This document shows positions 1-64,000 of a stretch of 64,000 nucleotides of DNA, in pieces. Source of the stretch: Desulfofustis sp. PB-SRB1 (GTDB lineage: Bacteria > Desulfobacterota > Desulfobulbia > Desulfobulbales > Desulfocapsaceae); contig JAEQMT010000009.1 in NCBI GenBank assembly GCA_016722945.1, forward strand, positions 1-64,000, written 5' to 3'. Under the pieces are notes generated by a model, which was not told the origin of the DNA, did no database searches, and saw only the letters and a program-made list of their open reading frames with translations. Numbering within the stretch: position 1 is the first letter of the stretch; every line of letters starts with the position of its first letter. Both the position numbers and the translations under genes were made by a program.

Positions 1-185
1 GCGGGCGTCCATGTTGTAGTTGTAGGAGATCTGGTAGCCCAGTTCGTCGATCTCGGCTGCAACCGGCCCTCATCGTCATAGATATAGCGGTAAGTGCCGC
101 CTTCGGGGTTGATACGGGCGGTGAGGTGGCCCGCGGCGTCATATTCAAAGCGCCGTTCGTTGCCCTCCGGGTCGGTGTAGGCGAT
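1..185 (-). pseudogene. RHS/YD-repeat protein fragment, cut by window edge
   Basis: Minus-strand translation from about 185 down gives typical RHS repeat text (TDPEGNERRFEYDAAGHLTA, then a YRYIYDDEGR unit). Near position 60-65 the repeat text jumps to another frame (EIDELGYQISYNY), so at least one indel breaks it. RHS proteins are very large secreted or surface polymorphic toxins whose YD repeats form a shell around a C-terminal toxin. This piece begins immediately downstream of repeat copy A and has no start codon of its own, so it is probably a displaced repeat fragment rather than a gene. It continues out of the window. Confidence 0.7.
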
Positions 186-228
186 GAGCCTACACAAAAA
201 AACGTGGTCTGTACCCGTTTTCTTCTAC

Positions 229-300
229 GGTGTTTCCGGAGCTCTATCGCAGATAGAGCAATTGGGTATTACTGCAAAGTGTCAAGGATCGAGATTTGAC
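229..300. repeat. Dispersed repeat copy A
   Basis: About 72 bases are nearly identical to 7731-7803 in the same orientation. The core holds a small perfect hairpin (GCTCTATC-GCA-GATAGAGC), then TTGGGTATTACTGCAAAGTG and TCAAGGATCGAGATTTGAC. A shorter, diverged relative lies at 27505-27546. Both long copies sit directly next to RHS remnants. After each copy there are degenerate GACACCCC / GACCCCCC runs (301-330 here). No ORF is associated; origin unknown. Confidence 0.75.
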
Positions 301-487
301 ACCCCACCTTTTCGACACCCCCCACCTTTTCCAGGAAATCTCCATTTTCCTCTTGACTTTACTTATCATAGATGACCCGTTTTCTTATGGGTGACCCCCC
401 TGCCATCCACAATTTAGAATTAATCGTAAACAATTGAAGAAGCTGTTTTAATAACACGATGATTAGTGTCAAAGAGAACACCTATAT
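301..487. other. Non-coding stretch downstream of the RHS module
   Basis: AT-rich DNA with two short tandem units of the form GACACCCC(CC)ACCTTTT at 298-332. I see no convincing ORF, RNA gene or terminator. Confidence 0.4.
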
Positions 488-808
488 TTATCCAAGCCCA
501 ATCCCCAATTTTGCTTTTTCCGTCTTGTGAATAGCTCCAAATTTCAATATTATCTCCCAAGGGAATTTTTTTAATGGTTCACCAATTAGCCCAATTACCT
601 CATCGGCCGTCATACCCTGTTTTATTAAAGAGAATCTTTCTTCGCTATAATTTGGTGCAAAATTTGTGTCAATTGTAGGGTTCCACCAACAGTAAGTCTC
701 CCATCCAAATGATAAATACAATATTAAAAAAAAAGATAGAAGTGCCAAGAAAAAAAAGCTATTGATGAAATGGCAGTGGTTTTTTTTTTCATTGTTCACA
801 ATGTTCAA
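488..808 (-). CDS. Small membrane-anchored protein, candidate immunity partner of the RHS toxin
   Basis: About 106 residues: an N-terminal hydrophobic segment (FFFLALLSFFLILYLSF) followed by a short domain with SLIKQGMTADEVIGLIGEP, the motif seen in BamE/SmpA-like folds. Its start overlaps the toxin stop. The reading frame given here uses a TTG. A classical ATGA overlap with the toxin stop (TGA at 789-791) exists one frame away, and the two would join if the run of ten A/T at 780-789 were one base longer. The reported ORF may therefore start wrongly because of a homopolymer indel. The position right behind an RHS toxin tip suggests an immunity role; this is an inference. Confidence 0.5.
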   Translation of the reverse strand: MNIVNNEKKNHCHFINSFFFLALLSFFLILYLSFGWETYCWWNPTIDTNFAPNYSEERFSLIKQGMTADEVIGLIGEPLKKFPWEIILKFGAIHKTEKAKLGIGLG

Positions 809-1936
809 ATAGCTCGTCCCAGCTTTCGTCAGGTGGGTTTTGGTTGTGCCGCTCTTCTAGCCAGTCTCTATCTTTTACCCCCCCCCCCAATTGCATCATT
901 CCCCCAATCAGGCCCAGGAAGATTGTACCCATGATCACTAATTTGTAATACTGAATTTTCCAAAGATGGATCTTGTTTTACTACATCAAACCCACCTCTA
1001 CGATTAGGCCCAGTGAAACCATCTATTGGTCCTCTATAAAAACCACCGGGCGGCACGGATACGGTTATTCCATGCTCGCCAAGCACCTTTATTGTAAATC
1101 TTGAGTGGTTTACTGTGGTGGATTGAAATGATCCCTGGCCTTCGAAAACCCCCATCCTCCATTATTTGCATCCCAACCGTACCCCCATCACGGAGGTCAC
1201 CAGGTGTCGGGTCATGATGCGAACCTGGTCCCTCAACTTCGTCACCTCCGCCAAGATCACCACCATAGCCTTCACCCATACTGCTATAACAACGCCCAAC
1301 CATTCCACAAAGTTTACCGGATTATTTTGAACAAAGCGATACAAATTAATACCGCCACCAATCCCGATGGGGATCGGGAGTGAGCCAGTTCCCGGTAACG
1401 CGGGTCATACTTGCGAAAGTGATAATGATAAAAACCATTTTCATGATCAAAGCGGCGGCTGGTGTAGCCATACGGGTTGTTAGTAAAATCACCCTGGACG
1501 ATGGCGCCGAATGCACTGTAGCGGTAGCGGATGGGCTGATGGTTCTCGTCATCCTCATAATGGGTAAGCGTGGCGACGGAGCCGAGGCCGTCATGGCTGT
1601 AATAATCAAGATACATGCGCGGGATCTGACCGGAGCCGAAACCATCCGAGGTGGCATAGCGGAACTGGGCCACCAGGCGGCCGCCGGCCCGGTAGAAGGC
1701 CTTGGTCTGATGATCCTGGCGGCTGGAATGTTCGTGCAGGACTTCGAGGCCGTCGTAGAGATAGCGTACCTGTTCAAAGCGTACATCGTCTATTGTGCCT
1801 TCAAGCATCCCGTTAAACGAGGGGCCGGTGTGCTTTTCCACCCTCCGGCCAGCGGCATCGTAGCGGTATTCGGTAACGAATTGCAGGGCGGGCTTGCGGC
1901 TGAGCCCGGCAGGCAGATCTTCGCCGTGGGCGGTGC
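789..1936 (-). pseudogene. RHS core and C-terminal toxin tip, frameshifted and truncated by IS66
   Basis: Reading down from the IS66 edge: TEYRYDAAGRRVEKHTG, the RHS core (SHDGLGSVATL, NPYGYTSRRFD, FRKYDPR), then the junction text GNWLTPDP, GGINLYRFVQNNPVNFV and a variable tip of about 150 residues rich in Gly (PPGGFYRGPIDGF, GPNRRGGFDVV, HGYNLPGPDWGNDAI) ending RDWLEERHNQNPPDESW. The pieces lie in different frames. I place shifts near 1385, 1360, 1295, 1150 and in the G11 run (878-888). Each is a one-base type indel, so no intact toxin is encoded. The upstream part continues beyond IS66 at 7617-7735. The tip matches no toxin class I recognise. Confidence 0.75.
878..888. repeat. Homopolymer of 11 C (G on the coding strand) in the RHS tip
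   Basis: The run lies in the toxin tip. In one frame it leads to GGGGKR and a stop; in another it continues into VKDRDWLEERHNQNPPDESW and ends at the TGA overlapping the immunity start. A one-base length change would restore the long C-terminus, so the tract is a candidate phase-variable site or a sequencing or decay artefact. Confidence 0.6.
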
Positions 1937-1948
1937 GTAAGCGCTTAA

Positions 1949-3544
1949 TTAAACACCCGTCACCCGATCACCGATGTCGAGATCGGCGGGTTTTAGCTGA
2001 CTGGGGAGCAGTGCTCGGTAATCATCTTCACTTGTTGCACACGGGATTTTTTCAAAGAGATAGCGAAGATATTTGTAAGGCTCCAGGCCGTTGGCCTTGG
2101 CGGTTTCGATCAGGCTGAACAGATCACCACTGGCCTGAGCACCTTCGGGGGTGCCGGCAAACAACCAGTTCTTCCTGCCCAACACAAAGGGGCGGATCGC
2201 ATTCTCGGCCCGGTTGTTGTCGGGGGTCATAGAGCCGTGATCGAGATACACCAGTAGCCGAGCCCATTGGCTCAATGCGTAGTTAACCGCCTTACCCAGC
2301 AAGCTCTTGGGAACCACCTGGGTTTTCTTTTTGGCCAACCATGCGTAAAATTCGGCAAAGATTTTCCTGGCTTTTTCTTGCCGTATTTTTACCAGCTCCT
2401 CTGCCGAGAGTTCGGCCTTCTTTGCCTCGGATTCAATCCGGTAGAGGGCGCCGATATAGTGCAACGCCACATCGGCTCCGCCGGTCTTGGTCGCCGTCTT
2501 GCCTCGCGCTTTTTTGGCTTCATCGAACTTCCGCCTGACATGCGCCAGACATCCGCCATGGAGTACGTCCGGGTGGTGATCAAGATAGTCATATCCGACA
2601 TAGCCATCGGTCTGCACCACCCCTTTGTACCCCTGTAACAATGCCTGGGCCACCGTGGATGAGCGGCTCGGTGCATAGCGATAGATAATTACCGGTTTAT
2701 CCGGCGGCCCGCCACGGCATACCCACATGTACGACTTCGTGGTCGGCGAACGGTTCGGTTCGTCAAGCACCTGCACCGTTGTTTCGTCTATGTTGATCAA
2801 CGGGCCGGAACGAATTTCAGTATGTAACAGTGCCAGCACCGGCCCACAGGCGGTAGCCGCCTTTATCGCCCAGTTTCCCATGGTCGCCCGGCCAAGCTCC
2901 ACGCCCAATCGGGCAAATTGCTTCTCCTGCCGGTAAAACGGCAGCGCATCACAGAACTTGGCAGTCAGTATGTGGGCCAGTAAACCGGCGGTGGCAATAC
3001 CTTTGGGAATAATCTGCTTCGGCGCCGGAGCAATCGTTACCGTCGCGTTCTTGGTCTCAATTCCTTCACACTGCCGGCATCCATACTTAGGCCGGACATG
3101 TCTGATTACCCGGATCACCGCCGGAATGATATCAAGCTTCTCACAGACATCTTCGCCGATCTTTGACAAGGGTGCACCACAGCCACACTGCTTGTCCGCT
3201 TCGTCTATATCGTGGACGAGCTCAACCCGGGGCAATTCCTCCGGCAAGGGTTTTCTTCCTCGCTTTGTACGGGTGTGGGCGGGTACCTCGATGGTCTCGG
3301 GTTCTGGCTCGATCTCGGCGGGCTCCGGCATATCGAACAATGACAATTGCGGACTCTCATCATAGAGAGCAGGCTTCTCGCTCTTCTTGCCGAATAATTT
3401 GGCACGCAGAAGCCGAATCTCTTCCCGTAACAGATTATTCTCATGAGTGGAGCGCTCATGTTCCCGAACCAAAGAATTGATCATCTCTGTGAGTTCGGCA
3501 ACCGTCTCAGGCAGAGGTGTATGAGCAGTGTTAATCATGCTCAC
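1949..3544 (-). CDS. tnpC: IS66 transposase TnpC
   Basis: 531 residues, full length for the family. An N-terminal coiled-coil/leucine-zipper region (ENNLLREEIRLLRAKLFGKK) is followed by a zinc-finger-like stretch (CGCG...YGCRQC) and the DDE nuclease core with LINIDETTVQVLDE (first Asp), VVQTDGYVGYDYL (second Asp) and the C-terminal DNNRAENAIRPFVLGRKNW region with the Glu. It starts at GTG 3544 or ATG 3538, just behind the tnpB stop (3614), as usual in IS66. It appears intact, unlike the other two IS genes. Confidence 0.93.
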   Translation of the reverse strand: MSMINTAHTPLPETVAELTEMINSLVREHERSTHENNLLREEIRLLRAKLFGKKSEKPALYDESPQLSLFDMPEPAEIEPEPETIEVPAHTRTKRGRKPLPEELPRVELVHDIDEADKQCGCGAPLSKIGEDVCEKLDIIPAVIRVIRHVRPKYGCRQCEGIETKNATVTIAPAPKQIIPKGIATAGLLAHILTAKFCDALPFYRQEKQFARLGVELGRATMGNWAIKAATACGPVLALLHTEIRSGPLINIDETTVQVLDEPNRSPTTKSYMWVCRGGPPDKPVIIYRYAPSRSSTVAQALLQGYKGVVQTDGYVGYDYLDHHPDVLHGGCLAHVRRKFDEAKKARGKTATKTGGADVALHYIGALYRIESEAKKAELSAEELVKIRQEKARKIFAEFYAWLAKKKTQVVPKSLLGKAVNYALSQWARLLVYLDHGSMTPDNNRAENAIRPFVLGRKNWLFAGTPEGAQASGDLFSLIETAKANGLEPYKYLRYLFEKIPCATSEDDYRALLPSQLKPADLDIGDRVTGV

Positions 3545-3613
3545 ATACTACCACCATTGGGCAATTATTTCACGAATAAAATCAACATAATATCATATTT
3601 TTTGTGATGTTTT

Positions 3614-3753
3614 TTACGATACCGAGCCATACCCCAAGCGACCATGTGCCTGGCTCACATCAAGACCGCTGAGCAGCCAGCTCAACGCCCGTTCGCTCAT
3701 CGCCATGACCTCCTCGCCGTCCTCGGGCCAGCGATAACAATCCTGTTCCAAGC
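3614..3753 (-). pseudogene. tnpB: IS66 tnpB, 3' half
   Basis: Minus-strand text EQDCYRWPEDGEEVMAMSER and SGLDVSQAHGRLGYGSVS then TAA is the TnpB C-terminus. It was separated from its 5' half (6976-7191) by the 3222-bp element. The two halves total 351 nt once one CAAGC is removed, i.e. 116 residues, the normal TnpB length and in frame. Confidence 0.9.
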
Positions 3754-3950
3754 TGTTGAACCCCAGATTATCTAAAATAAAACCAGCCTTTTTTGTCAGA
3801 ATCTGTTAGCAGTGGGTGGTGACACTGCAGATTATTTTGATTTCTCGTAACGTTATTGTACACCCCTCATGAGTGGTGGCTGCCGGGGCCGTGGCAACGG
3901 CCCCGGCAGCCCTCCAGGCAGGAAACCTACTTCCTGAAAGGAGTTGCCTT

Positions 3951-4457
3951 GTGGTACTGTTTGTTGCCGCATCCGTCAAGGAAATTGCTCGTCTCGGCAC
4001 CGCCTACCCCTGGAATAAACCATCGTGCTGTCCCCGGTGCGGTGGACGGTTGTGGTGGCATGGATTTGTTGTCGCCTGGTTTAGCTGCCGCTCTCATTGT
4101 GTCTATCTTCGACGTCTGTTCTGTTCGCAGTGCCGCGCCGTTCATCGGTTGAAACCACGGGGATATTGGCCCCGGTATCGCAGTTCCAGTGCTGAGATCC
4201 AGCAGGCAATTACCCACCGACAGAGCACAAAACGCTGGCGGCCCGATCTGCCGCGTTCGCGCCAACGCCAGTGGTGGCGTCGGCTAGGTCGGATGATTCG
4301 GCTGGTCTTCGGGATGTCCGCTCAGCTTACCCACCGGGAAGGATTCACTCGACTCATTGCACGAAACATCATCCCGGTTACCCAAGCAATACACCATGAC
4401 AATCGACACATCCATGACCCACCCTACCGTATTGTAGCTCTGCCCGGCGGCCTCTGA
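3951..4457 (+). CDS. Zinc-ribbon protein of the 3222-bp transposon (DUF6431-like)
   Basis: 168 residues from GTG 3951, chosen because AAGGAG lies eight bases upstream and the preceding in-frame residues are low-complexity. The N-terminal part has a zinc-ribbon pattern: CCPRCGG near residue 27 and CSQC near residue 60, with an extra Cys-x3-Cys (CRSHC) between them. A basic, Trp/Arg-rich middle (KRWRPDLPRSRQRQWWRRL) follows. It precedes the integrase gene by 64 bp. Proteins of this type accompany IS481-like integrase and ExeA-like ATPase genes, so a DNA-binding or targeting role in transposition is inferred; family assignment is from memory. Confidence 0.7.
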   Translation: MVLFVAASVKEIARLGTAYPWNKPSCCPRCGGRLWWHGFVVAWFSCRSHCVYLRRLFCSQCRAVHRLKPRGYWPRYRSSSAEIQQAITHRQSTKRWRPDLPRSRQRQWWRRLGRMIRLVFGMSAQLTHREGFTRLIARNIIPVTQAIHHDNRHIHDPPYRIVALPGGL

Positions 4458-4521
4458 GCATGGTATCGGCAGACAGACTCGGATAACCCGACTCTGATAC
4501 CCCATACCCAGGAGGACGCCC

Positions 4522-5841
4522 ATGGAAGACGAAGCCTTGCGTACCGAAGTTGCCCTGTTTCGCTTCGGAGTCATCAGCGAGTTGGTTGCATCACGACTCG
4601 AACCCGGTGAGTTGACCGAACTCATCTATCAAAAAAGTGAGCAGCACTGGAACATCCCCGGCTCTCATCGCACCCGGGTGTCGGCGGCCACCGTCAGGCG
4701 CTGGCTGCGACTCTATGAGCGGGGCGGCCGCGAGCTCAGTGCCTTGATGCCGGCCAGGCGGTGCGACCGGGGATGCTCTCGCACGGTCGATGATGAGACT
4801 CGCGGCGCCCTGATCCGGTTGCGCAAAGAACAACCAGGCTGGCCGGTCTGGCGGCTGGTGCAAGCACTTGCTGAAAAACAAGTAATCACACCCGGCACGA
4901 CCCTGAGTCTCTCCACCGCCTATCGCATCCTCACCCAGGAAAAGCTTGACAGCGCCGCCCTGCACAAGCGAGCCCCGGTGGATCGACGGCGTTACGAGGC
5001 CGAATTCCCCAACGATATCTGGCAATCAGATATCATGCACGGCCCGCTGGTAAAAGGCACCGGCAAAAGGCGCAAAGCGTATCTGATCGCCATTCTTGAC
5101 GATCATTCCCGGTTCATTACCCACGGCGAGTTCTTCTCTTCGGAAAAACTCGAATCCTGGCTCCAGGTCTTTCGCCAGGCCCTGCTTACCAGAGGACTGC
5201 CGCGTAAACTCTACGTGGACAACGGCGCCGCCTTTCGCTCACGCCATCTCGAACGAATCTGTGCCTCGCTCGGCATCGCCCTGATCCACAGCCGCCCCTA
5301 TACCCCACAGGGGCGCGGCAAGATCGAGCGGTTCTTTCGCACCGTCAGATCCCGGTTTATCTCGCGCCTCGATGACCAACCCGACACCCTTGCTCAGCTC
5401 AATGACCGGTTCCAGCACTGGCTGGAAACGGACTATCTGCATCGGGTTCATTCGGTTACCGCGATGACCCCGTTCAACCGCTTTGCCGCTCATCTTGAAA
5501 TGATTCGCGAAGCACCCGCTGAGCTTGCTGATCACTTCCGTAAAGAAGTGCGGCGCCGGGTCAGCAAAGACCGGGTCGTCACCATCGACGGACGACTCTT
5601 CGAAGCCCCGGTTCAATTGATCGGTGAACGGGTCACGCTCTTGTTCAACGATGATCGGCCGGAACGGGTCGAAATCTTCTGTAAGGGGCAGTCGTGTGGT
5701 CTGCTCAGGCCGGTTGATCTGGTGGTCAACACCCTGGTGAAACGAACCAAAAACGGCGGTGAAGAGATGCTCGCCAAGACCACGACATGCCAACCCGGAC
5801 GGCTGCCCTTTGATCCTGGCGCCGACGGAGGTGGATCATGA
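4522..5841 (+). CDS. DDE transposase/integrase (rve core, Mu-type C-terminal barrel)
   Basis: 439 residues. The N-terminal helix-turn-helix region (about 1-130) includes RTRVSAATVRRWLRLYERGG. The RNase-H-like core has WQSDIMHGPL (Asp), KLYVDNGAAFRS (Asp) and TPQGRGKIERFFRTVRSRF (Glu), the DDE triad with the right spacing. The last 100 residues (RVSKDRVVTIDGRLFEAPV) match the Mu-transposase C-terminal beta-barrel. The stop overlaps the start of the ATPase gene (ATGA at 5838), so the two are translationally coupled. It catalyses strand transfer of the 3222-bp element. All catalytic residues are present, so it may be active. Confidence 0.92.
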   Translation: MEDEALRTEVALFRFGVISELVASRLEPGELTELIYQKSEQHWNIPGSHRTRVSAATVRRWLRLYERGGRELSALMPARRCDRGCSRTVDDETRGALIRLRKEQPGWPVWRLVQALAEKQVITPGTTLSLSTAYRILTQEKLDSAALHKRAPVDRRRYEAEFPNDIWQSDIMHGPLVKGTGKRRKAYLIAILDDHSRFITHGEFFSSEKLESWLQVFRQALLTRGLPRKLYVDNGAAFRSRHLERICASLGIALIHSRPYTPQGRGKIERFFRTVRSRFISRLDDQPDTLAQLNDRFQHWLETDYLHRVHSVTAMTPFNRFAAHLEMIREAPAELADHFRKEVRRRVSKDRVVTIDGRLFEAPVQLIGERVTLLFNDDRPERVEIFCKGQSCGLLRPVDLVVNTLVKRTKNGGEEMLAKTTTCQPGRLPFDPGADGGGS

Positions 5842-6641
5842 GCTATCGAAGTTTCTTCGGCCTCAGTGCGGAGCCCTTCAGGGCCGATCTCGCCCTTGAG
5901 CAGGTACTCACCACCCCGGAATTGCTCGGCGTCCAGCAGCGCCTCGACTATGTTCTGCGCCTTGGCGCCATCATGCTCGTCACCGGCGAAGTCGGCGCCG
6001 GCAAATCAACCGCCGTGCGCTACAGCTGTGGAACGCTTCATCCCTCTCAGTACAAAACCCTGTGGGTCACCGCTTCGGCCGGCTCTATTCTCGAACTGTA
6101 CCGCCAGCTCCTGGCCGAGCTTGATATCGCCACCGCATCGTCCTCACGGGCCGTATTGACCCGGCTGATCAGAACACAGATCGACAGCCTGGTCGCCGGT
6201 AAAAAGCAGCAACCCCTGCTGATTATCGATGAGGCCTCACTGCTGCGCCTCGATGTCTTTGCCGAACTGCATACCATCACCCAGTTCGAGGCCGACTCCA
6301 AACCGTGGCTGCCCATGGTGCTGGCCGGCCAGAATAACCTGGCCGAAAACCTGCTCTACCGCACTGCCATCCCACTGGCTTCCCGCATTGTTGCCAGAAG
6401 TCATCTGCCGGCGGTCACCCGGCAGGCGATGGGTGAGTATCTGGACCATCATCTCACCATTGCCGGAATAAAAAACTCACCCTTTACCGAACAGGCGGTA
6501 ACCGCCATTCATCAGGGATCCGGCGGGCTCTTTAGAAAAGCCAACCATCTTGCCCGCGGCGCCATGATCGCCGCTGCCGCTGAAAAAACACAAGAGGTAA
6601 CAGCGGAGCATGTTCGGTGTGCCGACTCGGAGCTGCTGTAA
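5838..6641 (+). CDS. AAA+ ATPase partner of the integrase (ExeA/TniB-like)
   Basis: 267 residues with the ExeA-type opening YRSFFGLSAEPFRADL. It has Walker A VTGEVGAGKSTAVR (about 54-67), Walker B LLIIDEASLLRLDV (about 127-140), and a sensor/arginine-finger region ending in the lid FRKANHLARGAMIAAA. Such ATPases (TniB, MuB, TnsC, IstB relatives) select target DNA and activate the transposase. Its ATG overlaps the integrase stop by four bases. The family is named by similarity to ExeA-like proteins; the biological role follows from the transposon context. Confidence 0.9.
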   Translation: MSYRSFFGLSAEPFRADLALEQVLTTPELLGVQQRLDYVLRLGAIMLVTGEVGAGKSTAVRYSCGTLHPSQYKTLWVTASAGSILELYRQLLAELDIATASSSRAVLTRLIRTQIDSLVAGKKQQPLLIIDEASLLRLDVFAELHTITQFEADSKPWLPMVLAGQNNLAENLLYRTAIPLASRIVARSHLPAVTRQAMGEYLDHHLTIAGIKNSPFTEQAVTAIHQGSGGLFRKANHLARGAMIAAAAEKTQEVTAEHVRCADSELL

Positions 6642-6669
6642 TTCAACCATCAAACACAAGGAGCACATC

Positions 6670-6831
6670 ATGAAACCTGAACAGACCATCCAGTTTCTTG
6701 CCGAATTGCTTGAACTGGCTGAAGAACTAAACCGTATCGTCAAACAGTATTGCCGACTCGTAACCACTGATCAATCTGGACACGGACACTACGCAGAGAA
6801 GAAGGACTCAGAATATGATGCATTGTTCTGA
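6670..6831 (+). CDS. Short helical protein at the end of the transposon operon
   Basis: 53 residues, with a good ribosome site (AAGGAG eight bases before ATG 6670) and only 28 bp behind the ATPase gene. The first 30 residues are a Leu/Glu-rich amphipathic helix (FLAELLELAEELNRIVKQY); the tail is polar. Not recognised. Its position suggests an accessory role in the transposon, but no function can be assigned. Confidence 0.55.
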   Translation: MKPEQTIQFLAELLELAEELNRIVKQYCRLVTTDQSGHGHYAEKKDSEYDALF

Positions 6832-6863
6832 GTAAATCTGTACTCTAGTCGTGCCGAGATGCT

Positions 6864-6900
6864 CCCCCCGGGCGGCGCTACGCGACGCACGCCCGGGGGG
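6864..6900. terminator. Strong GC-rich hairpin after the transposon genes
   Basis: Perfect 10-bp arms CCCCCCGGGC (6864-6873) and GCCCGGGGGG (6891-6900) around a 17-base loop. No T-run follows directly, so it may be a processing or insulating hairpin rather than a classic intrinsic terminator. It lies 33 bp past the last ORF of the element. Confidence 0.6.
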
Positions 6901-6975
6901 GACGCCTGCAAAATATTCTGATATCACTGGTAAGATATTCAGACAAATGCTGTGCATTTAATGTGAGAATCAACA

Positions 6976-7191
6976 CAAGCGCTTCATCCACAGACAAAAC
7001 CCACTGCCGTCCCAATACAAGATCTTCACCAGATCACGACGACGATTGCAAAATGCAAACAAGCTGCCACCAAACAGGTTCAGTTCGAACTGCTCTTCCA
7101 CCAGCAGTGCCAACCCGTTGATCGATTTGCGCAGATCCGTAGCGCCCACCGCAACGTACACCATCGAGCCCTCGGGTGAGCCGGTCATCAT
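6976..7191 (-). pseudogene. tnpB: IS66 tnpB, 5' half
   Basis: Starts at ATG 7191, which overlaps the tnpA stop. It reads VAVGATDLRKSINGLALLVE, the diagnostic IS66 TnpB signature, then FGGSLFAFCNRRRDLVKILY and SGFCLWMKRL. The frame ends in a premature stop contributed by the inserted 3222-bp element. TnpB is essential for IS66 movement although its biochemical role is unclear. The rest of the gene lies at 3614-3753. Confidence 0.92.
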
Positions 7192-7537
7192 CGCTGCTCC
7201 AGAATCCCGATCAATTCACGCAGGGTCGCCGGGCAAAAGTGTTGCTTTATGGTTATATGGAATCTCTCGTTACCGAGTATGACCCCCAGGCCTGAGTCGG
7301 GGTGCTCTGGTTGTGGTGAGATTGTCCGAGTACCGGTGCCGACCATTACCGGGTGAAAGCGTGCTTGGTCGTCCCCGCCTCTCTTGAGCCGGCTCCGCCA
7401 ATAGCCAAACTCGAGAGGGAAAGCTGGTGCTTGCGGCAGTACGCCTGCTGACTCAATCCTGATTGTTTCCAGCCTGCGATGTGATCACCCCAGTAGCTGC
7501 GTTTTGCATCTCTGCCGGATCGCTTGTTCTGCTCCAT
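7188..7537 (-). pseudogene. tnpA: IS66 tnpA with one-base deletion
   Basis: Starts at ATG 7537 behind AAGGAGGCGCAT. It reads SYWGDHIAGWKQSGLSQQAY and CRKHQLSLSS, then the frame fails and ends at 7346. In the neighbouring frame the family text continues (FGYWRSRLKRGGDDQARFHP ... TLRELIGILEQR) to a TGA at 7188-7190 overlapping tnpB. Restoring one T around 7405-7410 gives a 116-residue protein of normal length. TnpA is the small HTH accessory protein of IS66. Confidence 0.88.
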
Positions 7538-7616
7538 ATGCGCCTCCTTGAAAAAGTTCAGCACAACAGAGCATGGGGGGAGGGATAAAAAAAGAAGGGG
7601 TTTGTTGAGCGCTTAC

Positions 7617-7735
7617 GGCGGTGCGGTTTGATGGATGCAGCTGTTGCTCGACGATGCGGATCAGCCGTTCCTCGTAGTCGTAGTGGTTTGGGTCTCTGGG
7701 TATTCGCGGTACTGCGGGTGAAAGGGAATACGGTG
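7617..7735 (-). pseudogene. RHS fragment upstream of IS66
   Basis: Minus-strand HYDYEERLIRIVEQQLHPSN then RTA runs straight into the IS66 target site and continues in frame at 1936 (HGEDLPAGLSRKP). It is the 5' neighbour of the RHS core before IS66 insertion. About 100 bp upstream the RHS text stops at repeat copy B, so the N-terminal part of the gene is missing. Confidence 0.75.
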
Positions 7736-7803
7736 TTCCCGCAGCTCTATCGCAGATAGAGCAATTGGGTATTACTGCAAAGTGTCAAGGATCGAGATTT
7801 GAC
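7731..7803. repeat. Dispersed repeat copy B
   Basis: Near-identical to 229-300, same orientation, including the GCTCTATC-GCA-GATAGAGC hairpin (7744-7762). It is followed by GACCCCCCC, a second CGAGATTTGACCCCCC about 30 bp on, and a third partial GACCCCCCATTTTT, i.e. a decaying tandem. It sits at the end of the RHS remnant, as copy A does. Confidence 0.75.
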
Positions 7804-7970
7804 CCCCCCCTTTTTTGGTCAAGTGTCGAGATTTGACCCCCCATTTTTGATGACCCCCCATTTTTGAAAAAATTGGAATCTGGGAGAATTCTGCTAAGGA
7901 ACTTCAGTTTAGTCGAGGATAACATGCGTTTCCATGTTTCGGCGAAAAGCTATTCTATATCAGCTATTTA
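7804..7970. other. Intergenic DNA behind the UGSC-like operon
   Basis: Contains the degenerate GATTTGACCCCC tandem (7790-7866) and about 100 bp of AT-rich sequence. No ORF; no clear terminator for the minus-strand operon ending at 7971. Confidence 0.4.
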
Positions 7971-9686
7971 CTATTTTTGAAAATCCTTAATCGAAGAAGG
8001 TAACGACCCGTCAGGTAATACAACTTTTCTAATGATTGCTTCACTATGCAGACCCCATGGAAGAATAACACCTGAGTGACCACCTCTCCCCCCAGCAACA
8101 ACGATATGCACATCTTCAGGGAATCTTGTTACTGGCATTGGGTGTCTTTTCTCAAATTCAGGGGGTCTTACTGGCTTGATTCCACGGCCTTTTAACATGG
8201 GTACCTCATTGGTCGCCCTTTGATGGATATGCTCACGAATCATGTCTTTGGTCCATCCATCATTATCAAGCATCCAGCTATGATCAGGGGTCAATATTAG
8301 TATTAAAGGTCCAGTTATGTATGCGTTATTGCTGCCTAATGTTGTGCAACAGTCGACAATAGTATCCAGTAGATCCTCAGCAGTTAAACTTAAAAAATCT
8401 ATAATGTCATGGAGGGCTTCTGCCTTCAAAACCATTACAGTGGTTGTCTTCTCATCATAACATTCCGCATTTATGGTGTTCCATGGGGTTAAACTTGGCT
8501 CTTCAGCAAAGCAATAAGTTAATTCAGCCTGGCAGGATACATTTGCCAGGTCTGCTATGCCAGGTACGGCACGGCATACGTTTATGCAAGCAAGGTTGAC
8601 CGCCCTTCCCACTGTTAAGTTCTCAGGGAAACCAGGTCCTAAACATCCTTGACCTCCGTATAGTCCTACTTCCTGGGCTAGTGGACCACTAACCAAAACA
8701 AGATTTCCTCCTGGGTGTGATGTAGTGACAGCTTGAAGCAAGTTATAATTTGGATCTGCCATTGCCTGAAATGCTGTCACCAAGATAGGCATATGATGGG
8801 GTTTACAACCTGCCATAACAGATGCTATGGCGACATCACTAACGAGAATATCCTTGCCAGAAGGGCCAATCTTTTCTGCCAACACTGTACCCGGGTCGAA
8901 TGGGCAGTACGTGAGCATTTTATCATATCGTCGACGTGTTGGAGGGATAATCGGCAACCCATCACTAATATGTAAGTCATTGTAAACATCTATAATTTGC
9001 TGAATTCCGGGAGCTGGTTCTTTAAGTTCTACTTCACTAAGCTGAATCTTTTCGCCAATATCGTCAGGCTCATCTTTACCTGTCACATCAGTATCAATCT
9101 CGAACTGCAGGTCTGCACGCTTTTCAATTTCACCGGGAGGCAATAAAAATGCATCCATCATTGATGACCATTGTTCATTAATCATGGTCTCAATCTCATG
9201 ATCCGTGCTACCAGGGAAAAGCTCTTCTAGTGAGGTAATACAAAGCTGTCCTGAACGATAATGTGCAGTTGCTTTTGAAATTGCGGTTCCTGGGGGAGCA
9301 GTAATGTACAATGTTGGGATGCCAAGTTTTTCCAGAGCGATAGTAATGATTGTGCAAGCTGGGCTTACCCCAATATCGCCAATTGCTACAATGGCTGCCG
9401 TTGGTCTTTCAGCTGCCAGTTTTGCAGCATAATCTAATAAATCTTGATTTGATTTACCTCTTGGGGTTTCTATGAAGTCCACTACATTTTCAATTCCTTC
9501 ATCGGCAAGCTTCTTTTTTACATGATGAAAGATGGTCATGTAATTGTTGTGCAAAAGCTTAGTATTGTTATAAAAAACAATCTTACCCTTCTGCAACTCT
9601 TCAATTGATGGCCGTGGTGCCAATTTCATTAGCTCCCTAGGCTGCTTGCCTCTTGGGTCTATGAGTTTTCCTTTTAAACGACTCAT
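7971..9686 (-). CDS. UGSC-like two-domain protein, paralog 1
   Basis: 571 residues, soluble, no signal peptide. The N-terminal domain (about 30-200) is an alpha/beta fold with GDIGVSPACTIITIALEKLG, which resembles the UGSC-motif domain of uncharacterised (seleno)proteins. Here the Sec position appears to be Ile, with a Cys three residues after the Ser. The C-terminal domain (about 235-570) carries DGLPIIPPTRRRYDKML, VMAGCKPHHMPILV, TTSHPGGNLVLVSGPLAQE, GQGCLGPGFPENLTVGRAVN and RGGHSGVILPWGLHSE, hallmarks of a widespread family of unknown activity. It is the last gene of a minus-strand set with its paralog and the tct transporter genes; a role in catabolism of the transported substrate is inferred. 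ATG 9686 follows an AGGAGA site. Confidence 0.7.
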   Translation of the reverse strand: MSRLKGKLIDPRGKQPRELMKLAPRPSIEELQKGKIVFYNNTKLLHNNYMTIFHHVKKKLADEGIENVVDFIETPRGKSNQDLLDYAAKLAAERPTAAIVAIGDIGVSPACTIITIALEKLGIPTLYITAPPGTAISKATAHYRSGQLCITSLEELFPGSTDHEIETMINEQWSSMMDAFLLPPGEIEKRADLQFEIDTDVTGKDEPDDIGEKIQLSEVELKEPAPGIQQIIDVYNDLHISDGLPIIPPTRRRYDKMLTYCPFDPGTVLAEKIGPSGKDILVSDVAIASVMAGCKPHHMPILVTAFQAMADPNYNLLQAVTTSHPGGNLVLVSGPLAQEVGLYGGQGCLGPGFPENLTVGRAVNLACINVCRAVPGIADLANVSCQAELTYCFAEEPSLTPWNTINAECYDEKTTTVMVLKAEALHDIIDFLSLTAEDLLDTIVDCCTTLGSNNAYITGPLILILTPDHSWMLDNDGWTKDMIREHIHQRATNEVPMLKGRGIKPVRPPEFEKRHPMPVTRFPEDVHIVVAGGRGGHSGVILPWGLHSEAIIRKVVLPDGSLPSSIKDFQK

Positions 9687-9826
9687 GATTTATCTCCTGA
9701 TATTGCGATGACTGATAGCTGTACGAATTAGCAATGTACTGTTATCCCATTCCATCTGGAGGAACTCGTATATCAGCACAGGAGGCTATTGGTACGGCGA
9801 AGTAAATATGTTTATAGATTTCTTTG

Positions 9827-11542
9827 CTATCGTTTGAAGGATTCTATAGACCGAGGCAATGAGCCGTCCGGCAATGCTACTGGTTCTACGATTCCTTCAC
9901 TATGCAATGCCCACGGCAGAATAACACCATTGTGACCACCTCTGCCTCCAACTACCACAATTTCTATGTCTTCGGGAAAGCGAGTTACTGGCATTGGATG
10001 CATGTTCTCAAAGGACTTCGGTCGTACGGGCACTATACCGCGGCCTCTAATCATGGGAACTTCATTGGTAGCCCGTGCATGGATATGTTCACGGATAGCA
10101 TTTTTGGTCCAGCCAGCGAGATCAAACATCTTTGCATGGTCAGGAGTTAGGATCACTAATAGTGGACCTGGAAGATAAGCATTATTTGAACCAAGCGTGG
10201 TTGAACAATGAACGATGGTGTCAAGAAGATCATAAGCGTTGTTGCTTAATAATTCTATAATGTCATGAATAGGTTCAGCTTTCATGACATAGACTGTAGT
10301 TGTCTGTTCATCGTATCTTTCAGCATTAATAGTTTCCCATGGTGATAATTCAGAATCTTCAGCAAAACAGTACGTCAATTCTGCCTGGGATGAAATATTT
10401 GCAAGATCAGCGACACCCGGTATAGATCTGCAAGTATTAATAATGGCAAGGTTTACCGCTCTACCGATGGTCAGATTGGCTGGAAATCCAGGCCCTAAAC
10501 ATCCTTGACCAGAATGAATGCCGACCTCTTGGGCTAGCGGTCCACTAACCAACACCAGATTACCGCCGGGATGTGATGTGGTCACTGACTGGTGAAAATT
10601 GTATTTTTTATTTGCCAGTGCTTTAAATGCAGTTACCACTATCGGCATAGCCTGCGGCTTGCAACCTGCCATAACAGCGGAAACCACAAGATCACGAACA
10701 TGAATATCGTTGCCGGTTGGGCCAATTTCTTCGACCATCACCATGTCAGGATCGAAAGGACAATATGAGAGCATCTCATCGTAACGGTTTCTAGACGGTG
10801 GAATTATTGGTAAACCATCACCAATCTTAATTTCATTGAAGAGATCTGTTATTTCCTCGATGCCAGCAGCCGGTTCATCCGCCTCCTTAGTATCAAGCTG
10901 TATTCTTTCCGTCAGGTTAATAAGTCCATTATTTCCCGCTACATCCTTATCAAATTTATAGTTCAGGTCAGCACGCTTTTCTAAGTCTTCGCCAGTGAGG
11001 AGTAAGGCATCCATGATTTCCCGCCACTGGTTGTCGATCTCTGCTCTGACCTCCTCAATCGTACTTGCCTGGTAAATATCTACGGAAGTAATACATAGAT
11101 GCCCCGCCCGATAATTGGCTACTGCCCTTACCAGGTTTGTGCCCGGAGGAGCCGTGAAATAAAGGGTTGGGATGCCCAACTCTTCGAGAGCGATAGCTAC
11201 TATAGTAGTAGCTGAACTTGTTCCCATATCTCCCATTGCTACAAATGCGGCAACTGGTTTTTCTTTTGCCATGTATGCAGCCCAATCTTTTTGATCTTGA
11301 GTTGATTTTCCCCGGACTGTCTCGACAAAATCGACAAAGTTGGTAAAACCTTCTTCTCTCAATCGTTCTTTCAGACGTGTGAAAGTCTCCATGTAATTGC
11401 AGAAGGCAAGCTTTGTATTGTCATAGAAAAGAATTGGGCCTTTTCTTAGTTCCTCTAAACTTGGTCGGGGGGCAAGCTGTAGACGCTTGGTGTTCTGCTG
11501 ACCACGGGGGTCGATGACAGTTCCAAGATGAATCTTTCCCAT
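9827..11542 (-). CDS. UGSC-like two-domain protein, paralog 2
   Basis: 571 residues, the same length and domain order as the gene downstream, and clearly homologous throughout. The UGSC-like loop reads GDMGTSSATTIVAIALEELG: the Cys of paralog 1 is Thr here, so any thiol chemistry at this site cannot be shared. The C-terminal signatures are conserved (DGLPIIPPSRNRYDEML, VMAGCKPQAMPIVV, HPGGNLVLVSGPLAQEVG, GQGCLGPGFPANLTIGRA). A shared equal length plus divergence at the putative active loop suggests a heteromeric complex of two specialised subunits; this is an inference. ATG 11542 with GAAGGAG upstream. A strong hairpin lies in the leader. Confidence 0.7.
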   Translation of the reverse strand: MGKIHLGTVIDPRGQQNTKRLQLAPRPSLEELRKGPILFYDNTKLAFCNYMETFTRLKERLREEGFTNFVDFVETVRGKSTQDQKDWAAYMAKEKPVAAFVAMGDMGTSSATTIVAIALEELGIPTLYFTAPPGTNLVRAVANYRAGHLCITSVDIYQASTIEEVRAEIDNQWREIMDALLLTGEDLEKRADLNYKFDKDVAGNNGLINLTERIQLDTKEADEPAAGIEEITDLFNEIKIGDGLPIIPPSRNRYDEMLSYCPFDPDMVMVEEIGPTGNDIHVRDLVVSAVMAGCKPQAMPIVVTAFKALANKKYNFHQSVTTSHPGGNLVLVSGPLAQEVGIHSGQGCLGPGFPANLTIGRAVNLAIINTCRSIPGVADLANISSQAELTYCFAEDSELSPWETINAERYDEQTTTVYVMKAEPIHDIIELLSNNAYDLLDTIVHCSTTLGSNNAYLPGPLLVILTPDHAKMFDLAGWTKNAIREHIHARATNEVPMIRGRGIVPVRPKSFENMHPMPVTRFPEDIEIVVVGGRGGHNGVILPWALHSEGIVEPVALPDGSLPRSIESFKR

Positions 11543-11570
11543 GATAGTGTCTCCTTCATATCCTTTATAA

Positions 11571-11603
11571 GGAGAAGATCTGCTAGTGAACGGATCTTCT
11601 CCT
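11571..11603 (-). promoter_or_regulatory. Hairpin in the leader of the UGSC-like genes
   Basis: Perfect 10-bp inverted repeat GGAGAAGATC / GATCTTCTCC with a 12-13 base loop, about 30 bp upstream of ATG 11542. Before the IS1182-type insertion it lay between tctC and the UGSC-like genes, where it could partly terminate or set mRNA ratios between transporter and enzymes. Confidence 0.55.
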
Positions 11604-11627
11604 CAAATCTCATATGTTGTTAATTAT

Positions 11628-13558
11628 GATGAGCTCGTAAAAACCTAAAATCGAAATCCAAGCCGATTCGTTGGAGTCGGCAGAAGCGCCGCAAGCCTGA
11701 CATTTAATGTAGTCATGAATGGCGCATACTGATGCGTGAAACGACTCCACCAGGCAAAACAGGCCGGCATTGTCCCACATTGTGGTGATATGGGCGTGCA
11801 GCGCCGCTTCCACTGTCGTGCCGCCCGGAAAATATTCACCCCCACGGCCTTCATCACCGCGGCAAATCCAACCGCCTTCATGCCCCGCACCCTGAGATGC
11901 TTCACCCCGGTGCGCCGATCAAACTCCGACATCGTTGCCTCGACACCGGCTCGATAGCGATATTTCTCTGTAAAGCCGGCTGTGGATTCACCCTGCCTCC
12001 TGCGTGCCAGGCGGATATCTTTGGTTGTATAGCGGAAGTAGCAGGCCTTCTTTCCTCTGCTTACCGGGCATCGGTCATATACCTCACACTGCAGGCAGTC
12101 ATGAGAGAAGGCAGCACTGAAGCCGCGTCTGGTTTTCTTGCATGTCTTCGGTGCCCGTCCTTCAGGGCAGGCGAGGACCCGGCCTTGTTCATCAAGGGAA
12201 CAATCAGCAAGAGACAGCTTGTCGGAGCTGCTGGTCATAACCGGGGCGATGACCCTCACCTCATAGTCTTGGTGCGCTGTTTCGCAGTTATCATCACTGC
12301 CGTACAGAGAGTCGGCAAGCAGTTCTTCAGGCAGCGCATCGTTGTGCTGCAAATCATCAAGGGCCGGGATCAGAGCGGCAGAATCATGCTTGTCGGCCGA
12401 TTCAACGGCGACATGAGTGATCAGTGACAGCCGTTTACCATCATCCTCATGCTCATCCTCATCCGTGCCTTTGCCGGTGTTCTGGTGCGCAGGATTGGTG
12501 GTATGGCTTTCCACCACCTGTATCTGATACCCTTGCCCTTTATGGCCGCTGTAGCCCGCATCGGGGTCTGAGGGGTTTTGCAACGAGTCGGAAGGGACTT
12601 CTTTGTTGGGCCGGGCAACCGCACGCGGTTCACCGCCCGTTTCTTGATCCACCACGCATTGTTCGGTGAACAGCCTGAGCAGCAGCTTGAATGATGCCAT
12701 ATCGCGCACCGCCGAAACGGCGCCCCCATGCTGAGTCAGGGTATACACATCCCGGGCGAGCTGATCAAGGGTGTGCTTGGACTCAGAGGGCTTGACCATG
12801 GCAAACAGAGATTCGCTGGTGGTGCTCATATAGCGGGTGACCAACTCCTGGTCGAGCCGGTCAAAGACCAGCCGGTGGTGGCGTTTGAGGTTCAGCAGGA
12901 ATTTCTTGATGGTTCGGACGAATAAGCCAATCCGTCCCAGGTGGCGCATGTTGGAGCGAATATGGACTGAATCCATGCGCTGCTTGCCAAGGTCTGCCTG
13001 GAAGAGCTTTTCCAGCGTCTTCAGAGCAGCGGTGAAGATTTCATGGTACAATGATTCGGTAGAGAGTGTGTCGCGCATCGACCATAGCGTCTTGGCGCTG
13101 ACGTAGGCGTGCTGATCGTCGAAACTGGCAATGTTCAAGGCATAATGCCATTGGATATTGAAACAGAATTGCTCAACCGCCCCGTCGTCGGTGAGATCGA
13201 ACATCTGCTGGAGAATCATCAGGCCCATCATGGAATACAATTCTTTGCTCGGGCGTCCGTTGTATTCATGGTAGTGGCTCCGTAATGCGTCAACCGGCAG
13301 CGAGGGGAGTATGTGTTTCTGAAACAAGCCGGCCCATGAGGTGTTCAGAGCGGTGCGTCTTTTGGGGCCAAGATGAGACCAGGGATCGAACAGGTAGGCT
13401 TGTTTGTGGGTTTTTACGTTAAACATGGGTTCACCTTGCATCGTATTGAAATTACAAGGATATTGTACCATGGAAGTAGTCTTGGGCAAACAATTTTTTG
13501 CAGGTTTTTACAATAATATTAAACGGTTGTGGTATAATAGACTTTTTACGACTTCATC
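11628..13558 (-). mobile_element. IS1182-type insertion sequence at the tctC stop codon
   Basis: 1931 bp with termini GATGAGCTCGTAAAAACCT (left) and, opposite strand, GATGAAGTCGTAAAAAGTC (right). It is flanked by a 6-bp duplication AATTAT (11622-11627 and 13559-13564). It encodes a single transposase. The ends match those of the short elements at 39073-39343, 46164-46462 and 47672-47831. Removing the element restores a TAA stop for tctC and joins tctC to the UGSC-like genes about 90 bp away. Confidence 0.88.
11645..13489 (-). CDS. IS1182-family transposase
   Basis: 614 residues, apparently intact. The N-terminus has the family opening (FDPWSHLGPKRRTALNTSWA, then LPSLPVDALRSHYHEYNGRP). The DDE core includes LGKQRMDSVHIRSNM (first Asp), PEELLADSLYGSDDN (second Asp) and YRYRAGVEATMSEFDRR (Glu) near residue 535. 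A Cys-rich insert (CLQCEVYDRCPVSRGKKAC) precedes the last motif, as is common in this family. ATG choice is uncertain: 13489 is given, but an internal ATG at the MFNVKTHKQAYLFDPW stretch (13426) starts closer to the conserved region. Confidence 0.9.
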   Translation of the reverse strand: MPKTTSMVQYPCNFNTMQGEPMFNVKTHKQAYLFDPWSHLGPKRRTALNTSWAGLFQKHILPSLPVDALRSHYHEYNGRPSKELYSMMGLMILQQMFDLTDDGAVEQFCFNIQWHYALNIASFDDQHAYVSAKTLWSMRDTLSTESLYHEIFTAALKTLEKLFQADLGKQRMDSVHIRSNMRHLGRIGLFVRTIKKFLLNLKRHHRLVFDRLDQELVTRYMSTTSESLFAMVKPSESKHTLDQLARDVYTLTQHGGAVSAVRDMASFKLLLRLFTEQCVVDQETGGEPRAVARPNKEVPSDSLQNPSDPDAGYSGHKGQGYQIQVVESHTTNPAHQNTGKGTDEDEHEDDGKRLSLITHVAVESADKHDSAALIPALDDLQHNDALPEELLADSLYGSDDNCETAHQDYEVRVIAPVMTSSSDKLSLADCSLDEQGRVLACPEGRAPKTCKKTRRGFSAAFSHDCLQCEVYDRCPVSRGKKACYFRYTTKDIRLARRRQGESTAGFTEKYRYRAGVEATMSEFDRRTGVKHLRVRGMKAVGFAAVMKAVGVNIFRAARQWKRRCTPISPQCGTMPACFAWWSRFTHQYAPFMTTLNVRLAALLPTPTNRLGFRF

Positions 13559-14534
13559 AATTATCAATGTATTTCTTTTTTATCTCTTGAAAGAGCTTGA
13601 GATCTTCGCGCATCTGAGTTTCATATTCAGGACCTGGTATCCAGGTAGGTGCAAATCCAAATTTCTCACCAAATGCTGCAAAGTTGCTGCTTGATGCCGC
13701 TTGCGTTACTATCTCAATCAGCTTATCTACAACATCCTGAGGAGTATCTTTAGGAACGTATATGCCTCGTGTGATTCCTATTGAAATTGGAATGCCAATA
13801 TCATTTAAGGTTGCAACGCTTCGTAAGGGTTCATAGGTAATTTTTTCAAGAGATTGCCCGGTTCCAATCACGTTTATTACACCTGCCTTGGCCTCTGTAA
13901 GAAGCACTGGCGCATGGATTATACCGGCATCTACTTGGTTGCCTAGAAGAGCCTTTTTCAAATCAGCTCCACCTTGATAGGGAATAATACGAAAATCAAT
14001 TCCAGTATGTCCCTTAATCCCTGAAGCCATGATCATCTGTGCACCAGAGGGAGTAGCTGACCCAAGAGTCATCTTGCCTGGATTGTTCTTTGCTTCTTCC
14101 AGAAATTGCTCCATGGACGTTATACCACTATCCTTGTGGGATAAGATCCACGTGGGACTTGAGAAAAAACCACCGATATATTGAAAATCATCCAAACTTA
14201 GAGGTACTTCAGTAAAGGTGAGCGCTGCCAAAATATCGGTATCGCCATTCATAAGTATCGTATATCCGTCGGGCTTCGAACGTGCTACTTTGATAGATCC
14301 GGTGATGCCAGCCGCACCGGAAATGTTGTCGACAACCACATTCACCCCTTGTTCCTTTATAGCTTCTGCGATCCCTCTGCCTATGGAGTCAGTACCACCA
14401 CCAGCTTTCCATGGTACAACAAGGTGAATTGTGTCTTCAGGGTATTCTGCTGCTTTAACTTGCCCAGACATCATAAGAACTGCGGTTAAAAAGATGCCCA
14501 TGAGAATAAACAACCTTCTTTTCAATTGAGTCAT
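13557..14534 (-). CDS. tctC: TctC/Bug-family periplasmic solute-binding protein
   Basis: 325 residues. Signal peptide LFILMGIFLTAVLMMSGQ ending VKAAEYP. The mature part starts with the family text DTIHLVVPWKAGGGTDSIGR and contains NISGAAGITGSIKVARSKPD and IGITRGIYVPKDTPQDVV, typical of TctC/Bug receptors that bind carboxylates. It is the extracytoplasmic receptor of the tripartite transporter encoded by the two upstream genes (37-bp gap to tctA). The IS1182-type element starts at its stop codon, changing TAA to TGA without altering the protein. The ligand cannot be deduced. Confidence 0.92.
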   Translation of the reverse strand: MTQLKRRLFILMGIFLTAVLMMSGQVKAAEYPEDTIHLVVPWKAGGGTDSIGRGIAEAIKEQGVNVVVDNISGAAGITGSIKVARSKPDGYTILMNGDTDILAALTFTEVPLSLDDFQYIGGFFSSPTWILSHKDSGITSMEQFLEEAKNNPGKMTLGSATPSGAQMIMASGIKGHTGIDFRIIPYQGGADLKKALLGNQVDAGIIHAPVLLTEAKAGVINVIGTGQSLEKITYEPLRSVATLNDIGIPISIGITRGIYVPKDTPQDVVDKLIEIVTQAASSSNFAAFGEKFGFAPTWIPGPEYETQMREDLKLFQEIKKKYIDN

Positions 14535-14570
14535 AATTAATCCTCCTCAGCTAGTGATGTGTTGCCGGTT

Positions 14571-16073
14571 TTAGGGATTATGAGTGCTTTTCTGAGCCCC
14601 AAAGCTCAGGATCCCTTTGTAAATTTCATACGCAATCAATCCAACAATGATCGCCACAATGATCACCCGTATCGGCGTACCTACGAATGTTGACCAGTCA
14701 TTATCTGAAAGGGCCAAAGCAATTCTAATGTTTTGCTCAATGATAGGACCAAGAATTATTCCCAAAACAACTGTCACGACCGGGAAATTGCATTTTTCAA
14801 GAATGTATCCAACTACCCCAAATACAATGGCTATATAAACCGGGAAGATCGTGTTCATGCTTGAATAGGCTCCCAGTGTTGTGAGGACAAGGATAAATGG
14901 GAAAAGCCATGCGCGATCTTGTTGCAGCACGAAGATAAAGTAGCGTATAGCTCTCCACGCAATGAGGAACATGAAAATCGTACTGATCAGTAATCCTGCC
15001 AGCAAGCCATAGACGAGCGGTCCATCACTTTGCATCAAAGTAACACCGGGAGTGATCCCGTGTAGAATCATGGCACCAAGCATTATGGCAGTCGAACCAT
15101 CTCCAGGAATCCCAAGGGTGAGCATGGGTACCATTGTTCCGCCATTGTTTGCGTTGTTGGTAGCCTCAGGAGTTATGATCCCTTCTGCTATTCCTGTACC
15201 AAATTTATCTGGATGTTTAGATTTGTTCCTCGCGGTGGCATAGGCAATCCATGGGGACCCTTCTGCTCCAACGCCGGGTACAGCGCCAAACCCTGTACCA
15301 TAGAGCCCACCTATAAGCACATTGGACCAATATTTTTTTAACTCTGAGAGCTTGGGCAAGGAGAGGTTAATTTTATTGGTAACCAATTGAGAACGAGTTC
15401 CTACCATCTTAATATCAGACAGCACTACAGCAATGCCAAAGAAACCGACAAGAGCAGCAGCAAACGGTACACCAGAAATAAGGTCATAGCTTCCGAATAG
15501 AAACCTAGGGCTTGCATCAATTGGATCCAGACCGATAGTTGCAATGAGTAAACCGAATACTACACCTATAAGTCCTCGGACCATAGACCCTCGAACAAAT
15601 GCTGAGACCATGATCAGCCCCAGAATTCCAATAAGAGCAATATCAGCATTTGAAGATTTCACCGCGACTTTGGAAAGAAAAGGCACACAAGTAATCGCCA
15701 GTATCCATCCAAAGACACCACCAAATGTAGAGCCCATTGTGGCATACCCTAAAGCCTTGCCAGCCTCACCTTTCTGAGCCATAGGGTATCCATCAAGAGC
15801 TGTGCATGCACCGGCTGGTGTTCCTGGCGTGCGTAGAAGAATTGCGGGAAACGAACCGCCAAGCTTTGTTCCAACATATACACCTATCATGACAAGCAGG
15901 GCGGGAAGTGCATTCATGTGATAGGTAAGAGGCAGTAGAACCACAATAGCCATGGGTGAACTGAATCCTGGCAAAGCGCCGACTAGCAATCCTAGAGCCG
16001 TTCCTATAAATATGAGAAATAAATTCATTGGCATCAAACATTGCCCAAAGCCCGCCAAAATCCCTTCGATCAT
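14571..16073 (-). CDS. tctA: TctA-family large membrane subunit
   Basis: 500 residues, about 11-12 hydrophobic segments. Family signatures: GTALGLLVGALPGFSSPMAI near the N-terminus, GTKLGGSFPAILLRTPGTPA, YGTGFGAVPGVGAEGSPWIA and NNANNGGTMVPMLTLGIPGD in the second half. TctA is the permease of tripartite tricarboxylate transporters, driven by a cation gradient and fed by TctC. Placed between tctB (14-bp gap) and tctC. The short C-terminal tail ends in a basic/polar stretch. No frame damage. Confidence 0.95.
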   Translation of the reverse strand: MIEGILAGFGQCLMPMNLFLIFIGTALGLLVGALPGFSSPMAIVVLLPLTYHMNALPALLVMIGVYVGTKLGGSFPAILLRTPGTPAGACTALDGYPMAQKGEAGKALGYATMGSTFGGVFGWILAITCVPFLSKVAVKSSNADIALIGILGLIMVSAFVRGSMVRGLIGVVFGLLIATIGLDPIDASPRFLFGSYDLISGVPFAAALVGFFGIAVVLSDIKMVGTRSQLVTNKINLSLPKLSELKKYWSNVLIGGLYGTGFGAVPGVGAEGSPWIAYATARNKSKHPDKFGTGIAEGIITPEATNNANNGGTMVPMLTLGIPGDGSTAIMLGAMILHGITPGVTLMQSDGPLVYGLLAGLLISTIFMFLIAWRAIRYFIFVLQQDRAWLFPFILVLTTLGAYSSMNTIFPVYIAIVFGVVGYILEKCNFPVVTVVLGIILGPIIEQNIRIALALSDNDWSTFVGTPIRVIIVAIIVGLIAYEIYKGILSFGAQKSTHNP

Positions 16074-16087
16074 AGTCTTAGCTCATT

Positions 16088-16606
16088 TTAAATTGGCAGG
16101 TTGAGAAAATAAATAAACAGTATATAGAATCCAATACTACCAAGTACAGAAGCAAGTCCAATTTGTAAGGGACTGCGCCGGCCAAGCAGAACGAAAAGTG
16201 CCGCAAGGAAACATGCGGTCAGAATAGTAAAGTTGATGTAGGCCAGAAGCAGGGCATAAATAATGAGTAAAGCTAGCGCTCCAAAAGTACGTACTAATAC
16301 CACTGCCGGACTGGCTGTTGCCTTAATCTCATCGAAAACGACATTTATACTTTCAGGCTCTTTGCTCTGCCTGCCAGTTAGGAGTTTATTTAAAGCCCCT
16401 AATAAGATAATACCGGCCAGTATAATAAGTAGGGCGCCATATATTGTAGGTAGAGTGGAAGCCGTCAGAGTGGCCGTTTCTGCCACCCTGCCTTGTTCAC
16501 CGGAATTGATATTTACGATGGCTAAAACCCCAAGCAAGATGAACACGACAGAAATCGAGATATCACGCCTGATTGCACTCTCTCTTTCATCTTTCATGGC
16601 CATCAC
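16088..16606 (-). CDS. tctB: TctB-family small membrane subunit
   Basis: 172 residues with four hydrophobic segments: ISISVVFILLGVLAIVNI, a pair around residue 55, ALALLIIYALLLAYINFTIL, and SVLGSIGFYILFIYFLNLPI at the C-terminus. This is the pattern of the poorly conserved TctB subunit. First gene of the operon. The promoter must lie in 16607-16716, which is AT-rich (ATTTATTTATATATTTG) and now abuts the IS1380 insertion, so distal promoter elements may have been displaced. Confidence 0.88.
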   Translation of the reverse strand: MMAMKDERESAIRRDISISVVFILLGVLAIVNINSGEQGRVAETATLTASTLPTIYGALLIILAGIILLGALNKLLTGRQSKEPESINVVFDEIKATASPAVVLVRTFGALALLIIYALLLAYINFTILTACFLAALFVLLGRRSPLQIGLASVLGSIGFYILFIYFLNLPI

Positions 16607-16716
16607 CTTAAATTTAATGCTTTTATTTATTTATATATTTGTAATTATGTCATAAAATAGTGTATTCATTTTTAATAATAGGATTAAATAGTTAAAGCTT
16701 TAACTTCTTACATAAA

Positions 16717-18456
16717 CCTAAATTGAGCGATTCTTCTGTTTCACACCTCTGAGGTGACTCCTGAAAGGGATTTTTCGGGCAATCAACCCTTTCTGGTGGC
16801 GTTCACCTGGTTACATGATAACCTCGACAAGAATATTAGGTGCTTATGTGTGTCAGGTGCAGGTGATTCCCCGTTCGCCGGGTGCACTCCACCCTTTGAC
16901 AGGCTCTGCCGCCTTGTTTTAGCCGCCTGTTACGGTAGCGCTTGAACCTGCCGACAGCGATGTAACAGCTCAGCAAGATTAAGCTGAGCGGCGCATGCCG
17001 CGGACACCTTCAGTACCGTCTTGTGGGCGTGACGAACAATTTTACCGGCGATATCAATCAACCGGCGGCGGATTGTCGTCGCATACGCGCCAGTCGGCAC
17101 CACGTCATAGGCGACATCATACTTGTAACACTCCAGCAGATTATACCCCAGTACCATCATGTAGTACCATGCCGCATTGGCGGTGAATTGCTTGAACGGC
17201 AGCTGCTCATGGCCAAAATCCTTCAGAGACCGATCGTTCAGCTCATCGCTGCCGCGCCCGTGGTATACTGCCACGATAGAATGGGTGCTGGTATAGTCGG
17301 CCATGCCCGCACGCTCCAACAGCTCATCAATATAGCCGCCCTGGCTAAGATTGGTAACGATCACCGTATCCGGGCGGCAGTCAGGGAGATAGAGTTGTCT
17401 ATGGTTGGCGAGAAAGCGACAATAGAGAGCTCGTCGAAAGCGCTTCCAGGTTTTACAGGCAGTGCCGAATTCAAGGTACTCCCAGCCAACTTCATCGTTC
17501 TTGTGTCTGGTATACTGCTGCCATGCGCCGGCAGGGGCGCTACAGGCCACCGCCTTGACTTCGTAATACATCTTGCCCCCACACACGTAGCCGATTTTGA
17601 GGTGCTCGCATAACTCAAAAATCTTCTGATCAAAAAACCCGCTGTCCATGCGGATGATGATCGGCACATCGTTACGGTAGTGGCGGCGAATACGGCGCAC
17701 CATATCGGTGATCATCCGGCGGGCCGTATCACCGTGGTTACCGTGCACCTTGCCGGGGCGAAACTCGGCGTCGATAATCAATCTGCCCCAGTTCATCTGC
17801 AAGGGCTGGAATCCTTTTTTCTTCTGGTAGGTCGGGGTAACCCCGTTGCGGCAGCGGGCGTCATCATTATCCATCACCATGCTGTCCAGTCCCAGTTCGA
17901 CGACGGCCGGTCTGGTTTCACCTAGACGCCGGATAAATACCTGTGCCAACAGGCGTCTAAAAACAAGCACGTGGATGAGGAAAAAAGAGCCGAACATCCG
18001 TTTGATCTGATGCGATGATGCGAGCTGTGTCGGGTCGGTTTCTATGGCGGCGCCATAGCCATGATCTGCGGCCAGTTGATCGAAATGGCTGACATGGCGG
18101 CTGGTGCCGTCGAACATGAAGCAGAGCACCTGCTTGAAGAGCTCGGCTAACGGCAACCCCTTTTTGCTTTTTCTCAGAGAGCCGAAATAACGCTCAAGCT
18201 TGGTGAATATACCGATCTGATTCATGTAGGCGACGCACGGGGCCAAACCAGCTCGGCTGGTCAGGCAGTCGGAGGTCACTTCAATGGCATCAATTTGGTG
18301 TTTCTTTTTCTGATTGTTGGCGGTATGTCTTTTCATTGAGTCCTCCACCTGATGGGTTGCGCTTCAATTGCTATCATTTATCTGATTTTAGCAATAATTA
18401 TAGCATATTACATCGCGGTTAAGGACTCTTTTTTTCAATAAATCGCTCAAATTAGG
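16717..18456 (-). mobile_element. IS1380-family insertion sequence
   Basis: 1740 bp. Terminal inverted repeats CCTAAATTGAGCGATT (left) and CCTAATTTGAGCGATT (right, opposite strand). Perfect 5-bp duplication ATAAA (16712-16716 and 18457-18461). One intact transposase. It lies 110 bp upstream of tctB. Confidence 0.92.
16930..18348 (-). CDS. IS1380-family transposase
   Basis: 472 residues. It has the N-terminal segment DAIEVTSDCLTSRAGLAPCV, then DDE-core motifs ELGLDSMVMDNDDARCRNGV (Asp), PIIIRMDSGFFDQKIFELCE (Asp) and LKDFGHEQLPFKQFTANAAW (Glu), all family hallmarks. A helical C-terminal domain (YATTIRRRLIDIAGKIVRHA) follows. Start at ATG 18348; an internal ATG four codons later is also possible. 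No frameshifts; likely functional. Confidence 0.93.
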   Translation of the reverse strand: MEDSMKRHTANNQKKKHQIDAIEVTSDCLTSRAGLAPCVAYMNQIGIFTKLERYFGSLRKSKKGLPLAELFKQVLCFMFDGTSRHVSHFDQLAADHGYGAAIETDPTQLASSHQIKRMFGSFFLIHVLVFRRLLAQVFIRRLGETRPAVVELGLDSMVMDNDDARCRNGVTPTYQKKKGFQPLQMNWGRLIIDAEFRPGKVHGNHGDTARRMITDMVRRIRRHYRNDVPIIIRMDSGFFDQKIFELCEHLKIGYVCGGKMYYEVKAVACSAPAGAWQQYTRHKNDEVGWEYLEFGTACKTWKRFRRALYCRFLANHRQLYLPDCRPDTVIVTNLSQGGYIDELLERAGMADYTSTHSIVAVYHGRGSDELNDRSLKDFGHEQLPFKQFTANAAWYYMMVLGYNLLECYKYDVAYDVVPTGAYATTIRRRLIDIAGKIVRHAHKTVLKVSAACAAQLNLAELLHRCRQVQALP

Positions 18457-18536
18457 ATAAACTAAACTTGAAAAATTGTCAACTACAAATTAATATCGTG
18501 TTGTCAACAAATAGAATTGTCCGGTTTTAAAACAAA

Positions 18537-20141
18537 CTGAAGTTTCCTAGAAATTGACAACTTATCATCCTACGCCACCATGCGCAGCAGGGTTTTGACG
18601 AAAGATTTTTGTGGTGTTTTCGCTGGCGCCGGGCAAACTCTATGAAAATCCGGGCTCAATGCCGCTTCCGCAATTATCCTGCGCACATCCGAGAACGCAA
18701 ATCCGGCTCGCCCTCTAATTTTATGCCTGCGATCCGGGACGTTTGCCAACCGGTCGGCATAGATCCATGTCAAGGTTGTGGCCATCATACAGAAGTTGAG
18801 ATGATTAATTACTGAATCAGCATTTCGCACTTGAGATTGAGAACTGCCGATCTCCTGCTTGATCTCCTTGAATCCTGCTTCAATCTTCCAGCGTGCCCCG
18901 TAATACTCAATAATCTGCTCAACAGAAAGCGTCATATCGGTGGTCATCAAAGCAACATATCGAGTCTTTCGATACACCCACACAACTCGCACCGGGCACT
19001 TAACATCGTTTTTACCATAACGGCCTGGGAGTACGCCTGCACCTCTCTGTTCTTGCCATACAGGAAAACACCATAGGTTCGAGCTTTGTCCTTCCACCTG
19101 GCTGCACAATCACCCACGGAACCGAAACAGGTGCCATATTTTCGTGGCCGACCAGCCCTGCGCCGTACTGGTGGTGCAGGGGGAAAATCATACAGCGTAT
19201 TATTTGAACGCATCCGAGAAAGCAGATGGATACCCCCGTTGCCCCCACCATCTATCCTGGACCACAGACCATTGTTGCCAAACCAGCTATCCGTCACCAC
19301 CACCACCGGTTGCTGAAAATGATCTCGAATACCTGCGATCATCGCGGCTGCCTGTGACATCTTGCTTGCAAAACGAACCGCTTTGCCCGGTCGCGTGACC
19401 GGTGCCGACCGTAACTCGATATCTTTTCGCTTCAGGTAAAATCGAAAATCAAGGGGCAACCAGGCCCATCGTGAGTGTATTTGTTTCAACAACCCGATTG
19501 CCACAATGCACTGTGACCATGGATACGAGCTCTGATTTATCTGTGCTGCATGATCGTGAAAATGGGCGCAGCCAAAGATGTTCCTGCCGCATTTGGGATT
19601 GATGGAATCATCCAGCGCCACAATAATTCGTCCATCCGTGGCTGGTGCTGGAATCATGTGCCACATGGTGCGCCACAATCGTTTCCACGGCAGTGTTGAG
19701 CTCGCCATAAAACTATAAAACCGCTGACTCTGCAGTGTTAAACCAAACAGAGTGTGCAGGGTGCGCAACAGGTTTGAAGTGATTGATGAGGTAAATGGCA
19801 CCACCACCGCCAGCAGGGTGTATGCAAACCAGAGCTTTCGTTTTTGCCCCTGAGCGGTAGTGGAAAATTGAGCTTGCAGGGGGTGGAGTAAATCGCGTAG
19901 TATAAACATGGTAGGCTGCTCCTGTTTGTGTATATTTTCAATTGGTTAGACACTTGAAGTATACACTGGGAGCGCCTACTACCGCAAGCATTATTTTGCC
20001 TTTTTAAGTAATAATATCAATATTTTACCCAACAAGGGGCGCCGCACCCTGACTTATAATATAAGCTAATTTATTTTTGTTCGCTTGGCAACTCCTAGCT
20101 CACATTTTCTAAACGCCAAATAAATTTCTAGGAAACTTCAG
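18537..20141 (-). mobile_element. IS4-like insertion sequence, decayed
   Basis: 1605 bp bounded by 19-bp inverted repeats CTGAAGTTTCCTAGAAATT (18537-18555) and its complement (20123-20141). I find no target duplication: flanks are TTAAAACAAA and CTTTTAGATA. On the right it abuts the orphan end of the 3222-bp transposon type (20143-20166), so it probably inserted into, or recombined with, a second copy of that transposon. Confidence 0.8.
18570..19909 (-). pseudogene. IS4-like transposase with one frameshift
   Basis: The N-terminal 280-odd residues (MFILRDLLHPLQAQFSTTAQ; IIVALDDSINPKCGRNIFG with the first Asp; QPVVVVTDSWFGNNGL with the second Asp) are in one frame down to about 19010. The C-terminal part (KCPVRVVWVYRKTRYVALMT; YYGARWKIEAGFKEIKQEIG with the Glu) continues in another frame from 19109 to 18570. 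The junction is at GTAAAAACGATG, where one base is missing for a continuous V-M-V-K-T-D-V-K-C-P reading. This could be a decay mutation or, less likely, programmed slippage on the A-run. Confidence 0.85.
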
Positions 20142-20142
20142 C

Positions 20143-20166
20143 TTTTAGATAATCTGGGGTTCAACA
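20143..20166. repeat. Orphan left end of the 3222-bp transposon type
   Basis: 24 bases TTTTAGATAATCTGGGGTTC + AACA are the exact reverse complement of the terminal 24 bases at 3754-3777 (TGTTGAACCCCAGATTATC...). The rest of that copy is absent: the IS4-like element begins at the inner edge. It implies a second insertion of the same transposon family here in the past. Confidence 0.8.
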
Positions 20167-20471
20167 CCCTCCCTGTTACTTTGTTACGCTCGTCTTAGCT
20201 TTACCGCAGCCTTGATCCTGATGGGTGACTGGGTGCAGCAGGAGTGATCGCTGACACAAAAGCGCCGAAATAACGGGTGCGGGAACGTGCTGCCTATCAG
20301 CGCGTATATAACCCGGAACGATTGCTCTGGTTAGAAAAATCTTTTATCCTGGATGGTGAAGTCTTTTCTGTGACAAAAGGCTCATTAATGAATGGCCCCC
20401 AGCTTTCCAAGGTTCATTTTAGCTGGCCGCCTTATCGGGGAACTCTGATTTTTTGCTAACCTCCCAAGAAC
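20167..20471 (+). other. Remnant DNA before the kinase cluster, weak 60-codon ORF
   Basis: A 60-residue ORF at 20277-20459 reads FILDGEVFSVTKGSLMNGPQ; this faintly recalls the C-terminal end of AMP-dependent acyl-CoA ligases, but the match is too short to rely on. No ribosome site is evident. It probably represents the end of a gene destroyed by the insertions to its left, or noise. Confidence 0.25.
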
Positions 20472-21350
20472 ATGATAACAGCTCAATATGGCCAGAATGG
20501 AGAGAGCCGCCGAACCTTCCGGGCCGGGTTTGGGCGGCAGGCGGTGACGGTTGGTTGTAACAACCGAGCGGCGGCGGAGCTTGCCCAGGTTGTATGCGGC
20601 GATCTGATTCTCAGTGATGCGGAGTCCACCCGGGCCCATTATGATATCGTTGCAGCCGGGCCCATGCCGATGTGGTCGTTGTGGAATGACGACAGGCGTC
20701 TGTACTTTGGTGCTTCGGCATACCAGCTGGCATACATGCTGCTCAACGAAATCATCTACCAGTGCGTGGCTGGTAACGACACACTCTATGCTATCCATGC
20801 CGGCGCCGTCCATAACGGTACCAAGACAATCATGTTGCCGGGTACCAGCGGTTCCGGGAAGAGCACGCTGACTGGTTGGCTAGCGGGCAATGGCTACTAC
20901 TACCTCACCGATGAGCTGGTAATGGTAGACTCAGTCGGCCGGTTATTCCCCTGTATGCGTCCGCTGGTTCTCAAAGAGTGGGCATCCGGTCCCCTGCTCA
21001 AGACACTGGCGGGACACGCCGCCTCCATGGTAAGCGATAATAAGGCAGCGGTTGTTCCCCATCGGCTGCTTAACCCTGTTTTTTCTCCGACCTGTCCGTT
21101 ACTCTCGCATCTGATATTTCCCTACTACAGTGGCGCCGCGGTAACGCAGGTGAAGTCCCTTAGCCCGGCACGCAGTCTGGCAAAACTGCTGGAATGCCAC
21201 GTAAACGCACGCAACTTCGAAAAACTGGGAATCACCGGTCTTTCCCGTCTTATCCAGAGATGCACGTCGTACTCAATCGAATACAGCGATATAGCCCAGG
21301 CGGAGCGGGCAATCGCCGAGCTGGTGGCGGTCGCCGGGGCTCCACGGTGA
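20472..21350 (+). CDS. HprK-related kinase
   Basis: 292 residues. The central HprK-like P-loop is LPGTSGSGKSTLTGWL (about 122-137), preceded by the conserved YAIHAGAV (about 107-114) and followed by the YYLTDELVMVD strand (about 143-153). There is no CBS-like N-terminal domain, so it is the short related-kinase form rather than true HPr kinase. Its stop overlaps the GTG of the next gene (GTGA at 21347), showing coupling. Such kinases occur with a PF14907 nucleotidyltransferase and a PqqD-like protein in peptide- or protein-modification cassettes; here both are present (21347-22549 and 25630-25926). The phosphorylated substrate is unknown. Confidence 0.85.
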   Translation: MITAQYGQNGESRRTFRAGFGRQAVTVGCNNRAAAELAQVVCGDLILSDAESTRAHYDIVAAGPMPMWSLWNDDRRLYFGASAYQLAYMLLNEIIYQCVAGNDTLYAIHAGAVHNGTKTIMLPGTSGSGKSTLTGWLAGNGYYYLTDELVMVDSVGRLFPCMRPLVLKEWASGPLLKTLAGHAASMVSDNKAAVVPHRLLNPVFSPTCPLLSHLIFPYYSGAAVTQVKSLSPARSLAKLLECHVNARNFEKLGITGLSRLIQRCTSYSIEYSDIAQAERAIAELVAVAGAPR

Positions 21351-22549
21351 ATGATCAACGTATTCTCCACCTCTGCGCCCGGCCCACCGGCACACCGGAG
21401 CAATACAGCCTTCTGCGCCGGGTGTGCGACACCACCGCCGCCAATTGGGAGAGTCTGCTGCATCAGGCTGAACGGCAGGGAATGATCCCGCTGCTGCATC
21501 AGCATCTGAAAAAATCCGGCGCTACGTATCCGGTTCACATCGGCCGCAACCTGACAATTCTTGAACGGCAGCTGCACCATCGCTCGATGGTGCTTACAGG
21601 AGTTTTACACGAGGTATCCGCGCTGCTCGCTAAAGCATCGATGCACCCAATTTTTCTCAAGGGATCGGTGTTGCGCCATACTGTGTATAAAGATCCGCGC
21701 CTGCGCCCGATGCGTGATATCGATCTGCTTTTAACGCGCAAAGATGCCGAGACGGCCCAGAAACTGCTGATTGAACAGGGATTTGAACAGTCCAAGATCG
21801 TCATCCCAGCCGATCATTTTCACCTGCTTGCCCTGTCGCGCCGTGAAAACGGGGTGACCATCACCATTGAGATCCACCATGGGCTGTACCCGCCCTGTCC
21901 GCCCTGGTATAAGCAGCCACCTGTTGCCGATTTTGTCGAGCGGGGAAAGGTGTTTGACGCGGGGGGGCGGGATTTGCTAAGTATGGGAGATGTGGACATG
22001 CTCAGGTATCTCTATCAGCATGCGATCCGTACCCCGCTGGTCTATGAGTCGTTTCGGCTGATCAATATCGCCGATATTATCGGCCAGGTTGAGACCTGTT
22101 TCGATACTATTGACTGGCGGTCGCTGGGCGAACGTTATCCGCAGTTACTCAATGGGTTGCCCCTGCTGCATCGGGTTGTTCCCTGGCGCTCGGACATCGC
22201 TGAGTATTTCAGAATTTCCCGTTATAATGGCCGTCTAAATCGTCCGCCCCACTCATTCAATGGCTGGCCTACGGTGAAATTTCGCCAACAGAGAAGCAGG
22301 GGCGGCTCGGTGATGGACCTTATGCGGGCCACTTTTTTTCCCTCATTATGGTGGCTGCGCATCTATTATGGGGTATCATCGTGGGTGAGTGTGGCGTGGT
22401 GCCTGCTGGTAACACATCCGCGCCACATATTGTGGTGGTATCACCTGCACTATGCCTATCTGATAACACCCGAGCAGAGCCAAAACCGCGGAGGGTGCCG
22501 GTCAAACTACCCCATTATGGCTGGCAAAACCGATGGCGCTGTTACATAA
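21347..22549 (+). CDS. Nucleotidyltransferase family protein (PF14907 type)
   Basis: 400 residues from GTG 21347, which overlaps the kinase stop; a longer reading from 21194 is an artefact lying inside the kinase gene. The core has IFLKGSVLRHTVYKDPRLRP then MRDIDLLLTRKDAETAQKLL, the Gly-Ser...Arg-x-x-Asp-x-Asp arrangement of this polymerase-beta-like family. It continues with ITIEIHHGLYPPCPPWYKQP and the characteristic C-terminal FNGWPTVKFR and ATFFPSLWWLRIYYG. These proteins are partners of HprK-like kinases. Activity (nucleotidyl transfer to a peptide or protein) is inferred. The IS701 insertion lies 106 bp downstream. Confidence 0.85.
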   Translation: MNDQRILHLCARPTGTPEQYSLLRRVCDTTAANWESLLHQAERQGMIPLLHQHLKKSGATYPVHIGRNLTILERQLHHRSMVLTGVLHEVSALLAKASMHPIFLKGSVLRHTVYKDPRLRPMRDIDLLLTRKDAETAQKLLIEQGFEQSKIVIPADHFHLLALSRRENGVTITIEIHHGLYPPCPPWYKQPPVADFVERGKVFDAGGRDLLSMGDVDMLRYLYQHAIRTPLVYESFRLINIADIIGQVETCFDTIDWRSLGERYPQLLNGLPLLHRVVPWRSDIAEYFRISRYNGRLNRPPHSFNGWPTVKFRQQRSRGGSVMDLMRATFFPSLWWLRIYYGVSSWVSVAWCLLVTHPRHILWWYHLHYAYLITPEQSQNRGGCRSNYPIMAGKTDGAVT

Positions 22550-22655
22550 ATTGGCAGGGAAGCTCCGCTGAATGGTATATGAGCTTGTTCGTCGCCAAAG
22601 CTTAATTAACAGCAATATAATGCTAGGTTTTTTGCGGGTATGGGGAGAAGATTAG

Positions 22656-24184
22656 CCCTACAACGAAAGTTATTTAAAATCATTTAATGATCGCAGGCGT
22701 CGTCTTCGATGCGAAAGATACGCTCTGTGATTCTTAACCTGCACGCTCTCAATCAGCGCCAACATTGTCATGGCGTCATAGTGGGCGATTGGCAGAACCG
22801 TTTCAATCAACATCCTAAGCTGCGACAGAGTAATAGACGGCGTTTTTTTCCCCCAACCGTATCTTGAGGTGCCAGAGGAAAAAATGCCCCAGCATACATG
22901 TCAGAATATGATGATTCCAGCCGGAATATTTACGAACTTCATAGTGGTCCATCCCCAGCTCTGTTTTCGTTTCTTCAAAGCATTGCTCAATAGCCCACCG
23001 CACTCCGCTCAGCCAGACAAACTTTGCAAGGCGAGTGCTGACCGGGGCGTTGCTGATAAAAAACGAATATTCCGGCTGGGGCCGAGCGTTCGCTTGATGA
23101 CCAACCACACTTCCTTTTCCGGCAATCCATCTTTTGACAATACAACCCGGCGCTTAGTGAATTCATACATAATAGGGCCTTTGGTGCCTTCGGAGACCTT
23201 TCGCCTGTACCAGAAGAAATCATTGATGCTTTTGGCAAGATCGATGAACGCAATGGGGGTCTTTGATGTATCTTCCAGAATTCTCCTGGTTTTGACCGTG
23301 CCCTTGTATTTGTATGTCTTTTCCCTGACGACGGGTCTTTTCAGCCAACAACGGGTGTCACTGGCCATGGATACAAAATAGGTGACCCCGGGAAGCCGAT
23401 CAACCGCATTGATAAATTCGGGGCTTGAGCCATACAGGCTGTCGGTGGCAATGTATTTGAATGGAAGTATCCCCTCGTCTCGAATTGCAGTAAACATCTC
23501 AACCGCCAGTTGCGGTTTGGTTTTGAACTTGATATTTTCGGGTAAAGCGCATTTTTCCCGTTTTGCGGCATAGTCTTTGGTGAACCATTTCTCTGGAATG
23601 AAAAGCCGCTTGTCAATCAGGGCGTACCCCTGGGGGGAGGCATACGCCGCGAATACACCGACCTGACAATTATCCACCTTTCCAATGGTGCCGCAGTATT
23701 GTCTGGCTACACCGATCGAGTCGGATCCTTTTTTGACAAAACCAGATTCATCGAAAATGAGAATGCCGTTTGGATCACCCCATATCATCATTAACCATAT
23801 GACGATACTTGCGGCTTATTTTATCCTCATCCCATTCCGCGTCACTGATAAACCGCTGCATTGCTCTAACATTTCCGCCTTTGATATTAACGGCAATCGG
23901 TTCAATCGACTTCCTTTCAAGCTCACTGAATTGGCCGGCCATGTACTTAAAAAAATGGCCCCGCGACTCACTCCGGTGGAAACAGTCGGCAAAAACCTCA
24001 TGATACCCTTCAAGTTCGGAATAAAAACCATCAATGTCTTTTGTGGTGATCGAGAATTTCGGTATTTCGTACGTGTGCTCAACGGATCGAATTGACGGCA
24101 ACATAGGCCCACCTCCATGGTTTGGTTATGTTGCGCAGTGTTACATATTGTGGCTATGACGTCAATATAAGTTTCGTTGTAGGG
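22656..24184 (-). mobile_element. IS701-family insertion sequence, decayed
   Basis: 1529 bp with inverted repeats CCCTACAACGAAAGTTAT (left) and CCCTACAACGAAACTTAT (right, opposite strand). 4-bp duplication TTAG (22652-22655 and 24185-24188), matching the YTAR target rule of IS701. Its transposase gene carries two frameshifts. It separates the kinase/nucleotidyltransferase pair from the Tat-exported protein. Confidence 0.9.
22815..24104 (-). pseudogene. IS701-family transposase with two frameshifts
   Basis: Start ATG 24104 behind GGAGGTGGGCCT. Part 1 (24104-23775) ends KYRHMVNDDMG-stop; part 2 (23791-23009) resumes with WGDPNGILIFDESGFVKKGS. One extra G in the run TGGGG explains the shift (expected ...DDMGDPNGILIF). 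Part 2 includes KYIATDSLYGSSPEFINAVD. The final part (23108-22815) has VWLSGVRWAIEQCFEETKTE with the catalytic Glu and follows a second shift near 23060-23090. Inactive as it stands. Confidence 0.88.
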
Positions 24185-24444
24185 TTAGATGTCGAGCTCC
24201 GGGATCATTTTGTCTTTTCGAACCGCCTTTATAATGCCTGCGAGGCTTAAACGCCTGCCACTTTTTGCATACCTGTCGGCCGAGCCATCGCTAACTCTAC
24301 ACTGGCACTTTACGTGCTTATGTCCATAATTGATTTGACAGCAGATCAAAAAAGTGTTTTAATCCATTTGTTTGTATGCTTAGCAGTAGGGTCCATTGTA
24401 TTTGGCTTATCCCTCATTTCCTTTATTTTTTGCCGGAGGGCACC

Positions 24445-25302
24445 ATGACTAGCTTTCCGTCCAGTAAATTGAGGCTCGAAAACTCGGTGCTCAGTCGTCG
24501 CACGGCGATCAAATCATTTGGTGCCGGCGTGGCTGGGCTCACCGCCTATTTTGCATTGCCACAGCGCTGGGAACATCCCATAATAGAGCAGATTATCCTG
24601 CCCGTGCATGCCCAGACAAGCGGCTTTACCCTGTCTGACCCCTGTGAGGTGAGCCTGCTTGCCGGTACAACTGAGAGTGATACCGTGCGGATCAGGGTAG
24701 AGGGGTTTGTTGCGCCGCCTACCGGGAGCCTTGCTACGCTCATTGAGGCAGTGTCCCAGGGAAAGGGGGAACCGACAAGCCTAGAAACCACCACCGCGGC
24801 CGATGGCACATTCAGCGGTGAGTTGCTAATCATTGGCGGTCCGGGCATTACCGCGGTGAGCGTAACTACTACGGTACAGGGTGCGACGGGCCAGGCCCAA
24901 TGCGCGCTTTCGGTTAACAAGCCGAAACCGGAACCAAAACCGCCGGAGCCTCTGGTAACCATGCGGGATGAGCAAAGCATTCTTACCTGTGAATTTTCAT
25001 CGCGGGGAAGGCCTCTGGAAATGGGTCCTTACTATTTCGATTTCGCTATAGAAATGGAATCTACCTCGGAAAATCTTGGCCGTGTTATAATTGATCCATC
25101 TAGCCTGATGACTCGTAGGTTGAAATTAGACAGCGGTGGCAGGTGGATCGAGTTTAAATTCACACCCAGGACTGGGAGTTATTGTGATCAAAACAGAACA
25201 TTTGTTATCGATTTTGCCGATATGGTGACGACGGGTGGTGAGACCCTGGGTTCTCTGACTAATGAAACGAGCTTTGAATTTATGCTGGACTCAGCCGCAT
25301 AA
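24445..25302 (+). CDS. Tat-exported protein with LPVHAQTS signature, candidate substrate of the HprK/PqqD system
   Basis: 285 residues from ATG 24445, preferred because CCGGAGGG lies six bases upstream; an in-frame start at 24376 lacks one. Twin-arginine signal SRRTAIKSFGAGVAGL (residues 17-32), followed at 42-59 by W-x-x-P-I-I-x-x-I-I-LPVHAQTS. I recall this Trp...Pro...LP-x-HAQ-T pattern in exported proteins encoded beside HprK-like/PqqD genes; that association is from memory. After it come two beta-rich domains (Cys65...Cys170 region; ILTCEFSSRGRPLEMGPY onward) split by a Pro/Lys linker KPKPEPKPPEP. No enzyme motif is seen. Probably periplasmic or surface; the HAQTS segment may be the modified or recognised site (inference). 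Confidence 0.6.
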   Translation: MTSFPSSKLRLENSVLSRRTAIKSFGAGVAGLTAYFALPQRWEHPIIEQIILPVHAQTSGFTLSDPCEVSLLAGTTESDTVRIRVEGFVAPPTGSLATLIEAVSQGKGEPTSLETTTAADGTFSGELLIIGGPGITAVSVTTTVQGATGQAQCALSVNKPKPEPKPPEPLVTMRDEQSILTCEFSSRGRPLEMGPYYFDFAIEMESTSENLGRVIIDPSSLMTRRLKLDSGGRWIEFKFTPRTGSYCDQNRTFVIDFADMVTTGGETLGSLTNETSFEFMLDSAA

Positions 25303-25629
25303 AGAAATTTTTCTAAGTCTAAATAATTTTTGTTCAACCTCGGAATCGACCCGGTTTTTTCTGATATGTGCATGATCACCTTTTTGTGTGATCTCTCATG
25401 CAGTTGTCTTTTCCCGCTCGATGGCGGTGTTGGGCCAGCGCGGTCATCCTGCCCGGCGCATAATTCAACGCGCTTGTTTATATGAGCATGAGATACGCTG
25501 GTCAGAGTGCCTGTCTTCTCAACCAGTACATCCTCGTATTTGCGGCGCAACATGAGCGGTGGCGCTATTTGTCCGTGAGCAAAAGGCCTGGCTTGGGTCA
25601 GCCCCTTGCGTAAAGAGAAATTACATCGG
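25303..25629. other. Intergenic region between convergent genes
   Basis: 327 bp separating the plus-strand Tat protein from the minus-strand PqqD-like gene. ORFs here are short and unconvincing. I see no clear bidirectional terminator, only a weak GGTTTTTTCTGATATG region near 25350. Confidence 0.4.
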
Positions 25630-25926
25630 TTATGATGCCGGTCGATCGACAAGGGTGATAGCCCCCGCTTCGATCAGGGTCTGTAGGGCGCCGTGTACAT
25701 CCTCGCGGATCATTTCCTTTTGCTCGGGATATGAATCTTCCAGACAGGTGATGATTTCGGCTACCGTTGCGGTCGCGCCGCAGAGCTGCCACACCAGATA
25801 GGCGGTCTGATTCATATAGACCGCTTTGGCTCCAGTCACCGTGTACAAGAGGACTTCATCCTCAAATGGCTCAACCAGATAATCTTCGTTTTGTATCGGG
25901 ATTTTAGCATCAATCGGGATCGGCAT
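25630..25926 (-). CDS. PqqD-family peptide-binding protein
   Basis: 98 residues from ATG 25926 (an upstream TTG at 25944 adds six residues). The PqqD fold is recognisable: a first strand with EDEVLLYTVTGAKAVYMNQT then AYLVWQLCGATATVAEIITC and a C-terminal helix pair with VHGALQTLIEAGAITLV. PqqD proteins bind precursor peptides and present them to modifying enzymes; in HprK-like systems they are a standard third component. It is on the opposite strand to the kinase and nucleotidyltransferase, unusual for the cassette, and may be the only part not disturbed by an insertion. Confidence 0.82.
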   Translation of the reverse strand: MPIPIDAKIPIQNEDYLVEPFEDEVLLYTVTGAKAVYMNQTAYLVWQLCGATATVAEIITCLEDSYPEQKEMIREDVHGALQTLIEAGAITLVDRPAS

Positions 25927-25944
25927 AATGTTTTGAGCATGCAA

Positions 25945-26171
25945 TAAGATTTCTTTGTATGGGGGGTAGAGGGTATGGGGTCAAGAGGGTATGGGGTCAA
26001 ATCTTGTTTCTTGACAAAACGCGAACTCTTGCTTCTTTCCCTTTGTCTCATTTGCCGGTTAACACGGGCCTGATGCAAACAACAAATGCGCCCGTGTCTC
26101 TTTCCAGAATATTTTATTTCCACTATGATCGCAGCATATAAAGCGGTCAATGTGGGATAGCTCCTTTTTTA
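25945..26171. other. Short region with GGGTATGGGGTCAA doublet
   Basis: Two near-tandem units GAGGGTATGGGGTCAA (25968-25999) followed by ATCTTGTTTCTTGAC, similar in style to the GATTTGACCCC repeats elsewhere. No gene. Confidence 0.4.
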
Positions 26172-26185
26172 GCCTCTTCGTCGTT

Positions 26186-27433
26186 TCAAGTGGAATTGAT
26201 GATATTGCCTATTGGTGAAGCGATCAGATAAATCATTGCGATGAACGTCATGGGGTTGCGATATCCTCGTGCTCTGGCACGGGCAGCCTGGAATAAGCTA
26301 TTGAGCCCTTCAAGGCGTGCCGTGCTGTGTTGTGATTGCCAGCGTGCTTCGATGGCCGGGCGATGGCGGATGACTGTCTCAATAGCCTCGATCACCGGCT
26401 GTAACAGGGGGGAACGGTGCAACTCCATGCTCGACACATTCAGTAAGAAATGGCTCAAGCGCCACGTGGCAGCTCGAGGGGTGGCAGCTTTTCGTATCCA
26501 TCGGAGTTTTTCCTTAACCCGCCAGGCAATCGCCGTGAAGAAGTCCATTCGCTCCAGTTCGGCAAGCGCTTCTTTCTGGTTTTCCGTTAAGGTGCCGTCA
26601 GCATTTTTCAAAGTGGCCCAGCGCGTATGTTTGGGAAGTTCCTTCTGTTTGGATTCAAGTACCCGAACTTTATTGACCGCCTCGGTGAATGTTTGTACCA
26701 CATGGAACCAGTCAACGGTCACCGTTGCCTTGTCAAAGTATTCACCAACCCCGGCAAGAAAGGCTTTAGACATGTCGCACACAACCTCCACGATCCGATC
26801 AGCGTGACCTCCATGACGATGCAAAAACTGTTTGAATTGGCGAAGCACCTCTTTGCCCTTACCGACCGTGGCGAAGATAACGGGCTGTTTTTCCTTGTCC
26901 AGGTCGATAAAGACGGTCACATAGTTGTGCCGTCTTTTTGATGCAGTCTCGTCAAATCCAATGGCGGTAAGCGTGGAGAGGTCGAGTTTGTTCATGCTGA
27001 CGGAGATATAATAAAAGACGATGCGCCACAATTTCTTATCGGTAATGCCGATGATCCTGGCAGCAGAGTTCACCGGCATCTCTTTCACCAGGCTGAGTGC
27101 AACCTGCTCGAACAGCAAGGTAAATTTGCTGCCCTTGCGTGCCCATGGAACCTCTATTTTCTTGACGCCGTGCTCCTCACATCTGATTCGTGGAACGGCG
27201 GCGGTGATGTAACAATGATGTTGGAAGAAATTAAGGTGGCGCCAGGTATTTTCCCTGAAATCATGGGCTTTGCATGGTTTCTTGCACACCGGGCAGGGGA
27301 AGGTTGCGCCACGATCTGTGCTGAGCGTAATCCGCAATTCATGGGGGGAGAGCTCTTGGTTCAGGCTTTGTCCGCTGATTTTCCACGGCGCTTCAATACC
27401 CAAGCCTAAGGAGATGATGTCATTACCGTTCAT
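26186..27433 (-). CDS. ISL3-family transposase
   Basis: 415 residues. N-terminal zinc-finger and HTH: CPVCKKPCKAHDFRENTWRH and RIRCEEHGVKKIEVPWARKG. The DDE core has LTAIGFDETASKRRHNYVTV (Asp), DRIVEVVCDMSKAFLAGVGE (Asp) and QSQHSTARLEGLNSLFQAAR (Glu). The stop codon lies within the left inverted repeat. Start ATG 27433. Apparently functional. Confidence 0.94.
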   Translation of the reverse strand: MNGNDIISLGLGIEAPWKISGQSLNQELSPHELRITLSTDRGATFPCPVCKKPCKAHDFRENTWRHLNFFQHHCYITAAVPRIRCEEHGVKKIEVPWARKGSKFTLLFEQVALSLVKEMPVNSAARIIGITDKKLWRIVFYYISVSMNKLDLSTLTAIGFDETASKRRHNYVTVFIDLDKEKQPVIFATVGKGKEVLRQFKQFLHRHGGHADRIVEVVCDMSKAFLAGVGEYFDKATVTVDWFHVVQTFTEAVNKVRVLESKQKELPKHTRWATLKNADGTLTENQKEALAELERMDFFTAIAWRVKEKLRWIRKAATPRAATWRLSHFLLNVSSMELHRSPLLQPVIEAIETVIRHRPAIEARWQSQHSTARLEGLNSLFQAARARARGYRNPMTFIAMIYLIASPIGNIINST

Positions 27434-27438
27434 GATAA

Positions 27439-27496
27439 CCTCGTGGTTTGGAGTGGATTTGGCTCATCATAACCAAATCCACTCCAAACGACGAGG
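27439..27496. repeat. 24-bp inverted repeat at the right end of the ISL3 element
   Basis: CCTCGTGGTTTGGAGTGGAT.. (27439-27462) and its complement (27473-27496) match over 24 bp with one mismatch around a 10-base loop. The right arm is the IS terminal repeat, so the element carries an inverted second copy just inside, next to the transposase start. Confidence 0.75.
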
Positions 27497-27500
27497 AACC

Positions 27501-27837
27501 GTAATTGGGTATGACTGCAAAATGTCAAGGATAAAGATTTGACACCCTCACGTAGCTCAGGATATTGACACCCTCACGTAGCCGAGACACCACGCACCAC
27601 CCTCACGCAGCCTTACAGCCCCAACCACCCAGACTCAAAGGGTTATAAGTTATGTCAATAACTCTGTGTCAAGGTAATAGAAAATGAGATCACAGTGGGG
27701 AAGCCCATCAATCATGATCTGTACCGGCAGGTCGGTGGTGCTCGCCAATGAGCACTTTTTGTAGTATATGGTGATGAGTTGTAGTTTCGCATTGGCTGCA
27801 GGTATCTCTAGCCCAAAATCGAGTCCAATTTTCGTTT
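27501..27837. other. Non-coding region holding repeat copy C
   Basis: 27505-27546 (TTGGGTATGACTGCAAAATG, TCAAGGATAAAGATTTGACA) is a diverged form of repeats A and B. It is followed by a threefold CCCTCACG(T/C)AG(C) unit (27543-27612). The remainder is the upstream region of the histidine kinase gene; no clear promoter or ORF. Confidence 0.55.
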
Positions 27838-30255
27838 ATGAGACGAAAACCAAAACTATCGCTGTCATCGGCGCCGTTTTACGTCTCTATCCTGGTGATC
27901 ATCGCGCTGGGGGCCTTTGTCGGACTGTTCTGGTCGCTGCATGAGTATCAGGCCTACCAGGCATCGATAGACAATATCCGCGGCAACTACCAGTCGTTGT
28001 ATCGGCAGCGGGTGCGGGGCGAGATATCACGGTTGGTGGACTTCATTGAATTTGAGCGGACCCAGGCCTATGCCGAGACCGAAGACGAGATCAGGCAGAA
28101 GGTGCAGACCGCTCATACCATTGCCTCTCATATGTATCGGTTCTATGGCGACGAGCTTACCAGTGAGACCCTTCGGGCAATGGTGGCGGAGATATTGCGG
28201 CCGATTCGCTGGCAAAACGGTAAAGGGTACTATTTTGCCGGCCTGGTGAGCGATGCCCGCCTGGAGCTGTTCGCCGATGACCCCTATTTTGAGGGCAAGG
28301 AGCTGAGTATCCATACAGATCAGCGCGGCAATCCATTCTTTGCCGGGATCATCGAGCTGGTTGTGGAAAAAGGGGCCGGTGTCATTCACTTCGATCTGGA
28401 AAAGCCGGCGTTTCCCGGACGCTATTTTTCAACCTATGGTTTTGTTAAATACTTCGCCCCGTTTGACTGGTTTATCGGCGCCGGCCTGGACATCGAAGAC
28501 ACCCAAACGCTCCTGCGGGAAGAGGTCCTGAGCCGGATGCGGGATCTGCGCGACGGCGGTGTCGAGGTGTTCGCGTTTCGCGACGACGGCACCATCATTA
28601 GCTATGATGATGAAATAATGGTGGGCCGGTCGATCCGTGAGGTGTTCGATGATGCCGGTGCCGCCTCCGGCGCACTGATGCTGGCCGCCGCCACCGGCCC
28701 GGAGAAAGAGGGTTTTTTGGGGTACCGGGGAACAGGGCGCGACTCCAGCCAAAGCGGACGTCGTCTTGCCTTTGTCAAAACATATGATGAGTGGGGATGG
28801 ATTATCGGCGCGGCCATCGGGATGGATGCCATGGAGCGGGCGATTGCCTCCGAAACCGCGACCTATCGGCAGATATCGTTTCGCAATGTGGCCGCCTTCG
28901 TGGTCTTGTTCATTATCGCCGTTGGTTTGTTGCTCTACAGCTCATACGTCTATTCCCGCAAAATCAAAGCGGGGCTGATACTGTTCACTGATTTTTTCCG
29001 GGCCGCTGCCGACAGCAATATAAAGATAGACAGACAGGCGCTTGTGTTCGCCGAATTTGAGGAACTGGGCGTCCTTGCCAATCAGATGGTGGAAGACCGC
29101 GTCACCAAAGAGCGGCGGCTGATGCGCAACGAGCTTCGGCTGGATACCCTGCTGCGGCTTGGCGCCATGGATAAGCGGTCGCTGCAGGATATCTATGATT
29201 TCATTGTGCAGCGTGCCGTGCTCATCTCCGGCAGCAGGCGCGGATACCTGGCCATGGTAAACAGCAATCAGCGCTATCTGAGCTTGTGCGGCTACGTCGA
29301 TGAGCAGAGAGCGGACAGCCACAGCCGGCTGCCGCACAACATCACCAGAGCGGTGGATGAGGGCGGCCTGCCCGCTCTTGCCGTACAGCGTGGTCGGCCG
29401 CTTGTCTGTAACGATTGTGCGATCCCGGCCCATCAGACATTTCCCTATCAGCGGACGGGCGATTATCACTGTGACGTGCCGCTGCTGGACGGTGGTCGAG
29501 TTGTTCTGGTGGTGGGCGTTGCCGGCGGCGGTGAACCCTATCAGGAGGCCGATGTCCGGCAGTTGACCCTGCTGGTGGAAGGCATGTGGCTCCATGTGCA
29601 GAGAATGTGCGCGGAAGAGGAGATGGCCAGGCTGGAGAGAAAAATTATCGCGGTCAGTGAAGAGGAGCGCAACACCATCGGGCGCGACCTGCACGATGAT
29701 CTCGGCTCACACCTCTCCGGTGTTGCCCTGTTGAGCAAGGCGTTGCACAAAAAGCTCGAAACCGAATCCCCCGAGCGCGCCGCTCAATTGGGCGCTATCC
29801 GCACCCTGATTCAAGAGGCCATCGAGAAAACCCGCCGGCTGTCGCGCGGACTCTACCCGGTGCATGTGGTGGAGCAGGGGTTGGCGGCGGCCCTTGAGGA
29901 GCTGGCCCATGAAGCGGAGCAGCTCTTTGTGGTTCGCTGCACCCTTGAAATTGCCGATATCTGTCAGGGACTTGACCCTCACATTGCCGCCCAGATCTAC
30001 TTTATTGCCCGTGAAGCAGTATTTAACGCGGGTCGTCATGGGGCGCCGAAACGAATCGACATCATCCTTGCCTGCACCGCTGAGGGGGGCAGTGTGCAGG
30101 TCATCGATGACGGCTGTGGCTTTGATGAAAAAGATGGTAAGAAGGGACTGGGACTGCACTCAATGCACTACCGCGCCCGGGCCATCGGCGCCACGCTCAA
30201 TATTGTCTCGCCGCGTCATGGCGGGGTAAGTGTCCATATGTCATGGGAGCGATGA
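27838..30255 (+). CDS. Sensor histidine kinase: two Cache domains, GAF, HisKA_3 (NarL-type pair)
   Basis: 805 residues. TM1 (about 15-37, YVSILVIIALGAFVGLFWSL); periplasmic Cache-type sensor with NGKGYYFAGLVSDARLELFA and YFAPFDWFIGAGLDIEDTQT (about 130-230) and a second unit ending YDEWGWIIGAAIGMDAME (about 315-333); TM2 (about 352-374). The cytoplasmic GAF-like domain (about 435-580) contains Cys pairs. The dimerisation/phospho-acceptor motif is ERNTIGRDLHDDLGSHLSGV with His619, then a HATPase domain (REAVFNAGRHGAPKRIDIIL; DDGCGFDEKDGKKGLGLHSM). It phosphorylates the adjacent response regulator, with which it overlaps by four bases. Cache folds usually bind small carboxylates or amino acids. 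Placed directly upstream of the formate dehydrogenase operon, a likely target (inference). Confidence 0.92.
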   Translation: MRRKPKLSLSSAPFYVSILVIIALGAFVGLFWSLHEYQAYQASIDNIRGNYQSLYRQRVRGEISRLVDFIEFERTQAYAETEDEIRQKVQTAHTIASHMYRFYGDELTSETLRAMVAEILRPIRWQNGKGYYFAGLVSDARLELFADDPYFEGKELSIHTDQRGNPFFAGIIELVVEKGAGVIHFDLEKPAFPGRYFSTYGFVKYFAPFDWFIGAGLDIEDTQTLLREEVLSRMRDLRDGGVEVFAFRDDGTIISYDDEIMVGRSIREVFDDAGAASGALMLAAATGPEKEGFLGYRGTGRDSSQSGRRLAFVKTYDEWGWIIGAAIGMDAMERAIASETATYRQISFRNVAAFVVLFIIAVGLLLYSSYVYSRKIKAGLILFTDFFRAAADSNIKIDRQALVFAEFEELGVLANQMVEDRVTKERRLMRNELRLDTLLRLGAMDKRSLQDIYDFIVQRAVLISGSRRGYLAMVNSNQRYLSLCGYVDEQRADSHSRLPHNITRAVDEGGLPALAVQRGRPLVCNDCAIPAHQTFPYQRTGDYHCDVPLLDGGRVVLVVGVAGGGEPYQEADVRQLTLLVEGMWLHVQRMCAEEEMARLERKIIAVSEEERNTIGRDLHDDLGSHLSGVALLSKALHKKLETESPERAAQLGAIRTLIQEAIEKTRRLSRGLYPVHVVEQGLAAALEELAHEAEQLFVVRCTLEIADICQGLDPHIAAQIYFIAREAVFNAGRHGAPKRIDIILACTAEGGSVQVIDDGCGFDEKDGKKGLGLHSMHYRARAIGATLNIVSPRHGGVSVHMSWER

Positions 30256-30911
30256 TGAAATCACGAATCCTGATCGTTGATGATCATCCTATTTTTCGCA
30301 TGGGGATGCGGGAACTGCTTAACCAGGAAGATGATTTCCAGGTGGTCGCCGTTGCCGATGATATCGCCTGTGCCCGGCAGTGCATCGGCGAACAGCGTCC
30401 CGACATCGCCATCGTCGATATCTCCCTGGCCGCCGATAACGGTCTGGATCTGGTTCGCGAATTATCGGAAGAACACACTGATATCTCCGTTCTGGTGCTC
30501 TCCATGCATGACGAATCGGTCTGGGCGGAACGAGCCCTCCGGGCCGGCGCCAAGGGATACATCATGAAAGATGAGGCGTCGGACTCGGTAATCACCGCAC
30601 TTCGCACCATCCGGGACGGCTCCATCCATGTCTCCGAGGCGATGATGACCCAGTTGCTCTCCAGTTTTCAGGAAAACCCACAGTGCCGGGGGGCGGGGAC
30701 GGTCGATCTGCTTACCGACCGCGAGTTGCAGGTCTTTCGTCTGATCGGCGCCGGCCTTGCCACCCGTGAGATTGCCCAGCAGCTTAATCTCGGCATCAAA
30801 ACCATCGGCACCTATCGTGACCGGATACGGCAGAAACTCAATCTCAAGAGCGGCGCTGAACTGACCAGGCAGGCAGTGTTGTGGACGGAAAACCAGTGCA
30901 TTTCCCGGTAG
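30252..30911 (+). CDS. NarL/FixJ-type response regulator
   Basis: 219 residues from ATG 30252, which overlaps the kinase stop (ATGA); an upstream in-frame ATG 30243 is also possible. Receiver domain with ILIVDDHPIFRMGMRELLNQ, the phospho-accepting Asp in DIAIVDISLAADNGLDLVRE (about residue 55), and the conserved Lys in AKGYIMKDEASD. C-terminal LuxR-type HTH LTDRELQVFRLIGAGLATRE ... GIKTIGTYRDRIRQKLNL (about 153-205). It forms a transcription factor with the upstream kinase; the formate dehydrogenase genes begin 213 bp downstream on the same strand. Confidence 0.94.
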   Translation: MMKSRILIVDDHPIFRMGMRELLNQEDDFQVVAVADDIACARQCIGEQRPDIAIVDISLAADNGLDLVRELSEEHTDISVLVLSMHDESVWAERALRAGAKGYIMKDEASDSVITALRTIRDGSIHVSEAMMTQLLSSFQENPQCRGAGTVDLLTDRELQVFRLIGAGLATREIAQQLNLGIKTIGTYRDRIRQKLNLKSGAELTRQAVLWTENQCISR

Positions 30912-31014
30912 CTGTCCGGTAAGCAAAAACCCTACAAATTATCAGCACTGCACCTACCGAAAAAACAGCAATTTCCCGCTTTTATCATCCTCGCTTTTTT
31001 TCTATAGTCCATCC

Positions 31015-31123
31015 CATAAAAGGGTTGAAAGGCCTTCGGCGGTGACTGCCCATGGCAGGACACAGGGGTGTCCATGCCCTCATCTCGTCACCGGCCGCTG
31101 CCATTAATCGGAGGAGGTTTGCT
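31015..31123 (+). promoter_or_regulatory. Structured leader of the formate dehydrogenase operon
   Basis: Nested inverted repeats precede the first gene: CGGTGAC (31039-31045) pairs with GTCACCG (31087-31093), and inside it GGACAC / GTGTCC closes a small hairpin. GGAGGAGGT follows as ribosome site. A structured leader upstream of a molybdo/tungsto-enzyme operon could be a Moco-type riboswitch, but I cannot match the consensus by eye, so the class is open. A simple attenuator is the alternative. Confidence 0.4.
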
Positions 31124-31321
31124 ATGAAGCAGAACAGTACGGAACGGCGCTCGTTTCTGAAAAAGGTCCTGGCCGGTTCCGCCATCGGCGCGAGTATGGC
31201 GATTGGCGCCAGGCCGAAAACGGCGAAAGCCGCCACCACGGGGCGCTCTGCCGACCGCGGTCAGGAAACCTTGTATCAGGAAACGGAAGCATTTCGTAAG
31301 TACTACGATTCACTGCGTTAA
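31124..31321 (+). CDS. fdhX: Formate dehydrogenase accessory Tat peptide (FdhX-like)
   Basis: 65 residues, start ATG 31124 behind GGAGGTTTGCT. Twin-arginine motif ERRSFLKKVLAGSAIGASMA, cleavage expected near TAKAATT, then a 35-residue mature tail ending ETEAFRKYYDSLR. Such short Tat-targeted peptides sit directly in front of periplasmic formate dehydrogenase alpha genes in many proteobacteria; the family is known as formate dehydrogenase region TAT target. 17 bp separate it from fdhA. Function unclear, possibly assembly or an additional small subunit. Confidence 0.85.
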   Translation: MKQNSTERRSFLKKVLAGSAIGASMAIGARPKTAKAATTGRSADRGQETLYQETEAFRKYYDSLR

Positions 31322-31338
31322 TTTTTCGGAGGAAAGAT

Positions 31339-34131
31339 ATGGCACGCAAAAAAATCAGCAAAACCGGGGTTTCGTCAACGGCGAGAAGCCGGGTGACGCT
31401 TAATCCTAAATTGGCGCGGCGCTCCTTTCTCAAGTTGTCCGCCGCCACCGCCGCCCTTTCCGGAGCGGCGATGACCGCCAAGATGACCGGTAAAGCCAAC
31501 GCGGCGCAAGCAGCCAACGATATGTACCCCGATTCACAGATGGTACGCTCGGTCTGCACCCACTGTGCGGTGGGCTGCGGGATTAACGCCGAGGTGAACA
31601 ACGGGGTGTGGGTTCGCCAGGAAGTGGCGGCGGACCATCCCGTCTCACGTGGCGCTTACTGCTGTAAGGGTGCCAGTGCTATCGACATGGTGACCAGTCC
31701 GCAGCGTTTGAAAAGCCCCATGAAGCGGGTAAATGGTAAATGGCAGACCCTGTCCTGGGATCAGGCCATGGATGAGATCAGTGCGAAGCTCACCGAAATT
31801 CGCGATACCGACGGCCCCGACGCCCTGCACTTTAACGGCAGCGCCAAGGTCTCTACGGAGATGGCCTATCTGCAGAGGAAATTTGCCGCTTTCTGGGGGT
31901 CCAACAACATCGACCACCAGGCCCGCATCTGACACTCCTCAACGGTGGCAGGTGTCGCCAACACATGGGGTTACGGTGCAATGACCAACAGCCTGAACGA
32001 TATCAGGCATGCAAAATCAATGATTTTTATCGGTTCAAACGCAACCGAGGCGCATCCCGTTTCACTGCAGCATATTCTGCACGCCAAAGAGGTCAATAAC
32101 GCGCCTATTATCGTGGTTGACCCACGCTTTACCAAGCTGGCCGCCAAGTCCGATGAATTCGTTCGCATCCGGCCGGGCTCCGACTGCGCCTTCATCATGG
32201 GGTTGATCAACGAGGTGATCATCAACGGCTGGGAGGACAAGCAGTTCATCAAGACCCGAGTCTCCGGGTATCCGGAGATGAAAGAGGTGGCCGCCCACTA
32301 TACTCCCGAGGTGGTGGAGGACATCACCGGCATTCCCGCGGCGCAAACCAGAAAAGTCGCCAAGATGCTGGCCATGAACCGGCCCACCTCGCTAACCTGG
32401 TGCATGGGCGGTACCCAGCATCATATCGGCTCATCCATTACCCGGGCCTTCTGCATCCTGCAGCTGGTGCTTGGTAACATGGGGAAATCAGGCGGCGGTA
32501 CCAACATCTTCCGCGGCCATGATAACGTTCAGGGCGCCACCGATATGTGCGTGCTGTCGCACTCGCTGCCCGCCTACTACGGTCTGAGTGACGGTGCCTG
32601 GCAACATTGGTGCCGGGTCTGGGACGTGGACTATGATTACATCGTATCGCGCTTCAAGGACAAGGAGTGGATGAATGCCAATGGATTCACCCTGGCGCGC
32701 TGGTATGAAGGGGTGCTGCAAAACGACGAAATCACCCAGTACACCCCGATCAAGGCGCTTTTTCAGTGGGGTATCGGGCTTAACTCAAACTCCCAGTTCG
32801 CCAAGGTTAAAGAGGCTATGGACAAGCTCGACCTGCTGGTGGTGGTGGATCCTTTTCCCACCGCAACAGCCGCCGCCTGCGAGAGCGACAATATTTACCT
32901 GCTGCCGTCCGCCAGTCAGTATGAGACCTCCGGCTCGGTGACCTCCACCAGTCGCCAGATTCAATGGCGCTATAAGATCGTCGATCCGATCGGCGGCTGC
33001 AAAGACGATTATACAATCATGCAGGAGCTGGTCAACCGCCTCGGTTTTGCCGATGAGTTCTACAAAAATATCAAGGAAGTACCGGAGGACATCACCCGCG
33101 AGATCAACAAGGGGGCATTGACCATCGGCTACAACGGCCAGTCTCCGGAGCGTATCAAGAAGCATATGGAGAACTGGCATACCTTTGATATCGAGACCCT
33201 GCAGGCCGTGGGTGGGCCGTGCGACGGCGAGTACTACGGCATGCCGTGGCCATGCTGGACCGATGAGCATCCCGGTACCCCGATTCTCTACGACATCTCC
33301 AAGTCGGTGGCCGAAGGCGGTCTGCCCTTCAGAAATCGGTTCGGCGATGTGGCCACCTATGTGATGAGTGGCCGGGAAGAGATTCAGCTGGCTGAGAAGG
33401 GCGTCTGTAATCCGGGCAGTGAGGTAGAGGGCGGCTATCCCGAGTTCAAGGATGTAGTTCCCGGCACCAACTGGAAAACGGATCTCTCCCAGGAAACCAT
33501 CAAGGAAGCGATCGGTCGAGGCATGGCCCCGTTCGGCAATGCCCGTGCCCGCTGCGTGGTCTGGAGCTTTCCGGATCAGATCCCGATCCATCGCGAGCCG
33601 CTGCACAGTCCGCGCCCGGATTTGATCGAGAAGTACCCCACCTATGAGGACAAGCCGAACCACTATCGGGTATTTACCAAGTATAAGAGCGAGCAGAATC
33701 CCGAATTGGTTAAGAGCTTCCCCTATGTTCTCACCACCGGAAGGATGGTCGAGCACATGGGTGGCGGGGCGGAGACCCGCAGCAATAAGTATCTCTCGGA
33801 ATTGCAACCGGAGATGTATGCGGAGATTAATCCGCGGCTGGGTAACAACTTAGGTATTCGCGACGGTGAGATGGTGTGGATCGAGTCGCCTGAAGGCGGC
33901 AAGATCAAGGTGAAGGCGTTTTTCACCGAACGGGTTGATGATAAGACCATTTTCATGCCGTTTCATTTCGGCGGAATGCTTGCCGGAAAGTCTCTGGCGG
34001 GGAATTATCCCGAAGGTCATGCTCCCTATGTCGTGGGCGAATCGGCAAATGTCTGCACCAACTATGGCTATGACATTATTACCCAAATCCAGGCGACCAA
34101 AGACGGTCTCTGCAACGTGAGCCGAGCATAG
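31339..34131 (+). CDS. fdhA: Formate dehydrogenase catalytic subunit, selenoprotein (UGA = Sec198)
   Basis: 930 residues when TGA 31930-31932 is read as selenocysteine; the frame is open and identical on both sides ([26 protein letters not shown]). Tat signal [18 protein letters not shown], then a 4Fe-4S site [11 protein letters not shown]...YCCKGAS. bis-MGD binding motifs follow, e.g. [35 protein letters not shown] and [20 protein letters not shown]. The C-terminal domain has [15 protein letters not shown] and ends [19 protein letters not shown]. It oxidises formate to CO2 (or the reverse) in the periplasm, passing electrons to FdhB and the cytochrome b subunit. The Sec-coding hairpin follows the UGA directly. 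Confidence 0.97.
31930..31975 (+). promoter_or_regulatory. Selenocysteine UGA codon and adjoining SECIS-type hairpin
   Basis: TGA at 31930-31932 is followed by CACTCCTCAACGGTGGCAGG and TGTCGCCAACACA. The segment GGTGGCA-GGTG-TCGCC can form a short stem with a GGT-containing loop about 14-25 bases past the UGA, the arrangement of bacterial SECIS elements recognised by SelB. Position and loop fit those of known formate dehydrogenase genes. Confidence 0.75.
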
Positions 34132-34149
34132 CTCCGGGAGGATTGATCA

Positions 34150-34734
34150 ATGTCACGAATGAAATTCTTATGCGATATCGAACGATGTATCGACTGCGGC
34201 GGCTGCGTGATTGCCTGTAAAGAGGGCAATCATATCCCCGTGGGCGTCAACCGTCGACAGGTACTCACCATTAATCAGGGCAAGCCGGGGGAAAAATCGT
34301 TTTCCACCGCCTGTATGCATTGCTCTGATGCGCCCTGCATCGCGGTCTGCCCGGTGGATGCCCTCTATCAGCGGGAGGACGGCATCGTGCTGGTCAGCAA
34401 GAAGACCTGCATCGGCTGCGGTTACTGCTTTATGGCGTGTCCCTTCGGGGCGCCGCAGTTCCCCACCGGCGAGGTGTTCGGGGCCCGCGGGGCGATGGAT
34501 AAGTGTACCTTCTGCGCCGGCGGGCCGGAAGAAAATCACAGCGCCGAAGAGCAAAAGCTCTACGGCCAGAACCGGATTGCCGAAGGCAAGGTGCCGCTCT
34601 GCGCCGCCATGTGCGCCACCAAGGCGCTGCTGGCCGGCGACGGCAACACGGTGGCATCCATATACCGCGACCGTCAGTTCAAGCGCGGCTCCGGGGTAAA
34701 TGCCTGGGGCCAGGACAAGGCCTATCAGGGCTGA
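34150..34734 (+). CDS. fdhB: Formate dehydrogenase iron-sulfur subunit
   Basis: 194 residues with four Cys clusters for 4Fe-4S centres: CDIERCIDCGGCVIACKEGN at the N-terminus, CMHCSDAPCIAVCPVDAL (about 56-73), CIGCGYCFMACPFGAPQF (about 88-105), and CTFC...LCAAMCATKALL near the end. It lacks the C-terminal membrane helix of E. coli FdnH, so anchoring must come from the cytochrome b subunit. 18 bp behind fdhA with AGGAGG as ribosome site. It wires electrons from the alpha to the gamma subunit. Confidence 0.95.
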   Translation: MSRMKFLCDIERCIDCGGCVIACKEGNHIPVGVNRRQVLTINQGKPGEKSFSTACMHCSDAPCIAVCPVDALYQREDGIVLVSKKTCIGCGYCFMACPFGAPQFPTGEVFGARGAMDKCTFCAGGPEENHSAEEQKLYGQNRIAEGKVPLCAAMCATKALLAGDGNTVASIYRDRQFKRGSGVNAWGQDKAYQG

Positions 34735-34746
34735 TCTTGAACCGTA

Positions 34747-34779
34747 TTCCGGCATGCCTGATGCGCGGGCATGCCGGAA
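34747..34779 (+). promoter_or_regulatory. Perfect hairpin between the FeS and cytochrome b genes
   Basis: Arms TTCCGGCATGCC (34747-34758) and GGCATGCCGGAA (34768-34779), loop 9 bases. No T-run, so it is more likely an mRNA-stabilising or processing element that uncouples expression of the soluble dimer from the membrane subunit. Confidence 0.6.
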
Positions 34780-34820
34780 CTATCTCTGGTCCGCGCACCG
34801 CTGGTGTATAGAGAGTGAAT

Positions 34821-35705
34821 ATGAAACAATTGTTTTTTGTACTTGCCGCGCTCGGGTCCATGGCGGGCGCCGCCCTCTGCATGGCGGATGAAGTAGGGTT
34901 GCTCAGCTCCTTTGCGCCGGAATCGTCCACTGCCGCCTACGGCGCCATCAACGAGCAGTTGACCAGCCAGTGGCAGGGCTACGGCGAACCCTTCATCAAG
35001 GCTACCTCGGGGTTGTTTTCCTCCATCTACCTTGCCCTGATACTGGGGATACCGGCTGTTTTTCTGCTTCATTATCTGATTGTCGGCGCCAAGCATTTTG
35101 ATCACTCCGGTCCCGGTGTTCCCTATTTTGGGATAATCAGCCGAATTATCCACTGGATTGCGGCGGTGGCTTTCACCCTGCTGGTCATTACCGGGCTGGT
35201 GATTATTTTTGGCCGCTATCTGGGCGGTGGGGCGCCGATTATGTTCGCCCGCCTGACCCATCTGGTCTCAGCCCTGGTCTTTGCGCCGTTCGGTCTGGCC
35301 ATGCTGGCGATCTGGTTTGTCGATATGCTGCCCGCCTGGCATGATGTGAAGTGGGTTTTGATTCTTGGCGGTTACCTGAGCAAGGAGAAAAAACCGGTGC
35401 CAGCCGGCCGCTTTAACGCCGGCCAGAAGATGTGGTTCTGGTTTGCCACCGCCGGTGGCGTGGTTATGGCCTACAGTGGTTACCAGTTGTACCTGCTGAC
35501 GGCGCCCACCGATCAGCTGCAGCTCTGGGCGCTGGTTCACAACGTTCTGGCCATGGTGCTGGTCGCCTTTTTTCTTACCCATCTCTACATGGCACTGTTT
35601 GCCATTGCCGGCTCTATTCACTCTATGATAGACGGTACAAAGCCGAGTGAGGAAGTGGCGATTCTGCACAGCAGATATCGTCCCGATGGAAGAAATCCCA
35701 TCTAA
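34821..35705 (+). CDS. fdhC: Formate dehydrogenase gamma subunit (cytochrome b556-like)
   Basis: 294 residues from ATG 34821 (a GTG two codons upstream is possible). A signal-like N-terminus (LFFVLAALGSMAGAALCMAD) precedes a periplasmic stretch of about 40 residues and four membrane helices, including IIHWIAAVAFTLLVITGLVI, LTHLVSALVFAPFGLAMLAI and a final pair with LVHNVLAMVLVAFFLTHLYM. The His residues in these helices are heme b ligand candidates. It anchors the complex and passes electrons to the quinone pool. The N-terminal extension is absent from the E. coli protein but common in deltaproteobacterial and epsilonproteobacterial enzymes. Confidence 0.92.
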   Translation: MKQLFFVLAALGSMAGAALCMADEVGLLSSFAPESSTAAYGAINEQLTSQWQGYGEPFIKATSGLFSSIYLALILGIPAVFLLHYLIVGAKHFDHSGPGVPYFGIISRIIHWIAAVAFTLLVITGLVIIFGRYLGGGAPIMFARLTHLVSALVFAPFGLAMLAIWFVDMLPAWHDVKWVLILGGYLSKEKKPVPAGRFNAGQKMWFWFATAGGVVMAYSGYQLYLLTAPTDQLQLWALVHNVLAMVLVAFFLTHLYMALFAIAGSIHSMIDGTKPSEEVAILHSRYRPDGRNPI

Positions 35706-35775
35706 GGGGAAGGCGGGTTACGCTGGTTCCAGGTTGATAAGCAAGGGTGCCGGGGGTGGATATGGGCTGGCGTTT

Positions 35776-36435
35776 ATGACCCCCATAGTCAGCTTTATCG
35801 GCCGTCACAACGCGGGTAAGACCACTCTGGCACGTCGGGTTGTGGCCCATCTGAGCGAGGCCGGCTACCGCGTTGGCGCGGTCAAATCCACCCATCAGAG
35901 CGGCATCAATTATGACCAGGAGGGCACCGACACTGCTGCCTATCGACATGAAGGCGCTGCCGCGATCGTTCTGATGGCGCCTGACCAGACGATAATGACG
36001 CTCACCGGCCGGCAGCAGAGTCTGCTCAGCTTTGTCCATCGCTGTCTGCCGGATGTTGATATTGTCATTGCCGAGGGGTTCAAACACCATCCGCGTATTG
36101 CCAAGATCGAGGTGGCGCGCGGGCCTGGCGAGAGGCTCGGCAAAACCGTGTCCGGGGTGATTGCGGTGGCCACCGATCAGCAGGTGTCAGGTGATTATGT
36201 GTTTCGTCTCGATGAGCATCGGGAGATCGCCGAATTTATTGAAAAACGTTTCCTTCACCCGGAAAGACACCGGCGGATCCGCACCGATCTGCTCATAGAT
36301 GGCCGCGCCATTGTCCTTAAGCCCTTTGTCCAGCGTGCCCTGGCCGGGGTTGTGGAAGGGTTTGCGGAAACCATCAAGCACGGAGAGGCGGGTGAACTCA
36401 TCGAGTTGCGGATCCGTTCGCGTCCCAAGACCTAG
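35776..36435 (+). CDS. mobB: Molybdopterin-guanine dinucleotide biosynthesis protein MobB
   Basis: 219 residues from ATG 35776; the frame is open upstream into fdhC but that part is not conserved. P-loop IVSFIGRHNAGKTTLARRVV (about 4-23), KSTHQSGINYDQEGTDTAAY (about 40-59) and VDIVIAEGFKHHPRIAKIEV (about 96-115) are MobB hallmarks. The C-terminal 60 residues form an extra domain beyond the usual 165-175 residues. MobB binds GTP and aids MobA in adding GMP to molybdopterin, the cofactor form needed by the formate dehydrogenase just upstream. Confidence 0.92.
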   Translation: MTPIVSFIGRHNAGKTTLARRVVAHLSEAGYRVGAVKSTHQSGINYDQEGTDTAAYRHEGAAAIVLMAPDQTIMTLTGRQQSLLSFVHRCLPDVDIVIAEGFKHHPRIAKIEVARGPGERLGKTVSGVIAVATDQQVSGDYVFRLDEHREIAEFIEKRFLHPERHRRIRTDLLIDGRAIVLKPFVQRALAGVVEGFAETIKHGEAGELIELRIRSRPKT

Positions 36436-36476
36436 CCCGCGGTTTTACGACGCCATCATTAATTAGGGAGAGTAAT

Positions 36477-37046
36477 GTGATAAAGACACGTCTCATCACC
36501 ATGGTACTGGCCTGGGTTGTCTGCCTGGTTCCCTGTTCAGCAACCGCTCAGCAAGCTGCTGCTAAAATGCTGCCCGATTTCACCCTGCCGGTGCCCTCAT
36601 CAAGTGAGTATCAAGCCTATCTCGGGGTAACCGGGGCTGACACGGAAGAATTCAACGTTCATGATATTGACGCGGATATCCTGCTGATCGAACTGTTCAG
36701 CATGTATTGTCCCTATTGCCATGCCGCCGCGCCGGCCGTCAATGAACTCTATACTCTGATGCAGCAGACCTCACAATCCGGCCCGCGGATGCGGATGATC
36801 GGGTTGGGGGCAAACAATACCAGATTCGAGGTGGATCACTACCAGCACACCTTCACCGTTGCCTTTCCATTGTTTGCCGACAAGGATATGACCCTTTACA
36901 GATTGCTCGAGGGTGCTGGTACGCCCGGGTTTGTGGGGTGTCGGAAAAACGAGGATGGAAAATTTGAGATCATTGTCCAGCGCTCCGGCGAATTTGACAC
37001 CCCGGAGGGGTTTCTCCAGGAGCTTTTGGAGCGCGCCGGCAGATGA
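36477..37046 (+). CDS. Exported thioredoxin-fold protein with CPYC
   Basis: 189 residues from GTG 36477 behind GGGAGAGTAAT. Signal peptide [20 protein letters not shown]. The mature part has the redoxin opening [10 protein letters not shown] and the active site [20 protein letters not shown] (CPYC). It ends overlapping the next gene by four bases (ATGA). CPYC is the glutaredoxin/DsbA-like dithiol; a periplasmic thiol-disulfide or sulfenic acid reducing role is inferred. Paired with the peroxiredoxin-like protein, it may form a reductase-peroxidase couple protecting the periplasmic formate dehydrogenase. Confidence 0.8.
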
Positions 37047-37651
37047 GAGATATCATGATTTCGATACGCACACTCTTTTTCTTGTTGGTTGTCCCGCTTC
37101 TTGTGTCGGTTGTGCCAAGTCATGCCGGGCTGCGGCCCGAGTCGATCTACCAGACCGGCACTCTGAAGCCCGTCGACAGTATACTTAAGGTTGCGGTGGG
37201 GGACGAAGCCCCTGATTTTACCCTGCCCTCGGTGGGGGGTGATCCGATCACGCTTTCCGATTATCGGGGCACAAAAAACGTCGTGCTCTCCTTTGTCCCG
37301 GCCGCCTGGACGCCGGTCTGCTCGGATCAGTGGCCGGGCTACAATCTGCTGGAGCAGATGTTTGCCGAGCATCAGGCGGTGCTGCTCGGCATCTCGGTGG
37401 ACAATATTCCCACCCTCTATGCCTGGACTGCTGAAATGGGCGATCTCTGGTATCCAATCCTCTCTGATTTCTGGCCGCACGGCGCCGTCGCCCAAAGTTT
37501 CGGCATCCTGCGTTCCGACGGTACCGCCGAACGCGCCCTGATCTTTATCGATTATACCGGCGTTATCCAGCACATCATCGTCTCCGATATCAACGAACGC
37601 CCGCCCCTGGAAGACATCGCCGCTCAACTGGCAAGGTTCCCAAAACCGTAA
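37043..37651 (+). CDS. Exported peroxiredoxin-like (AhpC/TSA) protein
   Basis: 202 residues. Signal peptide [21 protein letters not shown]. AhpC/TSA domain: [20 protein letters not shown], then [19 protein letters not shown] with the peroxidatic Cys in the T-P-V-C context, and [17 protein letters not shown]. No second conserved Cys is evident in the C-terminal half, so it may be a 1-Cys type reduced by the CPYC protein encoded immediately upstream. Acts on peroxides in the periplasm (inference from signal and fold). Confidence 0.85.
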
Positions 37652-37655
37652 AAAT

Positions 37656-37805
37656 GACGGACTCGTAGAGTCAGCCGAGCAGCCTAGGATGACTCAGTAA
37701 AAGGCGCTCTACGAGGATTGTTGATCGTTTTGACCTCAATGGCGCATCGGTTACGTCAAGAAGTCAAAACGATCCTACGACGAAGGACGAGGTTTTTACG
37801 CTATC
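37656..37805. repeat. Possible degenerate miniature element with internal hairpin
   Basis: Begins GACGGACTCGTAGAGTC and ends (opposite strand) GATAGCGTAAAAACCTCG, resembling the termini of the 131-160 bp elements, with an internal perfect 12-bp inverted repeat GATCGTTTTGAC / GTCAAAACGATC (37723-37734, 37763-37774). No target duplication found. It may also act as the terminator region of the operon ending at 37651. Confidence 0.4.
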
Positions 37806-37927
37806 GTAATAAATCGAAGCTTTTTTTAATTGAGTGGGTTCTGCTCCAGATCTCCTCTGGGTGGAGCTTAGATTGTATAGCAGAGTGAAGGTTTGAGACC
37901 GAATGATGTTTTTGAAGGTCTCAATAT

Positions 37928-38299
37928 TTATCCAAAATAGTCTCTTATCCAGATTGACAGTAATCGAGAGGTTATCCAAAGGGCGAATCCCGATGTCGTA
38001 AAATAGACAATGGCGAGCACCCCGTACCATGCGCGTACAACATGACGCCTTACCCGCCGAAAAAATGACCATGATGTGGTGGGCTTGGGAGGAACTGCAC
38101 TGAAGCTTCCCAGAAAAATGTATGTTGCAATGGCCCACACCACGCCGACAAGACTTGGAATAAGATATCGATCCTCTTCATGCGATTGAGAGGTGAAAAT
38201 GATGATTACAAGAGCGCCGGCACACGCCAGTCCGACGGCAATCGTCGGCAGACGAAGAATTGACAGAGCGCGGGCGATCTTTCCCAGTGTATCGATCAT
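37928..38299 (-). CDS. Small four-helix membrane protein of unknown function
   Basis: 123 residues, hydrophobic helices near 17-35 (LPTIAVGLACAGALVIII), 45-68 (LIPSLVGVVWAIATYIFLGS) and 88-115 (WYGVLAIVYFTTSGFALWI). Two basic stretches (FFRRVRRHVVRAW) suggest cytoplasmic loops. Not recognised. Codirectional with gph, 69 bp downstream of it, so possibly cotranscribed. Confidence 0.55.
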   Translation of the reverse strand: MIDTLGKIARALSILRLPTIAVGLACAGALVIIIFTSQSHEEDRYLIPSLVGVVWAIATYIFLGSFSAVPPKPTTSWSFFRRVRRHVVRAWYGVLAIVYFTTSGFALWITSRLLSIWIRDYFG

Positions 38300-38368
38300 G
38301 TATGCAACATTTCTTGAAAATTCGCAGGTGCCGATCGCTGCATCTGAATTTTACGGGGACGCAATATT

Positions 38369-39028
38369 TTATGTAAGATAGTCAAGCAGTTCTTCCGGCT
38401 TGTTCAGTATCCGGTGGGCGCCGGTTTCGCGAAGTTCCCTGGTGGGGCGAAATCCCCAGGACACCCCGATGGTGAGAACACCGGCGCGGCGTCCGGTGAG
38501 CATGTCCGTTGACGAATCACCCACATAGGCTACCTGGGACGGGGTGAGGCCTAAAAGTTTGATGATTTCCAACAGGCCGGATGGATCCGGTTTTCTGGGA
38601 ACATGCTGCCGCTGGCCGAAGCAGCACTCGAAAAGGTCTGGGGCGAAAAAATAGCTGTTGAACTGCTGGGTAAATTCATCGGGTTTGTTGGACAAAATTG
38701 CCAGACGCACGCCTGCTTCTTTGAGCTTGTGCAGGGTTTCAGGAATACCTGGATAGAGATATGCGCTGTCTCGCCACTTTTGCCCGTAGATCTCTCTAAA
38801 CCGTTGCCGGCAGCTCTCAAGAATCGGTGCCGGGGTGTCGGGCGGGCAGGCCCGTCGGATCAGGGTGACGAGTCCGTCACCGATGAAATGGCGATACGCA
38901 TCGATCGGGTGTTCGGGCAGGCTATGCTCGCCAAGTGCGCTGTTGAGTGTAGCGGCGAGCCCGTCAAGGGTGTTGACCAGGGTTCCGTCAAGATCGAAAA
39001 TACATCCATCAACTGCTTGTTTTTTCAT
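38369..39028 (-). CDS. gph: HAD-family phosphoglycolate phosphatase
   Basis: 219 residues. HAD motif I IFDLDGTLVNTLDGL (Asp nucleophile and general acid), cap with HFIGDGLVTLIRRACPPDTP, motif II VRLAILSNKPDEFTQQ, motif III Lys in the PRKPDPSGL context, motif IV AYVGDSSTDMLTGRRAG. It hydrolyses 2-phosphoglycolate, a by-product of DNA repair or oxygenation; substrate assignment within the HAD family is by overall similarity only. Its start lies 44 bp from the first of two tandem miniature elements. Confidence 0.85.
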   Translation of the reverse strand: MKKQAVDGCIFDLDGTLVNTLDGLAATLNSALGEHSLPEHPIDAYRHFIGDGLVTLIRRACPPDTPAPILESCRQRFREIYGQKWRDSAYLYPGIPETLHKLKEAGVRLAILSNKPDEFTQQFNSYFFAPDLFECCFGQRQHVPRKPDPSGLLEIIKLLGLTPSQVAYVGDSSTDMLTGRRAGVLTIGVSWGFRPTRELRETGAHRILNKPEELLDYLT

Positions 39029-39072
39029 TGCGCGTTCTCTGCGATATTTACTGTTTCTCTCGCATATGGTCT

Positions 39073-39203
39073 GATGGCGTCATAAAACTTCGCTTTACGC
39101 CGTCGATGCATCGCGTTGACTTCCAGACATAGCATGTGTACGCCTGCGAGAGCAAAATACTGAGCCATCCTTAACCGCAAGATCGAATTTTTACCAGAGC
39201 ATC
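39073..39203. mobile_element. Miniature element, degenerate copy (first of tandem pair)
   Basis: 131 bp between 7-bp copies of ATGGTCT (39066-39072 and 39204-39210). Ends GATGGCGTCATAAAACTT and, opposite strand, GATGCTCTGGTAAAAATTC are diverged forms of the family termini. No ORF. Confidence 0.65.
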
Positions 39204-39210
39204 ATGGTCT

Positions 39211-39343
39211 GATGCTTTCGTAAAAACCAATATACCAGTCATAACGGAGTTGACCTGACATTCATAATTAATTGAAATCACTGGATTCCCGCTTTCGCGG
39301 GAATGACGGTAGCAAGCAATTTTGAGGTTTTTACGAGTTCATC
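39211..39343. mobile_element. Miniature element (second of tandem pair)
   Basis: 133 bp between ATGGTCT at 39204-39210 and 39344-39350. Ends GATGCTTTCGTAAAAACC and, opposite strand, GATGAACTCGTAAAAACCTC. The core contains GGATTCCCGCTTTCGCGGGA, a strong hairpin. It differs from 46330-46462 at only about four positions. Termini match the IS1182-type element at 11628-13558. Confidence 0.85.
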
Positions 39344-39409
39344 ATGGTCTGATAGTGCTGAAATGTATAGAGAGTATCTTTTTTTTCATAGCCATCACAA
39401 CAAAGGAAT

Positions 39410-40780
39410 ATGAAACCCTACATCACGGATGCCGAAATTTCACCGGCCGGTCAGCTGGAATCGCTGTCCCGGTTTGAAGTAAACCATATTATGGGCACCA
39501 GCACCGGAGAGTTGGCCGATATCTTCCGGAGCTGCTCGCTTGCGGTGCTCAACAGCGGCGACTTGATTGATGACGGCGCCGAACTGCTTGCCCACTATGC
39601 CGATTTTTCCATTGAAGTGATAAAGAACCAGCGGGGCATTGAGCTTGCCCTGAAAAATGCACCGGCCCATGCCTTTGTCGACGGTGAGCTGATCACCGGG
39701 ATCAATGAGCATCTTTTTTCGGTGCTGCGCGACGTCATCTATGCCCATGATAAATTCATCAACGTGCGCTGGTTCGACCAGGAGAAGTCGCCCGATATTA
39801 CCAATTTTGTTTTCCACATGTTGCGCAACGCCGGGGTCTTTACGCCCGGGCAGAAGCCCGACATGGTGGTCTGCTGGGGCGGTCATTCGATCAGCCGGGA
39901 AGAGTATGATTACACCAAGGAGGTGGGCTATCAACTGGGCCTGCGTGGCCTGCAGATCTGCACCGGTTGCGGCCCCGGTGCCATGAAGGGACCGATGAAG
40001 GGCGCCACCATCGGCCACGCCAAACAACGCACCGGGCCGGGCCGTTATCTCGGCATCACCGAGCCGGGCATTATTGCCGCTGAATCACCAAATCCCATCG
40101 TCAATAAGCTGGTGATCATGCCCGATATTGAAAAGCGCCTTGAGGCCTTTGTCAGAACCGGTCACGGCATTGTGGTGTTCCCCGGCGGGGTCGGCACCAC
40201 CGAAGAGATTCTCTACATCCTCGGCATCCTGCTGCATCCCGACAATATCGATATGCCGTTTCCACTGGTCTTTACCGGGCCGCGCTCGGCGGAACACTAT
40301 TTCAACGAGATTAACCAGTTTATCGTAGACACCCTCGGTCTTGAAGCACAGCAGCGATATCGGATCATCATCGACGACCCCAAGCGGGTTGCCATCGAAA
40401 TGAAGCGAGGGATAAGCAGCGTAGAGGAGTATCGGCTGCGCAGCGGGGACGCCTATCACTATAACTGGTCGCTCACCATCGACGAGTTGTTTCAACAGCC
40501 CTTTGACCCGACCCACGAACACATGGCCGATCTGCAATTACACAGGAATCAGGACAGCCACACCCTGGCGGCACATCTGAGACGAGCGTTTTCCGGTGTG
40601 GTGGCGGGCAACGTGAAAGAGGAGGGGATTTGCGCCATCAGGCAGCACGGCCCCTTCGAGCTGCGCGGTGAGTCAAACATCATGGCGGCCATGGATTCGC
40701 TGCTGCAGACTTTCATCGAGCAGGACAGGATGAAACTGCCCGGCTCAACCTACCGACAGTGCTACCATATCCATAGGTAA
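39410..40780 (+). CDS. ppnN: Pyrimidine/purine-5'-nucleotide nucleosidase PpnN
   Basis: 456 residues, the length of E. coli PpnN (YgdH). N-terminal domain with VNHIMGTSTGELADIFRSCS. The central LOG-type Rossmann domain carries VVCWGGHSISREEYDYTKEV, QICTGCGPGAMKGPMKGA and the catalytic GHGIVVFPGGVGTTEEILYI (PGG-x-G-T-x-x-E). C-terminal PpnN-specific domain (LRRAFSGVVAGNVKEEGICA). It cleaves nucleotide monophosphates to base and ribose 5-phosphate, and in E. coli it is regulated by (p)ppGpp. Monocistronic; the tandem miniature elements lie just upstream of its start. Confidence 0.93.
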   Translation: MKPYITDAEISPAGQLESLSRFEVNHIMGTSTGELADIFRSCSLAVLNSGDLIDDGAELLAHYADFSIEVIKNQRGIELALKNAPAHAFVDGELITGINEHLFSVLRDVIYAHDKFINVRWFDQEKSPDITNFVFHMLRNAGVFTPGQKPDMVVCWGGHSISREEYDYTKEVGYQLGLRGLQICTGCGPGAMKGPMKGATIGHAKQRTGPGRYLGITEPGIIAAESPNPIVNKLVIMPDIEKRLEAFVRTGHGIVVFPGGVGTTEEILYILGILLHPDNIDMPFPLVFTGPRSAEHYFNEINQFIVDTLGLEAQQRYRIIIDDPKRVAIEMKRGISSVEEYRLRSGDAYHYNWSLTIDELFQQPFDPTHEHMADLQLHRNQDSHTLAAHLRRAFSGVVAGNVKEEGICAIRQHGPFELRGESNIMAAMDSLLQTFIEQDRMKLPGSTYRQCYHIHR

Positions 40781-40993
40781 GCAATATACCACTATTTCTC
40801 TGGGGCAAATCTCAAGAGAGATGTCCTTTCAGGGTCTTTTCCGGGGACAGTGTATATGTTGGGGAAAATCATGGTGCGCCTATCTTCTCCACGCCATGAT
40901 TTCATCCACAGGCGGTAATATTGGCCCTTGCGCCCACGGTAAAAAGAGAATAATGAGAGGGGCTGGACTGATTATGAACTTCATATATAAGTT

Positions 40994-41899
40994 ATGAAAA
41001 AGATTCGTTTCTATCTTGAATATAAACTGCTGGTGATGCTCGGCTGGATTATCCGGCGATTGCCCCGCAGCGGTGTGATGGTGCTTGGCAGGCGGGCCGG
41101 AGATCTGATCTACTATCTGGTTCCCATCCGCAAAACCGTTACACTGGACCATCTGCGCAGGGCATTTCCGGAGAAAACGGAACAGGAAATACGGGTCATT
41201 GGTCGCCAGGCGTATCAGAATCTGGCAACGCTTTGTTTTGAGCACATCTGTATTTCCTATATGGATAAAGAGGAGTTACTGAAGTTTGTCAGATTTGAAG
41301 GAAAAGAGGTGTTGGATACAGCCTTCGACCGGGGTAAAGGGGTTATCTTCGTGGGTGGGCACTTCGGCAATTGGGAATACATGGGCGGCGCCACCAGCGT
41401 CCAGGGATATCCTATCGCCTATGTGGTTGCCCACATAGCAAACCCCTATATCGATGAGCGGGTAAACGGCCATCGGGAAAAAATGGGGGTAACCATTTTG
41501 TCCAAGGGGATGTCGGTGCGCGGTGTCCTGAAAACTCTGCGCGGCAACGGCGGGATGGCCATTTTGATCGATCAGGACTCAGGTCGCAACGGAATCTTCG
41601 TGGATTATTTCGGCAGGCTCTGCTCCACTCCCAGGGGACCGGCCTTGTTTGCCCTGAAAACCGGGGCGGCGCTCGTCTACGTTTCCTCCGTACGCGGCGA
41701 TGACGGTGTCATTACCTGTGCATTTGAAGATATTGAGATCGACTACGAGGCGGGAGATACCGAAGAAAATATCCATGCCATTATCCAACGCTGTACCCTC
41801 ATGCTGGAAAACAGTGTACGCCAACATCCCGGTCAGTGGTTCTGGATGCACCGGCGCTGGAAGACGAGACCGGAAGAAATCCCCGCCGAGTCGCATTAG
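40994..41899 (+). CDS. Lysophospholipid acyltransferase-type lipid A acyltransferase (LpxL/HtrB family)
   Basis: 301 residues. Membrane-proximal N-terminus (KLLVMLGWIIRRLPRSGVMV). The catalytic H-x4-D/E motif is VGGHFGNWEYMGGATSVQGY (His, then Glu), followed by GGMAILIDQDSGRNGIFVDY and FGRLCSTPRGPALFALKTGA, all typical of late lipid A acyltransferases. C-terminal PGQWFWMHRRWKTRP is the family end motif. It adds a secondary acyl chain to lipid A at the inner membrane. 50 bp upstream of msbA, the flippase for the same product. Confidence 0.9.
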   Translation: MKKIRFYLEYKLLVMLGWIIRRLPRSGVMVLGRRAGDLIYYLVPIRKTVTLDHLRRAFPEKTEQEIRVIGRQAYQNLATLCFEHICISYMDKEELLKFVRFEGKEVLDTAFDRGKGVIFVGGHFGNWEYMGGATSVQGYPIAYVVAHIANPYIDERVNGHREKMGVTILSKGMSVRGVLKTLRGNGGMAILIDQDSGRNGIFVDYFGRLCSTPRGPALFALKTGAALVYVSSVRGDDGVITCAFEDIEIDYEAGDTEENIHAIIQRCTLMLENSVRQHPGQWFWMHRRWKTRPEEIPAESH

Positions 41900-41949
41900 A
41901 GGGGCACCCCCAGGCGCACCACACGTCCGATTTTTCATCGATCACCATC

Positions 41950-43677
41950 ATGACTAACAAAGAATTTTTTTCTCGTCTGTACCAGACCATCAGACCGTAT
42001 CAAACCATGATGATCGTCTCTATGGTTTCCATGGTGGTGGTGGCCCTGCTTACCGGCGCCCAGACCTATATGCTCAAGCCGCTGGTCGACGATATCTTTA
42101 TCGCCAAGAGCAAACATCTGCTCCTTCCCCTTGCGGCAACCCTTATTGTCGTGTTTGGTGTGAAAGGTCTGTTTTACTACACTTACAATTTTTTACTCGA
42201 GCAGATTGGTCTGTTGGTGATCCGCGATTTCCGCGCCGCAATTTTCGCCCACATTCATCGACAGCCGCTCTCATTTTTTAGCACCTATCCCACCGGCACC
42301 CTGATTTCACGCATCATCTCAGATGTCAACCTGATGCAGCATGCCGTTTCGACCTCACTGGTTGGCATCTTACGTGATTTGTGCACAGTGGTGGTAATGC
42401 TCGGAATCGTCTTTTACCTCAACTGGCAGCTGGCCCTGTTTTGTTTGCTGTTTTTCCCTATCGTTGGGTATCCCCTTGTAAAATTCGGCAAAATTTTCCG
42501 CCGCCTCAGCACCTCGGCCCAGGAGCAGACCGCTCATCTTACCAATATTTTATTTGAGACCATCACCGGCAACCGCATCGTCAAGGCCTTTAACATGGAG
42601 GAGCATGAAAACAGGCGTTTTGACAAGCAACTCTCATCGCTGGTCGACGTCACCATCGCCGATGCAAGATTTCGCTGCCTGCAGCATCCGGTTTTGGAGT
42701 TTATTGGTGGGGTGGGAATGGCCATATTTCTGGTGGTTGCCGGGCATCTGGTGCTTGCCGGCACGATGACCGCCGGAGATTTCTTTACTCAGATCGCCTG
42801 TCTGTTTGCGGCTTATGATCCCATCAAGCGGGTGGGGCGGATAAACTCTACCATGCAGCAGGGAATCGCAGCGGCGACAAGGGTCTTTGAGATTCTCGAC
42901 ACAGAGCCTGAGATCGCCGACACCCCGGGTGTGAAAGCGCTGCCGCCATTTCGTGCGAGGATCAGCTTTGATCAGGTTGATTTCTGGTACGATGACAAGA
43001 CCCACGCCCTCAAATCCGTATCTCTCGTCGTGCCCGCCGGCCAGACCCTCGCTATCGTCGGTCACAGCGGCAGCGGTAAAACGACGCTTACCAACCTGAT
43101 CCCTCGGTTTCTCGATGTTACCGGCGGGTCAATAAGTATCGACGGAGTTGATATCAGAGACGTTTCCATGCATTCGCTGCGCAGTCAGATCGCCATCGTC
43201 ACCCAGCAGACCATTTTGTTCAACGAAACGGTGCGCAACAACATCGCCTACGGTTCCATGGAAGCCGGTGACGAGGCGGTCGCCGCCGCCGCTGAAGCGG
43301 CTCACGCTCTATCCTTTATCACGGCCCTGCCGGATGGGTTTAATACCGTGATCGGTGAGGGCGGGGCGCGGCTTTCCGGGGGTGAGCGTCAGCGTATTTC
43401 CATTGCCCGGGCGATCCTCAAAAACGCGCCGATCCTGATCCTTGACGAGGCCACCTCGTCTCTTGATACCGAATCGGAGCGGGAGGTGCAGTCCGCCCTG
43501 GAAAACCTCATGAAAAACAGAACCACCTTCGTCATCGCCCACCGCCTCTCCACCATCAAGAACGCCGATCGTATCATCGTCATGAAACAGGGTTCAATCG
43601 TCGAAGAGGGAACCCACGATGTGCTCATCGAGAAAAAAGGCGATTACGAGGCCCTCTACAGCATGCAGTACCGGTAG
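41950..43677 (+). CDS. msbA: Lipid A export ABC transporter MsbA
   Basis: 575 residues from ATG 41950; the open frame further upstream overlaps the acyltransferase and is not conserved. An ABC exporter half: six helices in 1-310, then NBD with Walker A IVGHSGSGKTTLTNLIPRFL, Q-loop IAIVTQQTILFNETVRNNIA, signature RLSGGERQRISIARAILKNA, Walker B ILILDEATSSLDTESEREVQ and H-loop TTFVIAHRLSTIKNADRIIV. It acts as a homodimer flipping lipid A-core to the periplasmic leaflet. The upstream acyltransferase supports this substrate. Confidence 0.93.
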   Translation: MTNKEFFSRLYQTIRPYQTMMIVSMVSMVVVALLTGAQTYMLKPLVDDIFIAKSKHLLLPLAATLIVVFGVKGLFYYTYNFLLEQIGLLVIRDFRAAIFAHIHRQPLSFFSTYPTGTLISRIISDVNLMQHAVSTSLVGILRDLCTVVVMLGIVFYLNWQLALFCLLFFPIVGYPLVKFGKIFRRLSTSAQEQTAHLTNILFETITGNRIVKAFNMEEHENRRFDKQLSSLVDVTIADARFRCLQHPVLEFIGGVGMAIFLVVAGHLVLAGTMTAGDFFTQIACLFAAYDPIKRVGRINSTMQQGIAAATRVFEILDTEPEIADTPGVKALPPFRARISFDQVDFWYDDKTHALKSVSLVVPAGQTLAIVGHSGSGKTTLTNLIPRFLDVTGGSISIDGVDIRDVSMHSLRSQIAIVTQQTILFNETVRNNIAYGSMEAGDEAVAAAAEAAHALSFITALPDGFNTVIGEGGARLSGGERQRISIARAILKNAPILILDEATSSLDTESEREVQSALENLMKNRTTFVIAHRLSTIKNADRIIVMKQGSIVEEGTHDVLIEKKGDYEALYSMQYR

Positions 43678-43797
43678 ATCGGCATAAAGGGCATTGCGCC
43701 GTCTTGGCCGGAGTCGAAGTACACACTATCGTGCCTAGCCACTAAAGGAGTGGGCATGGTGATGACTTTGATGTGGCGCTTGATCAAGTCCGGCGGG

Positions 43798-44967
43798 CTA
43801 GAACCTGGCCGGTGAAAAGAGCGTAAGGTCGAACCGGGGTGGAGTGTCGGTTAACAGATCGGCCAGGATTTCACCAAGAACCGGTGCGAACTTGAACCCG
43901 TGGCCGGCCAGGGCCACCCCGAAGACGTTTTTTGAGCCGGGCCGTTTGCCCAGGTAGAAATGGGTGTCCGGGGTCATGATGTAGAGACACACCTCCGAAC
44001 GTATGGGATGATGTTGCAGTTCCGGGCAAAAATAGCCAAGTACGTCGCGGATGGCGTCGTCCTCGCCGGTTAAGACATCCCGTCTGAGAACATCGGGGTC
44101 ACACGGTTCGAGGCCGTTGTGAAAGGCCACTTTCAGACGAGAATCAGGTGGTATTGTCGGCAGTATGTAAAATTCTCTGTATGGATCATTGGTCTGTGCA
44201 TCGTTTCCCACCGGAATTTGCCAGAAACTCACCGGAAGGCGACCGAGATGGAAGCGGGCATCCGGTTCCTCCAGCCAATGCACCACCACCCGATGCGGGC
44301 GCAGTAGTGGCTCGGCAAGTCCCAGCAGTTTGCCCGTCCACGCACCGGCGCTGACCAGAACTCGTCCGGCCTCGTATCGGCCCTGGGTGGTCTGCACGAT
44401 GACGCCGCCCGCTGTTTCCTGCCATGACTCGACCTGTTCGTTGAAATGCAATGTGGCCCCGGACTGGTGTGCCTGGGTGAGTATTGTGGTTATCGCGGTC
44501 TCGGGGAAAATAATGCCTGCTTCCACCTCGAGACCGGCGACAAAATCTTCCGGCATGGTAAAACAGGGAAATCGTTCCATAACCTGGCGAGCGGTAAGTT
44601 GTTCATGTTCTATCTGGTATTTCCGGGCACTTGCCAAAAACCCGGCAACCGCCGGCGAGTATGGAGGGCCGATGGTCAGGTTGCCGGTGGTGACCAGCAG
44701 GTCAATGGTTGCGTCTTTTTCCAGTTTGCGCCAGAGCTGCCAGCTCCGCATGGCCATCGGCACATATGCACTCCCTTCAAGATAGGCCCGGCGAATACTG
44801 CGCGAGGCGCCATGGTGACTGCCCAGGCGGTGCGGTGGCCGATGGGCGTCAATACCCAGTACCGAAACTCTGCGGCGGGCCAGTTCCAGACATGTTGCCG
44901 AGCCGGCGGTGCCGAGACCGACGACGATATAGTCGTAGCAATGGTTGCCTGTTTCCATGATGATCAC
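43798..44967 (-). CDS. FAD-dependent amine oxidase, N-methyltryptophan/sarcosine oxidase-like
   Basis: 389 residues. Rossmann FAD motif YDYIVVGLGTAGSATCLELA, then RLGSHHGASRSIRRAYLEGS, where the S-H-G-x-S-R motif and Arg are typical of the MSOX/MTOX family. GRVLVSAGAWTGKLLG lies mid-chain. In the C-terminal half, EVCLYIMTPDTHFYLGKR holds the Cys position of covalent FAD attachment, and VALAGHGFKFAPVLGEILAD is the closing FAD motif. It oxidises secondary N-methyl amino acids, releasing formaldehyde and H2O2; the substrate is not determined. The start overlaps the stop of the upstream exported protein (44964-44967). Confidence 0.88.
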   Translation of the reverse strand: MIIMETGNHCYDYIVVGLGTAGSATCLELARRRVSVLGIDAHRPPHRLGSHHGASRSIRRAYLEGSAYVPMAMRSWQLWRKLEKDATIDLLVTTGNLTIGPPYSPAVAGFLASARKYQIEHEQLTARQVMERFPCFTMPEDFVAGLEVEAGIIFPETAITTILTQAHQSGATLHFNEQVESWQETAGGVIVQTTQGRYEAGRVLVSAGAWTGKLLGLAEPLLRPHRVVVHWLEEPDARFHLGRLPVSFWQIPVGNDAQTNDPYREFYILPTIPPDSRLKVAFHNGLEPCDPDVLRRDVLTGEDDAIRDVLGYFCPELQHHPIRSEVCLYIMTPDTHFYLGKRPGSKNVFGVALAGHGFKFAPVLGEILADLLTDTPPRFDLTLFSPARF

Positions 44968-46130
44968 GGGAGCAGTTCAAAGACCAGGAACTGGGTGCGC
45001 TGTGGTGGGTTGAAATTACCGTCCGATACGAAAATCAGGCTGCCATTTCCGCTTGCCAGGGGCGGGCCGAAGGATACCCCCTCGATATTGTCCAATGATT
45101 GAAATCCAGGCGAAAGCTCCGGGAGTATCTCGTCGAAATCAAGAATCAGTTGCTTGTTCGCATAGGTCAGCGGACTGTCGTGGTTGGCCAGTGAATCGAT
45201 ATGAGAAACATCTTGAGCCTCGGTGAGATCGACCATGAACAGGCGGATAATGTTTCGATCCAGGCTTTTCAGGTAGGCCCGTTCCAACGCGAGCAGGTGA
45301 AATTCATCCAGGGCCAGCAGTTCCACCAGTCCGTTGCCGCCGATGAGCCGCGGCAAGCCGTCTGGGGCTGGCCAGGGTTCTACCTGATAGAGATACTGGG
45401 CGATGGGGGTTGCGTGCTGGTTATATGTGATGATCCGCACCACAGAGCCTCTGTAGATTCCTGAGATGTCACCATCCTGGATCAGGGCTTGCTCGGTGGC
45501 GGCAAAGATGTGGCGGCGATCGGGGGTGGCGGTCAATGATTCAAAGCCGAGATTGTTGCGGACGCCTCGGTTATCTGTGTTTTCACCGAGAAACTGGCCG
45601 GGAAGGGGCCAGGTGCGCACGAGGCGGCCGTCTATGGTAAATTCGCGGATCGCCGGATCGATGGCGCGGTTCCTGTTGCCCTCGCCGCAGATCAGCAGGT
45701 TGCCGTTGGCCAGCATTGTTATCCCTTCAAAATCAATGGTGCCCGGTGGAAAATGAGAACCGTCGTGGTTTGTGAGAAAGGTTACGGCGCCATCCGTGAT
45801 GTGCAGCCGGCCATTATCCGTGGTGATGGCAAGGGTGTAGAACCGGGCGTGATCATGGGTAGCACGATCATCGGAAACCACGTAAAAAAGATCGCGCCTC
45901 TCATCGAAGAAGAGGCCGGACAGCCCGTTGAAAGAAGTTTCATCAATAACGGTGCCGGCACTGATATTGGCATCCGCCACCAGACGCAGCGCTTGCGCCC
46001 CGGCAGGTGTCGGCCAGATGCCGACACACAGCGCCGCGATAAGTGCTGGTGCGGCAAACCTGAAGGGTATCGATATCCAGTTGTACGTAAACATTGCTGC
46101 CATGGTATTACGTTTCCCTACGATTTTCAT
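44964..46130 (-). CDS. Exported esterase-like-of-phytase protein
   Basis: 388 residues with a signal peptide (APALIAALCVGIWPTPAGAQ). The mature chain is a beta-propeller-like domain of the esterase-like activity of phytase type: ETSFNGLSGLFFDERRDLFY, DFEGITMLANGNLLICGEGN, NLGFESLTATPDRRHIFAAT, and QSLDNIEGVSFGPPLASGNG near the end. Acidic residues at the ends of strands could bind metal. Secreted or periplasmic; substrate (a phosphoester) is uncertain. It overlaps the amine oxidase gene by four bases, so the two are coexpressed despite no obvious biochemical link. Confidence 0.82.
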   Translation of the reverse strand: MKIVGKRNTMAAMFTYNWISIPFRFAAPALIAALCVGIWPTPAGAQALRLVADANISAGTVIDETSFNGLSGLFFDERRDLFYVVSDDRATHDHARFYTLAITTDNGRLHITDGAVTFLTNHDGSHFPPGTIDFEGITMLANGNLLICGEGNRNRAIDPAIREFTIDGRLVRTWPLPGQFLGENTDNRGVRNNLGFESLTATPDRRHIFAATEQALIQDGDISGIYRGSVVRIITYNQHATPIAQYLYQVEPWPAPDGLPRLIGGNGLVELLALDEFHLLALERAYLKSLDRNIIRLFMVDLTEAQDVSHIDSLANHDSPLTYANKQLILDFDEILPELSPGFQSLDNIEGVSFGPPLASGNGSLIFVSDGNFNPPQRTQFLVFELLP

Positions 46131-46163
46131 GTGGTTTTAGATAGTTTGCAAAAAATGATTATT

Positions 46164-46323
46164 GATGAATCTGTAAAAGCCCCGATATTGCCTGCTTTCG
46201 TCATTCCCGCCCTCGATAACAACACTCAAGGGCAGGCTGCAGCAGGAATCCAGTAATCTCGAGTAGTTCTGGATTTGGGGTCAGCTTAACCATGATGGCA
46301 ACTGGGATTTTTACGACGCCATC
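46164..46323. mobile_element. Miniature element, long form (first of tandem pair)
   Basis: 160 bp, ends GATGAATCTGTAAAAGCC and, opposite strand, GATGGCGTCGTAAAAATCC. Flanked by ATTATT (46158-46163) and ATTGTT (46324-46329), a slightly diverged duplication. The core CCCTCGATAACAACACTCAA and GGGCAGGCTGCAGC matches the long copy at 47672-47831. Confidence 0.75.
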
Positions 46324-46329
46324 ATTGTT

Positions 46330-46462
46330 GATGCTTTCGTAAAAACCCATATTCCAGTCATAACGGAGCTGACCTGACATTCATAATTAATTGAAATCAC
46401 TGGATTCCCGCTTTCGCGGGAATGACGGTAGCGAGCAATTTTGAGGTTTTTACGAGTTCATC
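46330..46462. mobile_element. Miniature element, short form (second of tandem pair)
   Basis: 133 bp between ATTGTT at 46324-46329 and 46463-46468. Ends GATGCTTTCGTAAAAACC and, opposite strand, GATGAACTCGTAAAAACCTC. Nearly identical to 39211-39343, including the GATTCCCGC-TTTC-GCGGGAAT hairpin. Confidence 0.88.
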
Positions 46463-46533
46463 ATTGTTCATGTGGTTATAAAAAAGGTAGATTATCGAAG
46501 TTCCCCTGTGAATCTAAACGACAAGGAGCGAAT

Positions 46534-46761
46534 ATGTCTGGAAAACTTTTTTATCGTGAACGTACAAAAATTAAGGACGGGGCGAAACTGCCCCGGTTTC
46601 GGATCATTGCCGCGGCCGGGCTTGATCTAAAAGTATATGGCAATCATTTTCGCCTGCAGGAACTCGAGCAGCTTGCCGCCGCCTGTGATGCCGAGCTGAT
46701 CCGCCTTGAGGCGGCAAGTGAGGGTAAATACAAAGATCACTCCGGTCCTGAAAGGGGATAG
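46534..46761 (+). CDS. Small protein coupled to the molybdenum-storage homologue
   Basis: 75 residues from ATG 46534, behind AAGGAGCGAAT; the frame is open further upstream into the miniature element, which is not coding. Basic N-terminus (FYRERTKIKDGAKLPRFRII), a short alpha/beta segment around AAAGLDLKVYGNHFRLQELE, then a Glu/Ala-rich helix and a charged tail. Ends 5 bp before the mos-like gene, so it is probably translated with it. Not recognised. It may be a regulatory or structural partner of the storage protein (inference). Confidence 0.7.
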   Translation: MSGKLFYRERTKIKDGAKLPRFRIIAAAGLDLKVYGNHFRLQELEQLAAACDAELIRLEAASEGKYKDHSGPERG

Positions 46762-46766
46762 CGACC

Positions 46767-47600
46767 ATGGCACTGGTAAGGGATAAAGACGGCCGCCGGC
46801 TCCATGTCAAAAGCCGGCTCATGGGTGAGAGCCTGGTAAGCAAGGAGTTTATCGACAACCTCGACATTGCCCCGCAGCAGCGGCTCTACCCCGATGTTGC
46901 CATCGTCAAGATCGGCGGACAATCCATCTGTGATCGCGGCGCCCAGGCGCTGCCCGCAATTCTCAAGGAGATCGTCGCCAATCGGGCGGATCACAAGATG
47001 CTCATCACCACCGGCGGCGGCACCAGGAGCAGACATATCTATACCATCGGCCTGGAGATGGGCATGCCCACCGGCATAATCGCCCGTTTCGGCTCCATGA
47101 TATCTGATCAGAACGCCCTGATGATCGCCACCCTGCTCTCACCCTGGGGCGGTGTCAAGATATCACATTCAGATATCGTCAAACTACCCACCTATTTTGC
47201 CGAGCGCATCATCCCGGTGATGCACGGCATGCCGCCCTACGACTACTTCGCCATCAAGCCCCAGGTGGGCCGTATACCCATTCATCGCACCGATGTGGGG
47301 CTGGTTATCCTGGCCGATTTGATCGGGTCGCAAACGGTGCTGTTCATCAAGGATGAAGATGGACTCTACGATGAGGATCCGAAAAAAAATCCGGACGCGA
47401 CATTTATTGGCGAGATCGGCGCTGCCGAGCTGCTTGCCCGCGATCAGGATGATCTGGTTATCGAACGACCGTGTCTGGAGATTATTCAGAACAGTGAAGT
47501 CATCGACAAGGTGCAGGTGATAAACGGACTGGTGCCGGGCAACATTACCCGAGCCCTGGCCGGTGAGCACGTGGGTACCATCATCTACCGGCAGAAGTGA
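46767..47600 (+). CDS. Molybdenum storage protein-like (amino acid kinase fold)
   Basis: 277 residues, close to the 270-276 of Azotobacter MoSto subunits. The UMP-kinase-like fold has DVAIVKIGGQSICDRGAQAL, a Gly-rich ITTGGGTRSRHIYTIGLEMG, then MPPYDYFAIKPQVGRIPIHR, where the Azotobacter subunit has PPYHHHEFPGSRIPPHR from memory, and the C-terminal VQVINGLVPGNITRALAGEH + VGT. UMP kinases lack these. MoSto stores polyoxomolybdate in a hexameric cage using ATP. Only one subunit gene is present here, so the particle may be a homohexamer. A MOT1-type transporter gene converges on it. Metal content cannot be read from the sequence. Confidence 0.82.
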   Translation: MALVRDKDGRRLHVKSRLMGESLVSKEFIDNLDIAPQQRLYPDVAIVKIGGQSICDRGAQALPAILKEIVANRADHKMLITTGGGTRSRHIYTIGLEMGMPTGIIARFGSMISDQNALMIATLLSPWGGVKISHSDIVKLPTYFAERIIPVMHGMPPYDYFAIKPQVGRIPIHRTDVGLVILADLIGSQTVLFIKDEDGLYDEDPKKNPDATFIGEIGAAELLARDQDDLVIERPCLEIIQNSEVIDKVQVINGLVPGNITRALAGEHVGTIIYRQK

Positions 47601-47671
47601 GGCCAAGGCTACCGCATCGATGTTGCTATCCGCTGATATAGATAACCGCGGTGTTTTCAGGCTTTATCTAA

Positions 47672-47831
47672 GATGGGCTCGTAAAAACCTCGAAATTGGT
47701 TGCTGACGTCCTTCCCACCCTCGATAACAACACTTAAGGGCAGGCTGCAGCGGGAATCCAGTAGTTTCAACTAATTATGGATGTCGGGTCAACTCCAGCA
47801 TGACTGGAATATAGGTTTTTACGTAAGCATC
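47672..47831. mobile_element. Miniature element, long form
   Basis: 160 bp with perfect 6-bp duplication ATCTAA (47666-47671 and 47832-47837). Ends GATGGGCTCGTAAAAACCTC and, opposite strand, GATGCTTACGTAAAAACC. The right duplication includes the stop codon of the MOT1-type gene. The core matches 46164-46323. It lies between convergent genes. Confidence 0.9.
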
Positions 47832-47833
47832 AT

Positions 47834-49006
47834 CTAAAATGATGTCCGCAAGGCACGCATCAGGTACCATACCCCGAGCCCGCATATGAACGCCACGCCG
47901 AGGCCGGCGGCCAGGGTGATGGCCACCATCAATATGATAATGAACAGCTCGTTGCGTTCATCCACATCGCTTATGCTTGCCCCCAGCTGAATGCCGGAAA
48001 AAAGCAGCAGGACGCCCAGTACTGCTGACGGCAGGAGCTTGAGAGCTATCACTACGTTTTCGCCGAAATAAACCACCAGGCCGATAAACAGTGCGCCGAT
48101 CACGTAGTTGGATACGGCTGTTCGCGCCCCGAACAGATAGCGCGAGGCGAGTCCTCCCGCGCCGTGGCACATGGGCATACCGCCGATAAAGAAACAGAGC
48201 GTATTGGCAACCGCCATGGACAGACAGAGCCTATCAGCGCTTACCCGGTGGGCGTTTTCACCAAAGTAGCGATGTGCCAGATCCCTGGTGGCGATGATGG
48301 CGTTTCCCACCGTCATGGGAAGCTGCGGCAATACCAGGGTAAGCATGACCAGCCCGATGGTGCTGCTGGAAATTGGCGGCAGGCCGGCTAAAGAAGGCAG
48401 CGTCCATACCGGAACTAACAATACCGTGAGATTCCGCCCATCGTTGATTAGCCCCAGCACCAGCCCCAGACCGACAATGAGCAGGGCGGGGGGAAACCGT
48501 TTGTTTGCCAGCAGCGCCAGGGTGAGAATGGTGCAGCCCATACCGATTATAATGCTCAGCGGTACCGGGCCCCAATCTGCGGCCGTGCTCAGGGCGGGAT
48601 GGTCGGTTCCGGCAATCAGAATGACCCCCTGACGGGCCAGCAGTAAGCCGGTTGACAGTTGCAGCCCGCGAATAATGGCACGTGGCACCAGCCTCTGTAT
48701 CGTCCCCATGATCCGGCTCAGACGGATCACCAGTAAAACCAAACCCAGCAGCAGAGCGGCCAGTTGGATCTGTTCAGCGGGGATGCCGGTGGCAATGGCA
48801 TAGCCGCTTACCACCTTCATCGGTTCCACCGACATGGTGAGACGAAAATAGAGCCCGCTGAAAATATAAAAGAGGCCGATGCCCCAGTACACCGCCACCG
48901 GATCGAGGCCGTTTATGACGATCATCCCTATGGAGAGCGGCAGCAGGGTGCCAAGATCACCAAGGGCGCCGGCCAGTTCACGGCGGCTCAGTGTTACTCT
49001 GGTCAT
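47834..49006 (-). CDS. MOT1-type molybdate/sulfate transporter
   Basis: 390 residues, about 10-11 membrane helices. The opening SRRELAGALGDLGTLLPLSI carries the G-D-x-G-T motif of MOT1 proteins. A second half includes TLVLPQLPMTVGNAIIATRD, then FIGGMPMCHGAGGLASRYLF (the P-x-C-H-G-A-G-G-L motif), which together form the family's substrate site. MOT1 proteins transport molybdate with high affinity, although some relatives carry sulfate. The adjacent molybdenum-storage homologue favours molybdate. The miniature element is inserted at its stop codon. Confidence 0.88.
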   Translation of the reverse strand: MTRVTLSRRELAGALGDLGTLLPLSIGMIVINGLDPVAVYWGIGLFYIFSGLYFRLTMSVEPMKVVSGYAIATGIPAEQIQLAALLLGLVLLVIRLSRIMGTIQRLVPRAIIRGLQLSTGLLLARQGVILIAGTDHPALSTAADWGPVPLSIIIGMGCTILTLALLANKRFPPALLIVGLGLVLGLINDGRNLTVLLVPVWTLPSLAGLPPISSSTIGLVMLTLVLPQLPMTVGNAIIATRDLAHRYFGENAHRVSADRLCLSMAVANTLCFFIGGMPMCHGAGGLASRYLFGARTAVSNYVIGALFIGLVVYFGENVVIALKLLPSAVLGVLLLFSGIQLGASISDVDERNELFIIILMVAITLAAGLGVAFICGLGVWYLMRALRTSF

Positions 49007-49070
49007 GATGAGATGCGGCGTGCGCTAGAGAGCATGGTAAGCATTGTTGCCGGGGCAATGTAATCTATGA

Positions 49071-50204
49071 TTATCTAATTGACCGATATCCCTCGATCCT
49101 GCCGCGCGGCGACAAGACGATCTGCCAGAGCTGATTAACGCGGGCCTGGAAACTGCCCATCATGGCCAGCAGGTAGTAGCGCCACATCCGGTAAAATGTA
49201 TCACCGTACGTCGGTCGCAGCGTATCCCACTGTGATTCAAAATTTTCGTGCCAGCATTGCAGGGTGCGGGTGTAGTCGACGCCGAAGTTGTGCCAGTCCT
49301 CCATGACGAAGAGCCTCTCCAACGCCGCGCCGATCTGTTTTATCGAGGGGAGCATGCCGCCGGGGAAAATGTATTTGTCGAACCAGGGGTCACCGGCGGG
49401 AGTGGAGACATTGGCGCCGATGGTATGGAGCAGGAAGAGGCCGTCCGGGGCGAGACGCTGATGGACGATGTTCATAAAGGATCGGTAGTTGCGAAACCCT
49501 ACATGTTCGAACATGCCGATCGAGGCGATTGCCTCGAACGAACCGGTAACACTTCGATAATCCTGCAATAAAATGGAAACGGGCAGACCCGCGCACCGCT
49601 TGAGCGCCACATCTTGCTGCTGCCGTGAGACGGTGATGCCCACCGCCTTGACGCCGTAATGGCGGGCCGCATGGTTGACGAGCCCGCCCCAGCCGCAGCC
49701 GATGTCCAGCAGTCGCATGCCGGGTTGCAGTTGCAGTTTGCGACAGACCATATCGAGCTTGGCCCGTTGCGCCTCCGCCAGGGTATCGGCCGCCGCCCAA
49801 TAGCCGCAGCTATAACTCATGGATTCATCGAGCATGGCGCCAAACAGGTCGTTGCCCATGTCATAGTGACGTTCGCCGATGGTGAAGGCGCGACGGGTGG
49901 ACTGGCGATTGATTGCTCGTGCCGCTGTATTTTTCAACAGCTGGGGAGCCATAACCACCGCACGTGCGGTGATGCGGCTGCGCAGCAGGTGAAAAAAGAG
50001 CTGGTCAAGCCGCCGGCAATCCCACCACTGATCCATGTAAGACTCTCCCAGGGCGAGAGAGCCGCCACGCATGACCCGGCTGTAGAAACGGGGCTCATGC
50101 ACGGTAATATCCCAGGGCCGATTACCGTTTAGTTCGACATCAGCGGAACCGAACAATTTCGTCAGATAATTCTTCGCGAAATTGGTAAACCTTGATTGCA
50201 TCAC
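49071..50204 (-). CDS. cfa: Cyclopropane-fatty-acyl-phospholipid synthase
   Basis: 377 residues. N-terminal lipid-binding domain (VMRGGSLALGESYMDQWWDC). SAM-binding motif LQLQPGMRLLDIGCGWGGLV (about 160-179), preceded by HYDMGNDLFGAMLDESMSYS with the active-site Ser/Cys region SYSCGYW. Bicarbonate/substrate residues lie in the GMFEHVGFRNYRSFMNIVHQ stretch, and YTRTLQCWHENFESQWD near the C-terminus is a family hallmark. It methylenates unsaturated phospholipid acyl chains, hardening the membrane to stress. Transcribed behind the sigma-54 activator gene (12-bp gap), which may regulate it. Confidence 0.94.
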   Translation of the reverse strand: MMQSRFTNFAKNYLTKLFGSADVELNGNRPWDITVHEPRFYSRVMRGGSLALGESYMDQWWDCRRLDQLFFHLLRSRITARAVVMAPQLLKNTAARAINRQSTRRAFTIGERHYDMGNDLFGAMLDESMSYSCGYWAAADTLAEAQRAKLDMVCRKLQLQPGMRLLDIGCGWGGLVNHAARHYGVKAVGITVSRQQQDVALKRCAGLPVSILLQDYRSVTGSFEAIASIGMFEHVGFRNYRSFMNIVHQRLAPDGLFLLHTIGANVSTPAGDPWFDKYIFPGGMLPSIKQIGAALERLFVMEDWHNFGVDYTRTLQCWHENFESQWDTLRPTYGDTFYRMWRYYLLAMMGSFQARVNQLWQIVLSPRGRIEGYRSIR

Positions 50205-50216
50205 GAAAATTCAGAA

Positions 50217-52604
50217 TCAGATAAAATCAAGCGGGTTGTCCAGGCTGTAGCGCTCGATCTTGCGACGCAGGGTGTCTTTTGAGATACCCAGTTCACGGCA
50301 GGTCATCATTTTTTTCCATTTGTTTCGTTTGAGCGAACCGAGGATAGCGAACCGCTCGATCTGCTCGAGGGTTTGGCCGGCCGCATCGGTCTTGTTCTGC
50401 GTTGCTTCCCCGCCATTTGTGGCGCTCAGAGATTCCGGCAGGTGGCGCTCCTGGATAAACCCACCAGGGCATAGAATAAAGCTGTATTCGATGATGTTTT
50501 CCAACTCCCGGATGTTGCCTGGAAAATCATGATGCATCAGCTTTTTCATGACCTCGTCGCTGACCCCGGCAATATCTTTTTGTTTTTCCGCCCGGAACTT
50601 ATCGACAAAATGCTCAATCAGCAGGGGGATGTCCTCGCGCCGTTCGCGCAGTGGCGGCAGGGTGATATTTACCACGTTGAGCCGATAAAAAAGATCATCA
50701 CGAAAGCGGCCCTCTTCCACCAGCTGCTTGAGATTACGGTTGGTGGCGGCAATCACCCGGATATCAACCTTAATGGACGTGTTCGAGCCCAGCGGTTCGT
50801 ATACCCGCTCTTCCAGAACGCGCAGCAGTTTTACCTGCAGGGGGTGGGGAATATCACCGATCTCATCGAGAAAAATGGTTCCACCCTCGGCCGCGGCAAA
50901 ACGTCCGTCTCGGTCCTTACGGGCGTCGGTAAAGGCGCCGGAACGGTATCCAAAAAGTTCCGATTCCAAGAGGGTATCGGGAATAGCGCCGCAGTTGACC
51001 GAGATAAACGGCTTGTCCTTGCGGGCCGAGGCGTTGACGATCGCCTCGGCCATGACCCCCTTGCCGGTACCGCTTTCACCAAGGATCAACACGGTACTGT
51101 CGCTTACCGCAATATCCGGCAGAATGCCGAAATAGCGCTGCATGGCCTGGCTTTTGCTGATGATTTCATCGAAGGTGTAGCGTTGCATGAGCTGCTTGCG
51201 CAGGGTCTCTTCAACGGAAAGATCACGGAAGGTCTCCACCCCGCCGATGACATTGCCGACTATATCGACCAGCGGTGCGGCGCTGATGGATATGGATTTT
51301 CGTTTGCCCTCCACGTCGGCGATGGTGATGGAGCGGTTGCTTACCGGTGAGGCGGTATAGAGCGCTTCGGCGACGGCGCAATTCTTGCCGCAGATGGAAG
51401 AGTGGAAAACGTCGCTGCACGACTGGCCGATGGCGTCTTCGCGCTCCCAGCCGGTGATAATCTCGGCGGCCAGGTTAAAGGAGGTGATCCGCCAGTTGCG
51501 GTCCACTGTAAACACCCCGTCGGCAATGGAGTCGAGGATTAACTTGTTCTGCAGGGCGTTGGTGTTGTCGCGAAAGGTCTGGACGCAGCCGATGGGTTGT
51601 TTTTCATCATCGAGCATGGGGGTGATGGATACTGAGATGGGGATATTGTATCCTTCCGTGTCGGTGACGAACCCCTCCTGGTCGATAATATTGCACGGCT
51701 CCCCATCGGGACGCTCAATGAGCGGACAGGCGGAAACCCCGTCAGCGGCAAAGAAAAGCTCGTCACAGGAGCGTCCCACCGCTTCATGTTCTTTCCAGCC
51801 GGTGATGCGGCTGGCGCCCTCATTGAACGAGGTGATGATGCCTTTGTCGTCAAAGGTCACCACCCCGTCGGCAACGGCATCAATGATCAGATCGCTGCGT
51901 ATCGATTCGCTGATGTCCCGAAAGGTCTCGACCCCGCCGATAATCCGGTTCTTACTGTCCACCAGCGGCGATGAGCTCAGCGCAATGGGAAACGCCGAAC
52001 CATCCTTGCGATGAATGTAGACATCGCGGTCGTAGTGCATGGTGGTATTTTTCTGGATTGCCGAGGAAACCGCGCATAGCTGACCGCAGATGTTGGACTT
52101 GAAGACCGCCTTGCAGGGGCGCCCGAGAACCTCATCCTGACGCCAGCCGGTCATCTTTTCCGCCGCCGCGTTGAATGAGGTTATCTTCATCTCATGGTTG
52201 ACGGTGAACACCCCCTCGGCGATGGAGTTCAGGGCCATCTCCCGCACCGTAACCGCCGCCGACCGATCAATCAGTCCGATATAGAGACCATGGATGGTGT
52301 CGTCCTCGCCGGGAAGCTTTACCAGTCTGGCCATGAGGTCTTCTTTCTCGCCCCTGTAGTAGTCCGGCAGATAAAACTGTTCGTTAACAATGGCGGAGAG
52401 CGGCTTGCGCAGTCGCGTTACCAGGGGAATAAAGCGATGGTCATCCTCGATTGCGGAGAGCAGTGGCTGATGAAGCAGCTGCGCCATCGTAGAGCCGATG
52501 AATCCGGCGGCGAGTTCGTTGCATGAACTGACCACACCCGACCCAGTCAAGGTGATATAGCCGATATCGGGGCCTTTGATGCGCTGATTCCGTATGCTTT
52601 TCAT
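50217..52604 (-). CDS. Sigma-54-dependent activator with four PAS domains
   Basis: 795 residues. PAS-like units at about 10-115, 120-235, 240-350 and 355-470 (e.g. NSIAEGVFTVNHEMKITSFN). Units 2 and 4 have the same Cys pattern: CKAVFKSNICGQLCAV and CSDVFHSSICGKNCAV. The AAA+ core has Walker A LILGESGTGKGVMAEAIVN, a sigma-54 contact loop reading GAFTDA instead of GAFTGA, Walker B EGGTIFLDEIGDIPHPLQVK and R-finger RDDLFYRLNVVNITLPPLRE. C-terminal Fis-type HTH (TCRELGISKDTLRRKIERYS). No receiver domain, so the PAS units sense the signal, plausibly redox through the cysteines. Upstream of cfa in the same direction. Confidence 0.94.
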   Translation of the reverse strand: MKSIRNQRIKGPDIGYITLTGSGVVSSCNELAAGFIGSTMAQLLHQPLLSAIEDDHRFIPLVTRLRKPLSAIVNEQFYLPDYYRGEKEDLMARLVKLPGEDDTIHGLYIGLIDRSAAVTVREMALNSIAEGVFTVNHEMKITSFNAAAEKMTGWRQDEVLGRPCKAVFKSNICGQLCAVSSAIQKNTTMHYDRDVYIHRKDGSAFPIALSSSPLVDSKNRIIGGVETFRDISESIRSDLIIDAVADGVVTFDDKGIITSFNEGASRITGWKEHEAVGRSCDELFFAADGVSACPLIERPDGEPCNIIDQEGFVTDTEGYNIPISVSITPMLDDEKQPIGCVQTFRDNTNALQNKLILDSIADGVFTVDRNWRITSFNLAAEIITGWEREDAIGQSCSDVFHSSICGKNCAVAEALYTASPVSNRSITIADVEGKRKSISISAAPLVDIVGNVIGGVETFRDLSVEETLRKQLMQRYTFDEIISKSQAMQRYFGILPDIAVSDSTVLILGESGTGKGVMAEAIVNASARKDKPFISVNCGAIPDTLLESELFGYRSGAFTDARKDRDGRFAAAEGGTIFLDEIGDIPHPLQVKLLRVLEERVYEPLGSNTSIKVDIRVIAATNRNLKQLVEEGRFRDDLFYRLNVVNITLPPLRERREDIPLLIEHFVDKFRAEKQKDIAGVSDEVMKKLMHHDFPGNIRELENIIEYSFILCPGGFIQERHLPESLSATNGGEATQNKTDAAGQTLEQIERFAILGSLKRNKWKKMMTCRELGISKDTLRRKIERYSLDNPLDFI

Positions 52605-53045
52605 TGATAATCCCGCCAGCAGAGTTCTGTGTATTCTGTAACTTTTTCACTATACACTTAAATAGTCGTTCTGGCAATGCGCTGGGCTGACATGGGAGGG
52701 GCACCTGAAAACCGTTTTTCAGGGTAAGGTGCCCGGCACAGATCGGTAATTGCCTGATACGGGATTGCTGCCACAGTCAGACATCGACGATTTCAGTGCT
52801 TACCTGCCAGACCAACCGGGCTGTAGCAAAAAAACGAGGGTAGAGACCGAATCTCGGAGTGCCTGAGGATACTATAAAATATCGTATTTCAAGACATGAT
52901 CCACTGTATTTTGCCTGCTCAACGAATTTTCAAAAAGAGTGATGTTTGGTCTGTTTTGTGATACAATTAATACGAAGAGATCGGTTTTTCGTGGCGATGG
53001 GGTTTTGTCCATGAAACGGGTACCATTCAACAAAGGGGAGGCGCC
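52605..53045. other. Intergenic region, 441 bp
   Basis: Upstream of the sigma-54 activator. It holds one small hairpin CTGAAAA-CCG-TTTTTCAG (52705-52723) and an AT-rich zone at 52870-52980. No ORF with a plausible ribosome site. Confidence 0.4.
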
Positions 53046-53210
53046 ATGACTGATCAGCAGGTATTCAAAATTGCAGACAAAAAAACGATGTTTCAGGAGC
53101 GCCGTCACGGTGATCGAAGGAAAATGGAATCACCGGGTTACATCTGCCTTGGGGCGATTGGCTGGTACTGTCGCCGGAAGCACGCCAGGCGCAGAGCCGA
53201 CAGGCTGTAG
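53046..53210 (+). CDS. Small basic protein of unknown function
   Basis: 54 residues from ATG 53046 behind GGGGAGG at good spacing; too short for an ordinary ORF list. N-terminal half polar (FKIADKKTMFQERRHGDRRK), then PGYICLGAIGWYCRRKHARR with two Cys and a very basic tail. Not recognised. The strong ribosome site argues for translation; nothing else supports a function. Confidence 0.45.
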   Translation: MTDQQVFKIADKKTMFQERRHGDRRKMESPGYICLGAIGWYCRRKHARRRADRL

Positions 53211-53324
53211 CAGTGCGGCTTCCCTTGCCGAGCCGGGAACGTGGAACCGGCGCCATCGGCCATGATTCATCAGGAGATGGGCGAAAACGAGCAGATCAAA
53301 GATACATAAAGCGTCCCCGGAATA

Positions 53325-53366
53325 AAAATGTTCAGCACTGGCCCGCTTGATCAGGCGAACCAGTGT
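53325..53366 (-). terminator. Intrinsic terminator behind the rubredoxin gene
   Basis: On the minus strand the inverted repeat CACTGG/CCAGTG with inner pairing CGCC...GGCG is followed by AACATTTTTATT, a T-rich tail, within 45 bp of the rubredoxin stop. Confidence 0.6.
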
Positions 53367-53375
53367 TGAGCCGTG

Positions 53376-53585
53376 TTAAATACCTTCTACCAGGACAGAG
53401 CCCGGCCCGGCCAGGGGCCTGAATGTTTTCGTGGAAGAGCCGCAATACGGGCATTGCCAGTCATCGGGCAGTGCTTTGAAGGCGGTACCGGCGGGGGTAC
53501 CGGTTTTTGGTTCACCTTTGTCGGGATCATAGACGTATCCGCAATTACTTACCTGACACTGGTACATCTCTTTTGGATCTGCCAT
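53376..53585 (-). CDS. Rubredoxin with C-x4-C first motif
   Basis: 69 residues from ATG 53585 behind AAGGAGAACGAC; the longer open frame upstream is non-coding. The iron site is formed by [15 protein letters not shown], where the first pair is Cys-x4-Cys instead of the usual Cys-x2-Cys, and by [13 protein letters not shown] (Cys-x2-Cys). Between them lie [20 protein letters not shown], typical rubredoxin. A C-terminal extension ([14 protein letters not shown]) follows. One-electron carrier in the cytoplasm, in anaerobes often for O2/peroxide reduction. A C-x4-C rubredoxin-2 is known in Desulfovibrio desulfuricans (from memory). Confidence 0.93.
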
Positions 53586-54059
53586 TGTCGTTCTCCTTAT
53601 TGAGGTTCTGGTTTTGAGCAACGGAATGAGTGTGCTCTGATTTTGAGCAAGATTGGATCAGTCTGACATATGCAGAATTGGTGATGCATGCTCGTTAATC
53701 CTGACGGTAAATAGCTTCTAAATTTGAGTCTATAGCCTACCGTGGTTGAGAAGAAAATTCAATCCTTGATATTAGTTCCACGTTGCGATCTCTGATCGGT
53801 TCCACCGGCTCTATTCACCCCCCTCCCTTATTTGCCCCAGTAGCCGAGAAAAATGTTTGCCAATCAATGTCAACGGGCGATCGTTTTTAAAAGGGACAAA
53901 GCCGTACTTCTTAACGATACCCTTAAATAGCCGATCCGGTAGTGTTCATGGAAATGGATACTATCGGTGCTGCCCGCTGTGTCGATGGGATTGGCAAGGG
54001 CAGGAGAAGCGATCAGGGGCAGATAAGTATGGTGTCCCCGGAAAAAGGGTGGGATAATA
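53586..54059. other. Intergenic region, 474 bp
   Basis: Promoter region of rubredoxin and the tail of the pst operon. Short ORFs only (e.g. 53857-54057) without ribosome sites. A doublet GAGCA-ACGGAATGAGTG / TTTTGAGCAA occurs at 53611-53651. Nothing else recognised. Confidence 0.4.
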
Positions 54060-54090
54060 AGAAAAAATCCGGCAGCCAAGCTCGCCGGAT
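54060..54090 (-). terminator. Intrinsic terminator of the pst operon
   Basis: Read on the minus strand: ATCCGGC (54090-54084), loop of 10, GCCGGAT (54073-54067), then TTTTTTCTT. A textbook hairpin plus T-run 34 bp past the pstB stop. Confidence 0.85.
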
Positions 54091-54123
54091 CTTTTCTGAG
54101 AGAAAAATGAACTTGACTATGGA

Positions 54124-55035
54124 TCAGCCGAATCGGCCGGTGATATAGTCTTCCGTCAGTTGATGTTTCGGGTTTGTAAAAATTTGATCGGTGTCGCCCA
54201 CTTCTACCAGGTTCCCCAGATGGAAATAGGCGGTTCGCTGGGAAACACGGGCCGCCTGCTGCATGGCGTGGGTGACGATGACGATGGAGTACTGGGTGCG
54301 AAGCTCGGCAATCAGGTCTTCAATCTTGCTGGTGGCAATGGGATCAAGCGCCGAACAGGGCTCATCCATCAGGATAACCTCGGGGCTCACGGCAATTGCC
54401 CTCGCGATGCAGAGGCGCTGCTGCTGGCCGCCGGAAAGCCCGGTACCCGGCTCGTTAAGACGGTCTTTGACCTCTTCCCACAACCCCGCCCGAATGAGGG
54501 AGGTTTCGACGATTTCGTCCATTTCGTGTTTATCTTTGGTCAACCCGTGGATCTTGGGTCCGTATGAAATATTTTCGTAAATTGATTTGGGAAACGGGTT
54601 GGGCTTTTGAAATACCATGCCCACCTTGGCACGCAAGGGAACCACATCGACGCTGGGATCGTAAATGTCCATGCCGTCCAGCCTGATCTCGCCCTCTACC
54701 CGGCAGATGGAGACCGTATCATTCATCCGGTTGAGGCAGCGCAGAAAGGTGGATTTGCCGCAGCCGGATGGTCCAATCATGGCAAGCACCTCATTGCAGG
54801 CGACATCGATGCTCACCTTCTTGATGGCGCACGTCTCTCCGTAGTATACGTAGACATCGCGGCAGACCATGCGTGGATTGTCGACATAGGGGTTGCCGAC
54901 AATCTGTTGAAATTCGGTATAGAGATCAGGTCCCGCCTTTCTCCGGGCCGGCTCTGTGCCAGTGTCTTCTGTGTTGTTATCCTGATCGGCCCCGGCTGTC
55001 GGTTTCATGTCTATGTCCCTTGATGATTCCGTCAT
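54124..55035 (-). CDS. pstB: Phosphate ABC transporter ATPase PstB
   Basis: 303 residues: a 45-residue polar N-terminal extension ([20 protein letters not shown]), then the PstB core [20 protein letters not shown]. Walker [21 protein letters not shown], family-specific [21 protein letters not shown]-loop [20 protein letters not shown], signature [20 protein letters not shown], Walker [21 protein letters not shown]. Powers high-affinity phosphate uptake. Last gene of the operon; 74 bp and a hairpin separate it from pstS. The extension is longer than in E. coli PstB; an internal Met could be the real start. Confidence 0.95.
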
Positions 55036-55038
55036 CAG

Positions 55039-55064
55039 GCCGGGCGCTGTCCTCGGCGCCCGGC
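55039..55064 (-). promoter_or_regulatory. Hairpin between pstS and pstB
   Basis: Perfect 9-bp arms GCCGGGCGC / GCGCCCGGC with an 8-base loop, no T-run. It probably stabilises the upstream pstS message or limits readthrough, giving more binding protein than ATPase. Confidence 0.65.
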
Positions 55065-55109
55065 TCGCATATCAGGCGGGTGAGATTGATCACCCGTCTT
55101 GTCTGTTCT

Positions 55110-56141
55110 CTACTTCATTGCCATCGGGGTGAGATTGGCAACGTCAGCGGCAAATTGTGCCCGCTCGCCATCAGGCATGGGAATCAGACCACGATCGGCG
55201 AGGTATCCTTCCGGTCCCCAGGCATTTTCGCTGGAAAACTCAGCCAGGTATTCCTCGATGCCGGGAATGGTTCCCACGTGCGCTTTCTTAACATAGAAGA
55301 ATAGCGAACGCGATACCGGATATTTGCCATCGGCGATATTTTCAAAGGTGGGGGCCTGGCCCTCGATCATGGAGCCTTGGATGACATCGGCGTTCTGATC
55401 AAGGAACGAGAAACCGAAGATACCGATAGCGGCGGGGTTGGCCTGCAGCTTCTGGACGATCAGGTTGTCATTCTCACCGGCCTCGACATAGGCGCCGTCT
55501 TCACGCAGAGCGCCCGGCTCGAACTCTTTCATGGCATCTTCACTGATGCCGGTCATATCAACTTCTTCCACGCCCTCTTCCATCACCAGCTCGACAAACG
55601 CGTCACGGGTTCCGGAGGTGGGCGGCGGACCGAGCACCTCGATGGCCACCGCGGGCAGATCGGGATTGATATCCGCCCAGGTCTTGTAGGGGTTTTCCAC
55701 CAGTTTGCCGTCCATGGGAACATGCTTGGCCAGGGCAAGAAAGACATCCTTGCGGCTCAGGTCGAGTTGACCTGCCTGCTTGGAGTTGGCCAGGACGATG
55801 CCGTCATAGCCGACTTTTACCTCGACGATTTCGGTGATGCCGTTTTCGGCACAGGTCTTCTGCTCAGAGGCCTTGATGGCCCGTGAGGCATTGGTGATGT
55901 CCGGATGATCGGGACCAAGGCCGGCGCAGAACAGCTTGAGGCCGCCGCCGGAGCCGGTGGACTCGATTTTCGGGGTTTTGAAGTCGGTGGTCTTGCCGAA
56001 CTGCTCAGCAACCACGGTGGCAAACGGGTAGACCGTTGATGAGCCGACAATCGCGATGTAGTCGCGGGCGGCATGGGCGTTGGCGCCCACTACGGTTGCG
56101 GCGAACAGGGCGCCGGCAACAAGCAAACCTTTAACCTTCAT
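55110..56141 (-). CDS. pstS: Phosphate-binding protein PstS
   Basis: 343 residues. Signal peptide GLLVAGALFAATVVGANAHA. The mature start RDYIAIVGSSTVYPFATVVA has the phosphate-binding S-S-T loop, then ESTGSGGGLKLFCAGLGPDH and PDITNASRAIKASEQKTCAE. The Ser-Gly-Thr-Arg phosphate loop is in GPPPTSGTRDAFVELVMEEG. Captures phosphate in the periplasm for PstCA. Placed fourth in the operon, after pstA, instead of first as in E. coli. Confidence 0.95.
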   Translation of the reverse strand: MKVKGLLVAGALFAATVVGANAHAARDYIAIVGSSTVYPFATVVAEQFGKTTDFKTPKIESTGSGGGLKLFCAGLGPDHPDITNASRAIKASEQKTCAENGITEIVEVKVGYDGIVLANSKQAGQLDLSRKDVFLALAKHVPMDGKLVENPYKTWADINPDLPAVAIEVLGPPPTSGTRDAFVELVMEEGVEEVDMTGISEDAMKEFEPGALREDGAYVEAGENDNLIVQKLQANPAAIGIFGFSFLDQNADVIQGSMIEGQAPTFENIADGKYPVSRSLFFYVKKAHVGTIPGIEEYLAEFSSENAWGPEGYLADRGLIPMPDGERAQFAADVANLTPMAMK

Positions 56142-56201
56142 GATACATTCTCCTTCTCTTGTGTTATGAGTAACACCCGATTAGCCTATCTAACCGGGAA
56201 A

Positions 56202-57479
56202 TTACCAGGTGATTTCAAACTTCTTCCGCATATAGACCGCCAGCGCGTTCATCGTCACGAGAAAGGCCAGCAGGACCATAATGGCGGCGGAAGTTTTCTC
56301 GGTGAAACCTCGCTCCGGGCTGTCCGCCCAGAGATATATCTGCACCGGCAGCGCCGCCGCCGGATCGGTGAAACCACCTGGAATATCGACGATAAAGGCG
56401 ACCATGCCGATCATCAGCAAAGGTGCCGTTTCGCCAAGGGCCTGGGCCATACCGATGATGGTGCCGGTAAGCATACCGGGCATGGCCAGAGGCAGGACAT
56501 GGTGAAATACGGTCTGAATCTTCGAGGCGCCGACCCCCAGCGCCGCTTCGCGGATCGACGGCGGCACCGACTTTAATGAGGCGCGGGCGGCGATAATAAT
56601 GGTGGGCAGGGTCATCAGGGTAAGCACCAGCCCGCCCACCAGCGGGGTGGAGCGCGGAATCCCCCAGAAGTTAATAAAAATGGCAAGCCCCAGCAGACCG
56701 AAGATGATCGAAGGTACCGCCGCCAGGTTGTTGATGTTTATTTCGATTAGTGAGGTAATCCGGTTCACCGGGGCGAATTCTTCAAGGTAAATGGCCGCCG
56801 CCACCCCCATGGGAAAGGAGAGCGCCAGGGTGATAACCAGGGTATAAAACGAGCCCTTAACCGCCGCCCAGATTCCGGCCAGTTCGGGATCGCGTGAATC
56901 ACCGGAGGTGAAAAAGGTGCGGTTGAACCGCAGCTTGATCATGTTGTTATCGATCCAGGTCTGGATCCACTGCGCCTGCTGATCCTTGATGCGCCGATCG
57001 GACTCCGGCTGCGACATATCGACGTAGCCTTTCATGAACATATCAATATCGTCATCGGCCGGCACCCAGATGGTCTGAGTGGTGCCGATGAGCCCGGGAT
57101 CGTCTTGCACCATGTCCATCAGCTGATAGCGTGCCCCGGTGCTGATCATGCCGTGCAGGGTGCGCTTGGCCCGGCGCCCCTCGACGTCCGGGAATTTCTC
57201 GTCCAGGGCCCGGTTGATGAGAGCCTGGTAGTTGGCGCGGGCCAGATCCTCACCTTCAAATATACTCTTTTCAAAGTTCACGGTGAGTTCTACATAGGTC
57301 TGCCGAAAGGCGCTGTAGCCATTGCTGATGATGGTAATCAGCAAAAACGCGAGAAACGCCAGGGCAAACATGATTGCCGAAATACCCAGCAGCTTGAAGC
57401 GCTGCTGGGCCTGGTAGCGTTGTTTCAGCCGCTTGTTGAACTCGCCGGAAAACGGGGATTCTTTATGTTGCGCATCCAT
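56202..57479 (-). CDS. pstA: Phosphate ABC transporter permease PstA
   Basis: 425 residues from ATG 57479; the frame is open 26 codons further up but that stretch overlaps the end of pstC. One N-terminal helix (FKLLGISAIMFALAFLAFLL), a roughly 140-residue periplasmic insert (the large-PstA type with an extra N-terminal domain) and five C-terminal helices. The EAA loop is SIREAALGVGASKIQTVFHH. C-terminal helix VLLAFLVTMNALAVYMRKKF. Forms the channel with PstC. Confidence 0.93.
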   Translation of the reverse strand: MDAQHKESPFSGEFNKRLKQRYQAQQRFKLLGISAIMFALAFLAFLLITIISNGYSAFRQTYVELTVNFEKSIFEGEDLARANYQALINRALDEKFPDVEGRRAKRTLHGMISTGARYQLMDMVQDDPGLIGTTQTIWVPADDDIDMFMKGYVDMSQPESDRRIKDQQAQWIQTWIDNNMIKLRFNRTFFTSGDSRDPELAGIWAAVKGSFYTLVITLALSFPMGVAAAIYLEEFAPVNRITSLIEININNLAAVPSIIFGLLGLAIFINFWGIPRSTPLVGGLVLTLMTLPTIIIAARASLKSVPPSIREAALGVGASKIQTVFHHVLPLAMPGMLTGTIIGMAQALGETAPLLMIGMVAFIVDIPGGFTDPAAALPVQIYLWADSPERGFTEKTSAAIMVLLAFLVTMNALAVYMRKKFEITW

Positions 57480-57507
57480 GGCTTTGGTAGTTAGTGGTGT
57501 GTGGTAT

Positions 57508-58893
57508 TTATTCGTATTGTTCGCGGTATTTGCGCACCACATATAGGGCGATGGCATTGAGGCACAGGGTGAAAATGAACAGAATCAAACCCAGGGCGAA
57601 TGCCGCCAGGGTTTTGGGACTGTCAAATTCCTGATCGCCCACCAGCAGGGTAACGATCTGCACGGTAACCGTGGTAACCGCCTCCAGCGGGTTGGCGGTG
57701 AGATTGGCGGCGAGGCCGGCGGCCATCACCACGATCATGGTCTCACCCACTGCCCGCGATACGGCCAGCAGGATACCGCCGACGATCCCCGGCAGAGCGG
57801 CTGGAAAAATCACGTATCGTACCGTCTCGAATTTAGTGGCGCCGAGACCGTAGGAGCCGTCCCGCAGAGCCTGCGGCACCGCATGAATGACGTCGTCGGA
57901 CAGGGAAGAGACAAAGGGGATAATCATGATGCCCATTACCAGGCCGGCGGCCAGGGCGCTCTCCGAGGCTACCGAGAGGCCGATAAAGCCGCCGGCGTCA
58001 CGAATAAGCGGTGCTACCGTCAGGGCCGCGAAAAAACCGTAGACCACGGTGGGAATCCCGGCCAGGATCTCAAGCAGCGGCTTGGCCACGGTTCTGAATT
58101 TCTTGTTGGCGAATTCAGATAAATAGATGGCGGAGAGCAGTCCCACCGGAATTGCCACCATCATGGCGATGGAGGCAATCATGAAGGTGCCGGCAAAAAT
58201 CGGGATCGCCCCGAACGCCCCGGACGAGCCGACCTGGTCGGCGCGAATGGCCATTTGCGGGCTCCAACTCAGCCCGAAGAGAAAATCTCGAATGGGAATG
58301 ATGCGAAAAAATCTGATCGACTCAAACAGCACCGACAGGACAATGCCCAAGGTGGTGAGGATTGCCACCGCCGAGCAGAGCATGAGCACTGTTTTGATGA
58401 TACCTTCGACGATGTTTCGTGCTCGTAGGGTGTTGGAAATTGCCCGGTAGGAGTATGTTGTGAGACCGGCCATGAGCAGCAAGATAACCGCCGAGACCAC
58501 CATTCGGTAATTATCCCTGATTTGTTTGTAACGCTGGGCCACCTCGTCGATGGCCGGATCGTGGCCGATGCTGCCCCTGCCCGCCACCGTGTTTTTGATG
58601 TCGTTAAGCAGCAGGGCGTTTTGGCCCTTTGTCTCAACCTTCAGGGATTCCGGTAGTTCGCTGATAATTCGCGCGTCAACAACCCCGGTCTGCACCGATA
58701 CCCAGATCAGATAGATGAGCAGGGCCGGCAGCAGACCGGCCAGCGCGGTCATCATCCCGTAATGGCGGGGCAGGGAGTGCAGGTTTTTTATTCCGCCCAG
58801 GTTGTCGGCGATTTTTAAGGAGCGGCTGTAGCCAAGCCAGAAGGCGGCGGCAGCCAGCAACAGGATGAGCGGAAAAAGAAATGAATAGATCAT
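57508..58893 (-). CDS. pstC: Phosphate ABC transporter permease PstC
   Basis: 461 residues, longer than E. coli PstC (319) because of an N-terminal part with two helices (about 1-22 and 47-66) and a periplasmic loop. The permease core starts near LVMLCSAVAILTTLGIVLSV and contains LSWSPQMAIRADQVGSSGAF + GAIPIFAGT, EFANKKFRTVAKPLLEILAG and the EAA loop ALRDGSYGLGATKFETVRYV. 27 bp behind phoU and 28 bp ahead of pstA. Confidence 0.94.
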   Translation of the reverse strand: MIYSFLFPLILLLAAAAFWLGYSRSLKIADNLGGIKNLHSLPRHYGMMTALAGLLPALLIYLIWVSVQTGVVDARIISELPESLKVETKGQNALLLNDIKNTVAGRGSIGHDPAIDEVAQRYKQIRDNYRMVVSAVILLLMAGLTTYSYRAISNTLRARNIVEGIIKTVLMLCSAVAILTTLGIVLSVLFESIRFFRIIPIRDFLFGLSWSPQMAIRADQVGSSGAFGAIPIFAGTFMIASIAMMVAIPVGLLSAIYLSEFANKKFRTVAKPLLEILAGIPTVVYGFFAALTVAPLIRDAGGFIGLSVASESALAAGLVMGIMIIPFVSSLSDDVIHAVPQALRDGSYGLGATKFETVRYVIFPAALPGIVGGILLAVSRAVGETMIVVMAAGLAANLTANPLEAVTTVTVQIVTLLVGDQEFDSPKTLAAFALGLILFIFTLCLNAIALYVVRKYREQYE

Positions 58894-58920
58894 GGCGGTG
58901 ACCGGTATGGATGTTTTCCG

Positions 58921-59586
58921 TCAGATCGTCGAGCGGGTGATAACGCCATCGACCAGGTAGATGACTTCTTCGGCGATGTTGGTGGCCCGGTCGCCGATTC
59001 TTTCGAGATGACGAGCCAGCAGATAGGTGTTGAGCAAGCCGCCAGGATGGGCCGGGTTGTTTCTGATGATGTCCTTGACTTCGTGGTACACATCGTTGCG
59101 GAAGCTGTCGACCTCGTCGTCCAGTTTGAATACCGCCCTGGCAAGGTCGGCATCGCGATTGATCAGGGCATCCAGACTGTTTTTCAGCATGTTTATGACT
59201 TTTTCCGCCATCTTCGAAAAATCAATATGTTCAACCAGTTCACGACTCTGAGACCGGGAAATTGCCTGCACCCGTAAGGCGATGTTAACGGCGATATCGG
59301 CAATACGCTCAAGTTCGTTGTTGATTTTGATGACGGTAACCAGAAACCGCAGGTCAGAAGCCACCGGCTGGTGCAGGGCAAGGATTTTCAGACAGTCTTC
59401 CTCGATCTCCACCTCCATTTCGTCGATCTCATAGTCGGTGAGGATGAGTTCCTGCATCTGCTCTTCATCGTAACTCTGGATAATGGATGAGGCTCGACGG
59501 ACCCGTTCCTCCACCATGGCGGTGAGGTTCAGTATCTTCTTGTTGAGTTTTTGCAGCTCGATGTGAAACGTATGGTGTGGTCTCAT
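58921..59586 (-). CDS. phoU: Phosphate signalling protein PhoU
   Basis: 221 residues, all-helical, two tandem PhoU domains. Metal-binding motifs are EIDEMEVEIEEDCLKILALH in the first and VFKLDDEVDSFRNDVYHEVK in the second. LERIGDRATNIAEEVIYLVD is the conserved C-terminal motif. PhoU links Pst transport to PhoR, repressing the Pho regulon under phosphate excess. It is first in the operon here instead of last, and its promoter region is shared with the divergent phoB. Confidence 0.95.
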   Translation of the reverse strand: MRPHHTFHIELQKLNKKILNLTAMVEERVRRASSIIQSYDEEQMQELILTDYEIDEMEVEIEEDCLKILALHQPVASDLRFLVTVIKINNELERIADIAVNIALRVQAISRSQSRELVEHIDFSKMAEKVINMLKNSLDALINRDADLARAVFKLDDEVDSFRNDVYHEVKDIIRNNPAHPGGLLNTYLLARHLERIGDRATNIAEEVIYLVDGVITRSTI

Positions 59587-59690
59587 CTTTCTGTATTGCT
59601 CATTTTATATGTTTGAGTGCAGGCCCCCTCATGCCTCCGTGTGAAACCCGCGCAAGTATACGGATGCAATATTTGCAAATGATTAGATAA

Positions 59691-59708
59691 CTGTTAAGAA
59701 ATCGTTAT
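59691..59708 (+). promoter_or_regulatory. Candidate Pho box between phoU and phoB
   Basis: CTGTTAAGAAATCGTTAT fits the two-part Pho box (CTGTCAT-N4-CTGTCAT) at 9 of 14 half-site positions, in the 287-bp divergent region where PhoB would be expected to act. The match is modest. Confidence 0.4.
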
Positions 59709-59873
59709 GTGCGGTGAAATGGCTTGCGGCCCTCAAAAAAATGCTGAAGTATTGGCGCCATACAGTCGTCTGGTGATTCATATTTCCGGCACTTTCTCCC
59801 GGATTTACCTGGGCTCATGTACGCTTGTGCCGGTGCGCAACGAGATTCAAAACATTTCGAATATCCGCAAATC

Positions 59874-60584
59874 ATGGCCAAAGTCACCATCTTGGTAGTC
59901 GAGGATGAGGCTGCCATCCAACAGCTGGTCAGTTATAATCTCATCAAGGCGGGGTTTCACGTCAGTTGTGCCGACACCGGTGAAGAGGCGTTAGAGTGTC
60001 TGCTGAAAGAAGATATCGACTGCATTCTCCTGGATCTGATGCTGCCAGGCATCAGCGGTGTTGATGTGTGCCGCAAGATCAGAGCCAAATCCACCAGTGA
60101 TGACCGGTATATTCCCATTATTATGCTGACCGCCAAAGGTGAGGAGGAAGACATCATTGCCGGGCTGGAATGCGGCGCCGATGATTACATCACCAAGCCC
60201 TTTAGCCCAAAGGTGCTGGAGGCCCGCATCAAGGCGGTCTTGCGCAGGGGTTTTGAGCGAAACAAGAGTGATCAGGAAGATAACCAGACCACCATTATGG
60301 TGGATAATCTGGAAATCAACAGGGGACGCCACGAGGTCATGCTGGGGGGTGAAAAGCTTCACCTCACGATGACCGAGTTCGGCATTCTCGCGCTGTTGGC
60401 GGCCAAACCCGGCTGGGTGTTTACCCGCCAGCAGATTATCGATTCGGTGCGCGGCTATGATTTTCTCATTACCCCGCGGGCCATCGATGTACAGATCTTC
60501 GGGTTGCGCAAAAAGCTGGGAGAAGCCGGCTCGCTCATTGAGACGATACGCGGCGTGGGCTACCGGTATCGACCAAAACAATAG
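59874..60584 (+). CDS. phoB: Phosphate regulon response regulator PhoB
   Basis: 236 residues from ATG 59874; a frame open from 59817 adds a non-conserved leader. Receiver: TILVVEDEAAIQQLVSYNLI with the acidic pair, phospho-Asp in DCILLDLMLPGISGVDVCRK (about residue 53), Thr/Lys in PIIMLTAKGEEEDIIAGLE and YITKPFSPKVLEARIKAVLR. C-terminal winged helix: KLHLTMTEFGILALLAAKPG and RAIDVQIFGLRKKLGEAGSL. Activates pst and related genes under phosphate limitation; the kinase PhoR is encoded next. Confidence 0.95.
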   Translation: MAKVTILVVEDEAAIQQLVSYNLIKAGFHVSCADTGEEALECLLKEDIDCILLDLMLPGISGVDVCRKIRAKSTSDDRYIPIIMLTAKGEEEDIIAGLECGADDYITKPFSPKVLEARIKAVLRRGFERNKSDQEDNQTTIMVDNLEINRGRHEVMLGGEKLHLTMTEFGILALLAAKPGWVFTRQQIIDSVRGYDFLITPRAIDVQIFGLRKKLGEAGSLIETIRGVGYRYRPKQ

Positions 60585-60585
60585 G

Positions 60586-60625
60586 GGAACCTGGCACGAA
60601 AATCCTCATTTGCCACGGTTCCCAT
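60586..60625 (+). promoter_or_regulatory. Hairpin between phoB and phoR
   Basis: GGGAACC-T-GGCA pairs with TGCC-AC-GGTTCCC across about 14 bases directly after the phoB stop. No T-run; partial terminator or processing site. Confidence 0.5.
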
Positions 60626-60750
60626 GACAAAGATTCACGCGGCGTGATGTGCTTGCCGCGTGCCAAATTCTTTGTTTTGTGGTACGTAAGGCAACATTGC
60701 TGCCTGTCACCTTACTTTTTCCGACCAGCATTACCGTTGAGGGGAACCAG

Positions 60751-62586
60751 ATGCTTGTCAAACAACACGGTTTGTTTTGGCACATGTTCCTGCTCACCTT
60801 CATTACTCTGATTCTCACCATCGGCCTCGTTGCCTGGCTAATTTCTACCACTGTTGATCGTTTCTCTCTGGAGCAGGCCGGTTTTGCCTTGCAACACCGT
60901 GCTCAACTATTGAGAGCACCGGTCAGTGAGCTTTTGCAAGACGGTGCCATAGACGAGTTGCGCACCTTGTGCATCGATGCCGGCCGGAGTTCTCGTACCC
61001 GGTTGACGGTGACAGCGGCGGATGGAGTCGCTCTTGCCGATACCAGTGAGAATCCGGCCCGCCTGAACAATCTTGGTAACCGCCCTGAAATAGCGGCTGC
61101 ACTTGCCGGTCGACACACAACAGAGGTACGGACCGGTAATGTTTCAGGAGAGCTGATGCTCTTTGTTGCCCTGCCGATTTATGGAAAGGGTAACGGAATC
61201 ACTACGGAGCAAACCTCGCCGACGGTACTGGGCGCACTGCGTCTGGCAATTCCCGCTGAACGCGCCCTGCTGCCGCGCTCCCGGATTATCGTACACGCCC
61301 TCCTGGCGGGTGTGGCCGCCTTGGCGGGGGCAGTGTTGATTTCCTATCTGTTTTTCAGACGCACTGCTCGACCCCTGGAAGAACTGACCGGAACCGCCGT
61401 TCAATATGCCCGGGGTGAATTAAGCAAACGCTCTGTTGCCGGGCGCGGCCGCCGCTCCACCAGAGAGATCGGTCTGCTGGCCGCCGCCATGGATCAGATG
61501 GCCGCCCAGCTCCAGGAGAAAATTGACACCATCGAGAGTCAACGCAAGCAGTTGGAGACGGTCTTTTCCAGCATGGTGGAGGCGGTCATTGCCGTAGATA
61601 TGCAGGAGCGGATCGTCATCATCAACGATGCCGCCGCTGCTCTGTTTGGCATTGAAAAAGAGCAGGTACACGGCAAAATCGTCCAGGAGATCATTCGCAA
61701 TCCAGCCCTGCACGAGCAGATTGGTCGCATCATGCGGGACGGCCAGCCTTTTGAAGATGAGATTGCTCTCGATACGGGTTCCGGTGAGGCCTCTCTGCAG
61801 ACCAGTGTGGTTATGCTGCATAGCGGCGACCGGGAAAGCAGCGGGGCCATGGTGGTGTTTAACGATATTACCAGGCTGCGTCAGCTGGAGCGGATGCGTA
61901 GCGATTTCGTGGCCAACGTTTCCCACGAGTTGCGCACCCCCATCACCTCGATTCGGGGCTATGTGGAAACCCTGCTGGATGGGGCCATGGACAATTCCGG
62001 AGATGCCCGCCGTTTTCTTGAAATTGTCTTTCGCCAATCACTGCAGCTTAACGAAATCATCGAGGATCTTCTGATGCTCTCGCGGGTTGAGCGTGATATC
62101 AAGGAGGGCGATGTCTCCCTCACCTCGCAGCAACTGCTGCCGGTGCTCGAAGACGCGCTGGACACCTGCCGGCTGCAAGCCCAGGAAAAGCGGATTACCC
62201 TTCGCCTCAATTGTCCCGCCGATATCTCGGCAACCATCAATGCAACCCTTCTTGAGCAGGCCATCATCAATCTTGTGGGTAACGCCATAATACACAGCAA
62301 TGAAGGTGATACGGTAACGGTGCGTGCCGAGATGGAGGGGCGTGATGATGGCGATATGGTGGTGATCAGCGTCATTGATCAGGGCAGCGGTATCGCCAAG
62401 CAGCATCTGCCCCGGCTGTTTGAGCGATTTTATCGCAGCGATCGGGCCCGGAGCCGCAAACTGGGCGGTACCGGTCTTGGCCTGGCCATCGTCAAGCATA
62501 TCGTTCAGGCCCATAGCGGTTCGGTGAGTGTTGCCAGCGTGCTCGGGCGCGGCTCCACTTTCCGCATCGAATTGCAGGCTGATTGA
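60751..62586 (+). CDS. phoR: Phosphate regulon sensor kinase PhoR
   Basis: 611 residues from ATG 60751, supported by GAGGGGAA upstream; a longer frame from 60649 lacks a site. TM1 FLLTFITLILTIGLVAWLIS, periplasmic domain of about 155 residues, TM2 IIVHALLAGVAALAGAVLIS (about 205-228), HAMP-like segment, PAS domain (VFSSMVEAVIAVDMQERIVI; about 300-410), HisKA with MRSDFVANVSHELRTPITSI and HATPase (NLVGNAIIHSNEGDTVTVRA; GTGLGLAIVKHIVQAHSGSV). The periplasmic domain is larger than in E. coli PhoR and resembles that of PhoR/WalK-type kinases. Follows phoB by 166 bp. Confidence 0.93.
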   Translation: MLVKQHGLFWHMFLLTFITLILTIGLVAWLISTTVDRFSLEQAGFALQHRAQLLRAPVSELLQDGAIDELRTLCIDAGRSSRTRLTVTAADGVALADTSENPARLNNLGNRPEIAAALAGRHTTEVRTGNVSGELMLFVALPIYGKGNGITTEQTSPTVLGALRLAIPAERALLPRSRIIVHALLAGVAALAGAVLISYLFFRRTARPLEELTGTAVQYARGELSKRSVAGRGRRSTREIGLLAAAMDQMAAQLQEKIDTIESQRKQLETVFSSMVEAVIAVDMQERIVIINDAAAALFGIEKEQVHGKIVQEIIRNPALHEQIGRIMRDGQPFEDEIALDTGSGEASLQTSVVMLHSGDRESSGAMVVFNDITRLRQLERMRSDFVANVSHELRTPITSIRGYVETLLDGAMDNSGDARRFLEIVFRQSLQLNEIIEDLLMLSRVERDIKEGDVSLTSQQLLPVLEDALDTCRLQAQEKRITLRLNCPADISATINATLLEQAIINLVGNAIIHSNEGDTVTVRAEMEGRDDGDMVVISVIDQGSGIAKQHLPRLFERFYRSDRARSRKLGGTGLGLAIVKHIVQAHSGSVSVASVLGRGSTFRIELQAD

Positions 62587-62773
62587 GTGGGTACCCTAAA
62601 GGGTTTCCACTATTTTCAGAAAAGTGCTTATATTTTATAACTAAATTTTCATTTACTAAATTTTCATTTACTCCGGGATTCGCGCAGTTACGGTGATTTT
62701 TTGGGCTGGCAGCTGGTATCGCCTCAAGTCCTTCTGAAGGTGGAGCGAAAGCATTAAGGAGTTGACTATATTT
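62587..62773. other. Intergenic region behind phoR
   Basis: Contains a weak hairpin just after the stop (GTGG..ACCCTAAAGGGT..CCAC, 62587-62611) and a 15-bp tandem TAAATTTTCATTTAC (62641-62670). Confidence 0.4.
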
Positions 62774-62845
62774 GATGGACTCGTAAAAACCTCAAAATTG
62801 CTTGCTTTCGTCATTCCCGCGAATGCGGGAATCCAGTGATTGAAG
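62774..62845. mobile_element. Half of a miniature element
   Basis: GATGGACTCGTAAAAACCTC at 62774, then the family core AAAATTGCTTGCTTTCGTCA and ATTCCCGC-GAAT-GCGGGAAT hairpin to about 62842. The other half is missing; the sequence changes at the start of the GGAACCTTGAAAAATG inverted repeat. Confidence 0.75.
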
Positions 62846-62985
62846 GGAACCTTGAAAAATGGCCTTTTCGCCCAATCTTCGCATTGCTCTAAAGGTAGTT
62901 TTATCCCGGCACTAACGGTCATAGGGTCGGTAACCTGCTCCTAGCGCCTCGATTTTGAACGATAATTCTCATTTTTCAAGGTTCC
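62846..62985. repeat. 140-bp segment bounded by perfect 16-bp inverted repeats
   Basis: GGAACCTTGAAAAATG (62846-62861) and CATTTTTCAAGGTTCC (62970-62985). The right arm ends two bases before the ATG of the histidine kinase. No ORF inside and no target duplication seen. It may be a second type of miniature element that replaced part of the one to its left. Confidence 0.7.
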
Positions 62986-62987
62986 GT

Positions 62988-64000
62988 ATGGCTGACACAT
63001 CGAAGGAAAAAGAACATTCCCACCGGACCGGCTCAGAGAAGATTGTCTCGGATTCCTCTTATCCGGCGCCAGAGCTGAGCGGTTCAACAAGTGCCAATGA
63101 GCTTGCCCGGAGCAACGAGCTTCTTTCGGTTATGCTTGACAGCGTCGACGGTATTATCTTTGTGGCCGATATCGACACGCATGAAATCCTGTTTGCAAAT
63201 TCTTATCTGAAAAACCTGTTTGGTTTCGATCCGGTGGGCAAGAAATGCTGCCGCTATGTACATGCCGGCGCCGACAATCAGTGTGGATTCTGCTCCAACT
63301 ATCAGTTTTTAAATGAACATGGGGTACCGTCTCCGCCTCATTTTTCTGAGTTTCAGAATCCCTTCACGCAAAAATGGTACCGCGCCAAGGATCAGGCGAT
63401 CCGCTGGTACGACGGCAGATATGTCGGCCTGGAAGTGGCGGTTGATATTACCGAGCAGAAGCGTCTGAGCCGATTTCTGGCAGAGGCGCGGCGTCAGGCG
63501 CGGATGGCGGGTACCATCCACAGCCGCTTTGTCGCCCTGGTCGCCCATGATCTGAAATCACCCTTTTATTCCATGACTCAGATGCTCAAACGTATTCTTG
63601 AGCGTGAGACGTTTGCCCATACGATTCACCGCGAATTTCTTGAAAACATCGTGGAGAATGGCCAGCGAATGCTGCACATGATCGACAACCTGTTGACCAT
63701 GGATCGGCTCAAACAAGGCGATTTGAGTCTGGACTGGAAGTTTTTCGATGTCTCTCAGATGGCTGATGAGGTGGTGAGCAATTTTCGCCATGCCGCCTAT
63801 GAGAAGAATATCACTCTGGTCAATGCTATCCCCCGCCGGACAAAGCTCTACGGCGACCGGTATCTTATGTTTGTGGTACTCAACAACCTCGTTTCAAACG
63901 GGATTAAATTCAGCCGGCCGGGCGGCGGGGTGGAACTCTGCGTGCCCACTGCCGGCCGCTCCATGACCGTGTCGGTACGCGACAGCGGCAGCGGCATGAG
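62988..64000 (+). CDS. PAS sensor histidine kinase, truncated by the window edge
   Basis: 337 codons to the edge. No membrane helix; N-terminal polar linker, then a PAS domain (about 45-170: LDSVDGIIFVADIDTHEILF; GKKCCRYVHAGADNQCGFCS with four Cys; RYVGLEVAVDITEQKRLSRF). The HisKA-type helix has FVALVAHDLKSPFYSMTQML with the phospho-accepting His near residue 190, and the N-box VVLNNLVSNGIKFSRPGGGV plus DSGSGM of the HATPase domain at the end. Cytoplasmic; partner unknown. The start is at 62988, right behind the 16-bp repeat arm, without a clear ribosome site. Confidence 0.88.
   Translation, partial: MADTSKEKEHSHRTGSEKIVSDSSYPAPELSGSTSANELARSNELLSVMLDSVDGIIFVADIDTHEILFANSYLKNLFGFDPVGKKCCRYVHAGADNQCGFCSNYQFLNEHGVPSPPHFSEFQNPFTQKWYRAKDQAIRWYDGRYVGLEVAVDITEQKRLSRFLAEARRQARMAGTIHSRFVALVAHDLKSPFYSMTQMLKRILERETFAHTIHREFLENIVENGQRMLHMIDNLLTMDRLKQGDLSLDWKFFDVSQMADEVVSNFRHAAYEKNITLVNAIPRRTKLYGDRYLMFVVLNNLVSNGIKFSRPGGGVELCVPTAGRSMTVSVRDSGSGM

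What the first reader, a model, noticed from the sequence alone, without database searches (positions are those of the whole stretch)
39066..39350. Tandem miniature elements separated by shared target duplications
ATGGTCT occurs three times (39066, 39204, 39344), each at an element border: target-element-target-element-target. The same layout appears at 46158-46468 with ATTATT/ATTGTT/ATTGTT. So the elements repeatedly inserted into the border of an existing copy, or an unequal exchange made dimers. A preference for their own ends as target is unusual.
Basis: seen in the sequence. Interest (0 to 1): 0.55.

Follow-up and report, generated by a model that had tools for sequence, protein, structure and literature searches.

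The report
Mini-transposons that insert beside themselves
These are short parasitic DNA pieces that landed again and again at the edge of copies already present, probably because the enzyme that moves them accepts their own ends as a landing site; a few transposons are known to do this, and here the pattern is seen in many genomes of one group of bacteria.

Summary
The elements are MITEs (GATGnnnTCGTAAAAA...TTTTTACGAnnnCATC) with 6- or 7-bp target duplications. They share their ends with an IS1182-like insertion sequence in the same window (11628-13558). These are not two isolated dimers. In the sampled part of this genome 43 of 135 insertions abut another end; 46 of the 49 such ends within 28 bp lie at exactly 6 or 7 bp. 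A second genome gives 18 of 66. Unequal exchange is not supported: pair members are no more alike than random elements (median identity 0.59 against 0.66). The spacer matches both outer duplications in 9 of 23 pairs and one in 10; in other genomes 24 and 21 of 50. No pair shows the pattern of a dimer moving as a unit. Solo target sites resemble the element tip. Best reading: serial insertion, with a terminal repeat serving as target half-site. One-sided pairs are commoner than the simplest model predicts. IS30 is a precedent for own-end targeting; this is a new variant in an IS1182-like group.

The parts
39066..39072 (.). first copy of the 7-bp duplication ATGGTCT
39073..39203 (.). MITE, first member of dimer 1 (131 bp; ends with 2 and 1 mismatches of 13)
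39204..39210 (.). shared duplication ATGGTCT between the members
39211..39343 (.). MITE, second member of dimer 1 (133 bp, perfect ends; 48 matches listed for its 134-bp query in the genome)
39344..39350 (.). third copy of ATGGTCT
46158..46163 (.). outer duplication ATTATT (1 mismatch to the other two copies)
46164..46323 (.). MITE, first member of dimer 2 (160 bp; left end with 3 mismatches of 13)
46324..46329 (.). shared duplication ATTGTT
46330..46462 (.). MITE, second member of dimer 2 (133 bp; 97% identical to 39211-39343)
46463..46468 (.). outer duplication ATTGTT
11628..13558 (-). IS1182-like insertion sequence with the same ends (1931 bp), flanked by AATTAT at 11622-11627 and 13559-13564; likely autonomous partner
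11645..13489 (-). 614-aa transposase (DUF772, DDE_Tnp_1_6)
47672..47831 (.). solo MITE (160 bp) with 6-bp duplication ATCTAA, whose unusual last base is present in both copies

Best explanation
The elements are MITEs moved by an IS1182-like DDE transposase whose insertions duplicate 6 or 7 bp. The transposase also reads the target: it prefers A-N4/5-T with an end-like half-site beside it. A resident copy's end, GATG(G), is such a half-site, so a newcomer is often put exactly into the resident's own target duplication, which copies it once more and gives target-element-target-element-target. Each insertion leaves new good targets at its borders. Shown from sequence: anatomy, duplication length, exact spacing, sharing of spacer and outer duplication, unlike members, target consensus, link of these ends with this transposase group. 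Inferred: that the transposase itself recognises the end in the target, and that this IS (not a lost relative) moved these copies.
For: Spacing: 46 of 49 neighbouring ends within 28 bp at 6-7 bp; in the second genome 18 of 23. Spacer shared with one or both outer duplications in 19 of 23 pairs and 45 of 50 pairs elsewhere, against a chance of about 0.15 per side at spacing 6 and 0.08 at spacing 7. Members unlike. Solo sites: A...T in 83 of 88 duplication ends and outward R-A-N-G-G like the tip GATGG; the motif set in this genome is enriched in the second genome too (1.64 against 1.22, p=4e-4). End-like flanks with 4-6 mismatches have no element body at the junction (0 of 42). Outer flanks of pairs score like solo flanks (2.02 against 2.01, p=0.96), so the resident end is what differs. 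The 121-bp subfamily: 6 of 6 copies with >=93% identity abut an end. Transposase homologues: 9 of 11 loci have the same end (<=2 of 13 mismatches) beside the gene.
Against: The additive profile from solo sites predicts only 0.6-0.9% of insertions beside ends, not 28-32%; solo sites were chosen without end-like neighbours, so it underestimates, but the gap is large. Of the pairs that share at least one duplication, 9 of 19 and 24 of 45 share both, fewer than the 65-72% of solo copies that keep a duplication within 1 mismatch. The G-G of the consensus does not recur in the second genome, nor in the 15 solo sites of other genomes. No related transposase was found in G058 or G028, which have the MITEs. 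End-like flanks are also raised at spacings 3-5 (27, 20 and 16 sides against about 9), which I take for shifted A-runs but did not test.
Confidence: 0.72

Rival explanations
1. Unequal exchange or slippage between the direct duplications turned one element into a dimer.
For: It gives the same three-copy layout of the duplication (9 of 23 pairs).
Against: It predicts near-identical members; they are no more alike than random pairs and 0 of 49 scored pairs elsewhere reach 0.95, two being 0.94. One pair here reaches 0.90 (L111) and one 0.87 (L007).
Confidence: 0.02
2. Genomic hot spots: certain sites are simply good targets and were hit twice; the resident end plays no part.
For: There is a real target consensus, and pairs with all three copies equal reuse one target.
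Against: Outer flanks of pairs score the same as solo flanks; the 121-bp subfamily abuts an end at six sites with different spacers, one of them a lone end with no element visible in the 180 bp printed.
Confidence: 0.08
3. IS30-like joining: the transposase joins the ends of two separate copies and the DNA between them is lost, so that the spacer comes from one member's flank. This could account for pairs that share the duplication on one side only.
For: One-sided pairs (10 of 23 and 21 of 50) are commoner than serial insertion with solo-like residents predicts; IS30 is described as joining repeats of distant copies (PMC9333248).
Against: It does not explain the 9 and 24 pairs in which all three copies agree. 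Older-than-average residents and chance matches (0.08-0.15 per side) also raise the one-sided class.
Confidence: 0.1
4. Dimers form once and then move as units.
For: A few identical pairs occur twice in the assembly (C4 and C43), but their outer flanks are the same too, so they are duplicated contigs or a copied segment.
Against: Expected: outer copies equal to each other and unlike the spacer; seen in 0 of 23 and 0 of 50 pairs.
Confidence: 0.02

Closest known systems
IS30 (dual target choice: hot spots or next to its own inverted repeats; PMC9333248, passages)
   Same: Inserts beside its own ends; hot spots described there as nearly palindromic.
   Different: Different transposase group; 2-bp duplications against 6-7 bp; IS30 works through joined-end intermediates, not testable here; here the actors are mostly MITEs.
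IS1182 family, IS1272 (PMC5678879, outline, abstract and passages)
   Same: Related transposase (best NCBIfam model); target choice that involves inverted repeats.
   Different: IS1272 replaces stem-loops and leaves no duplication; here duplications are 6-7 bp and left and right flanks are not complementary beyond the consensus (p=0.27).
Plant SaTar arrays and rice MITE clusters (PMC5907723, passages)
   Same: Side-by-side, non-nested arrays of unlike small elements; that paper also cites MITEs targeting MITEs.
   Different: Mutator-like plant elements joined by microsatellites; here the joint is one 6-7-bp target duplication between own ends.
Bacterial MITEs in general (recalled)
   Same: Short elements with the ends of an IS, target duplications and many copies.
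   Different: 28-32% of sampled copies stand in tandem through a shared duplication.

Membership tests
MITE | short element with terminal inverted repeats and target duplication | tested here: met
   118-174 bp in this genome; exact 6- or 7-bp duplication in 68 of 155 records, which include two of IS size
MITE | ends shared with an autonomous element | tested here: met
   perfect shared ends on the IS at 11628-13558; 9 of 11 homologue loci have the end beside the gene
IS1182 family | transposase above the curated NCBIfam cut-off NF033551 | tested here: not met
   134.5 bits, cut-off 270; hence only 'IS1182-like'
IS1182 family | DUF772 and DDE_Tnp_1_6 domains (recalled as typical) | tested here: met
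   37.3 and 47.7 bits, above Pfam cut-offs 23.1 and 25.1
IS1272-type IR-replacing transposition | target is an inverted repeat, replaced, no duplication | tested here: not met
   duplications present; no palindromy beyond the consensus
IS30-type own-end targeting | insertion next to own inverted repeats | tested here: met
   inferred from sequence only:
IS30 family | IS30 transposase and 2-bp duplication | tested here: not met
   no IS30 model among the NCBIfam or Pfam matches listed; duplications 6-7 bp
IS30-type own-end targeting | joined-end circle or dimer as active intermediate | not testable with these tools
   needs transposition assays or reads across excised circles

The most novel reading that the evidence does not exclude
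A self-attracting transposition system: one DNA-recognition function of an IS1182-like transposase serves donor and target alike, so that each terminal repeat in the genome, even one without its element, acts as a landing site. The MITE population seeds its own arrays (the opposite of target immunity), and one subfamily (the 121-bp one) lives almost only beside other copies.
Probability: 0.55. Interest if true: 0.6.

Novelty: new variant of a known kind. Interest (0 to 1): 0.5.

Why it matters
A tandem layout of mobile elements is easily put down to later recombination. Here it reads as target choice, with a sharp, countable signal in natural insertions of many genomes. It offers a test bed for how a DDE transposase may recognise target DNA with what binds its own ends, and it means that element density can feed back on where the next copy lands. 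Pairs sharing the duplication on one side also suggest which member is younger (inference).

Tried and rejected
The first boundary (TGATG...CATCA, 4/5-bp duplications) was dropped once unusual tip bases were found to match the far copy (8 of 10); later counts use GATG...CATC.

Tested and not supported: unequal exchange, movement of dimers as units (0 of 73 pairs), decayed neighbours as the source of end-like flanks (0 of 42 with a body at the junction), better genomic flanks at tandem sites, left/right complementarity as for stem-loop targets. The solo profile alone under-predicts the tandem rate. The idea that the 121-bp subfamily always turns the same end to the resident did not hold (4 of 5 outside the trimer, by eye). 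Elements with a close relative (>=95%) are more often tandem (0.47 of 36 against about 0.26 of 99, Fisher p=0.036), but so are the 7 most diverged (0.71), so age is unclear. Twelve stretches of 1.5-2.1 kb between ends in other genomes looked like ordinary host genes by the start of their longest ORF, read by eye without a family search.

Sampling and dropped rows: in this genome 155 elements were read from loci chosen by listed best matches and the first 100 listed perfect ends, out of 416 end matches; 2 IS-size records were left out and 153 merged to 135. Without loci fetched for their junctions the tandem rate is 36 of 128. In G058 the 100 listed ends of 932 were used. Of 103 junctions with a 6-7-bp spacer in other genomes, 24 were cut by the locus end and 29 had no partner end. 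Two of the 23 pairs in this genome (L014, L030) rest on a partner end with 4 mismatches and had no body by BLAST. Output was cut, so I repeated that scan more tightly.

Literature: six searches aimed at such arrays or at MITEs of this group listed no paper whose title or abstract start describes this case; listings only, except PMC5907723 (passages). Most subscription papers are not in the library.

Full report
What is there. The window is part of a 4.69-Mb draft genome (G000, 71 contigs). The genome's name is not known to me; matching junctions elsewhere are almost all in records titled as Desulfobacterota or Deltaproteobacteria MAGs. They consist of short elements whose ends read GATGnnnTCGTAAAAA and its reverse complement. 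The end pattern with the flanking T occurs 416 times in the genome with at most one mismatch, against 3 for the pattern read backwards.

Boundary and duplication length. I first took TGATG...CATCA as the element and saw duplications of 4 and 5 bp. Of 10 tips whose outermost base is unusual, 8 have the same base at the far copy, so this base belongs to the target (of 136 usual tips 129 match). With the boundary at GATG...CATC the duplication is exactly 6 bp in 48 and 7 bp in 20 of 155 elements, with none at 4, 5 or above 7; shuffled flanks expect 0.5 and 0.2. In G058 the figures are 35 and 2 of 66, with one each at 4 and 5.

Partner element. At 11628-13558 a 1931-bp element has both ends perfect and the duplication AATTAT. 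It codes for a 614-aa protein with DUF772 and DDE_Tnp_1_6. The best NCBIfam model is IS1182 at 134.5 bits, below its cut-off of 270, so I call it IS1182-like. Three copies (97-100% identity) were found in the genome; the other two show no duplication. In 198 genomes of the phylum, 18 match, this genome included. Of 11 homologue loci fetched, 9 have the same end with at most 2 of 13 mismatches beside the gene; two (L357, L364) do not within the limits set. L356 (48% identity) is a whole copy with duplication AATCTT. This links ends and transposase group. G058 and G028 have the MITEs but no match to the transposase.

How common tandems are. Of 135 distinct MITE insertions sampled, 43 have another end (<=3 of 13 mismatches) at 6-7 bp on at least one side. 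By side: 29 at 6 bp, 17 at 7 bp, 3 at all other spacings from 0 to 28. A body lies behind 43 of these 46 sides. Without loci fetched by the junction pattern, 36 of 128 remain. G058, sampled by ends alone, gives 18 of 66, with 14 sides at 6 bp, 4 at 7 and 5 at all other spacings to 28. Among 57 relatives only two had an exact junction (G028 with 4, G051 with 1).

How they arose. Of 23 pairs in this genome the spacer matches both outer duplications in 9, one in 10, neither in 4, within 1 mismatch. In other genomes: 24, 21 and 5 of 50. Chance is about 0.15 per side at spacing 6 and 0.08 at spacing 7. The pattern of a dimer that moved as a unit was not seen. Members of a pair are not more alike than random elements (0.587 against 0.658 median identity; 0.561 elsewhere, none of 49 at 0.95). 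So the members came separately, and in the pairs with all copies equal the second went into the first one's duplication. One point fits less well: pairs sharing both sides are 9 of 19 and 24 of 45 of those sharing any, while 65-72% of solo copies keep a duplication within 1 mismatch. Older residents, chance matches, or IS30-like joining of two copies could each add one-sided pairs; I cannot separate these.

Why beside each other. Solo insertions with an exact duplication (44, after removing those beside a flank with 8 or more of 13 matches) show A first and T last in the duplication (83 of 88 ends) and an outward flank R-A-N-G-G (A at position 2, p=2e-5; G at 4 and 5, p=5e-4 and 2e-4), like the tip GATGG. 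By that profile the half-site TGATGG ranks at the 99.87th percentile of the window's 6-mers. The motif set in G000 is enriched in G058 (1.64 against 1.22, p=4e-4), there through R-A, with an A-run at positions 11-13 but not G-G. Flanks with 4-6 mismatches to the end are in excess at spacings 6 and 7 (25 and 23 sides, against about 9 at 8-28; spacings 3-5 are raised too, 27, 19-20 and 16). They have no element behind them at the junction (0 of 42), so they look like end-like targets, not decayed copies. Outer flanks of pairs equal solo flanks (2.02 against 2.01), so a resident end rather than a better genomic site goes with tandems. Left and right flanks are not complementary beyond the consensus (p=0.27) and do not score together (-0.23, p=0.14): one end-like side seems enough. 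An additive model predicts 0.6-0.9% of insertions beside ends, far below 28-32%, so ends seem to be recognised more strongly than the solo profile says.

A subfamily that lives beside others. Seven matches to the 121-bp element were found. All 6 with >=93% identity abut an end and have their own exact duplications, with six different spacers; in one (L287) no element is visible in the 180 bp printed behind that end. The seventh (87%) is solo.

Comparison. IS30 is the clear precedent for own-end targeting (PMC9333248, passages). IS1272 of the IS1182 family targets inverted repeats and replaces them without duplication (PMC5678879). Plant SaTar arrays are side-by-side arrays of unlike elements joined by microsatellites, and MITE-to-MITE targeting in plants is cited there (PMC5907723, passages). 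The present case works like IS30's end targeting but meets the defining features of neither IS family in full. I rate it a new variant of a known kind. What is shown is a pattern in sequence; recognition of the end by the transposase is inference.

Noticed in passing
window 39283-39307, 46402-46426, 62810-62834: A palindrome (GGATTCCCGCTTTCGCGGGAATGAC and a variant) sits inside some MITEs; it resembles the dRS3-type repeat of Neisseria (recalled, not tested). Its copies outside MITEs were not counted.
   Followed up: no
window 62774-62838 and 36442-36457: Single ends without a partner end nearby: cut-down copies or lone ends, which might serve as targets.
   Followed up: partly
window 13505-13521; L292 and L293 at 1470: The IS has a second, inner copy of the end's core about 38 bp inside one terminus, and the 155-162-bp MITEs have a similar inner copy about 34 bp from one end: perhaps a second binding site.
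   Followed up: partly
G058 (records titled K_DeepCast_150m_m1_110): 932 end matches (<=1 mismatch) in 5.3 Mb but no match to the transposase: moved by a lost or missing partner.
   Followed up: partly
window 7971-9686 and 9827-11542: Two neighbouring 571-aa proteins with a weak UGSC-family match each, directly beside the IS.
   Followed up: no
G000 contigs C15/C16 and C4/C43: Near-identical stretches with the same MITEs and flanks on different contigs: assembly duplicates, strain mixture or copied segments.
   Followed up: no
L349 (G058:C7:18415-18782): Five ends within 370 bp that look like elements nested inside one another rather than side by side.
   Followed up: no
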